Below are positions 1 to 43,012 of a stretch of DNA of 43,012 nt, one piece after another. Origin of the DNA: Clostridia bacterium (lineage in GTDB: Bacteria; Bacillota; Clostridia; Oscillospirales; JAAYXM01). The notes beneath the pieces are model-generated. The model saw only the letters and a program-made list of their open reading frames with translations, was not told the origin of the DNA and did not search any database. The stretch lies in assembly GCA_017559855.1 (NCBI GenBank), contig JAFYQP010000043.1, positions 1-43,012 of the forward strand, written 5' to 3'. The position numbers and the translations under genes are program-made. The first letter of the stretch is position 1; every line of letters begins with the position of its first letter.

Positions 1-1
1 C

Positions 2-184
2 GCGAGAATCGAGCATGTAATTTTCGGTGCAAGTGATCCTAAAGCGGGAAGTTGCGGCAGTATTATAAACTTATTTGACCTGCCCTATAACCATAAACCG
101 AAGATTATTTCCGGCGTTTTGGGTGATGAATGTTCAGGGAAACTGACAGATTTTTTCAAAGCACTCAGAGAAAGCAAGAAATAA
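2..184 (+). CDS. tadA: tRNA adenosine deaminase TadA, C-terminal fragment
   Basis: Only the last 60 codons are present; the gene begins before the window. The fragment reads through GASDPKAGSCGS and then a tail (NLFDLPYNHKPKIISGVL) that is characteristic of the C-terminal half of TadA. TadA is the zinc-dependent deaminase that converts A34 to inosine in the anticodon of tRNA-Arg(ACG). The zinc-binding HAE and PCxxC motifs lie upstream and cannot be checked. The stop is a TAA followed by a second in-frame-independent TAA, and a strong intrinsic terminator follows about 80 bp later. A cytosine/guanine deaminase of the same fold is possible, but the DPKAG segment favours TadA. Confidence 0.85.
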   Translation, partial: ARIEHVIFGASDPKAGSCGSIINLFDLPYNHKPKIISGVLGDECSGKLTDFFKALRESKK

Positions 185-189
185 TAAAC

Positions 190-260
190 ACACCGCCTTG
201 AGGCGGTTGGTCATAGGGAGAAGACAGTTTTGAACTTATCTTTTCCACCAATAGTGCATC
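190..260. other. structured intergenic segment, possible small RNA or degenerate repeat
   Basis: Two inverted repeats lie between the tadA stop and its terminator. One is a GC-rich hairpin, CCGCC-TTGA-GGCGG, at about 194-207. The second is a longer imperfect arm pair: TTGGT near 208 with ACCAA near 248, and inside it GGGAGAAGA with TCTTTTCC. Read on the minus strand, the GC hairpin is followed by a T-rich run. SRP RNA often follows tadA in Firmicutes, but its conserved domain IV is not recognisable on either strand. The identity is unknown. Confidence 0.35.
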
Positions 261-262
261 AA

Positions 263-297
263 AAAATCAGGTAATACGTCAGTATTACCTGATTTTT
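263..297. terminator. bidirectional intrinsic terminator, tadA / minus-strand dus operon
   Basis: A near-perfect 15-bp stem (263-277 with 282-296, loop GTCA) is flanked by A-rich and T-rich runs, so it can work in both directions. It ends the tadA transcript on plus. On minus it lies at the 3' end of the dus-ybaK-small peptide operon; its arm overlaps the peptide's stop codon. Confidence 0.9.
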
Positions 298-418
298 ATT
301 GTGATATACTCTCTGCACTTTGCTCACGGGTTAGGTTTTCGTAAGTTGATGTGGTAATCCTTACAACTGCAAAAAGAAAGAGAAATATTAAAACAGCAAT
401 TATTATTTTCTTAATCAT
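296..418 (-). CDS. 40-residue single-pass membrane peptide
   Basis: An ATG ORF of 40 codons starts 5 bp after the ybaK stop. An AAGGT ribosome binding site is spaced 8 nt before the ATG. The product begins MIKK, followed by a hydrophobic stretch of about 15 residues (IIIAVLIFLFLFAVV) and a polar tail ending AESISQ. This looks like a signal anchor or single transmembrane helix with a short exposed tail. The stop falls inside the operon's terminator stem, so the ORF fills the space between ybaK and the terminator exactly. It has no recognisable family. Coding is supported by the RBS, the operon position and the membrane-like composition; a chance ORF cannot be excluded. Confidence 0.6.
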   Translation of the reverse strand: MIKKIIIAVLIFLFLFAVVRITTSTYENLTREQSAESISQ

Positions 419-423
419 ATGAT

Positions 424-897
424 TTACCTTGTGATTTTTGCTACCTTTGCACCGATAAGGTCAATAAGTTGCGACGGTGCAATCTCTACCTGATAGCCGA
501 TTTTCCCCGCACTGAATACCATTTTTTCACAAGTGAGACATGCCTCGTCAATAACGGTAACGTACTGTTTTTTCATTCCAATCGGTGAGCATCCGCCTCT
601 TATGTATCCGGTGGTCTTGTTTATGTCTTTTACTGCAATCATTTCAACCGATTTTTCGCCCACAGATGCGGCACAAGCCTTGAGGTCAAGTTCATCCGCT
701 ACGGAAATAACAAAAACGTAATTCTTCTTTGACGGAGCGACGGTAACCAACGTTTTAAATACATTTTTTACGTCTTTCCCTATTTTACCTGCTACCGAGC
801 AGCCGTCAAAATCCCCGTCGCTCTCATAGGTGTATAGGTTATAGTCAATTTTATTGGTTTCCAAAATTCTCATTACGTTTGTTTTGAAGTTTGCCAT
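424..897 (-). CDS. ybaK: YbaK/EbsC-type aminoacyl-tRNA deacylase
   Basis: This 157-residue protein has the full length and motifs of the YbaK family, which hydrolyses misacylated Cys-tRNA(Pro) (and related mischarged tRNAs) in trans. Visible signatures are VFKTL with the functionally essential lysine (Lys48), the SVADELDLKA segment, and TGYIRGGCSPIG near residues 96-107, which is strongly diagnostic. The ATG is preceded by AGGTGATAAA, whose RBS overlaps the stop of dus upstream; the two genes are 4 bp apart and clearly cotranscribed. Pairing with a tRNA-modifying enzyme fits a tRNA quality theme. The exact amino-acid specificity cannot be read from sequence alone. Confidence 0.92.
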   Translation of the reverse strand: MANFKTNVMRILETNKIDYNLYTYESDGDFDGCSVAGKIGKDVKNVFKTLVTVAPSKKNYVFVISVADELDLKACAASVGEKSVEMIAVKDINKTTGYIRGGCSPIGMKKQYVTVIDEACLTCEKMVFSAGKIGYQVEIAPSQLIDLIGAKVAKITR

Positions 898-901
898 TTT
901 A

Positions 902-1834
902 TCACCTGTTTTCAGTAATTTCGGGAAGGCTGTTTATCGCACTGTTTAAGTCAGATAGCCTTGCGGCTTTTTTCACCGCTTTAATTATACGTTTTTCTTC
1001 CGGAAAATTAAGTAGTGCGTATATCCATACTTCCTTGAGTTTTTGCAAGGTGTATATATCCGAGTTAAAGAGTGCTAAATACCGCTCCTCTAACAGTTTG
1101 GAAAAAGCGATAAGTTCTGCGGTTTTAAGGGGTGCTCCGCCCCGTATTTCCCTGAATATGGCGGGATTTGCTATCGCTCCCCTGCCTATCATAATGCTGT
1201 CTGTATTCGGGAATTTACTTGCAATATTTTCATAATCAGAAACCCTATATATGTTGCCATTATAGCAAAGTTTCAAACTGCTTTCATTATACGCCTTTTC
1301 GAAGGTGGCTATATTGGGTGTTCCCTTATAAAATTCCTCTCTCACTCTGGGGTGAACTATAAGGAGAGAAATCGGGTATTTGTTATATACTTTAAGTATT
1401 TCGTCAAACTCGGCATGATCTTTAAACCCGACACGAGTCTTAACTGAAATTGTAATCTTCGGGTTTTCAAAAATTTTTTCCAAAAGTTTATCAAGCCACA
1501 AAGTATCTGTCAAGGCACCGGAACCACGCTTCTTCCCTACGACGGTTGATGCGGGACAACCGAAATTTATATTCAGCTCATCATAGCCCAAGGGCAAAAT
1601 CTTCTCTGTAAATTTAGCAAATGCTACGTCGCAGTTGCACAAAACTTGAGGAACGATTGGGGCGATATTGTACTCCGGCACAATGTCACGAAGCGTCCTG
1701 CGACTTATACGCTCGTTCTCCGTAGGAACGATAAATGGAGCATAATATTTGTCTACCCCGCCGAACATCTCTGCGTGTGCGTTTCTGAAAGTATAATTGG
1801 TTATCCCCTCCATAGGGGCAAAATACAGTTTCAT
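902..1834 (-). CDS. dus: tRNA-dihydrouridine synthase, Dus family
   Basis: Dus enzymes are FMN-dependent and use NADPH to reduce specific uridines in tRNA to dihydrouridine. The 310-residue product starts MKLYFAPMEGITNY, the typical Dus N-terminus. It has the catalytic cysteine in NINFGCPAS (Cys93), the KTRVGF strand, IVHPRVRE in place of the usual HxR motif, and SIMIGRGAIANP for phosphate binding. The ORF remains open 25 codons further upstream, but TTGGAGGACTAT immediately before this ATG fixes the start. It is the first gene of the dus-ybaK operon, read from a promoter at 1864-1892. The assignment to DusA/B/C-type specificity is not possible here. Confidence 0.92.
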   Translation of the reverse strand: MKLYFAPMEGITNYTFRNAHAEMFGGVDKYYAPFIVPTENERISRRTLRDIVPEYNIAPIVPQVLCNCDVAFAKFTEKILPLGYDELNINFGCPASTVVGKKRGSGALTDTLWLDKLLEKIFENPKITISVKTRVGFKDHAEFDEILKVYNKYPISLLIVHPRVREEFYKGTPNIATFEKAYNESSLKLCYNGNIYRVSDYENIASKFPNTDSIMIGRGAIANPAIFREIRGGAPLKTAELIAFSKLLEERYLALFNSDIYTLQKLKEVWIYALLNFPEEKRIIKAVKKAARLSDLNSAINSLPEITENR

Positions 1835-1863
1835 ATAGTCCTCCAAGGGGTTGTGTTTTTTAT

Positions 1864-1892
1864 ATTGTAGCACATTACCCTTCTTGCCGCAA
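1864..1892 (-). promoter_or_regulatory. sigma-A-type promoter of the dus operon
   Basis: On the minus strand TTGCGG (1892-1887) and TACAAT (1869-1864) are separated by exactly 17 bp. The promoter lies just upstream of the dus RBS and just beyond the terminator at 1895-1927. Confidence 0.65.
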
Positions 1893-1894
1893 AT

Positions 1895-1927
1895 AAAAAA
1901 ACACACCAACCTCCGGCTGGTGTGTTT
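1895..1927 (-). terminator. intrinsic terminator after the ankyrin-like gene
   Basis: On the minus strand ACACACCA pairs with TGGTGTGT around a GC-rich loop and is followed by seven T residues. It separates the ankyrin-like gene from the dus promoter. Confidence 0.75.
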
Positions 1928-1955
1928 TCATTTGGATAATAACTCTAATTTTCAT

Positions 1956-2028
1956 AAAAGGTTCGCACCTATGCTTTTTTGCACCCCCTTGTAAAATGAG
2001 TGTGAACCTTTTTATAAAGGGGGGTGCA
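1956..2028. repeat. two interlocked inverted repeats (A-B-A'-B')
   Basis: Arm A (1956-1968, AAAAGGTTCGCAC) pairs with A' (2000-2012) over 13 positions with one G-U. Arm B (1980-1991, TGCACCCCCTTG) pairs with B' (2017-2028) with about one imperfection. The order A-B-A'-B' means the two stems cannot nest: they form either a pseudoknot or mutually exclusive hairpins. The segment begins just downstream of the stop of the ankyrin-like gene. Confidence 0.6.
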
Positions 2029-2032
2029 TTTT

Positions 2033-3022
2033 TTACATTAACTCAAAAAATGCTACTCTGTCTTTATCTTCTACATCGCCAAAATTAATAGAAAACCTTA
2101 TACATTCGCCGGATTCCATTTCTATTTTGGTTATTGGTTGAGTATAAGTGGTTGATTCCTTGTGGACAGCTCTGTTACTAAAAGAAAAACTTTTTATTTC
2201 ACTTCCAACAATGCTCGGGAAACATTCTGAAACATCAACAAGCTCGCTTTCGTCAGGTGTTGCATCCACCCAAAAATCTGCAAATTGTGTTGTTCTCAAT
2301 GCTCCTCTATCATATACAAAATACAAATCCGATGTAAAACAGTTTTCTTTCTTAAAAGTTGGCAAATCCATAGAGTAAAAGATAGATGGCTTATCATTGT
2401 TAGGGGAGGCAAGAACCTTAATTATCTTTTTACCAACGGCACACTCGTATGAATCGATATAGTCGTAAGAGTCCCCCTTGTCAGCTGCCTCATAAATTCT
2501 ATAAAGAGCCTCATATAAATTTCCTAAAGAATGTTCTCCTTCGCAACAATCCAAATAATGCCGCTCCGCTTCAACATGCTCCCATGGGGTTTCGTCTTCA
2601 TCTGCTCTATCGGAAATTGTGCGATTTTTTGCACCAATATCAAAGAGGTGCTTTGTTACTTTAAGCATATATCTGTCATATGTCATAAAGGATAAAGCGT
2701 AAAGGCATTGGGCACCAAGGCATCCACCAAATCCATTAATATCAAATCCGTGCGAAACGAAAAAATCAATAATCTCACACATTACGTTTGCTTTGTTTTC
2801 TAAAGAAGAGCTTTCGTATGGTTCACTTCTTATAGAAAAATAAAATGAATCGTATGCTCTCAGACTTTCGGAAAGTAGATTTTCATCACGGTAGTCATTT
2901 AAGGTATTAACATCAACTCCCGAATCAATTATCTTTTTCGCTTCGTTCATATCGGGTGAATCCGAATGAAAGACTTCAACCAAGCAGTTTTCAAGATTAC
3001 CAAATCCGTAATCAATTTCCAT
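2033..3022 (-). CDS. ankyrin-repeat-like protein of unknown function
   Basis: The 329-residue product has a helical N-terminal half with ankyrin-like units: AKKIIDSGVDVNTLND near residue 28, MCEIIDFFVSHGFDINGFG near 80, and VTKHLFDIGAKN near 120. The C-terminal 120 residues look beta-rich and match no family I know. No signal peptide or membrane segment is seen. The ORF is open to a GTG at 3031, but that codon abuts AAAGGAG; the ATG at 3022 has correct spacing. The gene stands alone between the tRNA-Ser terminator and the repeats at 1956-2028, and it looks more AT-rich than its neighbours, as accessory genes often are. An immunity-type or protein-interaction role is possible but unsupported. 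Confidence 0.75.
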   Translation of the reverse strand: MEIDYGFGNLENCLVEVFHSDSPDMNEAKKIIDSGVDVNTLNDYRDENLLSESLRAYDSFYFSIRSEPYESSSLENKANVMCEIIDFFVSHGFDINGFGGCLGAQCLYALSFMTYDRYMLKVTKHLFDIGAKNRTISDRADEDETPWEHVEAERHYLDCCEGEHSLGNLYEALYRIYEAADKGDSYDYIDSYECAVGKKIIKVLASPNNDKPSIFYSMDLPTFKKENCFTSDLYFVYDRGALRTTQFADFWVDATPDESELVDVSECFPSIVGSEIKSFSFSNRAVHKESTTYTQPITKIEMESGECIRFSINFGDVEDKDRVAFFELM

Positions 3023-3085
3023 TTTTATCACTCCTTTTATCTTATGGTATCACATTATCTGTCCGATAAAAAGGACCATAAACAA

Positions 3086-3120
3086 AATAACCCCAACTTT
3101 TTATCAAAGTTGGGGTTATT
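3086..3120 (-). terminator. intrinsic terminator of tRNA-Ser
   Basis: A 15-bp perfect stem (3086-3100 with 3106-3120) lies 3 bp beyond the tRNA 3' end and is followed on minus by TTTTGTTT. Confidence 0.85.
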
Positions 3121-3123
3121 CTA

Positions 3124-3212
3124 TGGCGGAGAAGGTGGGATTCGAACCCACGCGCCCTTTCGGACAAACGGTTTTCAAGACCGCCTCGTTATGACCACTT
3201 CGATACTTCTCC
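3124..3212 (-). tRNA. tRNA-Ser, anticodon UGA
   Basis: Read on minus, the 89-nt gene starts GGAGAAG, pairs with CTTCTCC, and ends G-CCA, so the CCA is encoded. The anticodon loop CTTGAAA has TGA at 3177-3175. A long variable arm (TTTGTCCGAAAGGGCG region) and GGTTCGAATCC in the T arm identify a class II serine tRNA. Confidence 0.97.
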
Positions 3213-3238
3213 GTATTTCTCTTGTGGCAGCAGAAATA

Positions 3239-3267
3239 ATTCTATCAAAAATTTAATGACTTGTCAA
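3239..3267 (-). promoter_or_regulatory. promoter of tRNA-Ser
   Basis: On minus, a perfect TTGACA (3267-3262) and TAGAAT (3244-3239) are separated by 17 bp, about 25 bp upstream of the tRNA 5' end. Confidence 0.85.
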
Positions 3268-3322
3268 GTAGGACAATCATTTTATTTATATAGTCTTTTT
3301 TCACTTGAAGTTGCGATTATTA

Positions 3323-3351
3323 TTGACACTTCCGAAACTTTATCTTATACT
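3323..3351 (+). promoter_or_regulatory. promoter of the 3384 membrane-protein gene
   Basis: TTGACA (3323-3328) and TATACT (3346-3351) are separated by 17 bp. It is divergent from, and close to, the tRNA-Ser promoter. Confidence 0.85.
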
Positions 3352-3383
3352 GAATGTGTAATTCTTCCGAAAGAGGTGCTTTT

Positions 3384-3851
3384 ATGTTTGATAATATCGG
3401 CCAAAAGGTAAAGGCTTTCGCAAAAGGTGTATTTGTTACAGAAGTTATTGCCGCCATAATCTCCGGTATAGTTATGATCTGCAGCGGGGAGGATGAACTT
3501 ATCTGGTGGGGTATTATCACCATTGTCACCGGACCTTTGATTGGTTGGCTATCCTCCTTTCTAATCTATGCTTTCGGGCAGTTGGTTGAGAATTCTGATA
3601 TATTGGTCTATTATGCAAAACTGCAAAACGGTGAGGATGTAACCGCACCTGTAACGGCGGCTAGAGTTGATTCTGCAGGAGCAAAAAAAGTTAAAAAAAC
3701 TAAAAAAACTGATGAAAATCCCACCAAAGCTTTCCTTGAACTTTTGCCCTGTTTAACAGAAGAACAATTGAAAGAAAGAATAGCTGATCCTTCCTGTAGC
3801 GACTACTTAAGAACCATCTATCAAGGAGAACTTAACAGACGCAATGCATAA
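3384..3851 (+). CDS. small membrane protein with two transmembrane segments, function unknown
   Basis: The 155-residue product starts MFDNIGQKVKAFAKGVF. It has a hydrophobic segment near residues 17-36 (VIAAIISGIVMICSG) and a second near 42-65 (WWGIITIVTGPLIGWLSSFLIYAFG). A lysine-rich linker (KKVKKTKKT) and a soluble helical C-terminal segment (LLPCLTEEQLKERI) follow. An upstream in-frame ATG at 3354 exists, but GAAAGAGGTG spaced before 3384 favours this start. It has its own strong promoter and a strong bidirectional terminator, so it is monocistronic. I recognise the general style (short two-helix proteins common in Clostridia) but no functional family. Confidence 0.8.
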   Translation: MFDNIGQKVKAFAKGVFVTEVIAAIISGIVMICSGEDELIWWGIITIVTGPLIGWLSSFLIYAFGQLVENSDILVYYAKLQNGEDVTAPVTAARVDSAGAKKVKKTKKTDENPTKAFLELLPCLTEEQLKERIADPSCSDYLRTIYQGELNRRNA

Positions 3852-3860
3852 CAATAAACC

Positions 3861-3895
3861 AAAAACACCCTGAGGTTTTACCTCAGGGTGTTTTT
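3861..3895. terminator. bidirectional terminator between the membrane-protein gene and trxB
   Basis: A 15-nt arm (3861-3875) pairs with 3881-3895 around a TTTTA loop, with A and T tracts on both sides. It serves the plus-strand gene ending at 3851 and the minus-strand trxB ending at 3896. Confidence 0.9.
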
Positions 3896-4807
3896 TTACT
3901 TTATTGAATCTACGAATCGACAAGCACTCAGTGCTGCGATTGCACCGTCGGCACTTGCGGTGGTTACCTGACGGATGGTCTTTGTGCGGCAATCGCCCGC
4001 TACAAAGATGCCTTCCTTTGCACCTTCCGGCACGCAGGTCTCACCTGCTACGATATAGCCGTACTCATTAAGGGTTGTTACGTCACGGAAAGGCTCGTTT
4101 TCCGGCACCTGACCGATAGCAACGAACACGCCGTCAACAAAAAGGTCGGAAAGTTCGCCATTTGTGTTGATTCTGATGCCCTTAAATTCGGTATCACCTA
4201 AAATCGCATCTACGGTTGAGGAGAGGATGACCTTGATATTGCCCTTTTCCTTGATATCGTTCTGGAGTTTTGTCTCACCGGTTAAGAAATCAAGATTCTG
4301 GACAATGGTAACATCTGCACAAATATCAGAGAGCATAATTGCTTCCTGGAGGGCGGTGTTTCCGCCGCCGACAACCGCAACAGATTTATCCCTGTAAAAT
4401 GCACCGTCACAAACCGCACAGTACTGAACACCCTCACCGGTAAAATCGGTTTCCTTGGGAAGTCCTAACATTCTGTGATGTGAACCGGTAGCGATAATAA
4501 CGCTTTTTGCGTCATAGGTTGCACCCTCGCAAACCACCTTGTATTCACCCGGTGTGCCGTCAATTCCGGTTACGGTATCAAGTTCAATCTCCGCACCTTG
4601 TTCAAGCACCTGCTCTACCAATTTGTCGGCAAATTCGGTACCGCTCATTACCTTAAAGCCCGGATAATTTTCAACACGGGGTGAGTGGGTAATCTGACCG
4701 CCGAAGGTCATCTTTTCAATTACAAGAACACTTTTCTCCGCACGACGTGCGTAAAGAGCCGCTGTGAGGCCAGCAGGGCCGGCACCCACAATAACTATAT
4801 CGTACAT
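3896..4807 (-). CDS. trxB: thioredoxin reductase (NADPH, FAD)
   Basis: The 303-residue flavoprotein begins MYDIVIVGAGPAGL (FAD-binding GxGxxG). It carries the redox-active CAVC pair (Cys130, Cys133), the second dinucleotide fold VAVVGGGNTALQEA for NADPH, and ends with GIFVAGDCR. The length matches low-molecular-weight TrxB (about 303-320). The reading frame is open far upstream, but that sequence is the reverse reading of nrdD and contains its tandem repeat, so the true start is this ATG, 4 bp after the nrdD stop. TrxB normally passes electrons from NADPH to a thioredoxin-fold protein. Here the nearest such domain is fused to the gene directly upstream, suggesting a dedicated couple. Confidence 0.95.
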   Translation of the reverse strand: MYDIVIVGAGPAGLTAALYARRAEKSVLVIEKMTFGGQITHSPRVENYPGFKVMSGTEFADKLVEQVLEQGAEIELDTVTGIDGTPGEYKVVCEGATYDAKSVIIATGSHHRMLGLPKETDFTGEGVQYCAVCDGAFYRDKSVAVVGGGNTALQEAIMLSDICADVTIVQNLDFLTGETKLQNDIKEKGNIKVILSSTVDAILGDTEFKGIRINTNGELSDLFVDGVFVAIGQVPENEPFRDVTTLNEYGYIVAGETCVPEGAKEGIFVAGDCRTKTIRQVTTASADGAIAALSACRFVDSIK

Positions 4808-4811
4808 TCTA

Positions 4812-7253
4812 TTACCTGCCTTCAGTAAATGCCTTAATATTGGAAAGGTTAGGAATCTTCTCAAAATTATCACCGGAGATTCTGACAAGTGTGGGTGCTT
4901 GAAGAACGCCATACTGCTTTGCAAGTTCGGGCTCCTGCTCTGCGAAAATCTTGGTGAACTTAATTCCTGCTTTTTCAAGGAAATGTCCTGCCATCTTACA
5001 GTTCGGGCAGGTTTCGGTAGCGAAGAGAATGATTTCCTCTGCCGCATCTTCCCAGTTCGGGCAGGTTTCGGTAGCGAAGAGAATGATTTCCTCTGCCGCA
5101 TCTTCCGTTGCAATACCGGTTACCACATCATTTGCCTCAACCTTAGCGGAAGCACCTTCCCAACCCTTCTGACCGAATTTCTCCGGGTTATATACCTTTC
5201 TTTCACGGTATTCCTGGCTCTTACCGTCGTTCCAATTCTTAACCGGACGGTAGTAACCGGTAATACGGCTATATACCTCACAAACCTCGCCACAGTCAGG
5301 ACAGGTATGAACTTCACCTGCAAGATAACCATGGTTCTTACATACGGAATATGTGGGAGACAAGGTGTAGTACGGGAGTTTGTAGTTATGTGCGATAGTG
5401 CGGATAAGGTTAGCAGCAGCCTTCCAATCCGGCAGTTTCTCACCTAAGAATGCGTGGAATACGGTACCGGAAGTGTAAAGTGTCTGGAGATCGTCCTGAA
5501 CGTCAAGTGCTGCAAAAATATCGTCGGTATAGCCAACCGGTAAGTGGGATGAGTTGGTGTAGTAGGGGGTATCACCCATTGTCTTATCGGTAGCGGTAAC
5601 GATATCCGGATAACGCTGAACATCATGCTTTGCAAGACGGAAACTTGTGGACTCTGCCGGAGTTGCCTCAAGGTTGTAGAGGTCGCCGTACTTCTCCTGA
5701 TAGTCGGAGAGACGCTCTCTCATATGGTTGAGGACATCCTTTGCAAATTCCTGAGTTTCCTTATGTGTAAGGTCCATCTTAAGCCACTTTGCATTTAAGC
5801 CAACCTCGTTCATACCAACAAGACCGATGGTAGAGAAGTGGTTTGCAAAGGTGCCGAGATATCTCTTGGTGTAGGGGTAGAGACCTTCGTCAAGTAACTT
5901 TGTGATAATGTCACGCTTAATCTTAAGAGATCTTGCGGAGATATCCATTAAGCGGTCAAGTCTCTTGTAGAAATCTTCTTCATTCTCTGCAAGAAAAGCA
6001 ATACGGGGTAAGTTAATGGTAACAACACCAACAGAACCTGTGCTCTCACCGCTTCCGAAGAAACCGCCGGATTTCTTGCGGAGTTCACGGAGATCAAGAC
6101 GGAGACGGCAGCACATACTTCTTACGTCGCTGGGCTCCATATCGCTATTGATATAGTTGGAGAAGTAAGGAGTGCCGTATTTGGAGGTCATCTCAAAGAG
6201 AAGTTTGTTATTCTCGGTCTCGGACCAGTCAAAATCTGATGTGATGGAGTATGTGGGAATGGGATATTGGAAACCACGACCGTTAGCGTCACCCTCGATC
6301 ATAATCTCAATAAACGCCTTGTTGATCATGTCCATCTCACGTTTACAGTCTTTATACTTAAAGTCCATTTCACGGCCGCCAACGATTGCGTTGAGTTCTG
6401 CAAGGTCATTGGGCACTACCCAGTCAAGGGTAATGTTGCTAAAGGGTGCCTGAGTACCCCAACGAGACGGGGTGTTAACGCCGTATACAAAGGACTCAAT
6501 ACACTTCTTAACCTGATCATAGTCAAGGTTATCTGCCTTTACAAACGGAGCAAGATATGTATCAAAAGAGGAGAATGCCTGAGCACCTGCCCATTCATTC
6601 TGCATAATACCTAAGAAGTTAACCATCTGGTTACAGAGGGTTGCAAGGTGCTTTGCAGGTGCGGAAGTAATCTTACCTGTAACGCCGCCGAGACCTTCTT
6701 TAATTAACTGCTTTAAGGACCAACCTGCACAGTAGCCTGTAAGCATTGAAAGGTCGTGGATATGAATGTCAGCATTCTTGTGTGCACTTGCAATTTCGTC
6801 GTCATAAATCTCAGACAACCAATAATTTGCGGTAATTGCACCGGAGTTGCTTAAAATAAGACCGCCGACGGAATATGTAACGGTGGAATTTTCCTTAACA
6901 CGCCAGTCGGTAACCTTAACGTAACTGTCAACGATGTCCTTGTAGTCAAGCACGGTGGACTTCATCTCACGGATTTTCGCTCTCTGACGGCGGTATAAGA
7001 TGTATGCCTTTGCAACATCTGCATAACCTGCCTTTACAAGAACAGACTCAACACTGTCCTGAATGTCCTCAACCGAGATGTGGTGATTCTTAATCTTCGG
7101 CTCAAACTCCGCGGTTACTTTAAGTGCAAGGAAATCGATAATATTATTGTTATAATCTTTTTCCTGTGCGTCAAATGCCATGCTGATCGCTTCGGCAATC
7201 TTGGAAATATCAAAGTCAACAATCTTACCGTCTCTCTTAAGTACGTTATACAT
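4812..7253 (-). CDS. nrdD: anaerobic (class III) ribonucleoside-triphosphate reductase with C-terminal fused redoxin domain
   Basis: NrdD reduces NTPs to dNTPs with a glycyl radical. In order, the 813 residues show an ATP-cone (about 1-95); the catalytic barrel with GYCAGWSL (Cys175) and MCCRLRLDL (Cys381/382); a zinc site with Cys638, Cys651 and Cys654; and the glycyl-radical motif RITGYYRPV with Gly666. Ordinary NrdD ends near residue 695. Here a linker leads to a thioredoxin/glutaredoxin-like domain with CPNC (Cys749, Cys752) and a cis-proline motif QAPTL. Residues 718-734 are an 18-codon duplicate of the domain's start, with the second cysteine replaced by Trp (CPNW). The start has TAAGGAGG before it. 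The promoter carries an NrdR box, and trxB follows 4 bp downstream. Confidence 0.95.
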   Translation of the reverse strand: MYNVLKRDGKIVDFDISKIAEAISMAFDAQEKDYNNNIIDFLALKVTAEFEPKIKNHHISVEDIQDSVESVLVKAGYADVAKAYILYRRQRAKIREMKSTVLDYKDIVDSYVKVTDWRVKENSTVTYSVGGLILSNSGAITANYWLSEIYDDEIASAHKNADIHIHDLSMLTGYCAGWSLKQLIKEGLGGVTGKITSAPAKHLATLCNQMVNFLGIMQNEWAGAQAFSSFDTYLAPFVKADNLDYDQVKKCIESFVYGVNTPSRWGTQAPFSNITLDWVVPNDLAELNAIVGGREMDFKYKDCKREMDMINKAFIEIMIEGDANGRGFQYPIPTYSITSDFDWSETENNKLLFEMTSKYGTPYFSNYINSDMEPSDVRSMCCRLRLDLRELRKKSGGFFGSGESTGSVGVVTINLPRIAFLAENEEDFYKRLDRLMDISARSLKIKRDIITKLLDEGLYPYTKRYLGTFANHFSTIGLVGMNEVGLNAKWLKMDLTHKETQEFAKDVLNHMRERLSDYQEKYGDLYNLEATPAESTSFRLAKHDVQRYPDIVTATDKTMGDTPYYTNSSHLPVGYTDDIFAALDVQDDLQTLYTSGTVFHAFLGEKLPDWKAAANLIRTIAHNYKLPYYTLSPTYSVCKNHGYLAGEVHTCPDCGEVCEVYSRITGYYRPVKNWNDGKSQEYRERKVYNPEKFGQKGWEGASAKVEANDVVTGIATEDAAEEIILFATETCPNWEDAAEEIILFATETCPNCKMAGHFLEKAGIKFTKIFAEQEPELAKQYGVLQAPTLVRISGDNFEKIPNLSNIKAFTEGR
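4999..5106. repeat. perfect 54-bp tandem duplication inside nrdD
   Basis: 4999-5052 and 5053-5106 are identical by eye over 54 bp, and the similarity stops at both outer edges. It is in frame (18 codons). It duplicates the first beta strand and the CPN half of the redox motif of the fused redoxin domain. Confidence 0.95.
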
Positions 7254-7277
7254 AAATTTTCCTCCTTATATAGCAAT

Positions 7278-7311
7278 AGGTACAAGCCCCTGATTTGGTG
7301 GGCTTGTACCT
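7278..7311 (-). other. hairpin in the nrdD 5' leader
   Basis: AGGTACAAGCCC (7278-7289 on plus) pairs perfectly with GGGCTTGTACCT (7300-7311) around a 10-nt loop. It begins right after the -10 box, so it should form at the very 5' end of the nrdD mRNA. No T tract follows, so it is not a terminator. A stabilising or regulatory stem is plausible. Confidence 0.6.
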
Positions 7312-7340
7312 AATATAGCATATAGAATTGTGTTTGTCAA
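7312..7340 (-). promoter_or_regulatory. promoter of nrdD-trxB
   Basis: On minus, TTGACA (7340-7335) and TATATT (7317-7312) are separated by 17 bp. The spacer overlaps a degenerate second NrdR-like half site, ACACAATT (about 7333-7326). Confidence 0.85.
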
Positions 7341-7347
7341 CACCTAA

Positions 7348-7363
7348 ATACAATATATTGTGT
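7348..7363. promoter_or_regulatory. NrdR-box-like operator upstream of nrdD
   Basis: The 16-mer ATACAATATATTGTGT matches the known NrdR consensus acaCwAtATaTwGtgt (either orientation) at about 14 of 16 positions. It sits just upstream of the -35. A degenerate copy overlaps the promoter spacer 30 bp away, close to the usual tandem spacing. NrdR represses ribonucleotide reductase genes when dATP is abundant. The nrdR gene is not in this window. Confidence 0.75.
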
Positions 7364-7393
7364 ATTTTTTATTTTTCACATACCACATATCGG

Positions 7394-8083
7394 TTATAGT
7401 CCTCTAAGACTTGCGGTAGGAATATAGGGAGTAATCAGGCTTAAAAGTCCCTCCATTTCGGCTTTTTCGTAGGCATTAAAGCCATTTTCGATACAATCTC
7501 CCGAATCAATATAGCCTTGGAGGAAATATTTCGGAACGCCGCGAAGCCACTCACCTATTGCCACAATATCTTGTGCATTGTGCAATTCACGCACAACGGT
7601 TGTGCGGAATTCGAAATCCACGTTGCCCTTCTTTAAAAACTCAACACTCTCCAAAATCGGAGAAATATCAAAATCTTTTATACCTACGGTTTCACCGTAA
7701 CGTGCAGGTGAGTTTTTTATATCCATTGCCACGTAATCCAGCATACCGTCGTTTACCAAAGTTTTAAGCACGTTCGGGCGATAGCCGTTTGTGTCAAGTT
7801 TTACCTTATATCCTTTTTCACGGATTTTCCCGATAAATTCATATAAATCAGCCTGCAATGTAGGCTCACCGCCGGTAATACATACGCCCTGAAGAATGGA
7901 CGTTCTTTTATCAAGAAGGTCAAAAAACTCCTCCTCGGTAACGATTTCATCATCTATATGTGTAACAAGGGATGCATTGTGGCAGAATGGGCAGCGAAAA
8001 TTACACCCGCCGGTAAAAACCGTACACGCCATAATGCCCGGAAAGTCCAAAAGCGTTAATTTTTGAAGACCTTTTATAAGCAT
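7394..8083 (-). CDS. nrdG: anaerobic ribonucleotide reductase activating protein (radical SAM)
   Basis: The 229-residue enzyme uses a 4Fe-4S cluster and S-adenosylmethionine to install the glycyl radical on NrdD. The cluster motif CNFRCPFC (Cys27, Cys31, Cys34) follows KLTLLDFPG, a typical NrdG2-type N-terminus. CITGGEPTLQ is the SAM-contacting GGE motif. It is directly upstream of nrdD on the same strand but separated by 140 bp with a separate nrdD promoter. The RBS is AAGGAG, 8 nt before the ATG. A pyruvate-formate-lyase activase is an alternative by fold, but the partner gene next door supports NrdG. Confidence 0.93.
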   Translation of the reverse strand: MLIKGLQKLTLLDFPGIMACTVFTGGCNFRCPFCHNASLVTHIDDEIVTEEEFFDLLDKRTSILQGVCITGGEPTLQADLYEFIGKIREKGYKVKLDTNGYRPNVLKTLVNDGMLDYVAMDIKNSPARYGETVGIKDFDISPILESVEFLKKGNVDFEFRTTVVRELHNAQDIVAIGEWLRGVPKYFLQGYIDSGDCIENGFNAYEKAEMEGLLSLITPYIPTASLRGL

Positions 8084-8112
8084 GGTTTTCTCTCCTTATA
8101 AATTCTTCTTTC

Positions 8113-8141
8113 ATTATAACATAAAAAAGCGACCGTGTTAA
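8113..8141 (-). promoter_or_regulatory. promoter of nrdG, overlapping the gntP terminator
   Basis: On minus, TTAACA (8141-8136) and TATAAT (8118-8113) are separated by 17 bp. The -35 lies in and next to the loop of the upstream terminator hairpin. Confidence 0.65.
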
Positions 8142-8160
8142 CCACGACCGCAAATTTTTT
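8122..8160 (-). terminator. intrinsic terminator of gntP
   Basis: On minus, GCGGTCGTG pairs with CACGGTCGC (nine pairs including two G-U) and is followed by six T residues. It lies a few bases after the gntP stop. Confidence 0.8.
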
Positions 8161-8162
8161 AT

Positions 8163-9494
8163 TTAAATAAATAATCCCCATACAAGTGCAAGGATAAGTG
8201 ACACCACAACCGGAATGATACAGGATGTTACGCAGATGTCCATATATGACTCTTTGTGCTTACAATTCGACACCGCAAGGAGAGTAAGTACCGCTCCGTT
8301 ATGCGGGAGTGTGTCAAGACCGCCGGATGCAAGAGATGCGATACGGTGTAAATATTCGGGGTTTGCACCGGTTGCAAGATACTGCGGGCCGAGTGCCTCA
8401 AGTGCAATTGACATACCGCCGGACGCAGAGCCGGTAGCACCTGCAAGGACGTTAACTGCAACCGCCTCGGAGAAAAGGATTGAACCGGGCATATTGAGCA
8501 TTGCACCTTTAAGAAGTGCAAAACCGGGAACGATTTTTACAACCGAGCCAAAACCAACCGCACAAGCGGTGTTCATAATAGCAGTGAGTGAACCGTCCGC
8601 ACCTGCACTGATTGCAGGGAGAATAACCTTCATATTACGGATATTCATAAGGCAGGTAACAGCGATACCGCCAAGAAGTGCTACAACGATGGATTGATTT
8701 GCATTCCAATCGGCAATTCCTGCATTCTTTAAGATACCGGGGAGTACGTTCAGCATTAAAACAACCACAATAAGCGGGATAAGGCCGCAAAGCCAATGCC
8801 ACTTTGAGAGTTTTAAATCGCCCGTAAGATCCTTGTGCTTAGGATCCTCCTCGAAGTGAAGCCCTTTCTTGCGGGATGATCGGATACGCCAATCAAGATA
8901 AATATAGCCGGGAACCGCAATTAAAATCGCACCCACTATACCCATAACAGGAGCCGCCATAGCGGTTGTGCCGTAATATGTAGTAGGAATGATGTTTTGA
9001 ATTTGAGGAGTGCCCGGTATTGCGGTCATAGTGATACAGAACGCACCGAAGGCGATAGCACCGGGTAAAAGTGTTCGCGGCAAGTCTGCCTCACGGTAGA
9101 TCGCATAACCCATGGGGTAGATTACAAATACAACAACGAAGAGGGAAATTCCGCCGTAAGTCATAAGAAGACAAGGCAGAACAACTGCAAGAAGTGCAAA
9201 TTTCGGGCCGATTAGTGAAACGATTTTGTTTGCAAGGGATCTTGCAGAACCGGTCATATCCATAATCTTACCGTAAACCGCACCTAAGAAGAACGCCGGG
9301 AACCATTGCACAACATATCCCGCAACGCCCTCCATATAATTTCCCAGGTATGAGTCCAGCAAACTAAGTCCGCCGAATGCCGCAACAACCGCCGCACAGA
9401 CGGGGGCTACCCAAACGATCGAGTGACCTTTGTAGGCAAGGTATATAAGAAGTATCAAGCCGACAACAATGCCTATTAAAGAAATTGATGACAT
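8163..9494 (-). CDS. GntP-family permease (gluconate/organic acid:H+ symporter)
   Basis: The 443-residue protein has about 12 hydrophobic segments. Family-like stretches are PAFFLGAVYGKIMDMTGSA, LMTYGGISLFVVVFVIYPMG, GATGSASGGMSIALEALG and SGGLDTLPHNGAVLTLL, the last being typical of GntP-like permeases. Such proteins import gluconate, hydroxy acids or other small carboxylates with protons. The substrate cannot be inferred, as no catabolic gene is adjacent. The gene has its own promoter, a GGGGGAT RBS and its own terminator, so it is monocistronic between glnA and nrdG. Confidence 0.85.
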   Translation of the reverse strand: MSSISLIGIVVGLILLIYLAYKGHSIVWVAPVCAAVVAAFGGLSLLDSYLGNYMEGVAGYVVQWFPAFFLGAVYGKIMDMTGSARSLANKIVSLIGPKFALLAVVLPCLLMTYGGISLFVVVFVIYPMGYAIYREADLPRTLLPGAIAFGAFCITMTAIPGTPQIQNIIPTTYYGTTAMAAPVMGIVGAILIAVPGYIYLDWRIRSSRKKGLHFEEDPKHKDLTGDLKLSKWHWLCGLIPLIVVVLMLNVLPGILKNAGIADWNANQSIVVALLGGIAVTCLMNIRNMKVILPAISAGADGSLTAIMNTACAVGFGSVVKIVPGFALLKGAMLNMPGSILFSEAVAVNVLAGATGSASGGMSIALEALGPQYLATGANPEYLHRIASLASGGLDTLPHNGAVLTLLAVSNCKHKESYMDICVTSCIIPVVVSLILALVWGLFI

Positions 9495-9526
9495 ATTACT
9501 ATCCCCCTTTTATGTTTATAATCTAT

Positions 9527-9554
9527 ATTTTACCATATTGTCATAATTTGTCAA
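9527..9554 (-). promoter_or_regulatory. promoter of the GntP-family permease gene
   Basis: On minus, TTGACA (9554-9549) and TAAAAT (9532-9527) are separated by 16 bp, immediately after the glnA terminator. Confidence 0.8.
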
Positions 9555-9560
9555 TTTTAA

Positions 9561-9592
9561 AAACGCCCTGCACCGATTGGTGTAGGGCGTTT
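9561..9592 (-). terminator. intrinsic terminator of glnA
   Basis: A 14-bp stem (9561-9574 with 9579-9592, one G-U) lies a few bases after the glnA stop and ends in a T run on minus. Confidence 0.9.
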
Positions 9593-9598
9593 TTCTTA

Positions 9599-11029
9599 TT
9601 ATAAGTCGTAGTAACTTGCAAATTCTGCCGGATGGGGGATCTGGTTAATTTTCTTAGCCTCTGCACGCTTCTTCTCGATCCAGATTTTAATGAGTCTTTC
9701 GGGGAATACACCGCCTGCAGTGAGGTAGTCGTGGTCTGCCTCAAGTGCATCAAGTGCCTCGTCGAGACTCTTGGGGAGAGAGTCGATTTTTGCCTTCTCC
9801 TCATCGGATAAGTTGTAGAGATTAAAGTCGAAGGGGCCCCAACCGCATTTTGACGGGTCGATCTTCTTCTGAATACCGTCGATACCTGCCATAAGAATTG
9901 CCGCATAAGCGTAGTAGGGATTGCAGGTAGCATCGGGAGAGCGAAGTTCAAAACGGCGTTTGTCCGGAGTCTTTGCATAGTCCGGGATACGGATAACCGC
10001 ACTTCTGTTAGATGTTGCGTAACCGATGGTAACCGGTGCTTCAAAACCGGGAACAAGACGTTTGAAAGAGTTTGTGGACGGATTGGTAATAGCACAAAGG
10101 GATTTTGCGTGAGTAAGGAGACCGCCGATAAAGTTAAGTGCGGTTTCGGAAAGTTGTGAGTAACCTGCGGGATCGTGGAAGAGCGGCTTTCCGTCCTTAA
10201 AGAGCATCATATGAACATGCATACCGTTACCTGCCTCACCGTAAATGGGTTTAGGCATAAAGGTTGCGGTGCGACCGTCCTGAAGTGCTGCATTCTTTAC
10301 AATATACTTGATTGTCATTGTGTTATCCGCCATTACGGTCATCTCGCCAAGTTCAACCTCAATTTCAACCTGACCGCTACCGCCTACCTCGTGATGATGG
10401 TATTTAACCTTAATACCGCGGTCTTCAAGCATAAGGCACATACGGCTTCGAAGATCATAGGTAATGTCGTTGGGAAGGTCCGCGTGGTAGCCACGATGGC
10501 CCGGAGTTGTGTAACCCTTGTTGTTCTTTTCGGGATTATCTGCGGTCCATACTGCCTGACGTGTATTCATTTTAAATGCAATATTATCGGGATTGGTACC
10601 GTATGCAACGTCGTCGAAAATGTGGAACTCAAACTCCGGTCCGATAATCATTTCATCGGCAATACCGGTTTCCTTAAGATATTTCGCCGCATTTTTTGCA
10701 ACGTTTCTCGGATCCTGGTCAAAAGGATAGTTAGGTGATGCGATAACGTAAACGTCACCTATCATTGAAAGAGTCGTTACCTCCGCAAAGGGATCAAGGG
10801 CAGCAGAGGATAAGTCGGGAATGAATACCATATCGCTCTTCTCAACCGGTGCAAAACCGTAGTTGGAGCCATCGAAACCGATACCGGATTCCATAAGTTC
10901 CTCGGTAAAGCGGGTTTCGGGAATTGCAATATGACGCCATCTACCGTCAAGGTCAACCATCTTAAAGTCAAGCATTTTGACTTCTTTTTCTTTACAGAAG
11001 GCTTTTGCCTCTTTAAATGTTTTAAACAT
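9599..11029 (-). CDS. glnA: glutamine synthetase, type I
   Basis: GlnA makes glutamine from glutamate, ammonia and ATP. The 476-residue sequence shows the family motifs in order: VKMLDFKMVDLDGRWRH, GFDGSNYGF, EFEFHIFDD, the H-G-Y-H substrate region, HHHEVGGSGQ, PIYGEAGNGMHVH, NPSTNSFKRLVPGFEAP, and RFELRSPDATCNPYYA. The ORF extends eight codons further, but family N-termini begin near MFKTFKEA. The start at 11029 lies 11 nt from AAAGGAG; the longer start at 11053 is the alternative. The gene is monocistronic with its own terminator. No glnR or GlnR/TnrA operator is recognised. Confidence 0.95.
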   Translation of the reverse strand: MFKTFKEAKAFCKEKEVKMLDFKMVDLDGRWRHIAIPETRFTEELMESGIGFDGSNYGFAPVEKSDMVFIPDLSSAALDPFAEVTTLSMIGDVYVIASPNYPFDQDPRNVAKNAAKYLKETGIADEMIIGPEFEFHIFDDVAYGTNPDNIAFKMNTRQAVWTADNPEKNNKGYTTPGHRGYHADLPNDITYDLRSRMCLMLEDRGIKVKYHHHEVGGSGQVEIEVELGEMTVMADNTMTIKYIVKNAALQDGRTATFMPKPIYGEAGNGMHVHMMLFKDGKPLFHDPAGYSQLSETALNFIGGLLTHAKSLCAITNPSTNSFKRLVPGFEAPVTIGYATSNRSAVIRIPDYAKTPDKRRFELRSPDATCNPYYAYAAILMAGIDGIQKKIDPSKCGWGPFDFNLYNLSDEEKAKIDSLPKSLDEALDALEADHDYLTAGGVFPERLIKIWIEKKRAEAKKINQIPHPAEFASYYDL

Positions 11030-11061
11030 AGCAAATATCGCTCCTTTTGTCATTTTTCTTA

Positions 11062-11090
11062 ATTATACAACATAGTTTTTCAAAAATAAA
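11062..11090 (-). promoter_or_regulatory. probable glnA promoter
   Basis: A perfect TATAAT on minus (11067-11062) lies 17 bp from a weak -35, TTTATT (11090-11085). Confidence 0.5.
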
Positions 11091-11106
11091 GACTTTTTTC
11101 TATCAC

Positions 11107-11135
11107 TTGCAAATTTATGTCGATTATACTATTAT
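11107..11135 (+). promoter_or_regulatory. promoter of the DUF4430/ECF gene pair
   Basis: TTGCAA (11107-11112) and TATTAT (11130-11135) are separated by 17 bp and precede the AAAGGA RBS. Confidence 0.6.
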
Positions 11136-11159
11136 ATTAGGAAGAAAGGAATGGTACAT

Positions 11160-11561
11160 ATGAAAAGAACAGGCGTTTTATCTCTATTTCTCGCCCTGCT
11201 CCTCCTTTGCTCCTGCAGTGGAACTTTTGAAACCGCGGTATATAATGAAGACGCAACACTCGGCACAGGTCTTAAAACCCTTACCGTCCTTATAACCGAT
11301 GCTGAGAAAACAATTACCTTTACTATAAAGACAGACGCCGAAACCGTTGGCGAGGCACTAACCGAGCACAATCTTATTGCCGGTGAAAAGGGACAGTTCG
11401 GCCTTTATATAAAAATGGCAAACGGTGTTCGAGCAGACTTTGAAAAAGACGGTGCATATTGGGGCTTTTACGGCAAAAACGGCGAATATATGAATTCAGG
11501 TGCTGATACCACCGAATTTGCAGATGGAGATACATATGAACTCAAATACACGAAGGGATAA
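11160..11561 (+). CDS. DUF4430-domain lipoprotein
   Basis: The 133-residue product begins with a type II signal peptide. MKRTG is followed by a leucine-rich core and LCSC, which fits a lipobox with the modified cysteine at 19 (Cys17 is an alternative). The remainder matches the DUF4430 pattern seen in bacterial relatives of the C-terminal domain of transcobalamin: ETVGEALTEHNLI, then DGAYWGFYGKNGEYMNSGAD, then the FADGDTYELKYT end. The start at 11160 is chosen because AAAGGA is 9 nt upstream; the in-frame ATG at 11151 abuts it. Its last 26 bp overlap the ECF S-component gene. It is probably a membrane-anchored ligand-capture protein for that transporter. Confidence 0.85.
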   Translation: MKRTGVLSLFLALLLLCSCSGTFETAVYNEDATLGTGLKTLTVLITDAEKTITFTIKTDAETVGEALTEHNLIAGEKGQFGLYIKMANGVRADFEKDGAYWGFYGKNGEYMNSGADTTEFADGDTYELKYTKG

Positions 11562-12075
11562 AAGGTCCTTAACCACAAAGGAGATTTGCATCTTTGCTCT
11601 ACTCGGTGCAATCATGTACTGCTCCAAGGCTATTATGGAATTTTTGCCTAACATCCATATTGTAGGCGTACTTATTATGGCATACACTCTTGTATATCGT
11701 ACAAAGGCACTTGTCCCGCTTTACGTTTTTGTTTTCCTCTGCGGCATTTTTGGCGGTTTTTCCGCTTGGTGGGTTCCTTATTTATACGTTTGGTTGCCGC
11801 TTTGGGGTGTCACCATGTTGCTTCCGAAAAGCATGGGAAAGGCTGGTATCTTTGTATATTCTTTAATCTGTTCACTTCACGGCATTGTATTCGGCACACT
11901 TTTTGCCCCCGTTCATGCACTTCTTTTCGGCCTTGATTTTAATGGTATGATTGCCTGGATTATCGCGGGACTCCCCTGGGATTTAACCCACGCAATCGGA
12001 AACTTTGTTGCCGGGTTTCTCATTATGCCCATAAGCACACTTCTTGGGAAAATAAAAAACTTGTCTTTTCGCTAA
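11536..12075 (+). CDS. ECF-transporter substrate-binding (S) component
   Basis: The 179-residue protein has about six transmembrane helices after a short basic N-terminus. The first helix follows LTTKEICIFALLGAIMY, the alanine-rich S-component pattern that docks on EcfT. Later segments include GGFSAWWVPYLYVWLPLWG and GLPWDLTHAIGNFVAGFL, typical of S units. Energy would come from a shared EcfA-EcfA'-EcfT module encoded elsewhere. The ATG at 11536 is preceded by GGAGATACAT. The substrate is unknown; the upstream overlapping DUF4430 lipoprotein suggests a corrinoid or another vitamin. No riboswitch is visible in the short leader. Confidence 0.8.
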   Translation: MNSNTRRDKRSLTTKEICIFALLGAIMYCSKAIMEFLPNIHIVGVLIMAYTLVYRTKALVPLYVFVFLCGIFGGFSAWWVPYLYVWLPLWGVTMLLPKSMGKAGIFVYSLICSLHGIVFGTLFAPVHALLFGLDFNGMIAWIIAGLPWDLTHAIGNFVAGFLIMPISTLLGKIKNLSFR

Positions 12076-12088
12076 ATTTTGATATAAT
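12061..12088 (+). promoter_or_regulatory. promoter of mscL
   Basis: TTGTCT (12061-12066) and a perfect TATAAT (12083-12088) are separated by 16 bp. The -35 overlaps the end of the S-component gene. Confidence 0.75.
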
Positions 12089-12110
12089 CATACATAGGAG
12101 GTACTGTATT

Positions 12111-12542
12111 ATGAAAAAGTTTTTTGCAGAATTTAAGGAATTTATTTCAAGAGGTAACGTTCTTGATATGGCTATCGGTGTTGTTGTCGGTACTGCTTTC
12201 AAGGCTATCATCGACTCGCTGGTAAAAGATGTTATTATGCCGGTTATCGGCTGGATTATCGGCGGTATTGATTTCTCAAGTTTTGCCGTAACCCTCTCTC
12301 AAAAAGAGGTAGATGGCGAAATCATCGTAAACGCACTTACATACGGCAACTTTGTCAACACCATAATCAGTTTTATCATTATTTCTTTCTGTCTCTTCGT
12401 GGTTGTAAAGGTAATCAACGGCATACGCAGAAAGAAAGAAGAGGCACCGGCAGAGCCTACTACAAAAAAATGTCCCTTCTGTTGCAGTGAAATCGCAATT
12501 GAGGCTACCCGTTGTCCCAACTGTACATCTGAACTTAAGTAA
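12111..12542 (+). CDS. mscL: large-conductance mechanosensitive channel with C-terminal zinc ribbon
   Basis: The 143-residue product begins with the MscL signature FKEFISRGNVLDMAIGVVVG in TM1. It continues through IMPVIGWIIGGIDFSSF, and TM2 is NFVNTIISFIIISFCLFVVV. MscL forms a pentameric pore that opens under hypo-osmotic membrane tension. After the usual end near residue 105 there is a short Pro/Glu linker and then CPFC...CPNC (KKCPFCCSEIAIEATRCPNC), a zinc-ribbon-like tail that E. coli MscL lacks. The RBS is TAGGAGGT. It has its own promoter and terminator. Confidence 0.95.
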   Translation: MKKFFAEFKEFISRGNVLDMAIGVVVGTAFKAIIDSLVKDVIMPVIGWIIGGIDFSSFAVTLSQKEVDGEIIVNALTYGNFVNTIISFIIISFCLFVVVKVINGIRRKKEEAPAEPTTKKCPFCCSEIAIEATRCPNCTSELK

Positions 12543-12550
12543 AAACAGTT

Positions 12551-12585
12551 ACGGCGTTCTCTTTTAAAGAGAACGCCGTTTTTTT
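12551..12585. terminator. bidirectional terminator, mscL / minus-strand small gene
   Basis: A 14-bp perfect stem (12551-12564 with 12566-12579) is followed by seven T residues. Its edge overlaps the stop region of the minus-strand gene at 12584. Confidence 0.9.
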
Positions 12586-12838
12586 ATATTGTACTGAGTA
12601 TCCAGAAAACGCTTACCAGAAGTGCACCCATCGCCCCGAAGCACAAATTGGATGCGGCTTTTTTTGATATTCTCCGTACACGTCCGCGATTTTCCTCCGC
12701 AATGCTCACCGCTTCTTTAATCAGTTCATCCTCGCTGACACCCTGTATCTCTTCCTTTAAGATGAATATCGCTTCCGAAAAAAGTTGACTTTTTCCTGTT
12801 TTAATATGAACTATTCTTTTTGAAACTCCTTTAACCAC
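12584..12838 (-). CDS. small protein with C-terminal transmembrane helix, downstream of spoIIE
   Basis: The 84-residue product starts VVKGVSKRIVHIKTG, has an acidic-basic helical middle (AIFILKEEIQGVSEDELIKEA), and ends in a hydrophobic segment (CFGAMGALLVSVFWILS), so it is probably tail-anchored. I chose the GTG at 12838 because GGGAGGGG lies 6 nt before it; an ATG at 12856 would add six residues. It follows spoIIE by about 30 bp on the same strand, so it is likely cotranscribed. The N-terminal pattern resembles small conserved clostridial proteins of unknown function. A sporulation role is inference from position only. Confidence 0.75.
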   Translation of the reverse strand: MVKGVSKRIVHIKTGKSQLFSEAIFILKEEIQGVSEDELIKEAVSIAEENRGRVRRISKKAASNLCFGAMGALLVSVFWILSTI

Positions 12839-12870
12839 AGAAAACCCCTCCCTCATAAGTTTTTACCTTT

Positions 12871-15102
12871 TTATATGTTTTTATCCACATAAACGGTTAT
12901 AACCGTCATATCGTCTCCGCCCTCATATTTTGCAGATGCGGCGGCGACTATTTCGCCGGTAAGTTCCCGTGCACTTTTACCCTTATAGTTTGCGATAAGG
13001 TCAGAAATCCATCCGTCATCCTCTGTCTCTATCACTCCATCGGTTATGAATACGAGAAAATCTTCCGGATAAATCTGCACGTCATTCCGCTCTGCATTAT
13101 TCTTTTTAGGTGCGGGTACCCCTGCAGGCAACGTAGTACAATTGATTGTTCGTACTCGTCCTTTGTGGCAGATGTAAGTCGGTGCACTTCCCAGTTTCCA
13201 AATGGAGGCCTTACCGTTGTATAAATTAAGTTCCATAAAATCAATTGTAGTAAACGCACTCTCGCTCTCTCCGTTTACGGTGAGGGCGGAATTTATTACA
13301 GAAAGAGCAAGCGCCATATCGATTTTTGCACGGTTAAATCGCTCTACAAGTTTTATGGTATTGGATGAAATTATCGCAGCATCGTTGCCACTCCCCATTC
13401 CATCCGCCAGGATAAGTGCAAGATTTCCCTCCTCGGTGCGATAATAACTACCTGCATCTCCGCTAATGGTATTTCCTCGTTTTTTATTAAATGATGCACC
13501 AAATGATACCTTTAGTGTCTCCTTCTGCCGGAGCACTATGCGTTCATCCCCCGTTCTAATGGGAACGGTGACCTTAAAGCCCAGATAGTCTGACAAATCT
13601 TCTGCAAATTCCTCACAGCAAAGACGTTCTAACCGCTCACCCTCCACTTCGATATGAATATGATTTTTCAGGTCACGATACACGGTAGGGTATGCGGTGA
13701 TTTCGTTACTTTCAAAAAAGTCAGATATTTTTACCTCATACCGTTCATCTATTGTAAGGGCAAGTTCATCATTAAGCCCTGCGATTATTCGCCCCATTTC
13801 CCCGTATTGTTTTTTGATAAACCTGCGGTTTTCCTCAATTTCCGCCCTGCACTTTTTGCGATACAAAACCTTTGCAAGTTCGTGATTTGCAACGTCTATA
13901 AATTCATCAATTTTAATACATCGTGCGGCGAAATGAACGGGAAAATCCCTCGTCTCAAGTTTGCTTTTGCCCTCAAGTGCATTGATTGCCACCTCTATTG
14001 CCTCTTTATTTTTTATAAATTCCCGCTCCCAGCAATTATTGGCCAACACGCATTTCTTGCATACCTTTTGGAGTGGTGCATCAAAAACAGGGGCAAAACT
14101 TTTTTCATCCTGCTCTCTTTTACCGCTAAAAATATAGGACAGTTCATAAAACGCCTCGCTTGTCCGTTTTATGCGGCGGCTTAAATATTTTTTAAGTCTC
14201 TCGTAATCCTGCACCTCCGCTTTTGTCGAAAACACCTTTTCAAGTTTGACGCCGTAAAAATTCATAATCGTCAGAAACAAGGCAGATGCCATGGTGCTCT
14301 CACCGATAAACGCCATTGTTATATTCATTGTAGTCCACAATGTGGCTGTAATTCCCACCGCAAGGAAGGTTGCTATGTATATAAGCACACCCCGTGTGCG
14401 AAACAACGGGGCAATAAGACCGCACATACCGTAAATCGGGGACAGTGCACCGCCCATTGCAAAGGATAGGGTTATTCCCGTTGCACTACCCGCACCAACG
14501 CCGCCATAGTACCCCATAATCAGGATAAGCAGTCCGCTAAGCACCTTTCCCACGGAGAGGGAAAATATACTCACGCTATGAAGCGGAAGTATTGCGGTTG
14601 CGGCAAGAAGGAAGAGTCCCACCCGCCTCTGTCTCTCGTTTTTCCCTTTCAGGGAAAGTGCGTAAAAATACGCACTTGCGGTTGAAAGTGCCACCTCGGT
14701 TAAAAAGAACATAGCGTCACGCCATGGATTCATTCCGCCGAGCACGAAAACAAATCCGATAGATGCGGTGCATATAAGTGTCGTGATGGGCATAAACGCC
14801 CGTTTTTTTATTATCGTCGTGTCACGGAAAATATATCCTGCAGTGTATATTAAAATGCAAATAGCAATATACTTGAGTCCGTTTGCTTTATACAAAATGG
14901 AGGCATATCCCAAAATTGCACCCACCGTGCCAATGCCTCCGCTTGCAGCACACCACGCAATTCCAAAAGGTGCGTATTCCGCAAAAATAAGGCCACGGGC
15001 TAAAATAAAACCTATGACACATCTGGCTACCGCCGCAATAACGGGTATTGCGGATTTGAATTTCAAATTTATTTTACCCTTATTGATTTCTTTGACATCC
15101 AT
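12871..15102 (-). CDS. spoIIE: stage II sporulation protein E (PP2C phosphatase)
   Basis: SpoIIE is the septum-localised phosphatase that dephosphorylates SpoIIAA and so activates sigma-F in the forespore. The 743-residue product has an N-terminal membrane region with about ten hydrophobic helices (roughly 15-295). A central cytoplasmic region with a cysteine pair (CKKC...NNCWE) follows, then a C-terminal PP2C domain with ILADGMGSGNDA (metal-binding Asp) and EGGDDMTVITVYV. The start at 15102 is preceded by AGGAGG at 9 nt; the ATG at 15132 is less well placed. gpr lies 86 bp upstream in the same direction, an informative sporulation pairing. Confidence 0.95.
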   Translation of the reverse strand: MDVKEINKGKINLKFKSAIPVIAAVARCVIGFILARGLIFAEYAPFGIAWCAASGGIGTVGAILGYASILYKANGLKYIAICILIYTAGYIFRDTTIIKKRAFMPITTLICTASIGFVFVLGGMNPWRDAMFFLTEVALSTASAYFYALSLKGKNERQRRVGLFLLAATAILPLHSVSIFSLSVGKVLSGLLILIMGYYGGVGAGSATGITLSFAMGGALSPIYGMCGLIAPLFRTRGVLIYIATFLAVGITATLWTTMNITMAFIGESTMASALFLTIMNFYGVKLEKVFSTKAEVQDYERLKKYLSRRIKRTSEAFYELSYIFSGKREQDEKSFAPVFDAPLQKVCKKCVLANNCWEREFIKNKEAIEVAINALEGKSKLETRDFPVHFAARCIKIDEFIDVANHELAKVLYRKKCRAEIEENRRFIKKQYGEMGRIIAGLNDELALTIDERYEVKISDFFESNEITAYPTVYRDLKNHIHIEVEGERLERLCCEEFAEDLSDYLGFKVTVPIRTGDERIVLRQKETLKVSFGASFNKKRGNTISGDAGSYYRTEEGNLALILADGMGSGNDAAIISSNTIKLVERFNRAKIDMALALSVINSALTVNGESESAFTTIDFMELNLYNGKASIWKLGSAPTYICHKGRVRTINCTTLPAGVPAPKKNNAERNDVQIYPEDFLVFITDGVIETEDDGWISDLIANYKGKSARELTGEIVAAASAKYEGGDDMTVITVYVDKNI

Positions 15103-15188
15103 TTTAAACATCCTCCTCGCATTTAATTTCATTTTATCGGAGGAAAATCATATAATTAGTCGGGAAATAGGGCTTCCTTCGGGAAATA

Positions 15189-16070
15189 TCAGGATAAAAA
15201 CATATCCATATCCTCAATGGAAACCTTGGGGTGCAGGGATAAATTTATCGCATATCCTATGATTTTTGCCACGTCCTCAACATTTACGTCTATCTCCTTC
15301 GGTGTTACCATAAGTTTCTGTCCGTATTCTTCCGTTATACTCTCCGGCAGACTTATCCCGCATTCTTCCTCGATATCCAGAATAATCGAGGAAATATCAA
15401 CAACCGTGGGCACACCTACTGCAATTACCGGAACTCCCATCGTCTCTCTGTTTATAGTCGCTCTGGAATTTCCGACACCCGAACCCGGAGTAATTCCCGT
15501 ATCGGTAATTTGTATGGTATTGCAAAGGCGTGATATTTTTCTTGACGCAAGTGCGTCAACAACGATGATACAAGAAGGTTTTATTTTTTCAGCCACTCCC
15601 GCTATAATCTCCTTACTCTCCACGCCGGTCATACCCAACACACCCGGAACAATCGCAGACACCGGACGAAAAGAAGCAAAATATTCGGGAAGTTTTTCCA
15701 CAAGATGCCGCGTGACCATAACTTTACTAACAACCGCATCCCCTACCGCATCGGGAGTTATGCCGCGGTTGCCAAGACCAACCACAAGAATATCCCCACC
15801 TCCTTCCGGCATAATACGGGCTAGTTCGTCACTCAATGTGCGTATCGCACGGGAGAACACATCATCCTCCCGCTTTGCAATACCGGAAAGTTCTATGGTG
15901 ATGTAGTTTCCGATCGGCTTTCCTATCGCCATACTGCCCGTTTTATCCAAAACCTCAACTCTATGCACCCTGTGTCCGAGAATTGTCTCCATATTTGATG
16001 CCACTCCAAGAATTTCACCACCTGCAAGTTCCCTTGCTTCAAGTGCCAGATCCGTCCTTACGTTACGCAT
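15189..16070 (-). CDS. gpr: germination protease GPR
   Basis: GPR is the aspartic-type endopeptidase that degrades small acid-soluble spore proteins at germination; it is made as a zymogen in the forespore. The 293-residue product starts MRNVRTDLALEARE, a classic GPR N-terminus that includes the cleaved propeptide region. It retains VVGLGNRGITPDAVGD, IVPGVLGMTGVES, IVVDALASRK, DTGITPGSGVGN and VGVPTVVD. It is divergent from rpsT, a gene order common in spore formers. The RBS is AAAGGAGTGGTGAAAA. Sigma-G control is expected for the family, but I could not identify a convincing sigma-G promoter in the 138-bp gap. Confidence 0.95.
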   Translation of the reverse strand: MRNVRTDLALEARELAGGEILGVASNMETILGHRVHRVEVLDKTGSMAIGKPIGNYITIELSGIAKREDDVFSRAIRTLSDELARIMPEGGGDILVVGLGNRGITPDAVGDAVVSKVMVTRHLVEKLPEYFASFRPVSAIVPGVLGMTGVESKEIIAGVAEKIKPSCIIVVDALASRKISRLCNTIQITDTGITPGSGVGNSRATINRETMGVPVIAVGVPTVVDISSIILDIEEECGISLPESITEEYGQKLMVTPKEIDVNVEDVAKIIGYAINLSLHPKVSIEDMDMFLS

Positions 16071-16138
16071 TTTTCACCACTCCTTTTTCACTATTTTTGC
16101 TTATAAAAAATAAAGTATACAAATTTTCAAAAAAATAC

Positions 16139-16167
16139 TTGCTTTTTTATTTTGTAGGTGCTATAAT
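16139..16167 (+). promoter_or_regulatory. promoter of rpsT
   Basis: TTGCTT (16139-16144) and TATAAT (16162-16167) are separated by 17 bp. Confidence 0.8.
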
Positions 16168-16209
16168 GTATCGGTAACGTTTTGAGACTAATCTAAGGAG
16201 GTGGACGCT

Positions 16210-16470
16210 ATGCCCAATATTAAGTCGGCAAAAAAGCGTGTTGAATTAACTAAAGTTTATGCTGGTCGTAACCAGGCTAAGAAGACAGCCCTCAAGACTT
16301 CCATTAAGAAGTTTGACGCTGCACTTGCTGCGGGCGGCGCAGAGGCTTCCGATGCATATAAGGCTGCGGTTAAGAGTGTTGATCGTGCGGTTGCTGCAGG
16401 CATCATGCACAAGAACACTGCTGCTCGCAAGAAGAGCCAGTTAACTCTTAAGTTAAACAACGCAAAGTAA
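16210..16470 (+). CDS. rpsT: 30S ribosomal protein bS20
   Basis: The 86-residue, lysine- and alanine-rich protein starts MPNIKSAKKRVEL and ends NTAARKKSQLTLKLNNAK, both diagnostic of bS20, which binds 16S rRNA early in small-subunit assembly. AAGGAGGTGGACGCT precedes the ATG at 16210; the in-frame ATG at 16201-16210 region upstream is excluded because the family starts at MPNIKSA. It is transcribed alone from a strong promoter and ends at its own terminator. Confidence 0.97.
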   Translation: MPNIKSAKKRVELTKVYAGRNQAKKTALKTSIKKFDAALAAGGAEASDAYKAAVKSVDRAVAAGIMHKNTAARKKSQLTLKLNNAK

Positions 16471-16481
16471 GTAAAAAAGGA

Positions 16482-16514
16482 AACCGTTGGTTTTAGAGCC
16501 AACGGTTCTTTTTT
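16482..16514 (+). terminator. intrinsic terminator of rpsT
   Basis: AACCGTTGG (16482-16490) pairs with CCAACGGTT (16500-16508) and is followed by a run of T residues. Confidence 0.85.
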
Positions 16515-16519
16515 ATACA

Positions 16520-16560
16520 AAAATACCCAAGTGGTTTGCACCACTTGGGTATAATTTTTT
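16520..16560. terminator. intrinsic terminator of serA (minus), back-to-back with that of rpsT
   Basis: TACCCAAGTGG (16524-16534) pairs with CCACTTGGGTA (16541-16551), with A/T runs on both sides. It adjoins the serA stop. Confidence 0.85.
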
Positions 16561-17719
16561 AGAATACACGAACTGCAAATGTGTCCGGAATCTCACGGAG
16601 TTTTGCGATAAGTTCATCGCTCGGTCGTACGTTTACATCGATTGCAGTGAGTGCGTTGTCACGCTTGGAACGGTTTTCCATATTCTCAATGTTGATGTTC
16701 TCTTCTGCAAAAATGTTGGTGATGTTATTTACCACTTTGGGTACGTTTCTGTGGAGAACGAGAACACGTGTTACACCGCCGACAGGTGCTTCAAGATTGG
16801 GGAAGTTAACCGAATTTTTGATGATACCATGCTCGATATAATCGGTCATTTCCTTTACCGCCATACATGCACAATTATCTTCACTCTCAGGAGTTGATGC
16901 ACCAAGGTGAGGCATTGCAATAACGTTCTTTGCACCGAGAAGTTCGTTGTCTGCAAAGTCGGTAACGTAAGCCGCTGCCTTACCGCTTTCAAGTGCTTCA
17001 ATCATATCCTTGGAATTTACAAGTTCATTTCTTGCCATATTGATGATGCGAACGCCGTCCTTCATTGTTGCAAGAGTTTGTGCACGGATGGTGTTCTTTG
17101 TCTCATCGGTAGCAGGCACGTGAAGTGTGATATAGTCACAATTTTCAAAAATTGTCTTTAAATCCTTTGCATGCTGTACCGCACGGGAGAGATGCCAAGC
17201 GGCATCAACGGAAATGTACGGGTCATAACCATAAACTTCCATACCCAGAGCAACAGCGGCATTTGCAACTAAAATACCGATAGCACCGAGGCCGATAACA
17301 CCGAGTTTCTTACCGGTAATCTCAGGACCTACGAACTGGCTCTTACCCTTTTCAACAAGTTTGGAAACGTTTTCCTCACCTGCAAGTGACTTTGTCCAAT
17401 TGATACCGTCAACGATTTTACGTGAAGATAAGAGAAGTGCACAAAGAACAAGTTCCTTAACCGCATTTGCATTTGCACCGGGAGTATTGAAAACAACGAC
17501 ACCCTTTTCCGCACAGTCGGCAACAGGAATGTTATTTACACCTGCACCTGCACGTGCGATACATAAAAGTTCATCGTTGAAGGGGTATTCCTTCATATCT
17601 GCAGAGCGGACGAGAATACCGCTGGGGCTTTCCGCATTGTCAGAGCAAACGTACTTTGTAGCATCAAGGTTTGCAAGACCTACGGGTGAGATTTTGTTAA
17701 GTGTTTTAATCTGATACAT
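16559..17719 (-). CDS. serA: D-3-phosphoglycerate dehydrogenase
   Basis: The first step of serine synthesis: NAD-dependent oxidation of 3-phosphoglycerate. The 386-residue product has the substrate domain (ARAGAGVNNIPV), the NAD fold LGVIGLGAIGILVAN, the catalytic arginine in INMARNELVN (most dehydrogenases have ARGG/ARGE), and the catalytic histidine in AMPHLGAST. A C-terminal ACT domain (RVLVLHRNVPKVVNNITNIF) may sense serine. It lies 13 bp after serC, with AGAGGGG as RBS. The combination with serC settles the assignment over other D-2-hydroxyacid dehydrogenases. Confidence 0.93.
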   Translation of the reverse strand: MYQIKTLNKISPVGLANLDATKYVCSDNAESPSGILVRSADMKEYPFNDELLCIARAGAGVNNIPVADCAEKGVVVFNTPGANANAVKELVLCALLLSSRKIVDGINWTKSLAGEENVSKLVEKGKSQFVGPEITGKKLGVIGLGAIGILVANAAVALGMEVYGYDPYISVDAAWHLSRAVQHAKDLKTIFENCDYITLHVPATDETKNTIRAQTLATMKDGVRIINMARNELVNSKDMIEALESGKAAAYVTDFADNELLGAKNVIAMPHLGASTPESEDNCACMAVKEMTDYIEHGIIKNSVNFPNLEAPVGGVTRVLVLHRNVPKVVNNITNIFAEENINIENMENRSKRDNALTAIDVNVRPSDELIAKLREIPDTFAVRVF

Positions 17720-17732
17720 TTTTTATCCCCTC

Positions 17733-18818
17733 TTAGCCGTTTTTCTTTTCGAAATCAGCCATAAATTTAACAAGTTTTGTAACGCCCTCACGAGGCATTG
17801 CATTGTAGATGGAGGCACGCATACCGCCAACCGCACGATGTCCCTTTAAGGTGAGGAGTCCCTCAGCAGCTGCTGCCTTTACGAATTCTGCGTTGAGGTC
17901 GTCACTTTCGGTCTTGAAGGTAACGTTCATAAGAGATCTGCTCTCTGCACTTACCGGATTTACGAACATCTTGCTGGAATCAAGGAAATCGTAAAGTTCC
18001 TTTGCCTTTGCCTTATTGATTTTCTCAAGTTCGGAAATTCCGCCAAGTTCCTCAATCCACTCAAGAACGAGTTTGCAAACGTAAATCGGGAATGTAGACG
18101 GGGTGTTATACATGGAATCGTTCTTAATGAGAGTAGCGTAGTCCATAACAACCGGAATCTTCTCGTTTGCATAGCCCGCTAAATCCTCACGGATGATAAC
18201 GATGGTAAGACCTGCAGGTGCGATATTCTTCTGTGCACCGGCATAAATCATACCGAACTTGGAAACGTCTACCTCCTCGGAGAGGATGCAGGATGACATA
18301 TCTGCAACAAGTGGAACGTTGCCGGTGTCCGGAATATAATCCCAATGTGTGCCGTAAATTGTGTTGTTAAAGCAAATGTGAACGTAGTCTGCATCGGGGC
18401 GGAGATTAAGTTCCTCCTGACGGGGAATTCTTGTGAAGTTCTCTGCCTCACCGGTTGCGGCAATATGTACGTCGCCGTACTTTTTAGCCTCTGCAGCCGC
18501 CTTCTTTGCGAAACTGCCGGTAACGATGTAGTCTGCCTTACCGGTCTTCATAAGGTTAAGCGGAATGGATGCAAACTGAAGTGTTGCACCACCTTGTAAG
18601 AAAAGAATCTTGTAGTTGTCCGGAATTTTCATTACACGGCGGAATGCAGCCTCGGTAGCATCAAAAACTTCCTGATAAGTTTTTGAGCGATGGCTCATCT
18701 CCAAAATTGACATACCGGAGCCGTTATAGTTTAAAAGTTCGCCCTGGATTTTGGTGAGCACCGATTCCGGAAGCATGGACGGACCGGCAGAAAAATTGTA
18801 CACTCTGTTTTCAAGCAT
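17733..18818 (-). CDS. serC: phosphoserine aminotransferase
   Basis: The PLP enzyme that transaminates 3-phosphohydroxypyruvate to phosphoserine. The 361-residue product has the typical start RVYNFSAGPSMLPESVL, FLQGGATLQFASIPLNL, the PLP lysine region MIYAGAQKNIAPAGLT, and GHRAVGGMRASIYNAMP at the end. The length matches E. coli SerC (362). The start at 18818 is preceded by TGGAGGTAAATAAA. It is the first gene of the serC-serA operon under the promoter at 18879-18907. serB is not in the window. Confidence 0.96.
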   Translation of the reverse strand: MLENRVYNFSAGPSMLPESVLTKIQGELLNYNGSGMSILEMSHRSKTYQEVFDATEAAFRRVMKIPDNYKILFLQGGATLQFASIPLNLMKTGKADYIVTGSFAKKAAAEAKKYGDVHIAATGEAENFTRIPRQEELNLRPDADYVHICFNNTIYGTHWDYIPDTGNVPLVADMSSCILSEEVDVSKFGMIYAGAQKNIAPAGLTIVIIREDLAGYANEKIPVVMDYATLIKNDSMYNTPSTFPIYVCKLVLEWIEELGGISELEKINKAKAKELYDFLDSSKMFVNPVSAESRSLMNVTFKTESDDLNAEFVKAAAAEGLLTLKGHRAVGGMRASIYNAMPREGVTKLVKFMADFEKKNG

Positions 18819-18856
18819 TTTATTTACCTCCATTTAATGGATTTTATATGAATATC

Positions 18857-18872
18857 CGTATATGACTATACG
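18857..18872. promoter_or_regulatory. palindrome just downstream of the serC start site
   Basis: CGTATA-TGAC-TATACG is a perfect 6-bp inverted repeat about 7-22 bp past the -10 of the serC promoter, an operator-like position. No regulator is known to me for it. Confidence 0.4.
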
Positions 18873-18878
18873 CGAATA

Positions 18879-18907
18879 ATTATACGCCTATAAAGTACGA
18901 TTGTCAA
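18879..18907 (-). promoter_or_regulatory. promoter of the serC-serA operon
   Basis: On minus, perfect TTGACA (18907-18902) and TATAAT (18884-18879) boxes are separated by 17 bp. Confidence 0.9.
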
Positions 18908-18976
18908 ATAAGATTTGTATCAAATTTAACCGATTTAATGGCCGATTTTCGTAATTTTGACCATTTTTAGATTCAT

Positions 18977-19384
18977 CTATTCCATATCTACGCTTACGTT
19001 GTCAAGTCCGTTTGCCTGAAATTCGGAAAGATACTCCTCTGCTCGCACCATATGAGCATCCTCGTCTCCCGCGTCACCGAACGCCGCAAGATCACGATGT
19101 GCAAGTTCATCTGCAAGAATTCCGAAAAACACCGCATCCTCATAGTTCATTATCGCCTCGTGGATACCTCCCTCCCGATATGCCGCCGACGGGGCGGAAA
19201 TTCCACCGCTTTTGCTTGTAAGACTTTCCATTCCCACGCTGTCACAAAGGGAAAAAAGATAACTCTCAAGTTGGTCAAAATCAGGGATTCTATCTGTCCC
19301 CCTTGTGGAGTTAAGCACCCAATTTCCAATGTATACCATATCCAAAAGACGTCTGAATTCTTTGGGTTTTAATTCTATGTTCAT
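18977..19384 (-). CDS. conserved hypothetical protein
   Basis: The 135-residue acidic soluble protein starts MNIELKPKEFRRLLDMVYIGNWVLN. No signal peptide or membrane segment is seen. The middle contains a helical segment, YEDAVFFGILADELAHRDLA, with several acidic residues and a histidine, but no motif I can name. The start at 19384 is supported by AAGGAG at 6 nt; ten more codons are open upstream. It has its own promoter and no obvious terminator before the serC promoter. I do not recognise a function. Confidence 0.75.
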   Translation of the reverse strand: MNIELKPKEFRRLLDMVYIGNWVLNSTRGTDRIPDFDQLESYLFSLCDSVGMESLTSKSGGISAPSAAYREGGIHEAIMNYEDAVFFGILADELAHRDLAAFGDAGDEDAHMVRAEEYLSEFQANGLDNVSVDME

Positions 19385-19423
19385 ATCGTTCTCCTTTTCA
19401 TCAATATATCTCATACTATGTTT

Positions 19424-19451
19424 ATTTTACCACAAAGGAACATTTTTTCAA
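19424..19451 (-). promoter_or_regulatory. promoter of the hypothetical gene at 18977
   Basis: On minus, TTGAAA (19451-19446) and TAAAAT (19429-19424) are separated by 16 bp. Confidence 0.6.
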
Positions 19452-19491
19452 ATTTTTCTTAAATATAGTAGCACACACGACAAATTTGTAG

Positions 19492-19497
19492 TATAAT
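19492..19497 (+). promoter_or_regulatory. probable -10 of the ddl operon
   Basis: A perfect TATAAT lies 34 bp before the ddl start. No good -35 is seen at the standard distance. Confidence 0.45.
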
Positions 19498-19530
19498 GAA
19501 TTTGTGTATGCTTACAGAGGTGATTTTAAA

Positions 19531-20604
19531 ATGAAAAAAATCAGATTATGTGTTATTTTTGGCGGTGTTTCAACCGAGCACGATATTTCCGTGCTTTCGG
19601 CAACCTCCGTGCTTAAAAATTTAAACCGTGACAAATATGATATCATGCCCGTCGGTATTACAAAAGACGGTGCATGGTACTACGCGCCTAATCTCGACCT
19701 TGAAAATACCGCAGGCTGGGTGGATTCCGAGGGTGCTGTTCCCGTAACGCTCTCCGCAAATCGTGCACTTACCGGTCTTGTTTCCCTTGAGGATGCCTGT
19801 GTTTTCCCCATAGATTGCGTTTTCCCCGTACTCCACGGCTTTAACGGCGAGGATGGTACCATTCAGGGCCTTTTTGAGGTGGCGAGTATTCCCTACGTCG
19901 GCTGCGGTGTTTCCGCATCTGCTATGAGTATGGATAAATCCATTACAAAGGTAATCGTTGAAAAAGCAGGTGTCCCCCAGGCGGACTATCTTGTTATCAA
20001 TACACTTGATATGCAGGACGTTGATGCTTGTGTCAAAAAGGTTGAGGATAAGTTTACATATCCGGTTTTTGTAAAGCCTGCATCAACCGGCTCATCTGTC
20101 GGCGTGAATAAAGCAAGAGATCGCGAGTCTTTGATATTCGCCTTTAACGATGCGATTCAGTATGACTCTAAATTCCTTGTCGAGGAATTTATCGACGGCA
20201 GGGAGATTGAAACCGCCGTTATGGGTAACGAAGATGCGATTGTTTCCGTGTGTGGTGAGGTTTTGGCAGAGCAGGAGTTTTATTCCTTTGACGCAAAGTA
20301 CAACGACACTTCCTCCAAAACACAGATTCCCGCAGATTTACCCGAAGATTTGGCAAACGAGGTTCGCCGTCTTGCCCTTATCGTATACCATTCGCTTGGT
20401 GCTGCCGGTCTTTCCCGCGTTGACTTTTTTGTGTGCAAGGACGGCAGAATCGTTTTCAACGAGATAAATACTCTGCCCGGTTTTACCTCAATCAGTATGT
20501 ATCCTAAACTCTTCGGTGCGGTTGGCGTTTCCTATTCCGACCTGCTTGACAAAATCGTAGATTTTGCGTTCTCCGCTTACGAAATTAAGAAAAAATACAA
20601 ATAG
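19531..20604 (+). CDS. ddl: D-alanine--D-alanine ligase
   Basis: An ATP-grasp enzyme making the D-Ala-D-Ala dipeptide of peptidoglycan. The 357-residue sequence shows VIFGGVSTEHDISVLSA at the start, FPVLHGFNGEDGTIQGLFE, PVFVKPASTGSSVGV for ATP binding, the omega-loop EFYSFDAKYND, and VFNEINTLPGFTSISMYP for metal/substrate binding. The tyrosine in EFYSFDAKY is the version associated with D-Ala-D-Ala rather than D-Ala-D-Lac ligases. The start at 19531 follows AGAGGTGA; nine further codons are open upstream. It is the first gene of ddl-murI-DUF1934-S41 protease. Confidence 0.95.
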   Translation: MKKIRLCVIFGGVSTEHDISVLSATSVLKNLNRDKYDIMPVGITKDGAWYYAPNLDLENTAGWVDSEGAVPVTLSANRALTGLVSLEDACVFPIDCVFPVLHGFNGEDGTIQGLFEVASIPYVGCGVSASAMSMDKSITKVIVEKAGVPQADYLVINTLDMQDVDACVKKVEDKFTYPVFVKPASTGSSVGVNKARDRESLIFAFNDAIQYDSKFLVEEFIDGREIETAVMGNEDAIVSVCGEVLAEQEFYSFDAKYNDTSSKTQIPADLPEDLANEVRRLALIVYHSLGAAGLSRVDFFVCKDGRIVFNEINTLPGFTSISMYPKLFGAVGVSYSDLLDKIVDFAFSAYEIKKKYK

Positions 20605-20615
20605 GGGGTATCCTT

Positions 20616-21422
20616 ATGGATAACCGTCCAATAGGCGTTTTCGACTCAGGTCTCGGCGGCCTTACCGCCGTTCGTGAAATAATGAAACTTCTCCCAAATG
20701 AAGATATTGTTTATTTCGGCGATACCGGTCGTGTGCCCTACGGCAGTCGTTCAAAACAAACCATAACTAAATATACCCGTCAGGACATTCGCTTTTTGAC
20801 GAAATTTGACTGCAAAACGATTTTAGTCGCTTGCGGTACCGCAAGTTCCGTTGCCCTTCCCCAGATTAAAGGCGATTACGACTTTCCCATTATCGGCGTT
20901 GTGGAGGGTGCGGCAAATCGTGCATGTCAGGTTACCAGAAACGGAAAAATCGGCATAATCGGCACGAATGCAACCATAAAAAGCGGCTCGTACGTGCGTC
21001 TTATAAGCACACGTCCCGAAGGATTTTTCACCGCTTGTGCGGCGTGCCCGCTTTTCGTTCCGCTTGTGGAAAATTCCCGAATCAGCGTTGAGGATAAAAT
21101 TTTAAAACTCGCCATTGAAGAGTACCTTACCCCCGTGAAAAACGCGGGTGTTGACACCCTGATTTTAGGTTGCACCCACTATCCGATTATCGCAGAGGCA
21201 ATCAGTGCATTTATGGGTGATAACGTTACTCTCATAAGTCCGGGGCTTGAGGCTGCCCGTATTCTCAAGGAAATGCCCTCATTTACCCCCTGCGAAGAAA
21301 AGGCGGCAAAGCATCGTTTCTTTGTAAGCGACGACGTGGATTTATTCAGCGAGCAGGCATCCCTCTTCTTGGGGCAGAGCGTTGAGGGCGAGGTAGAACT
21401 TATCAATATCGAGGAAATATAA
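20616..21422 (+). CDS. murI: glutamate racemase
   Basis: MurI supplies D-glutamate for peptidoglycan by a two-cysteine racemisation. The 268-residue product shows IGVFDSGLGGLTAVRE, VYFGDTGRVPYGSRS, and the catalytic cysteines Cys73 in VACGTASS and Cys186 in LGCTHYP. The residue after Cys73 is Gly where most characterised MurI have Asn (ACNTAS), a variation worth noting. It begins 11 bp after ddl with a GGGGGTATCCTT leader. Co-location with ddl gives two D-amino-acid supply steps in one operon. Confidence 0.94.
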   Translation: MDNRPIGVFDSGLGGLTAVREIMKLLPNEDIVYFGDTGRVPYGSRSKQTITKYTRQDIRFLTKFDCKTILVACGTASSVALPQIKGDYDFPIIGVVEGAANRACQVTRNGKIGIIGTNATIKSGSYVRLISTRPEGFFTACAACPLFVPLVENSRISVEDKILKLAIEEYLTPVKNAGVDTLILGCTHYPIIAEAISAFMGDNVTLISPGLEAARILKEMPSFTPCEEKAAKHRFFVSDDVDLFSEQASLFLGQSVEGEVELINIEEI

Positions 21423-21426
21423 TAAA

Positions 21427-21849
21427 ATGAAAAAAGATGTTTTAATTACAATTAAAGGTCTTCAAAACTACGAAGAGCAGGATGAAGACTCCATAGAACT
21501 TGTCACACACGGCAAATTCTACAGAAAAGAAGAAGATTACTATATCGTTTATAAGGAAAGCGAACTCACCGGGCTTGGAGATACCACAACTACGGTTAAA
21601 ATTGAGCCGCATCGTGTAACCGTTATCCGTTCAGGTGAAACACGGTCACATATGATATTTGAAGAGGGTGAGAAGCACATCTCCTATTACGATACCGGCG
21701 TTGGTGCACTTACTATCGGAGTCACCACACGTCAGATAAACAAATCCATAAATGATTTTCACGCAACGCTCATAATAGACTACATCATGGAAATAAATAA
21801 TTCCGCTATCGGCGAAAACGTTTTCAACATTGCGGTAAAGGAGGTTTAA
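21427..21849 (+). CDS. DUF1934 beta-barrel protein (YwiB-like)
   Basis: The 140-residue product starts KKDVLITIKGLQ and continues with alternating strands: DSIELVTHGKFYRKEEDYYIVYKESE, TTVKIEPHRVTVIRSG, and FEEGEKHISYYDTGVGALTIGV. It ends in a segment resembling DYIMEINNSAIGENVFNIAV. This pattern is the DUF1934/YwiB family, a calycin-like small barrel of unknown role, often near cell-wall or tRNA-synthetase genes in Firmicutes. It starts 4 bp after murI and is followed 1 bp later by the S41 protease gene, so it is embedded in the operon. Confidence 0.85.
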   Translation: MKKDVLITIKGLQNYEEQDEDSIELVTHGKFYRKEEDYYIVYKESELTGLGDTTTTVKIEPHRVTVIRSGETRSHMIFEEGEKHISYYDTGVGALTIGVTTRQINKSINDFHATLIIDYIMEINNSAIGENVFNIAVKEV

Positions 21850-21850
21850 C

Positions 21851-23335
21851 GTGAAAAGAATAATCGCACTTTTGCTTTCTTTTGTAATAACCTTTTCCGT
21901 AGTTGCAGTTGCCGAAGAAACCACACAAGGCGAAGAACTTTACGCAAAACTCCTCAAAATGGTTGATTTTATTAAAGAAAACCACATCGACGCAACCGCA
22001 AATGACGACCCGATAAAAAAAGGTCTTATAAAAATGTTCGATGAATATCCTGATATGTATACTACATTTGTAAACTTTATGTTCCAAAGTTATGACAAAT
22101 ACTCATACTATCTGGACACCGACGATTACAAACTTGCTTACGACTACACAACTTATGTCGGCGGCATCGGTATTACAATGGAGATTAAAGACGACGGTAC
22201 ATACGTAAAATCCGTAGTCGAAGGCGGTGAGGCGGAAAAAGCCGGACTCCGTGCAAATGACAAACTTTTGACTGCCGACGGTGTCTCCCTCGCAGGTTTT
22301 AGTACGGACATGATAGGTGAAATTATCAGAGGACCGGTTGGAACGCAGGTAAGCATCACGGTTTTGCGTGACGGCAAGGAACTTTCCTTCACCGTGCCTC
22401 GTTTTGCAATGAAAAACTCCCCTGTCAGTGCAAGTCTTGCAGGCGACGGCGTTGCATATATGAAGATAACGAATTTTGAGGACGCAAATACATATCTTGA
22501 CTTTGCCGTTCTTTATAAATCACTTCCACAGCAGGGAATTAAAACGGTTATCTTAGACCTTCGTAACAATCCCGGCGGTGAACTCAGCGTCGCAGTAAAT
22601 ACCATAGAACGCCTTATCTCCGATAAAGACGTCCCCTATCTTATGTCCGAGAGCACAAATCCCAGAAGAGTACGCACCTATAATTCTATAGGCCTCGGTT
22701 GGGACGCTACGAAAATGGTAATCCTTGTAAATGAGAATACCGCATCAAGTGCGGAACTTGTTGCAGGTACCCTTCACGACTTAGGATATGCTACCCTTGT
22801 CGGCAAAAAGACTTACGGCAAAGGCAAAGGACAAATCCACCTTCAGACCGCACCAACCGAAATTGCGGTTTTAAGCAACCACATTTTCTATCTGCCGATA
22901 ACGGGAAGTTACGACGGCGTGGGAATTACGCCCGACATTCCTGTCGACCTTGCCAAAACCTACTATCACCTGCCGCCTTTGAGCCCGATGCCAAAGTATA
23001 AACCGGTTTATTTGGGTGAAAGTGAGTACGCCCTTGCCCTTGAGCAGAGGCTTTGTGAACTTGGTTATTTTTCCGGCAAACCGGACAGGATTGCAGACGG
23101 TGCAACATTTCTTGCGGTAAACCGCTTCCAGCGTGACAATAAGATGGACATCACCAAAGGTTACTGCAATGCCCAAACCTCAATGGCAATCGACGATGCG
23201 GTATATAAACTCGACGGCCGTGCGGTTTATACCGATACTCAATACGAAAGAGCACTTACCATTGCAAGAGGTTATGCAAAAAATGACACCAAACCCGTCC
23301 TTCCGGATATGAGCAAGATTACATTTGGCGAATAA
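21851..23335 (+). CDS. S41-family carboxyl-terminal processing protease with C-terminal peptidoglycan-binding domain
   Basis: The 494-residue exported protease starts at a GTG with AAGGAGGTTTAAC before it. A signal peptide (MKRIIALLLSFVITFSVVAVA) is followed by a PDZ domain (about 100-185) with VGGIGITMEI and VVEGGEAEKAGLRANDKLL. The catalytic domain has ILDLRNNPGGEL, Ser299 (ENTASSAEL), Lys324 (TYGKG) and Gln328. The +25/+4 spacing equals that of B. subtilis CtpB (Ser309-Lys334-Gln338). Residues about 385-455 resemble PG_binding_1 (LEQRLCELGYFSGKPD...TFLAVNRFQRDNKM), so the enzyme may be tethered to cell wall. It closes the ddl-murI operon. Confidence 0.93.
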   Translation: MKRIIALLLSFVITFSVVAVAEETTQGEELYAKLLKMVDFIKENHIDATANDDPIKKGLIKMFDEYPDMYTTFVNFMFQSYDKYSYYLDTDDYKLAYDYTTYVGGIGITMEIKDDGTYVKSVVEGGEAEKAGLRANDKLLTADGVSLAGFSTDMIGEIIRGPVGTQVSITVLRDGKELSFTVPRFAMKNSPVSASLAGDGVAYMKITNFEDANTYLDFAVLYKSLPQQGIKTVILDLRNNPGGELSVAVNTIERLISDKDVPYLMSESTNPRRVRTYNSIGLGWDATKMVILVNENTASSAELVAGTLHDLGYATLVGKKTYGKGKGQIHLQTAPTEIAVLSNHIFYLPITGSYDGVGITPDIPVDLAKTYYHLPPLSPMPKYKPVYLGESEYALALEQRLCELGYFSGKPDRIADGATFLAVNRFQRDNKMDITKGYCNAQTSMAIDDAVYKLDGRAVYTDTQYERALTIARGYAKNDTKPVLPDMSKITFGE

Positions 23336-23360
23336 AATATAATAATTAGTATAAAAACAC

Positions 23361-23388
23361 TTGATTTTTCGTATTTTTGTGTTATACT
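23361..23388 (+). promoter_or_regulatory. promoter of the rimP-nusA-infB operon
   Basis: TTGATT (23361-23366) and TATACT (23383-23388) are separated by 16 bp. Confidence 0.75.
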
Positions 23389-23411
23389 ATATATGTTAGA
23401 AGTGTTAGTGT

Positions 23412-23441
23412 AGAGAGAGTGGGTTTTGTCCCACTCTCTCT
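23412..23441 (+). other. leader hairpin of the rimP-nusA operon
   Basis: AGAGAGAGTGGG (23412-23423) pairs perfectly with CCCACTCTCTCT (23430-23441) around a six-base loop. It is in the 5' leader about 25 bp before rimP and has no T tract after it. A regulatory or RNA-processing site is plausible. Confidence 0.6.
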
Positions 23442-23466
23442 CATTACTTAAAAGGAAGGAATTTTT

Positions 23467-23922
23467 ATGCGTAAAACTTGTGAAATCATCGAAGAACTCG
23501 CACTTCCCGTGGCGGAAAATCTCGGTCTTTCCATCTGGGATGTTGAGTTTGTAAAAGAGGGCGGACAGCACTATCTCCGTGTTTTCCTCGATAAGGAAGG
23601 CGGCGTTGATATTGACGATTGCGAAACCTTCAGCCGTGCTTTCGATCCTATCCTCGACCGTGAGGACCCGATTGCGGAATCATACGTTTTCGAGGTCTGC
23701 TCTGCAGGTCTTGAGCGCACCTTGAAAAGACCTCGTGATTTTGAAGCGTACATCGGTCATTTGGTTGAGGTTCGCACGTTTGCACCCCGTAATGGTACCC
23801 GTGAATTTGTAGGTGTTCTCGATTCTTATTTAGACGGCACGGTTACCGTAAAAATCGGTGACAAGTGTGAACAGTTTGCAAAAAAAGAAATTGCAACAGC
23901 AAGACTTCGCATTGAATTTTAG
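23467..23922 (+). CDS. rimP: ribosome maturation factor RimP
   Basis: RimP assists maturation of the 30S subunit. The 151-residue product has the N-terminal alpha/beta domain with LGLSIWDVEFVKEGGQHYLRVFLDKEGG and DDCETFSRAFDPILD, and the signature YVFEVCSAGLERTLKRPRDFE. A C-terminal SH3-like segment (VGVLDSYLDGTVTVKIGD) follows. It is first in the translation operon. AAGGAAGGAATTTTT precedes the ATG. Confidence 0.94.
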   Translation: MRKTCEIIEELALPVAENLGLSIWDVEFVKEGGQHYLRVFLDKEGGVDIDDCETFSRAFDPILDREDPIAESYVFEVCSAGLERTLKRPRDFEAYIGHLVEVRTFAPRNGTREFVGVLDSYLDGTVTVKIGDKCEQFAKKEIATARLRIEF

Positions 23923-23953
23923 AAAATTTTAGTAAAGGGAGCGATTAACAAAA

Positions 23954-25006
23954 ATGAACTCAGAAATTTTTAAGGCGATAGACCTTCTCGAAAAGGAAAA
24001 GGGTATTTCTCGTGAATATATGCTTGAGAAAATTACCCAGGCTCTTATGACCGCATACAAGCGTGACCATGCGGTTGAAGATGAAAACATCGTAATCGAA
24101 TTTGATGAAAAGCGTGGCCAACTCCGTATGTCCATCCGTCGCAAAATCGTTGAGGATCCGGAGAATCTTGAGACCGAGATTTCCCTTGAGGATGCAAAGA
24201 AGGTTAAGGCTCGTTCCGTGGTCGGCGGCTTTATCGACGTTAAAGTGGATACACAGAAATTCGGCAGAATTGCGGCACAAACCGCAAAGCAGGTAATCAT
24301 TCAGGCTATCCGTGAAGCAGAGCGTGGTATGTATTATCAGGAATTTACATCCAAGGAACACGAAATCTTATCCGCAAAAGTAAGTAAGTTCGATCCCCGC
24401 AACGGCGGCATTGTACTTGAGGTTGTGACCGGCGGTGAAAAGCACGAGGCTTTCCTCTGTGCAAACGAACAGGTGCCCGGTGAGGAATTTACCGAGGGCG
24501 ACAGCATCAAAATCTACGTGGTAGAGGTAAGAAAGACCGCACGCGGTCCGCAGGTGCTCATCTCCCGTACACATCCCGGTCTTGTCCGTCGCTTATTCGA
24601 GACCGAAGTTCCCGAAATCAGTGACGGCACCGTAGAAATCCGCAGCATCGTCCGTGAGGCAGGCAGCCGTACAAAGATTGCGGTTTACTCAACCGATGAA
24701 AACGTTGATCCTATCGGTGCATGTGTCGGTCCGAGAGGTAACCGTGTTGCCGCTATCGTTGACGAACTTCACGGCGAGAAGATTGATATTATCCAATTCT
24801 CCGACAATCCCGAAGAGTTTATTGCGGCGGCACTCTCTCCCAGTGAGGTTGTCTCGGTTACCGCAGATACCGACTCTCATACCTGTAGCGTAATCGTCCC
24901 CGATTCACAACTTTCTCTCGCTATCGGACGTGAAGGACAGAACGCACGTCTTGCCGCAAAACTTACCGGTTATAAGATTGATATCAAGCCGGAAAGTGCA
25001 CAATAA
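23954..25006 (+). CDS. nusA: transcription termination/antitermination factor NusA
   Basis: NusA binds RNA polymerase and nascent RNA to modulate pausing and termination. The 350-residue product shows the N-terminal RNAP-binding domain (about 1-125), an S1 domain (about 135-200), and two KH domains with [21 protein letters not shown] and [19 protein letters not shown]. There are no C-terminal acidic repeats, as expected for Firmicutes. It follows rimP by 31 bp with AAGGGAGCG as RBS. Confidence 0.96.
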
Positions 25007-25022
25007 GAAAGAAGGCTTTAAT

Positions 25023-25298
25023 ATGCAAACACAGCGAAAGGTGCCCCAACGCCAATGCGTAGGTTGCCGGACAATGTTTGAAAAACGTGACCTTATCCGT
25101 GTTGTTAAATCACCGGAAGGCACCATATCGCTTGATTTCAAAGGAAAAGCCCCCGGCAGAGGTGCTTATCTTTGTAAATCCGCCGAATGCCTTAAAAAGG
25201 CACGTCGTTCAAAAGCACTTGAACGTACCTTTTCCCTTGCCATTCCCGACGAGGTTTATGAATCCTTAGAGCGTGAAATGGAGGAAGAACATGAATAA
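25023..25298 (+). CDS. ylxR: YlxR family RNA-binding protein (RnpM)
   Basis: The 91-residue basic protein has the family signature RQCVGCRTMFEKRDLIRVV and GRGAYLCKSAECLKKA. Family members bind RNA, and B. subtilis YlxR has been linked to RNase P modulation. The start at 25023 is the one preceded by AAGAAGGC; a longer ORF overlaps nusA and is rejected. It overlaps the next gene by 8 bp, implying translational coupling. Confidence 0.92.
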   Translation: MQTQRKVPQRQCVGCRTMFEKRDLIRVVKSPEGTISLDFKGKAPGRGAYLCKSAECLKKARRSKALERTFSLAIPDEVYESLEREMEEEHE

Positions 25299-25674
25299 TG
25301 CACTAGGTCTTATCGGCATTGCAAAACGTGCCGGAAAACTTGGTATCGGCAGTGAGGTTTGCTCAATCGCCGTGCGTGACGGAAAGGCATACGCCATCTG
25401 CACCGCAAGTGATGCATCCTCCCGCACAATATCCTGGGCGGAGGAAATTGAAACCCCTCACCTTCCCCTTGATATTACCAAGTCAGAACTAGGTGCCCTT
25501 CTCGGCCGTGCGTCCTGTGCACAACTTGTTATTCTCGATGCAGGAATCGCCGCATCCGTTGCGGAAAAACTTGCAGAGAAAAATCCCGCATACGGTGACG
25601 TGCGTGACCAATTGAAGGCACTTTACGAACGACAGAAAAAGCGTAAACAGAAAAAGATATCCCGCAAGGGCTGA
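25291..25674 (+). CDS. ylxQ: L7Ae-family ribosome-associated protein (YlxQ)
   Basis: The 127-residue product starts [24 protein letters not shown], the usual YlxQ start, and continues with an L7Ae/L30e fold ([22 protein letters not shown]) and a lysine-rich tail ([14 protein letters not shown]). The family binds kink-turn RNA. The ATG at 25291 lies inside the end of ylxR with GGAGGAAGAAC upstream, and the gene has its standard place between ylxR and infB. Confidence 0.88.
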
Positions 25675-25696
25675 TATTTTACGGAGGTGGCTTAAT

Positions 25697-27997
25697 TTGA
25701 GTTTAGTAAAATATAGAGTACATGAGGTTGCCAAGGATTTTGGCATGACCTCGAAAGTTGTTACAGATATTATGACAGAGTTTCTCACAACTCCCAAAAA
25801 CCATATGCAGGTGCTCGAAGCACACGAACTTGACGTTATTTTCGAGGTAATCACCCAGCGTAATCAGGTTGAGAGTTTTGAAAAACTTATGAGCGAGGCT
25901 GTTGCTCCCCAGGAGAAAACCGAGACAGCCGCAAAAGATGCACCTAAGAGCGAAAAGCAAGATGGCAAGAAGGACTCTTCCGATTCTGCTCCGCAAGAGA
26001 AGAAAGAGTCGAAAAAGAGCGGTAAGATTACCACCGTGCATCACCTTGACACCCGTGCATCTTCCGTTGACCTTTCAAAATACGATGACCATGCAGAAAG
26101 CCTTGTCCCCGAAAGTGCAAAGCGTATGTCTCAGGGCAAGGAGAAATTCAGAAACAAAGGTCGCAACCAACAGCAGAGTCAGAAACGCCGTCAGGAAGAG
26201 CAAGAGCAGATGCGTCGTCTTCAGGAGCAGGTTGCAAAGAAGACTCCGCTTAAGGTTCTTATCCCCGATGAAATTCAGGTTGCAGAACTTGCAAGTCGCA
26301 TGAAGAGAACGGGTGCCGACGTCGTTAAGGAACTTATCAAACTCGGCGTTATGGCATCGGTTTCTGCGGTTATCGACTACGATACCGCTGCTCTTATTGC
26401 AATGGAAATGGGTTGCAAGGTTGAGCGTGAGGTTATCGTAACTATCGAAGAGAGACTTATCGACGTAAGTGAGGATGCGGCAGAGGATCTTCTCCCCCGC
26501 GATCCGGTCGTTGTTGTTATGGGCCACGTTGACCATGGTAAGACCTCCCTTCTCGACGCTATCCGTAAGACAAACGTTGTTTCCGGTGAGGCGGGCGGTA
26601 TCACCCAGCACATCGGTGCTTACAGAGTTAATTTAGACGGTCGTGACATTACCTTCCTTGACACTCCGGGCCATGCGGCATTTACTTCAATGCGTGCCCG
26701 CGGTGCTAAGGCAACCGACGTTGCAATCCTTGTTGTTGCGGCGGATGATGGTATCATGCCCCAGACCATTGAGGCTATAAACCACGCAAAAGCGGCAAAC
26801 ATCCCGATTATCGTTGCGGTTAACAAGATGGATAAAGAAGCCGCAAATCCCGATCGTATCAAACAGCAACTTACAGAATACGAACTTGTACCCGAAGATT
26901 GGGGCGGCAGCACCATCGTCTGCCCGATTTCCGCAAAGCAAGGCACCGGTATCGACAACCTTCTCGAAATGGTTCTCCTTACCGCAGATATGCAGGAACT
27001 TAAAGCAAACCCCAACCGCCGTGCATCCGGTATTGTAATTGAGGCAAAACTCGACCGTGGTCGCGGTCCTGTTGCAACCGTGCTTGTGCAGAACGGTACC
27101 CTTAACGCAGGTGATATCATCATTGCGGGTACGTCTGTCGGCCGTGTAAGAGCAATGACCGATGAAAACGGTAAACAGTTAAAGAATGCAGGACCTTCCG
27201 TTCCGGTTGAAATCATCGGTCTTTCCGAGGTTCCCGGTGCAGGTGACCTTTTCCACGCGGTTGAGGATGAGCGTATGGCTCGTGAACTTGTTGAGGAAAG
27301 AAAGCACAACGAGAAGTTAGAGGCAAGTCAGAACATCGGTCAGAAGGTATCACTTGAAGATCTGTTCAGTCAGATTCAGCAGGGTGAGATGAAAGACCTT
27401 AACATTATCGTCAAAGCGGACGTTCAGGGTTCTGCCGAGGCGGTAAAGGCTTCTCTTGAAAAACTCAGCAATGAGGAAGTTCGTGTTCGTGTTATTCATT
27501 CCGCAGTAGGTGCGGTTAATGAGTCCGACATTATGCTTGCAAGTGCGTCTAACGCAATTATCGTAGGCTTTAACGTACGTCCTGACAACAATGCTTCAAA
27601 TGAGGCGGCTCGTCTCGGTATTGATATGAGAATGTACCGCATTATTTACGATTGTATCGAAGAAATTCAGGCGGCTATGAAGGGACTTCTCGCTCCCAAG
27701 TTTAAGGAAGAAATCCTCGGCCATGCAGAAATCCGCCAGACCTACAAGGTTTCCAAGGTCGGCACAATCGCAGGTTGTTACGTTACCGACGGTAAGATTA
27801 CCCGCAACAGCAGTATCCGTGTTGTTCGTGACGGTATCGTTATCCACGAAGGCGAACTCGCATCTCTCAGACGTTTTAAAGATGACGTTAAAGAGGTTCT
27901 CTCCAACTTCGAATGTGGCTTAAACGTTGAAAAGTTCAACGACATCAAGGAAGGCGACGTTATCGAAGCATTCGAGATGGTGGAAATCAAGGATTAG
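25697..27997 (+). CDS. infB: translation initiation factor IF-2
   Basis: The GTPase that places initiator tRNA on the 30S subunit. The 766-residue product starts at TTG (25697) with GGAGGTGGCTTAAT before it. It has the N-terminal IF2N helix ([13 protein letters not shown]), a charged low-complexity linker (about 70-170), a second IF2N segment, the G domain with [14 protein letters not shown] (G1), [15 protein letters not shown] (G3) and [13 protein letters not shown] (G4), then domains II-IV. The length is normal for Clostridia, and no frameshift is seen. Confidence 0.96.
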
Positions 27998-28007
27998 GAG
28001 ACAGAAA

Positions 28008-28361
28008 ATGGCAAATAACAGATTAGGCAGAATAAACGAAGAAATAATGCGTGAACTGTCAACCATTATCCGTACCCTGAAAGATCCCCGTGTAAGTGGT
28101 GCAATGGTTAGCATCACAAGGGTTGAGGCAACTCCTGATATGCGTTATGCAAAGGTTTACGTAAGCGTTTTGGGTGACAATTCCGCCCTGAAGGACTGTA
28201 TCCGTGGTCTTAAATCCGCTTCCGGCTATTTAAGACGCGAACTCTCCTCCCGCCTTACCCTTCGCTACACGCCGGAACTTACCTTCTCACCCGATGACTC
28301 TATCACATATGGTGCTCATATTATGGAACTGCTCGAAGGGTTAGATAAGAAAGAAGATTAA
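28008..28361 (+). CDS. rbfA: ribosome-binding factor A
   Basis: A 30S maturation factor. The 117-residue product starts MANNRLGRINEEIMREL and contains RVSGAMVSITRVEATPDMRYAKVYVSV and the C-terminal LTFSPDDSITYGAHIMELL, all diagnostic of RbfA. The start at 28008 is preceded by TTAGGAGACAGAAA. It begins 10 bp after infB. Confidence 0.95.
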   Translation: MANNRLGRINEEIMRELSTIIRTLKDPRVSGAMVSITRVEATPDMRYAKVYVSVLGDNSALKDCIRGLKSASGYLRRELSSRLTLRYTPELTFSPDDSITYGAHIMELLEGLDKKED

Positions 28362-28366
28362 ACTAT

Positions 28367-28395
28367 TATCTCCCTGCCGTTTTTGCAGGGAGATA
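28367..28395 (+). other. intraoperonic hairpin between rbfA and nrnA
   Basis: TATCTCCCTGC (28367-28377) pairs perfectly with GCAGGGAGATA (28385-28395) around a seven-base loop. No T tract follows, so it is more likely an mRNA-processing or stability stem than a terminator. Confidence 0.5.
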
Positions 28396-28413
28396 TATTA
28401 TAGGATGATTGTT

Positions 28414-29358
28414 ATGAAAATCTCACTTAATGAAGTTGCAGATACTTTACTTTTAAATGATAATATCTTGATTTTAACACACAAAAATCCGGACGGTGAC
28501 ACACAAGGCTCTGCAATTGCACTGTGTCTTGCTCTTAAGTCCCGCGGAAAACGTGCCTATATTCTTGCAAATGAGGGCACAACTCCTCGTTTCAAGGCAC
28601 GTCTTATGTCCCTTGAAGCACCTGAAGATTTCGCTCCGGACTTTGTTGTTGCGGTTGACAGTGCAACCGAGGAGCGTCTTTGCCTGTCCGCAAATAACTA
28701 TTTAGGCAAGGTTGACCTTGCGGTTGACCACCATATTTCTCACAAAGAATATGCCAAAAAGACATATGTGGGCGACAACGCCGCTTGTGGTGAGATAATC
28801 TGGGAAATCATCACCCTTATGGGCGTTGAAATTACCGATAAAATTGCGGAGGCACTTTATATCGCAATTTCAACAGATACTAGTTGCTTTTTAAATGCAA
28901 ACACCTCAGCCCGTACCCATGAAATCGTATCAAAATTTTTCTCCATGGTACCCAACGTTCCCGCACTCCATCGTGAGTTTTTCGTAGTTAAAAGTAAGGC
29001 GCGTCTTGCGGTTGAATCTCTTTTGATCGCAAGTATTTCCTTTCACTTAAACGGTGCGGTAGCCGTGATGAAACTCACCCTTGAGGATATTAAAAAAACA
29101 GGTGCAAGTGAAGATGACCTTGATAATATCGTGGCCCTTGCCCGTTCAATCGACGGTGTTGAACTGGGTATCCTTCTCCGCGAAACCACAGATAGCGGCG
29201 TTAAGGCATCCCTCCGTTCGAGTGATAAATTCAATTCCTCTGATATTTGTGCGGTCTTTGGTGGCGGCGGCCACGTAAGGGCGGCAGGTGCAACCATTGC
29301 CCACATCTCCCTTGATATGGCTGAAGATGCAATCATTAAAGCACTTGGTGATATGTAA
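28414..29358 (+). CDS. nrnA: DHH/DHHA1 phosphoesterase, NrnA-like oligoribonuclease/pAp phosphatase
   Basis: NrnA-type enzymes degrade short RNA oligonucleotides and 3'-phosphoadenosine 5'-phosphate. The 314-residue product shows LTHKNPDGDTQGSAIAL (motif I), FVVAVDSATEE, the DHH motif in LAVDHHISHKEY, YIAISTDTSCFLNANTS, and the DHHA1 loop VFGGGGHVRAAGA. Position between rbfA and truB is standard in Firmicutes. I prefer the ATG at 28414, but 28405, three codons earlier, is possible. truB begins at the very next base after the stop. Confidence 0.9.
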   Translation: MKISLNEVADTLLLNDNILILTHKNPDGDTQGSAIALCLALKSRGKRAYILANEGTTPRFKARLMSLEAPEDFAPDFVVAVDSATEERLCLSANNYLGKVDLAVDHHISHKEYAKKTYVGDNAACGEIIWEIITLMGVEITDKIAEALYIAISTDTSCFLNANTSARTHEIVSKFFSMVPNVPALHREFFVVKSKARLAVESLLIASISFHLNGAVAVMKLTLEDIKKTGASEDDLDNIVALARSIDGVELGILLRETTDSGVKASLRSSDKFNSSDICAVFGGGGHVRAAGATIAHISLDMAEDAIIKALGDM

Positions 29359-30213
29359 ATGAATGGAATTATAGTTGTAAATAAACCCGAAGGTTTCACC
29401 TCACACGACGTAGTGGCAAAACTTAGGGGAATTTTAAAAACACGGCGTATCGGCCATTCCGGCACTCTGGACCCTATGGCAACCGGTGTCCTTCCGATTT
29501 TTGTAGGACGTGCAACACGTGCCTGTGAATTTGCAACGGGAGACGATAAGACCTACCGTGCGGAAATGCTCCTCGGTGTGGAAACCGACACTCAGGACAT
29601 AACCGGTGAAATACTCCGTGAGGTGCCGGTAAACGTTTCCGACGAGATGCTGAAAGCCGCACTTGATGCCCATACCGGCGAAATATCACAGATTCCGCCT
29701 ATGTACTCCGCAATCAAGGTGGATGGCAAAAAACTATATGAACTCGCCCGTAAAGGCATCGAGGTAGAGCGTAAGGCAAGATGCGTTACAATTCATTGGA
29801 TACGTGCCGAGCGAATTGATGCAACGCATATAGCAATTGAAGCAAAAGTTTCAAAAGGCACTTACATCCGCACTTTGTGCCACGACATCGGTGCATATCT
29901 CGGTTGCGGTGCGACTCTTACCAAACTGTGCCGCACACAAGCAGGTGCATTTACAATGGATGACACCTTTACACTTGATGAAATACAGGAAAAAGGTGAG
30001 GCTCTGCTTCGCCCCGTGGACTCTCTTTTCAGTGAGTTTCCCGAAATTTCCGTCGATGAAAAAGGTGCGTTCCGCATAAGAAACGGTGCTGCAATAAATT
30101 TTGAAGCACCAAATGGAAAATACCGTGTTTATGACACAGAGCATGAATTTTTAATGCTCGGTGAAGTTGAAAACAACGTTCTTAAAACAATAAAAAGTTT
30201 TTTTGAGGTGTAG
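29359..30213 (+). CDS. truB: tRNA pseudouridine-55 synthase
   Basis: TruB makes pseudouridine 55 in the T-loop of tRNAs. The 284-residue product shows IIVVNKPEGFTSHDVV, the catalytic motif GHSGTLDPMATGVL with Asp38, PPMYSAIKVDGKKLYELAR and KGTYIRTLCHDIG, followed by a PUA-like C-terminus. Its ATG directly follows the nrnA stop, and its tail overlaps the ribF leader, so the genes are tightly coupled. Confidence 0.96.
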   Translation: MNGIIVVNKPEGFTSHDVVAKLRGILKTRRIGHSGTLDPMATGVLPIFVGRATRACEFATGDDKTYRAEMLLGVETDTQDITGEILREVPVNVSDEMLKAALDAHTGEISQIPPMYSAIKVDGKKLYELARKGIEVERKARCVTIHWIRAERIDATHIAIEAKVSKGTYIRTLCHDIGAYLGCGATLTKLCRTQAGAFTMDDTFTLDEIQEKGEALLRPVDSLFSEFPEISVDEKGAFRIRNGAAINFEAPNGKYRVYDTEHEFLMLGEVENNVLKTIKSFFEV

Positions 30214-30217
30214 TAGT

Positions 30218-31096
30218 ATGAAAAAGAGAGTTATTGCACTTGGTTTCTTTGATGGTGTACATATGGGGCACGGTGCTCTTCTTAAACGCACGAAGGAAAT
30301 TGCAGAGGAGAAGAATCTTTCCGCCGCTATCCTTCTTTTCGACCGTCACCCGTCGCAAATCCTCCCCGGCAGCCCCACTACGCTTATTAACACGAATGAA
30401 GAACGTGAGATGCTTCTCTCACGCTATTATGAAATGGACGAGTATTTATACCTTACTTTTGACGAAAAATGTGCGTCCCTCTCTTGGGACAATTTCATTT
30501 CCGACGTTCTCGTCCGTGATTTGGATGCTGCACATCTTGTTGCAGGTTTTGATTTCCGTTTTGGTAAATACGGCAAAGGTGACAGCAATATGCTAAAGGC
30601 ATTCTGCCGCGGCAAAGGCATCGGTTGCGACATAATAGATCCGGTTGAGATTGATGGCGAAATCGTAAGTTCAACCTTAATCCGTGCCTATCTTGAGCAA
30701 GGTTATCTCCAACAAGCGAAAAAACTTTTAGGTCACAACCATATCTTTACCGCTCCCGTTGTCAGAGGCAAGGAGATGGGGCGTAACCTTGGTGTTCCCA
30801 CAATAAACCAGAACTTTGCACCTAACGCCTGTGTCCCCCGTTTCGGTGTTTACAAAACTCTTGTACATATCGATGACAAAGTACACGTGGGTGTAACAAA
30901 CGTTGGAATCCGTCCCACGATCGAAGCCTCGGATATCCCCCGCCTTGAAACTTACATTTTAAACTACGACGGTGATTTGTACGATAAAAATGTCACTCTT
31001 GAGTTTGTAGAATTTATCCGTGTGGAGCAAAAATTCGCAAACATAGAAGAGTTAAAGCAAATGATTCAAAAGGATATCAAGATTGCAGAAAGTTAA
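30218..31096 (+). CDS. ribF: bifunctional riboflavin kinase/FAD synthetase
   Basis: RibF converts riboflavin to FMN and then FAD. The 292-residue product has the N-terminal nucleotidyltransferase domain (VIALGFFDGVHMGHGAL, FDRHPSQILPGSP, VAGFDFRFGKYGKG, VSSTLIRAYL) and the C-terminal kinase domain (GRNLGVPTINQNF, RFGVYKTLV, GVTNVGIRPTI, LETYILNYDGDLYDK). The ATG at 30218 is preceded by GAGGTG at 7 nt. It is the last gene of the rimP operon and is followed by a terminator. Confidence 0.95.
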   Translation: MKKRVIALGFFDGVHMGHGALLKRTKEIAEEKNLSAAILLFDRHPSQILPGSPTTLINTNEEREMLLSRYYEMDEYLYLTFDEKCASLSWDNFISDVLVRDLDAAHLVAGFDFRFGKYGKGDSNMLKAFCRGKGIGCDIIDPVEIDGEIVSSTLIRAYLEQGYLQQAKKLLGHNHIFTAPVVRGKEMGRNLGVPTINQNFAPNACVPRFGVYKTLVHIDDKVHVGVTNVGIRPTIEASDIPRLETYILNYDGDLYDKNVTLEFVEFIRVEQKFANIEELKQMIQKDIKIAES

Positions 31097-31139
31097 AAAA
31101 ATTCCCCGACAAACCAAATGTTTGTCGGGGACTCTTTTT
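31097..31139. terminator. bidirectional terminator, ribF / pfkB-family gene
   Basis: CCCCGACAAAC (31104-31114) pairs perfectly with GTTTGTCGGGG (31120-31130), with A run on the left and T run on the right. Confidence 0.92.
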
Positions 31140-32316
31140 ACTTATTCGCATCTTTGTCAAGAAGCCAGACCTTGTTTTTGTATGTACCCATACTGTCGTC
31201 CATATACTCAACCTCACCCATATCAGAGCGAGCAAGTTCCAAAACCTCGTCGAATTTCGGTATTCCACTTGCCGCATCTACCGTCTGTAAACAGAAGTGA
31301 GCGGTGGATACCGCACAACGTGCACTCTCTTCAGGAGTGTTGCCGTGGAGCATTGCACAGAGGAAACCGGAAATACTGCTATCTCCTGCACCTGTTGCGG
31401 AAACAATATTCTGCGTATCAAGTGCCTGACAGATAAACTCTCTGTCTGCCCAAACCTTTGCATCAAGGTTAAGTCCGGGGATTGCCGCAATTCGCTCTGT
31501 ATTGCCGGTGCGGATGTAATATCCTCTGAGTCCGCACTTTATTACAAGAACACCAACACCCATGTCAAGGAGTTTGTCGGAAAGTTTTGTAAGTTCCTCG
31601 TTTGTCATAACCTCGATAATGTCACGGCCTGCCGCAAGAGCGTTCAATTCATCGTAACGGGCACGGTCGAGCATTAAGAGAAGTTCTTCAAAACTAGGCA
31701 CGAAAATATCAATATAAGGCATAGTGTCAGAGAGGATTTTGTTCCAATCCTTCTGGCCTGCAGGTGCGGTGGGATCCGGCAATGCCATATCAAGGGATAC
31801 CGCAGTACCGCCGTTGTGAACACGGGACACGATTTCTCTGAATAGTTCCGGACGCTCGTACATATTTTTCATAAGCGGCGGGTAACCGAAATGGAAAATA
31901 CGGCTCATCTCTGCCGCTTCATAATCCACGTCTTCGGGAAGAAACAGGTCGTTTGTGCCGGTATTGTGGAGGAAAATTCTGTCATTTCCCGGAACCGACA
32001 AAACGATTGAATAAGAAGTGGAGCCCTCTGCCCCGCTGTCAATTTTCTGCGTAAGGTCATATTTGTTGAAAAGGTCACGGATAGTATTGCCGAAATCATC
32101 GTTACCCACACGGGTGTTTACCAAGGTCTTAAGACCAAGGCGTGATGCAACCGCACCGGAGTTTGAAACACTTCCGCCGAGTGATAAAGTTGCACCGCCA
32201 ACCGCGATAAGTTTTCCCGCACGAAAAACGTCTCCCAACGCTCTTTTTTCTTTCGGGAATGCAGGTGTAATGTCAAGGCATACGTGGCCACAGAACATAA
32301 TATCGTATTTTTTCAT
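31138..32316 (-). CDS. PfkB-family carbohydrate kinase
   Basis: The 392-residue ribokinase-fold sugar kinase shows PfkB motif 1 (GGSVSNSGAVASRLG, about 47-61) and motif 2 with the catalytic Asp312 (IVSATGAGDSSISGFLC). It also has VNTRVGNDDFGNTI, VSLDMALPDPT and VLVIKCGLRGYY. It is longer than most ribokinases (about 310) because of insertions near residues 220-240 and 275-300. The substrate cannot be predicted; no pathway gene is adjacent. A promoter at 32347-32375 and a terminator at its end make it monocistronic. Confidence 0.9.
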   Translation of the reverse strand: MKKYDIMFCGHVCLDITPAFPKEKRALGDVFRAGKLIAVGGATLSLGGSVSNSGAVASRLGLKTLVNTRVGNDDFGNTIRDLFNKYDLTQKIDSGAEGSTSYSIVLSVPGNDRIFLHNTGTNDLFLPEDVDYEAAEMSRIFHFGYPPLMKNMYERPELFREIVSRVHNGGTAVSLDMALPDPTAPAGQKDWNKILSDTMPYIDIFVPSFEELLLMLDRARYDELNALAAGRDIIEVMTNEELTKLSDKLLDMGVGVLVIKCGLRGYYIRTGNTERIAAIPGLNLDAKVWADREFICQALDTQNIVSATGAGDSSISGFLCAMLHGNTPEESARCAVSTAHFCLQTVDAASGIPKFDEVLELARSDMGEVEYMDDSMGTYKNKVWLLDKDANK

Positions 32317-32346
32317 AATATACCTCCTGAAAAAGGTGATATAAAC

Positions 32347-32375
32347 AGTATACTATCTTTTTAAACTTTTTGCAA
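32347..32375 (-). promoter_or_regulatory. promoter of the pfkB-family gene
   Basis: On minus, TTGCAA (32375-32370) and TATACT (32352-32347) are separated by 17 bp. It is back-to-back with the yibE-like promoter. Confidence 0.75.
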
Positions 32376-32386
32376 GAAAAAGCGTA

Positions 32387-32415
32387 TTGACACCCTTCTT
32401 TTTATCAAATAAAAT
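32387..32415 (+). promoter_or_regulatory. promoter of the YibE/F gene
   Basis: TTGACA (32387-32392) and TAAAAT (32410-32415) are separated by 17 bp. Confidence 0.85.
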
Positions 32416-32442
32416 ATAAATATAATATATGGAGGACAATAT

Positions 32443-33636
32443 ATGAAAATTAAAAACATAATTCTTTGGATAACCACGGTGGCCATTTCACTTGTGTATC
32501 TTTTTGTAGGGCACAACATTGCCGCACGTGACTTGTCCGTTCTGTCAAATGAAGGCTCCGTGGCATCAGAGGCTAAAGTTCTTTCCATTGAGGATACAAT
32601 TCACGACTCTTTCTCCCTTAGCGGCAGCGAGGAGCAGGCCAATGTGACAACCATATTTACCTGTAAAATTTTAGATGGTGACTATAAAGGCGATACCGTA
32701 CGTGCCATTCAAACCGAGGATGCTTTTGCACCGATTACCGAAAAAGCGGTGGAAGAAGGAGATAAAATCATCCTTTTAAACTACCCGTCGGAGGAATTCG
32801 GGGTTGAGTGGGTTTTCGGCAATTACGTACGTTTTGACCTGCTTGTAATTTTTGCGATTTTCTTTTTTATTCTTATTCTTATTTTCGGGCGTGGCAAAGG
32901 CGTTAACACAATCATTTCCCTTGCCTTTACCTGTGCCGCGATCTTTTTAGTTTACATACCGTCTATTTTAAGCGGTTATAACATCTACGTTTCAACGTTT
33001 ATAAATTGTACCTTCATAAGCCTTATGTCGCTTCTCCTCATTACCGGATGGAGCAGAAAAACCGCAGCAACCGTCTTGGGTTGTATGTTTGGTTTTTTAG
33101 TTTCCTCTCTTCTTTCCATGTTTTTAAGTTCGGTTCTCCATCTTACCGGATTTGTAGATGAACACTCGGTATATCTTACCTATCTTCCCACTGCAACGCC
33201 TATAGATTTAAAGGCTATAATCTTTGGCGGTGTGGTAATCGGCTCATTAGGTGCGGTAATCGACGTTTCCATGGATATTTCCTCCGCACTTTTCGAACTC
33301 CGTCGTCATGCGACCGATCTCCCCTTTAAATCACTTGTAAAAAGCGGTATTTCCATCGGTCGTGACATCATCGGCACAATGGCAAACACCCTCGTTTTGG
33401 CATATATAGGAAGTGCTCTTTCAACGGTTTTACTGCTCACCACCTATGCGGTATCCATACACGAACTTTTAAACCGTGAAATGATTATTGCAGAACTTCT
33501 TCAGGCACTTGTCGGAAGCACGGCAATTCTGCTTACCATCCCGCTTACCTCAATCATCTGTGGATTTATGTATTCAAAAAAAGAAAAAGATGAAGCAGTT
33601 GAGGATATTGAAATTCAAAGAAAAACACCGCAATAA
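32443..33636 (+). CDS. YibE/F-family membrane protein
   Basis: The 397-residue protein has an N-terminal helix, an extracytoplasmic domain (about 30-125, with FTCKILDGDYKGDTVRAIQ and EGDKIILL), then about seven transmembrane helices. Family signatures are ILIFGRGKGVNTIISLAFT and GGVVIGSLGAVIDVSMDISSAL, followed by ELRRHATDLP and GRDIIGTMANTLVLAYIGS. YibE/F proteins are widespread in Firmicutes, but their substrate is not established. TGGAGGACAATAT precedes the ATG. It has its own promoter and terminator. Confidence 0.9.
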   Translation: MKIKNIILWITTVAISLVYLFVGHNIAARDLSVLSNEGSVASEAKVLSIEDTIHDSFSLSGSEEQANVTTIFTCKILDGDYKGDTVRAIQTEDAFAPITEKAVEEGDKIILLNYPSEEFGVEWVFGNYVRFDLLVIFAIFFFILILIFGRGKGVNTIISLAFTCAAIFLVYIPSILSGYNIYVSTFINCTFISLMSLLLITGWSRKTAATVLGCMFGFLVSSLLSMFLSSVLHLTGFVDEHSVYLTYLPTATPIDLKAIIFGGVVIGSLGAVIDVSMDISSALFELRRHATDLPFKSLVKSGISIGRDIIGTMANTLVLAYIGSALSTVLLLTTYAVSIHELLNREMIIAELLQALVGSTAILLTIPLTSIICGFMYSKKEKDEAVEDIEIQRKTPQ

Positions 33637-33656
33637 GTTTGTATTGCGGTGTTTTT
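33621..33656 (+). terminator. intrinsic terminator of the YibE/F gene
   Basis: A 15-nt arm (33621-33635) pairs with 33642-33656 and ends in a T-rich run. The stem overlaps the stop codon. Confidence 0.85.
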
Positions 33657-33707
33657 ATTTTATCATTGCAAAATTCGACAGATTGGTATATATTAAATTG
33701 TGTAAAC

Positions 33708-33713
33708 TATAAT
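33708..33713 (+). promoter_or_regulatory. probable -10 of the permease/lipid kinase operon
   Basis: A perfect TATAAT lies 16 bp before the ATG. The best -35 candidate, TTGGTA, is 19 bp away, so the assignment is weak. Confidence 0.4.
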
Positions 33714-33729
33714 TAAAGAGAGTGATATT

Positions 33730-34872
33730 ATGGACTTCAATCCTAAAAATAAAAAAGCCTTGGGCAAGTGGCTGGTCAGCCTTGTCACCGTGTGTATTCT
33801 TATCTATCTTGCAGTTAAAAATATCTCGGTTGTGGCATCCGCCCTTTCCTGGTGCCTTAACCTTGTTATGCCGATCCTCACCGGTGCGGCGATCGCTATA
33901 ATCTTAAATGTTCCTATGCGTTTTTTTGAAGGGCATCTTTTTACCAAAACAAAGAAGCCTCTTCTGCAAAAACTTCGCAGGCCCGTAAGTTTTCTCCTTG
34001 CACTTATTATGATTCTCGGTATACTTGCCGGCGTAATCCTACTTGTTATTCCGGAACTTGTAAATGCGATCGGCATCGTTGCCGATGCGGTAATTGATTT
34101 TGCCAACAAGATAAAAGGTATGAGCAGAAGTGATATTGCCGCACTCCCCTTCGGTGATCTTCTTTTAAAGGTGAATTGGAACAAACTTCTCTCCACTGCG
34201 GAAACCTGGCTTAAGAGCGAGGGTGGGGCTATCGTAAGTACCGCCTTTGTCACCCTTACATCACTCATCGGCGGAATTTTAGACTTCTTTATTGCATTCG
34301 TATTCGCAATTTACTTCCTCTTCGGCAAAGACAAACTGCGAAGACAGGCACGTCGCCTTATCACCGCGTGGCTGCCTAAGAAGTTTTCCGTATGGTTTAT
34401 CCATGCCGTATCCGTCGCTAACGTTAACTTTCGTAATTTTATCTCAGGCCAGTCTTTAGAGGCGGTTATTCTCGGTGTTCTCTGTATAATCGGAATGTGG
34501 ATTCTGGGACTTCCTTATGCCCCTATGGTCGGTGCCTTAGTTGGTGTTACCGCCCTTATTCCCGTTGTCGGTGCCTTCGTAGGTGCTATTGTCGGTGCTT
34601 TTATGGTGCTTACCGTGTCACCAATCAAGGCGGTCATCTTCCTCGTTTTCCTCATTATTTTACAGCAAATTGAGGCTAATCTCATCTATCCCCGTGTTAT
34701 GGGTAGCCGTGTAAATCTCCCTGCAATGTGGATTCTTGCGGCAATTACAATTGGCGGCGGAATTTACGGTGCGGTTGGAATGCTTCTTAGCGTACCCATT
34801 GCTTCAACGCTTTACATTCTTCTTAAGGAAGCGACGATTAAGCGTGAAGCGGCACTTAATAATAAAAAATAG
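33730..34872 (+). CDS. AI-2E family transporter (PerM/YtvI-like)
   Basis: The 380-residue polytopic protein has two helices at the N-terminus (WLVSLVTVCILIYLAV, LVMPILTGAAIAIIL), a large soluble loop (about 125-185), and a C-terminal block of helices. Characteristic are FLFGKDKLRRQARRL, NFISGQSLEAVILGVLCIIGM, GALVGVTALIPVVGAFVGAIVG and QQIEANLIYPRVMGSRVNLP. Family members include exporters and Na+/H+ antiporters as well as the AI-2 exporter TqsA, so the substrate is open. It is followed 21 bp later by a lipid kinase gene. Confidence 0.9.
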   Translation: MDFNPKNKKALGKWLVSLVTVCILIYLAVKNISVVASALSWCLNLVMPILTGAAIAIILNVPMRFFEGHLFTKTKKPLLQKLRRPVSFLLALIMILGILAGVILLVIPELVNAIGIVADAVIDFANKIKGMSRSDIAALPFGDLLLKVNWNKLLSTAETWLKSEGGAIVSTAFVTLTSLIGGILDFFIAFVFAIYFLFGKDKLRRQARRLITAWLPKKFSVWFIHAVSVANVNFRNFISGQSLEAVILGVLCIIGMWILGLPYAPMVGALVGVTALIPVVGAFVGAIVGAFMVLTVSPIKAVIFLVFLIILQQIEANLIYPRVMGSRVNLPAMWILAAITIGGGIYGAVGMLLSVPIASTLYILLKEATIKREAALNNKK

Positions 34873-34893
34873 TATATTTTCGGAGATGAGTTT

Positions 34894-35775
34894 ATGAAAC
34901 AACTCCTTTTGATACTGAACCCGAAAGCAGGGCTTAAAAAGGCAGCAAAGAAGTTGCCCGATATAATCTCTGTCTTTAACCGTGCAGATTTTGACGTGCA
35001 TACCTACATTACTACGCAAAGCGGGGATGCCATTGATGCGGTGGCAAAACTCGGTAAAAAAATGGACCTTATTGTATGTTGCGGCGGCGACGGTACATTT
35101 AATGAAACGATAACCGGTATAATTCGTGCGAAACTTGACGTTCCTTTAGGATATATCCCCGCCGGCTCTACAAATGATTTCGCAAATTCCCTTAATTTAA
35201 ATCAGAACATAGTAAAATCGGCAGAGCAGATAGTGGCAGGCAGTATCCACGAGTATGATGTTGGTAAATTTGGTTCCCGCTATTTCTCCTACGTTGCCTC
35301 CTTCGGTATGTTCACAAAATCAAGTTACGCAACGCCGCAGGAACTCAAAAACACTTTAGGCCATATGGCGTACCTGCTTGGCGGAATAACCGAACTTTCA
35401 AAAATCCGCCGTGAAAAACTGCGGATAGAACTCCCCAATGAAGTGCTTGAGGATGAATATATTTTCGGTGCAATCTGCAATTCCACAAGCGTTGGAGGTG
35501 TTCTTACCTTAGATCCAAACGTTGTGGATATGGCAGACGGCGTATTTGAACTTCTTTTAATCCGTGCACCGAGAAACATAACCGAACTTAACGAATGTAT
35601 CCTTTCACTTTTAAATCGCACGTATGAGTGTAAAATGATTACTTTCCGAACCGCTTCCACTCTTAAAATCTCCGCCTCCCCGCAAATGATGTGGACTTTA
35701 GACGGTGAAATGGCAAACGGCAGCGATGAAATCAAAGTGGAAAATCTTCACAACAGAATAAAACTTATACATTAA
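34894..35775 (+). CDS. diacylglycerol-kinase-like lipid kinase (YegS/DgkB family)
   Basis: The 293-residue enzyme has LLLILNPKAGLKKA at the start, the nucleotide loop IVCCGGDGTFNETITG (about 62-77), IPAGSTNDFANSL (about 90-102), and the C-terminal sandwich domain with DGVFELLLIR and WTLDGE. This is the DAGK catalytic family (DgkB in B. subtilis phosphorylates diacylglycerol from lipoteichoic acid turnover). Sphingoid or other lipid substrates are possible. The RBS is CGGAGATGAGTTT. It is second in an operon with the AI-2E-family permease and is closed by a terminator. Confidence 0.88.
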   Translation: MKQLLLILNPKAGLKKAAKKLPDIISVFNRADFDVHTYITTQSGDAIDAVAKLGKKMDLIVCCGGDGTFNETITGIIRAKLDVPLGYIPAGSTNDFANSLNLNQNIVKSAEQIVAGSIHEYDVGKFGSRYFSYVASFGMFTKSSYATPQELKNTLGHMAYLLGGITELSKIRREKLRIELPNEVLEDEYIFGAICNSTSVGGVLTLDPNVVDMADGVFELLLIRAPRNITELNECILSLLNRTYECKMITFRTASTLKISASPQMMWTLDGEMANGSDEIKVENLHNRIKLIH

Positions 35776-35818
35776 AAAAATCCCCTTGAGTTTTAACCTC
35801 AAGGGGATCTGATTTTTT
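35775..35818. terminator. bidirectional terminator, lipid kinase / phosphohexomutase
   Basis: ATCCCCTTGAG (35780-35790) pairs perfectly with CTCAAGGGGAT (35798-35808) and has A/T runs on both sides. Confidence 0.9.
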
Positions 35819-35819
35819 A

Positions 35820-37226
35820 TTAAAGTCCTAAGAATTCACGCATAACCTTAACGGTATTTTCTGCATCCTCAATGGTGCCCATTTCACAGAAGATACGGAG
35901 GAGCGGTTCAGTACCGGAGAAACGTGCGATAATCCAACCGCCGTTTTTAAAGTATACCTTAACACCGTCCATATAACTTACCTTCTCAACTTCACAAGCA
36001 AATACGGGAAGTTTCTTCTCATTAAAGAGAATGTTATGAAGTTCTGCTTTTTTCTCAAGAGAGAACTTTGTGTCAAACTCCGCCATTTTGCACGCACCGT
36101 AACGTGCATAAATATCAGCGAGGAGTTCAGAGAGTTTCTTCCCTGTCACACAAACCATCTCAACAAGAAGTGCAGATGCGAAAATGCCGTCTTTACCCTT
36201 AATATGACCTCTGATAGTAAGACCGCCGGAGGACTCACCACCGATAAGCGCATCGGTTTCCTCCATCTTACCGGAAATATGCTTAAAGCCTACCGGAACC
36301 TCATGACAGGTCTGACCGAAGTCTTCCGCAATTCTGTCAAGTACGTGAGTGGTTGCAATATTACGGACAACGTCACCTCTCCATCCCTTAACACGGAGGA
36401 GGTAATCATAAAGAAGTGCTAAAATTTCATTGGGATGAACGAAAACGCCGTTTTCGTCAATAATACCGATTCGGTCAGCGTCGCCGTCGGTACCGATACC
36501 AAGGTCATATCCCTCTTCAACAACCATACTTGCAAGTTTCTGCAATGTATGTGCACTGGGAGACGGAAGTCTGCCGCCGAAAAGTGCATCACGACGGTCG
36601 TTGATAATATCAACGTCGCAACGTGCGGTGATAAGGATTGTCTGAAGTGCGGTCTTAGAAACACCGAACATCGGATCGAGAAGGATACGCATATTCTTCT
36701 CACGGATAATATCCATATTGATCATGGAAATAATGCTATCCATATAATCGTTATAGAGGTTACACTTTTTGATGATACCCGCCTTTACACCTTCGTCAAA
36801 AGACATACTCTTTACGGTAACACCCTTTGCAATACGCTCCTCGAAAGTTGCGGTAATCTCTGCATCCGCATCACGACCACCCTCGATGAACACCTTGATA
36901 CCGTTATACTCTGCCGGGTTGTGACTTGCGGTAACTGCCATACCATAGCGGGTGCCCATAACCTTAACGCCGTACATAACAAGAGGTGTGGGACATATTT
37001 TGCCGATGTAGTGAACGGTAACGCCGTTTGCAGCCATTACCTCAGCTATCCACACCGCTGCGGTGTCGGATAAGAATCTTCGGTCATAACCGATAACAAT
37101 ACCGGTCTCCTGAGCATTATTTTCAATAATGTCGTCTGCAACCGCCTGAGCAAGAAGTGTAATATTTGACTTGATAAACTCGTCACCAATTATTGCACGC
37201 CAACCGCCTGTACCAAATTTTACCAT
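35820..37226 (-). CDS. phosphoglucomutase/phosphomannomutase family
   Basis: The 468-residue alpha-D-phosphohexomutase shows KFGTGGWRAIIGDEF at the start, the phosphoserine loop AVTASHNPAEYNGIK with Ser101, the metal loop GIGTDGDADRIG (about 241-252), the sugar-binding loop IGGESSGGLTIRGH, and the phosphate-binding RFSGTEPLLRIF near the end. It interconverts hexose 1- and 6-phosphates; glucose versus mannose or glucosamine specificity is not decided by sequence here. It is last in the minus-strand run that starts with the Na/Pi cotransporter, 16 bp after the FkbM gene. Confidence 0.92.
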   Translation of the reverse strand: MVKFGTGGWRAIIGDEFIKSNITLLAQAVADDIIENNAQETGIVIGYDRRFLSDTAAVWIAEVMAANGVTVHYIGKICPTPLVMYGVKVMGTRYGMAVTASHNPAEYNGIKVFIEGGRDADAEITATFEERIAKGVTVKSMSFDEGVKAGIIKKCNLYNDYMDSIISMINMDIIREKNMRILLDPMFGVSKTALQTILITARCDVDIINDRRDALFGGRLPSPSAHTLQKLASMVVEEGYDLGIGTDGDADRIGIIDENGVFVHPNEILALLYDYLLRVKGWRGDVVRNIATTHVLDRIAEDFGQTCHEVPVGFKHISGKMEETDALIGGESSGGLTIRGHIKGKDGIFASALLVEMVCVTGKKLSELLADIYARYGACKMAEFDTKFSLEKKAELHNILFNEKKLPVFACEVEKVSYMDGVKVYFKNGGWIIARFSGTEPLLRIFCEMGTIEDAENTVKVMREFLGL

Positions 37227-37242
37227 ATTCTATGTCTCCTCT

Positions 37243-38283
37243 CTATATTGCGACAATATTCGTCTCCCACGCAGGTATATACGGATAGTGTCTTAAATAC
37301 AACTTATATTCAGGGTTTAACTGATGAATTAAAATGGGGATTTTAAACAAATCCTCGTTTCTGTGATATACCGCACAGAAAATGCATGGCTTATTCTGTG
37401 CGATTGCTTCCTTCGCACCAAGTAGTGCCTCATACTCTGCGCCCTCAACGTCTAACTTTATGTACGTTACAATATCACCTGACAGTACGGAGTCGAGAGA
37501 CCTCATATCAATAAGAGTCTCGCCACCAACCTTTGAATTTCTTCCACCCCGTGTTGCAAAAGGTAACTTCGTATCTTCACTCCAGGCACCGGCGTTATAC
37601 GCCTCAACACCCTCGGTCTTTTTAAGTAATTTTTTAAAGTTTTTTGCATCCGGCTCAAGAGCGATTATTCGATTTGCCGCCGCATACTGTAAAAACTCAC
37701 GGATAGTGTCACCGTCGTACGCGCCGAGATCTGCATACACCTCATCACGCCCTAATTTAAGGAGGTTGTTATACACCTCATCCGGTGTGCTCTCCATCTC
37801 CTTTAAATACTCGATTTTACCGGTGATTTTATACCTTAAACTATACTCAAAAACACGCTTTGAAAGGTCGTCTGCCATAAGGGCATACGCCTTTTCAAAT
37901 TCCTCCCGATATGCGTTGAAATATTCAAGATCAAACGCACCCTCGCCAACAACCGGCACATCGGGGGCGTAGAGTTCGTAATTTTTACTCATTTCATAGA
38001 GACGATTCATTGTGGGAGTATCGTGCACTCCGAAGGCAACAAGAATTATAAAATCCTTATACATTTCGCAAATCTCTGAAAATTTGCGGACTTTATAACC
38101 GTTCCAACTGTGTCCTCGAACAAACTCATCCGATGCAAAAATCTCTTGCACCATGAGGTTTCTCTTACTAAGTTCCCCTATAATCTTTTCCGCACCGTCG
38201 CCCATACCGTAGAGCATAATGGGAAGATTTGCACTTTGGAGACGGTCCCAGACGCTTATTTCTTTTTCAACAAAATCAAGCAT
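37243..38283 (-). CDS. FkbM-family methyltransferase with N-terminal Rossmann-like domain
   Basis: The 346-residue product has an N-terminal domain with PIMLYGMGDGAEKIIGEL (about 20-37), reminiscent of nucleotide-binding folds found at the front of surface-polysaccharide enzymes. The SAM-dependent methyltransferase domain follows, with EVYADLGAYDGDTIREFL (about 180-197), RIIALEPDAKNF, and TYIKLDVEGAEYEALLGA, the FkbM signature. The ATG at 38283 is only 1 bp from the azlD stop, so translation is probably coupled; 22 extra open codons upstream overlap azlD and are rejected. A role in glycan or glycolipid methylation is inferred from the adjacent phosphohexomutase. Confidence 0.85.
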   Translation of the reverse strand: MLDFVEKEISVWDRLQSANLPIMLYGMGDGAEKIIGELSKRNLMVQEIFASDEFVRGHSWNGYKVRKFSEICEMYKDFIILVAFGVHDTPTMNRLYEMSKNYELYAPDVPVVGEGAFDLEYFNAYREEFEKAYALMADDLSKRVFEYSLRYKITGKIEYLKEMESTPDEVYNNLLKLGRDEVYADLGAYDGDTIREFLQYAAANRIIALEPDAKNFKKLLKKTEGVEAYNAGAWSEDTKLPFATRGGRNSKVGGETLIDMRSLDSVLSGDIVTYIKLDVEGAEYEALLGAKEAIAQNKPCIFCAVYHRNEDLFKIPILIHQLNPEYKLYLRHYPYIPAWETNIVAI

Positions 38284-38284
38284 A

Positions 38285-38611
38285 TTATGCCCCCAAAAGT
38301 TTAATTGCCGTCTCCGCAATAAATACCGCAATGGATGCAAAAACAGCAACGGTAAGCAAACTCTTCTCTTTATATGCCAAAACTACCGCAACGAGTGAGC
38401 CGAAAATTGCGGCGTATACATTTCCCGTTGCATAGAACACCGCAGGAAAGGTCATCGCACTCATAACCGCATAGGGTACGTAAAAGAGAAAGGATTTTAT
38501 AAATCTGCTTTTAATTTTACGGGTAAAGAATGTAAGCGGCAGCATTCGGATAAAATACGTAACACCTGCCATAACAAGGATACCCAGAATCATATATACG
38601 TTACTCTGCAT
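38285..38611 (-). CDS. azlD: branched-chain amino acid export subunit AzlD
   Basis: The 108-residue protein has four hydrophobic helices, with GVTYFIRMLPLTFFTRK at the front and YVPYAVMSAMTFPAVFY, typical of AzlD (the small partner of AzlC). The start at 38611 is chosen since AAAGGAGG is 6 nt before it; the ATG at 38617 directly abuts that RBS. It overlaps the azlC end by 11 bp. Confidence 0.9.
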   Translation of the reverse strand: MQSNVYMILGILVMAGVTYFIRMLPLTFFTRKIKSRFIKSFLFYVPYAVMSAMTFPAVFYATGNVYAAIFGSLVAVVLAYKEKSLLTVAVFASIAVFIAETAIKLLGA

Positions 38612-39308
38612 CTTCATCCTCCTTTATGGGGAAAAAGTATGCACCAAAGGCGGCAGCCAATACCGTTGAAATTATCATTGCAAATCCGCCGGGTATCGAG
38701 TCAAGATATGGCACCCAATAGAAAATGCAACTTAAAACAATGGCAAGTGATACAACCTTCAAAACAGGCTTAAACTTCTTTGCGGGAGGTACGAATATGG
38801 CGATAAACATACCGTAAATTGCAATGCCGAGTGCTGACGTCACGGAGTCCGGCAGGATATTTCCTGCAACCGCACCGAGGAAAGTGCCACCCGCCCAACC
38901 GAAATATGGAAGACAGGCAAGACCTGCAAAATATTTGCGACCAACCGCACCTTTTTTCGTACTGCTTACCGCAAAAATTTCATCGGTTACCGCAAAAGAC
39001 ATTGCGGCTCTTGTTCCTCTTCCCAATTTTTCATCCACTTTCTGTGAAAGGGACAGTGACATCAGGGCATAGCGTAAATTTATGATTAATTGGGTAAGTG
39101 CTATTTCAAAGAATGAACCGTGAGTAAGCATAACCGAAAGCCCCGCAAGTTGCCCTGCCGAGGTCATATTGGCAAGTGAAATCAGAACGGTAATAAATAC
39201 CGGTACACCCGAAGTGGATGCAAAGATTCCGAATGAAAAGGACACGGCAATATATCCAAGTGCTATAGGTATACCATCTTTTAGTCCTTTTTTTAAACTG
39301 TTTTCCAC
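38601..39308 (-). CDS. azlC: branched-chain amino acid export permease AzlC
   Basis: The 235-residue permease begins ENSLKKGLKDGIPIALGYIAVSFSFG and has NMTSAGQLAGLSVM, LTQLIINLRYALMSLSLSQK and MSFAVTDEIFAVS, matching the AzlC (YgaZ) family. With AzlD it exports leucine/isoleucine/valine or analogues. Translation starts at a GTG (39308) with CAGGAGAATAAATC before it. It lies 18 bp after the Na/Pi cotransporter gene, with no terminator between them. No adjacent lrp/azlB regulator is present. Confidence 0.93.
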   Translation of the reverse strand: MENSLKKGLKDGIPIALGYIAVSFSFGIFASTSGVPVFITVLISLANMTSAGQLAGLSVMLTHGSFFEIALTQLIINLRYALMSLSLSQKVDEKLGRGTRAAMSFAVTDEIFAVSSTKKGAVGRKYFAGLACLPYFGWAGGTFLGAVAGNILPDSVTSALGIAIYGMFIAIFVPPAKKFKPVLKVVSLAIVLSCIFYWVPYLDSIPGGFAMIISTVLAAAFGAYFFPIKEDEDAE

Positions 39309-39326
39309 GATTTATTCTCCTGAATT

Positions 39327-40931
39327 TTAGTCAACAATAGAATTTGCAATATTGGTTGCGTGGTCACCTACACGCTCAAGATTTGACGCAAGATCGGTGA
39401 AAATCATACCCATACGGGGGGTGCAATGATTCTTTTTAAGACGCTCAATGTGACCGTTTGCAAGAACTTTTTCCATTTCGTCAATCTTCTGCTCAAGAGG
39501 ATAAATACCCTCTAAAAGTGCGGGGTCGCGTGTGCGGAACGCTTCCATTGCAAGTTCCAGAATTGCCTTAACACTCTCGTACATTTCTCTTATCTCCGCA
39601 ACACCGTCTTCGGTAAGTTGTGAGTTACGCTCGATAATAAGTTTTAAGTAGTCGTTAATGTTGATTGCGTGGTCGCCTACACGCTCGATATCATTTACAA
39701 CGTGGTAGAAACCGCTGACAATAATCGTCTCGTGTTCGCTTAATTGATATTGGTTGAGTTTTACGAGGTAAGTTGTAATTTCATGCTCTAAGAAGTTGAT
39801 TGCCGCTTCGCGGTCTTCAATTTCCTCGATTTTGCTTTCGTCTTTATTGGTAAACGCTTCAACCGCACAGGTTAGGTTTTCGATTGCAAGGCAGCCCATA
39901 CGGTCAATTTCCTTTGCAAGTTGTCCTACCGCAATGTTAGGAGTGCTTAAAATACGCTCGTCAATAAAGTGGAGACTCATCAACTCGCTATTCTTATCTT
40001 CACCCGGTACGATGAGGGTTGAAAGTTTAACGATATACTTTGTAAACGGCAAGAAGATGATTGTACCGAATACGTTGAATATAGTATGCATTGCGGCAAT
40101 CTGCATCATAGGATTGTTCGCAAAAGCATTTTTGACAATTGACACAAGGGGAATAAACTGAATTAAAATGCCGAATATCGCTGTATCCATAACCTTCATT
40201 GAAAGGTGCATAATAGCGGTACGACGTGCATTTTTCTTAGTATTTATAGAGGAGATAAGGGCGGTGATACAAGTACCGATATTCATACCCATAAGGATAT
40301 AAACCGCACTGTCAAGACCGACAAGTCCGCCGGCTGCAAATACCTGAAGAATACCGATGGATGCGGAAGAACTCTGAACTGCCGCAGTGAAGATAGCACC
40401 TGCAATAATCGCAAGAATCGGGTTTGACATACCGATCATAAACTTCTGGAAACCTTCGATCTCCGCAAGAGGCTTTAAGTTGTCGCCAAGTAAGGAAAGA
40501 CCTACGAAAAGAATACCGAAACCGAAAACAACCTCGGCAATCTGTGACATTCTCTTTTTCTTGCTCATGGAGCAAATTACACCGATTACGATGAGAATGG
40601 GGGCATATTCCATAATATCAAGTGCGATAATGCCCGATGTAATTGTGGTACCGATGTTTGCGCCAAGGATAATGGGTACCGCCTGGAAGAGGTCCATAAG
40701 TCCTGCATTAACAAAGCCGACAACCATAACGGTTGTTGCAGAACTTGACTGTATAATTGCGGTAAAAAGTGCACCTATAAGAACACCGATGATCTTATTT
40801 TTTGTAATTTTTTCAAACAGGGTTTTGAGCTTACCACCTGCTACACGCTCAAGGCCATCGCTCATCATTTTCATTCCGTAAAGGAACATTCCCAGGCCGC
40901 CAAGCGCCATTAAGATATTTGCCAGTTCCAT
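39327..40931 (-). CDS. Na+/phosphate cotransporter family protein with C-terminal PhoU-like domain
   Basis: The 534-residue protein starts ANILMALGGLGMFLYGMKMMSDGLE. Its membrane part has two inverted QSSSATT-type repeats: FTAIIQSSSATTVMVVGFVNAG (about 57-78) and FTAAVQSSSASIGILQVFA (about 181-199). These are the Na/Pi cotransporter (NptA/YjbB) hallmark. Residues about 335-534 form a helical PhoU-like region (YHVVNDIERVGDHAININ and SNLERVGDHATNIANS). It may import or export phosphate. It heads the minus-strand run through azlC, azlD, the FkbM gene and the mutase. ACGGAGGTAAAGT precedes the ATG. Confidence 0.92.
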   Translation of the reverse strand: MELANILMALGGLGMFLYGMKMMSDGLERVAGGKLKTLFEKITKNKIIGVLIGALFTAIIQSSSATTVMVVGFVNAGLMDLFQAVPIILGANIGTTITSGIIALDIMEYAPILIVIGVICSMSKKKRMSQIAEVVFGFGILFVGLSLLGDNLKPLAEIEGFQKFMIGMSNPILAIIAGAIFTAAVQSSSASIGILQVFAAGGLVGLDSAVYILMGMNIGTCITALISSINTKKNARRTAIMHLSMKVMDTAIFGILIQFIPLVSIVKNAFANNPMMQIAAMHTIFNVFGTIIFLPFTKYIVKLSTLIVPGEDKNSELMSLHFIDERILSTPNIAVGQLAKEIDRMGCLAIENLTCAVEAFTNKDESKIEEIEDREAAINFLEHEITTYLVKLNQYQLSEHETIIVSGFYHVVNDIERVGDHAININDYLKLIIERNSQLTEDGVAEIREMYESVKAILELAMEAFRTRDPALLEGIYPLEQKIDEMEKVLANGHIERLKKNHCTPRMGMIFTDLASNLERVGDHATNIANSIVD

Positions 40932-41045
40932 ACTTTACCTCCGTATTTTTCTATACAAATTCAAATCTTTCACAAGTACCATTTTACATTGATTTTTTAC
41001 AGTTGTAAAGACATTTTTCACCATAAATCCAAAATATTTAACCCC

Positions 41046-41074
41046 TTGCAAAACCGTGTGAAATATTGTATTAT
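41046..41074 (+). promoter_or_regulatory. promoter of wecB
   Basis: TTGCAA (41046-41051) and TATTAT (41069-41074) are separated by 17 bp. Confidence 0.7.
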
Positions 41075-41105
41075 ATACCTATAATTATATTTGGTGGTGT
41101 TACAT

Positions 41106-42254
41106 TTGAAAAAGATAAAGGTAATGACCGTTTTCGGCACACGTCCTGAGGCGATTAAGATGGCGCCTCTCGTCCTTGAACTTTCCCGTCATCCGGAGAT
41201 CGAGCCGATTTGTTGCGTAACCGCACAACATCGTGAAATGCTTGATTCTGTCCTTGATATATTTAAAATCAAGCCGGATTACGACCTTAATATTATGGCT
41301 CCACGCCAGACTCTTGCAAGTATTACAACCAAGATTTTAAATGGTCTTGACGGCGTACTTGACGAGGCAAAACCGGATATTGTTCTCGTTCACGGCGATA
41401 CTTCTACTACTTTTGCAAGTTCCCTTTGTGCATTCTATCATGGTATTTCGGTTGGTCACGTTGAAGCGGGACTTCGCTCCTTCGATAAATATTCTCCCTT
41501 CCCTGAAGAGATTAATCGAAAACTTACCGGTAATATCGCAGACCTCCACTTCTGCCCTACAATCAATAATGCAAACAACTTAAAACGTGAAAGTATTGAC
41601 GGTGAAGTATTTATTACCGGCAACACGGTTATCGACGCACTTAAGACAACCGTAAAGGATAATTACACTTTCCATTCCGAGGCACTTGCGGATATCGATT
41701 TTGACTCTTATCGCACAATTCTCCTTACTGCACACAGAAGAGAGAATTACGGTGAGCCTATGGAAAATATTATGAATGCGGTTAAAACCATTGTGGAAAC
41801 TCATCCCGACTGTCAGGTAATCTATCCCGTGCATCTCTCCCCTGCCGTTCGCGATACGGTTTTCCCCATATTATCAGGTGTTGACCGTGTGCATCTTATC
41901 GATCCTATCGACGTTGACGATATGCACAACCTTATGGCACGAAGCCACCTTATCTTAACCGACTCCGGCGGTCTCCAGGAGGAGGCTCCGTCTCTCGGCA
42001 AACCGGTTCTCGTCCTCAGATGTGAAACCGAACGACCTGAGGCGGTTGATGCGGGCACTGTTAAAATTGCAGGCGTTAAGTATGACGATATCGTTGCACT
42101 TACAAACGAACTTTTAGATAACGATGAAGCATATGACGAAATGGCCCATGCGGTTAACCCCTATGGTGACGGCAACGCTTCTGCTCGTATTGCTCAGGCA
42201 ATTATCTGGAAATTTAACGGCACTTGCGACAGACCGGAAAATTTTAACGCATAA
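41106..42254 (+). CDS. wecB: UDP-N-acetylglucosamine 2-epimerase (non-hydrolysing)
   Basis: The enzyme interconverts UDP-GlcNAc and UDP-ManNAc for surface glycans such as teichoic-acid linkage units. The 382-residue product shows KVMTVFGTRPEAIKMAPLV, VTAQHREMLDSVLDIF, VLVHGDTSTTFASSL, GHVEAGLRSFDKYSPFPEE, ITGNTVIDAL, LLTAHRRENYGEPM, and TDSGGLQEEAPSLGKPVLVLR. The TTG at 41106 is the likely start, with GGTGGTGTTACAT before it; GTG 41091 and ATG 41124 are alternatives. A gene for an anchored extracytoplasmic protein follows 24 bp later. Confidence 0.94.
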   Translation: MKKIKVMTVFGTRPEAIKMAPLVLELSRHPEIEPICCVTAQHREMLDSVLDIFKIKPDYDLNIMAPRQTLASITTKILNGLDGVLDEAKPDIVLVHGDTSTTFASSLCAFYHGISVGHVEAGLRSFDKYSPFPEEINRKLTGNIADLHFCPTINNANNLKRESIDGEVFITGNTVIDALKTTVKDNYTFHSEALADIDFDSYRTILLTAHRRENYGEPMENIMNAVKTIVETHPDCQVIYPVHLSPAVRDTVFPILSGVDRVHLIDPIDVDDMHNLMARSHLILTDSGGLQEEAPSLGKPVLVLRCETERPEAVDAGTVKIAGVKYDDIVALTNELLDNDEAYDEMAHAVNPYGDGNASARIAQAIIWKFNGTCDRPENFNA

Positions 42255-42278
42255 ATTTATGAGAGGAGAATCTGCCTT

Positions 42279-43010
42279 ATGCGAAAACCGCTTTCTTTTT
42301 CACTTGTGGCATTGATTGCGTTTTTTATGGTAATTGGCGTGATACTCCTCTTTTCTTTTGTCGGTTCATCTCACCAGACGCCGGATCTGCCGTCAATCCC
42401 CGATGACCGTGAGGAGTCCGGTGACACGCTCGACTATTCCCGTGTTGAGATAAACAAATCCAACGTTTTAGACATCGTTTCGGCAATGCGTCGTCCCGAT
42501 GCGTATTACGTTGAAACAAAAAGCGAATCTTTCTTTGACGCTACCTCATCGGTTTCCCTTCGTCGCAGATGGGTGCGTGACGGAATATCACGAATTGATA
42601 TTTTAAACACCGGCGGTGCGGTCACAATGAGCACGATATACACCGACAGTACCGTATATTATTGGACACCGGGTTCTAACCGTGTTCTCACAATGTCACG
42701 AGGTAATTTTACCGCAAATGACGAGCAGATGATAATGGACTATAACTCCCTTTTGAAGTTACCTAAAGACAGCATCATCGATGCAAAACTCTCTCGAATA
42801 AGCGGTGAGCAGTGCATATATGCGGAGGCTAAAAACTCCTTCGGCTATATCGAAAAGTATTGGATTTCTACACAAACCGGACTTCTTATTTCGGGCCAGA
42901 CATTAAAGGACAACAAGGTTATATACTCTGTATCACTAATTGACCTTGACCTTACCCGCCCGGATGACTACGAATTCACACTTCCCAACAGAACGGTTAT
43001 AACAAAATAA
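42279..43010 (+). CDS. anchored extracytoplasmic protein, LolA/RseB-like fold suspected
   Basis: The 243-residue product has a basic start and one hydrophobic segment (LVALIAFFMVIGVILLFSFV, about 9-28), likely a signal anchor. An acidic Pro/Asp/Glu linker (about 33-50) leads into a beta-rich domain. Strand-like repeats such as YYVETKSESFF, LRRRWVRDGISRIDIL, TVYYWTPGSNRVLTM, EKYWISTQTGLLISGQT and the closing PDDYEFTLP resemble lipoprotein-carrier-like (LolA/RseB) folds. This is recognition by pattern only. There is no lipobox cysteine. It is cotranscribed with wecB. The stop is 2 bp from the window end, so the operon may continue. Confidence 0.7.
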   Translation: MRKPLSFSLVALIAFFMVIGVILLFSFVGSSHQTPDLPSIPDDREESGDTLDYSRVEINKSNVLDIVSAMRRPDAYYVETKSESFFDATSSVSLRRRWVRDGISRIDILNTGGAVTMSTIYTDSTVYYWTPGSNRVLTMSRGNFTANDEQMIMDYNSLLKLPKDSIIDAKLSRISGEQCIYAEAKNSFGYIEKYWISTQTGLLISGQTLKDNKVIYSVSLIDLDLTRPDDYEFTLPNRTVITK

Positions 43011-43012
43011 AA

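Follow-up and report, generated by a model that had tools for sequence, protein, structure and literature searches.

A DUF4430 lipoprotein gene overlapping a CbrT-like S-component gene in a Clostridia genome: a probable corrinoid uptake module

Layout of the locus

The window, meaning the whole 43,012-nucleotide stretch analysed here, comprises bases 1–43012 of contig C36 in a Clostridia genome of 1.58 Mb (83 contigs, 95.9% complete). It carries a lipoprotein gene whose end overlaps the start of a membrane protein gene, and the features of this pair are as follows.

11107–11135, + strand: promoter-like site TTGCAA-17-TATTAT, from a consensus scan (consensus match only), 24 nt 5' of the lipoprotein start
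11160–11561, + strand: DUF4430 lipoprotein gene, open reading frame of 133 aa; PF14478 at 30.3 bits, 3u7z by sequence at E 1e-13; probable CbrS homologue
11160–11216, + strand: signal peptide with lipobox LCSC and predicted lipidated Cys19, from sequence and column conservation
11340–11555, + strand: DUF4430 domain (Pfam, residues 61–132) with a transcobalamin beta-domain-like fold in the predicted model
11536–12075, + strand: CbrT-like ECF S-component gene, open reading frame of 179 aa from an internal ATG; profile match to 6fnp_A, predicted model
11536–11561, + strand: 26 bp overlap of the two genes, from the reading frame coordinates

The mechanically called frames are longer at their 5' ends. 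That of the lipoprotein begins at 11151, with 11160 taken as the start, and that of the membrane protein begins at a GTG at 11500, with the ATG at 11536 taken instead. If the promoter-like site is real, it leaves no space for a riboswitch ahead of the lipoprotein gene. The pair is flanked upstream by a glutamine synthetase-like gene on the opposite strand, named from a reading of its translation, and downstream by mscL (Pfam and NCBIfam). Within 12111–12579, MscL bears a zinc-ribbon-like tail by weak Pfam matches only, and a strong terminator-like hairpin follows at 12551–12579. Elsewhere in the window, positions 4812–7253 encode what reads in translation as an anaerobic ribonucleotide reductase-like protein with a C-terminal internal repeat, DAAEEIILFATETCPN, present twice.

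The membrane protein matches CbrT by sequence profile

The membrane protein (P0002) has no match in Pfam or NCBIfam, so that its designation as an ECF S-component in the initial annotation was at first an inference. Searched alone against the PDB by sequence, it returned nothing. A profile built from P0002 together with 72 relatives (73 members) gave a single PDB match at E ≤10: 6fnp_A, with an E-value of 3e-11 over positions 6–175 of 178. This entry is ECF-CbrT, which according to the available text of PMC5997447 imports cobalamin and cobinamide, is not subject to competition by hemin, binds CN-Cbl at 9.2 nM as CbrT in membranes, and is active in liposomes without a lipoprotein.

The predicted model of the S-component (pLDDT 92.7) has six helices. 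Foldseek returned no match to it at E ≤0.001. VIA-align re-scores Foldseek's selection, and the absence of 6fnp (CbrT) from its rows is hence not counter-evidence. Ranks 1–20 of the VIA-align list are all S-type subunits (Z 10.1–13.8), followed by pMMO subunits (Z 9.8) and BtuM with cyanocobalamin (Z 9.2); values below about 13 may reflect the helical-bundle arrangement alone, and only ranks 1–4 exceed 13. Two of the entries in ranks 1–20, 4huq and 4m5b, are ECF structures, though their titles do not state this. Because Foldseek alone was weak and only the first four VIA-align ranks pass a Z of about 13, the family assignment rests chiefly on the sequence profile, by which the membrane protein is a homologue of CbrT, itself the S-component in a cobalamin ECF transporter that has been characterised. 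The profile match, backed by the fold, thus bears out the initial designation. P38, N39, D149, H152 and N156 vary little or not at all in the S family and are retained in two lactobacillar S proteins, with which P0002 shares 22–24% identity.

The lipoprotein has a fold like the transcobalamin beta domain

PF14478 matches the lipoprotein over residues 61–132, scoring 30.3 bits (cut-off 23.8). In an alignment of 66 lipoprotein members (A2), 64 are matched by PF14478 at E 0.01, and the Cys19 column of the LCSC lipobox is at least 90% conserved. Both the lipobox and the 26 bp overlap described in the initial annotation were confirmed. The window lipoprotein is the sole DUF4430 match in its own genome.

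The predicted model (pLDDT 88.2) is closest to 3u7z, which is also found by sequence (E 1e-13) and which tops the VIA-align comparison with a Z of 16.2 and an rmsd of 1.2 over 94 residues. Transcobalamin, intrinsic factor and haptocorrin follow at Z 11.5–12.8 over 95–98 residues with 12–18% identity, and the next row reaches only Z 6.2. Included among these matches is 5np4, an isolated beta domain with cyanocobalamin, and Foldseek likewise placed beta-domain folds at ranks 3–18 (E 2.3e-5 to 3.0e-4). By sequence the lipoprotein profile matched transcobalamin-1 weakly (E 0.064), and the pattern G..A...D..YW....GE...G is common to the two. The available text of PMC5599065 indicates that the isolated human beta domain binds CNCbl and was crystallised with it, and that it requires CNCbl in order to associate with the alpha domain. 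Because the isolated human domain binds CNCbl, corrinoid capture by the bacterial lipoprotein can be proposed by analogy, and we regard corrinoid binding by this protein as somewhat more probable than its absence.

The gene pair is conserved among relatives

Genome contigs of 84,980 species, one genome per species, were scanned for relatives, and 75 homologous loci were returned. In 68 of them the gene directly upstream of S, on its own strand, encodes a DUF4430 protein, a count that takes in L076, where the contig ends after the S start, and L075, where the S frame is split over two reading frames. The pairing is therefore not a matter of chance. The seven other loci are L006, which is at a contig edge, and six that lack the gene despite available upstream sequence (L039, L058, L067, L068, L069 and L073). 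By eye, L068 and L069 have other genes directly upstream of S. Also by eye, a cyclophilin-type gene lies directly 5' of S in L039, L058, L067 and L073, which have neither DUF4430 nor a riboswitch.

Apart from S and DUF4430, no flanking-gene cluster exceeds 15 of the 75 loci under a crude longest-ORF gene model. The ten next commonest clusters (5 to 15 loci each) are represented by an ABC ATPase, a response regulator, an RNA methyltransferase, a Mur ligase, a glycosyltransferase, a recombinase, an Mn-catalase, an amylase, a trypsin-like protease and one protein without a match; none of the nine with Pfam names is a vitamin gene. The sign that would have refuted the reading in the initial annotation, neighbours from another vitamin pathway, thus did not appear among these clusters.

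A second sample, drawn from the class and comprising 196 genomes, probably shares some species with the first; in it a strong S match (E < 1e-20) was found in 21 genomes, own genome included. DUF4430 is directly upstream in 18 of these, is absent in L100 and L101, and in L103 the locus is cut by the contig end. The domain is frequent in other settings, being present in 86 of the 196 genomes as against the 21 with a strong S match.

On a quick FastTree phylogeny, the window S-component groups with the six S proteins that have no DUF4430 partner and with L056 (support 0.865, with several weak nodes inside the group). Of these relatives L056 has both DUF4430 and a riboswitch, and the other six have neither. 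Because of this grouping, the branch that carries the window copy is less certain than any other in the family.

A phage origin of the S gene was also considered, since two records labelled 'Bacteriophage sp.' hold it, and was rejected: the one inspected has genes that read as gyrase- or topoisomerase-like and looks bacterial. In MT839276.1 (L118, 317–1295) the DUF4430–S pair lies beside gyrase-like genes, and this record is probably a mislabelled bacterial fragment.

Cobalamin riboswitches precede most pairs

When 69 loci were searched with Rfam (L006, L051, L055, L059, L061 and L063 were left out), a cobalamin riboswitch at or above the gathering score was found upstream of the pair in 25 (23 RF00174 and 2 AdoCbl-II). 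Three more (L028, L030 and L072) were found below that score in E-value mode, and the searched loci contain one other cobalamin riboswitch at gathering score, in L019, where it lies downstream of S. Two models were then built from the loci themselves, R1 from 4 sequences and R2 from 15, which match by construction. R1 matches 34 loci, all upstream on the gene strand, and no further match at E ≤10 turned up in the 1.06 Mb searched, which contained the window. R2 gave 39 matches at E ≤1. Of these, 28 are upstream in as many loci, one is downstream in L019, and the remaining 10 are weak, 8 of them overlapping R1 sites. The two sets are disjoint, and together they place a cobalamin-type riboswitch in 62 of the 75 loci, all 62 being among the 68 that have DUF4430. 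Relative to the lipoprotein start, the match ends 37–396 nt upstream (median 109), with starts assigned by a rule of our own. The R1 alignment, an AdoCbl-II-like set that was fitted to the structure of the model, covaries, with 91.7% of cells paired compared with 78.1% when shuffled and at most 43.2% when slid. Riboswitch class largely tracks the S tree.

The DUF4430 loci without a riboswitch are L052, with only 60 nt of upstream sequence, L003, with 572 nt and a group II intron match at 278–418, and L019, L029, L045 and L050. None was found ahead of S in the six loci that lack DUF4430 and have upstream sequence. In the second sample together with two genomes of the same family, RF00174 adjoins 10 of 19 pairs by coordinates and R1 matches none of the 19; the two same-family relatives have no riboswitch beside the pair. 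A riboswitch in the window itself was not found in any search, and neither RF00174 nor AdoCbl-II was detected in the window or its own genome with Rfam, R1 and R2. The suggestion in the initial annotation that a corrinoid is the ligand is thus strengthened for the family by the riboswitches, by CbrT homology and by lactobacillar synteny with a B12-dependent reductase and an adenosyltransferase (see below), but the window copy does not share the riboswitch.

As a separate observation, three related loci each have a ZMP/ZTP riboswitch just 3' of S (L018, 8686–8770; L038, 8669–8752; L074, 8637–8720).

Lactobacillar and plasmid counterparts

The published gene order in L. delbrueckii is nrdJ-cbrS-cbrT-pduO, and cbrS is named without description in the available text (PMC5997447). 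A plasmid search with a stretch of CbrT returned 39 records, five of which were inspected among the 20 listed. In L. intestinalis the order is nrdJ, DUF4430, a CbrT-like S gene and an adenosyltransferase gene; in L. plantarum it is nrdJ, adenosyltransferase, DUF4430 and S. For L. reuteri, nrdJ and DUF4430 were found with an S match in two unannotated pieces, and E. raffinosus has DUF4430 and S in a stretch without an annotated B12 gene. In an E. faecalis plasmid the CbrT-like gene is 148 bp from a divergent B12-dependent reductase gene with no DUF4430 between them. Because the L. intestinalis order matches the published one, the window pair is probably of the cbrS-cbrT kind; on the basis of this synteny we infer that cbrS encodes a DUF4430 protein, and the window lipoprotein is probably a CbrS homologue. 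In a record of S. variabile labelled as a plasmid (L119, 1769–4479), which was recovered both by P0001 and by the CbrT stretch, a RACo-type corrinoid activator gene is followed by DUF4430 and S, and the DUF4430 protein there has no lipobox Cys.

B12 context of the host genome

Genes for EcfA, EcfA' and EcfT are present in the same genome on contig C15, with PF02361 over its cut-off and both ATPases over the TIGR04520/TIGR04521 cut-offs. The host also has metF. In addition, a MetH-like protein and a radical SAM protein each carry a B12-binding domain, the former scoring under the NCBIfam metH cut-off and the latter under the NCBIfam cut-offs. Neither a FecCD-type permease nor CobS was found in the assembly, from which about 4% of the genome is missing. 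Among the routes searched, the window pair is therefore the only corrinoid route recognised in this host.

Proposed function and alternatives

The CbrT homology of the S-component, the transcobalamin beta-domain fold of the lipoprotein and the cobalamin-type riboswitches ahead of most relatives together lead us to propose, with a probability of roughly 0.75, that the pair is a module for corrinoid (vitamin B12) uptake, of the cbrS-cbrT kind. The case is strong for the family, whose substrate is very likely a corrinoid, and good for the window copy, for which the same substrate is likely. The lipoprotein, tethered outside the membrane, would capture a corrinoid and pass it to the S-component, which would bind it and dock for import on the EcfA-A'-T module, whose genes lie elsewhere in the genome, and the imported corrinoid may supply the MetH-like protein.

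The better-surviving alternative, which we consider rather unlikely, is that the S-component imports the corrinoid alone and that the lipoprotein binds no ligand, serving instead as an aid to S assembly or stability, a surface anchor or a sensor. The in vitro function of partnerless ECF-CbrT (available text of PMC5997447) is in keeping with it, as are the S genes without DUF4430 in 6 of the 75 loci, 2 of the 21 class genomes (L100 and L101) and E. faecalis. It does not readily accommodate, however, the beta-domain fold and the residue pattern that the lipoprotein has in common with transcobalamin-1, or the retention of its gene in 68 of 75 loci, 62 of them behind a riboswitch.

Transport of another ligand, such as heme, free metal or another cofactor, is improbable. 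ECF-type heme import is reportedly found in Lactobacillus sakei, presumably in a system that includes DUF4430-like proteins. The label of 3u7z is putative metal-binding protein, and except for L056 the window branch has no riboswitch; heme ECF systems do exist, as the available text of PMC7299338 indicates. On the other hand, the riboswitches at 62 of 68 loci, the match of the S profile to CbrT and the failure of hemin to compete in ECF-CbrT (PMC5997447, available text) all disfavour heme as the family substrate, and the host has a MetH-like protein with no FecCD or CobS found.

More tentatively, the lipoprotein and S-component of the proposed corrinoid module may clamp the ligand face-to-face. 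In a more speculative and rather doubtful extension, the pair would be a split transcobalamin in which the lipoprotein, as the bacterial beta domain, covers one corrinoid face and the S-component, in place of the alpha domain, covers the other. Larger clostridial operons encoding a separate toroid-like protein, a DUF4430 lipoprotein and ECF subunits would then be related versions, pointing to a bacterial origin of animal B12 carriers. Three loci, L112 (3545–8616), L114 (506–6906) and L117 (4777–14670), hold clostridial operons that combine a toroid-like protein with a DUF4430 protein and ECF subunits, and these look like a separated transcobalamin. Prenyltrans matches the toroid-like protein over the cut-off in L112 and under it in L114 and L117; L112 and L114 have an A-A'-S fusion, and an RF00174 riboswitch lies upstream of the operon in G149 (L114) and G139 (L117).

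The pair is a candidate import route in many uncultured Clostridia. It makes testable the question of why an ECF system retains an extracellular partner, as well as whether the domain common to animal B12 carriers and bacterial uptake systems is so by descent.

Comparison with known systems

BtuG surface lipoproteins of Bacteroides capture B12 and work with the outer-membrane BtuB system. The window lipoprotein resembles them in the idea of a B12-capturing surface lipoprotein, but BtuG belongs to an outer-membrane BtuB system and its fold is not known to be related. RUMGNA_00854 of Ruminococcus gnavus (3u7z) has the same domain (Z 16.2, rmsd 1.2), although it is labelled a putative metal-binding protein. 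With the beta domain of transcobalamin, intrinsic factor and haptocorrin the lipoprotein shares a fold (Z 11.5–12.8 over 95–98 residues), whereas the bacterial protein stands alone as a lipoprotein without an alpha domain and is only 12–18% identical.

A dedicated lipoprotein partner had been judged notable in the initial annotation. The pairing is real, but such a partner is already in print: a table row in PMC9963975 reads 'additional lipoprotein component of putative cobalamin ECF transporter', the same source separately places a DUF4430 gene of L. rhamnosus near rtpR, and cbrS stands before cbrT in PMC5997447, all as far as the available text of these sources goes. The DUF4430/S pair is thus not new in kind. 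A literature search returned no test of DUF4430 or CbrS function, most subscription papers being outside its reach. The closest known system is cbrS-cbrT of Lactobacillus delbrueckii (ECF-CbrT, 6FNP). The window pair differs from it in not adjoining nrdJ or pduO; the S-components are homologous over nearly their full length, and in L. intestinalis, as in the published cluster order, the DUF4430 gene directly precedes the S gene.
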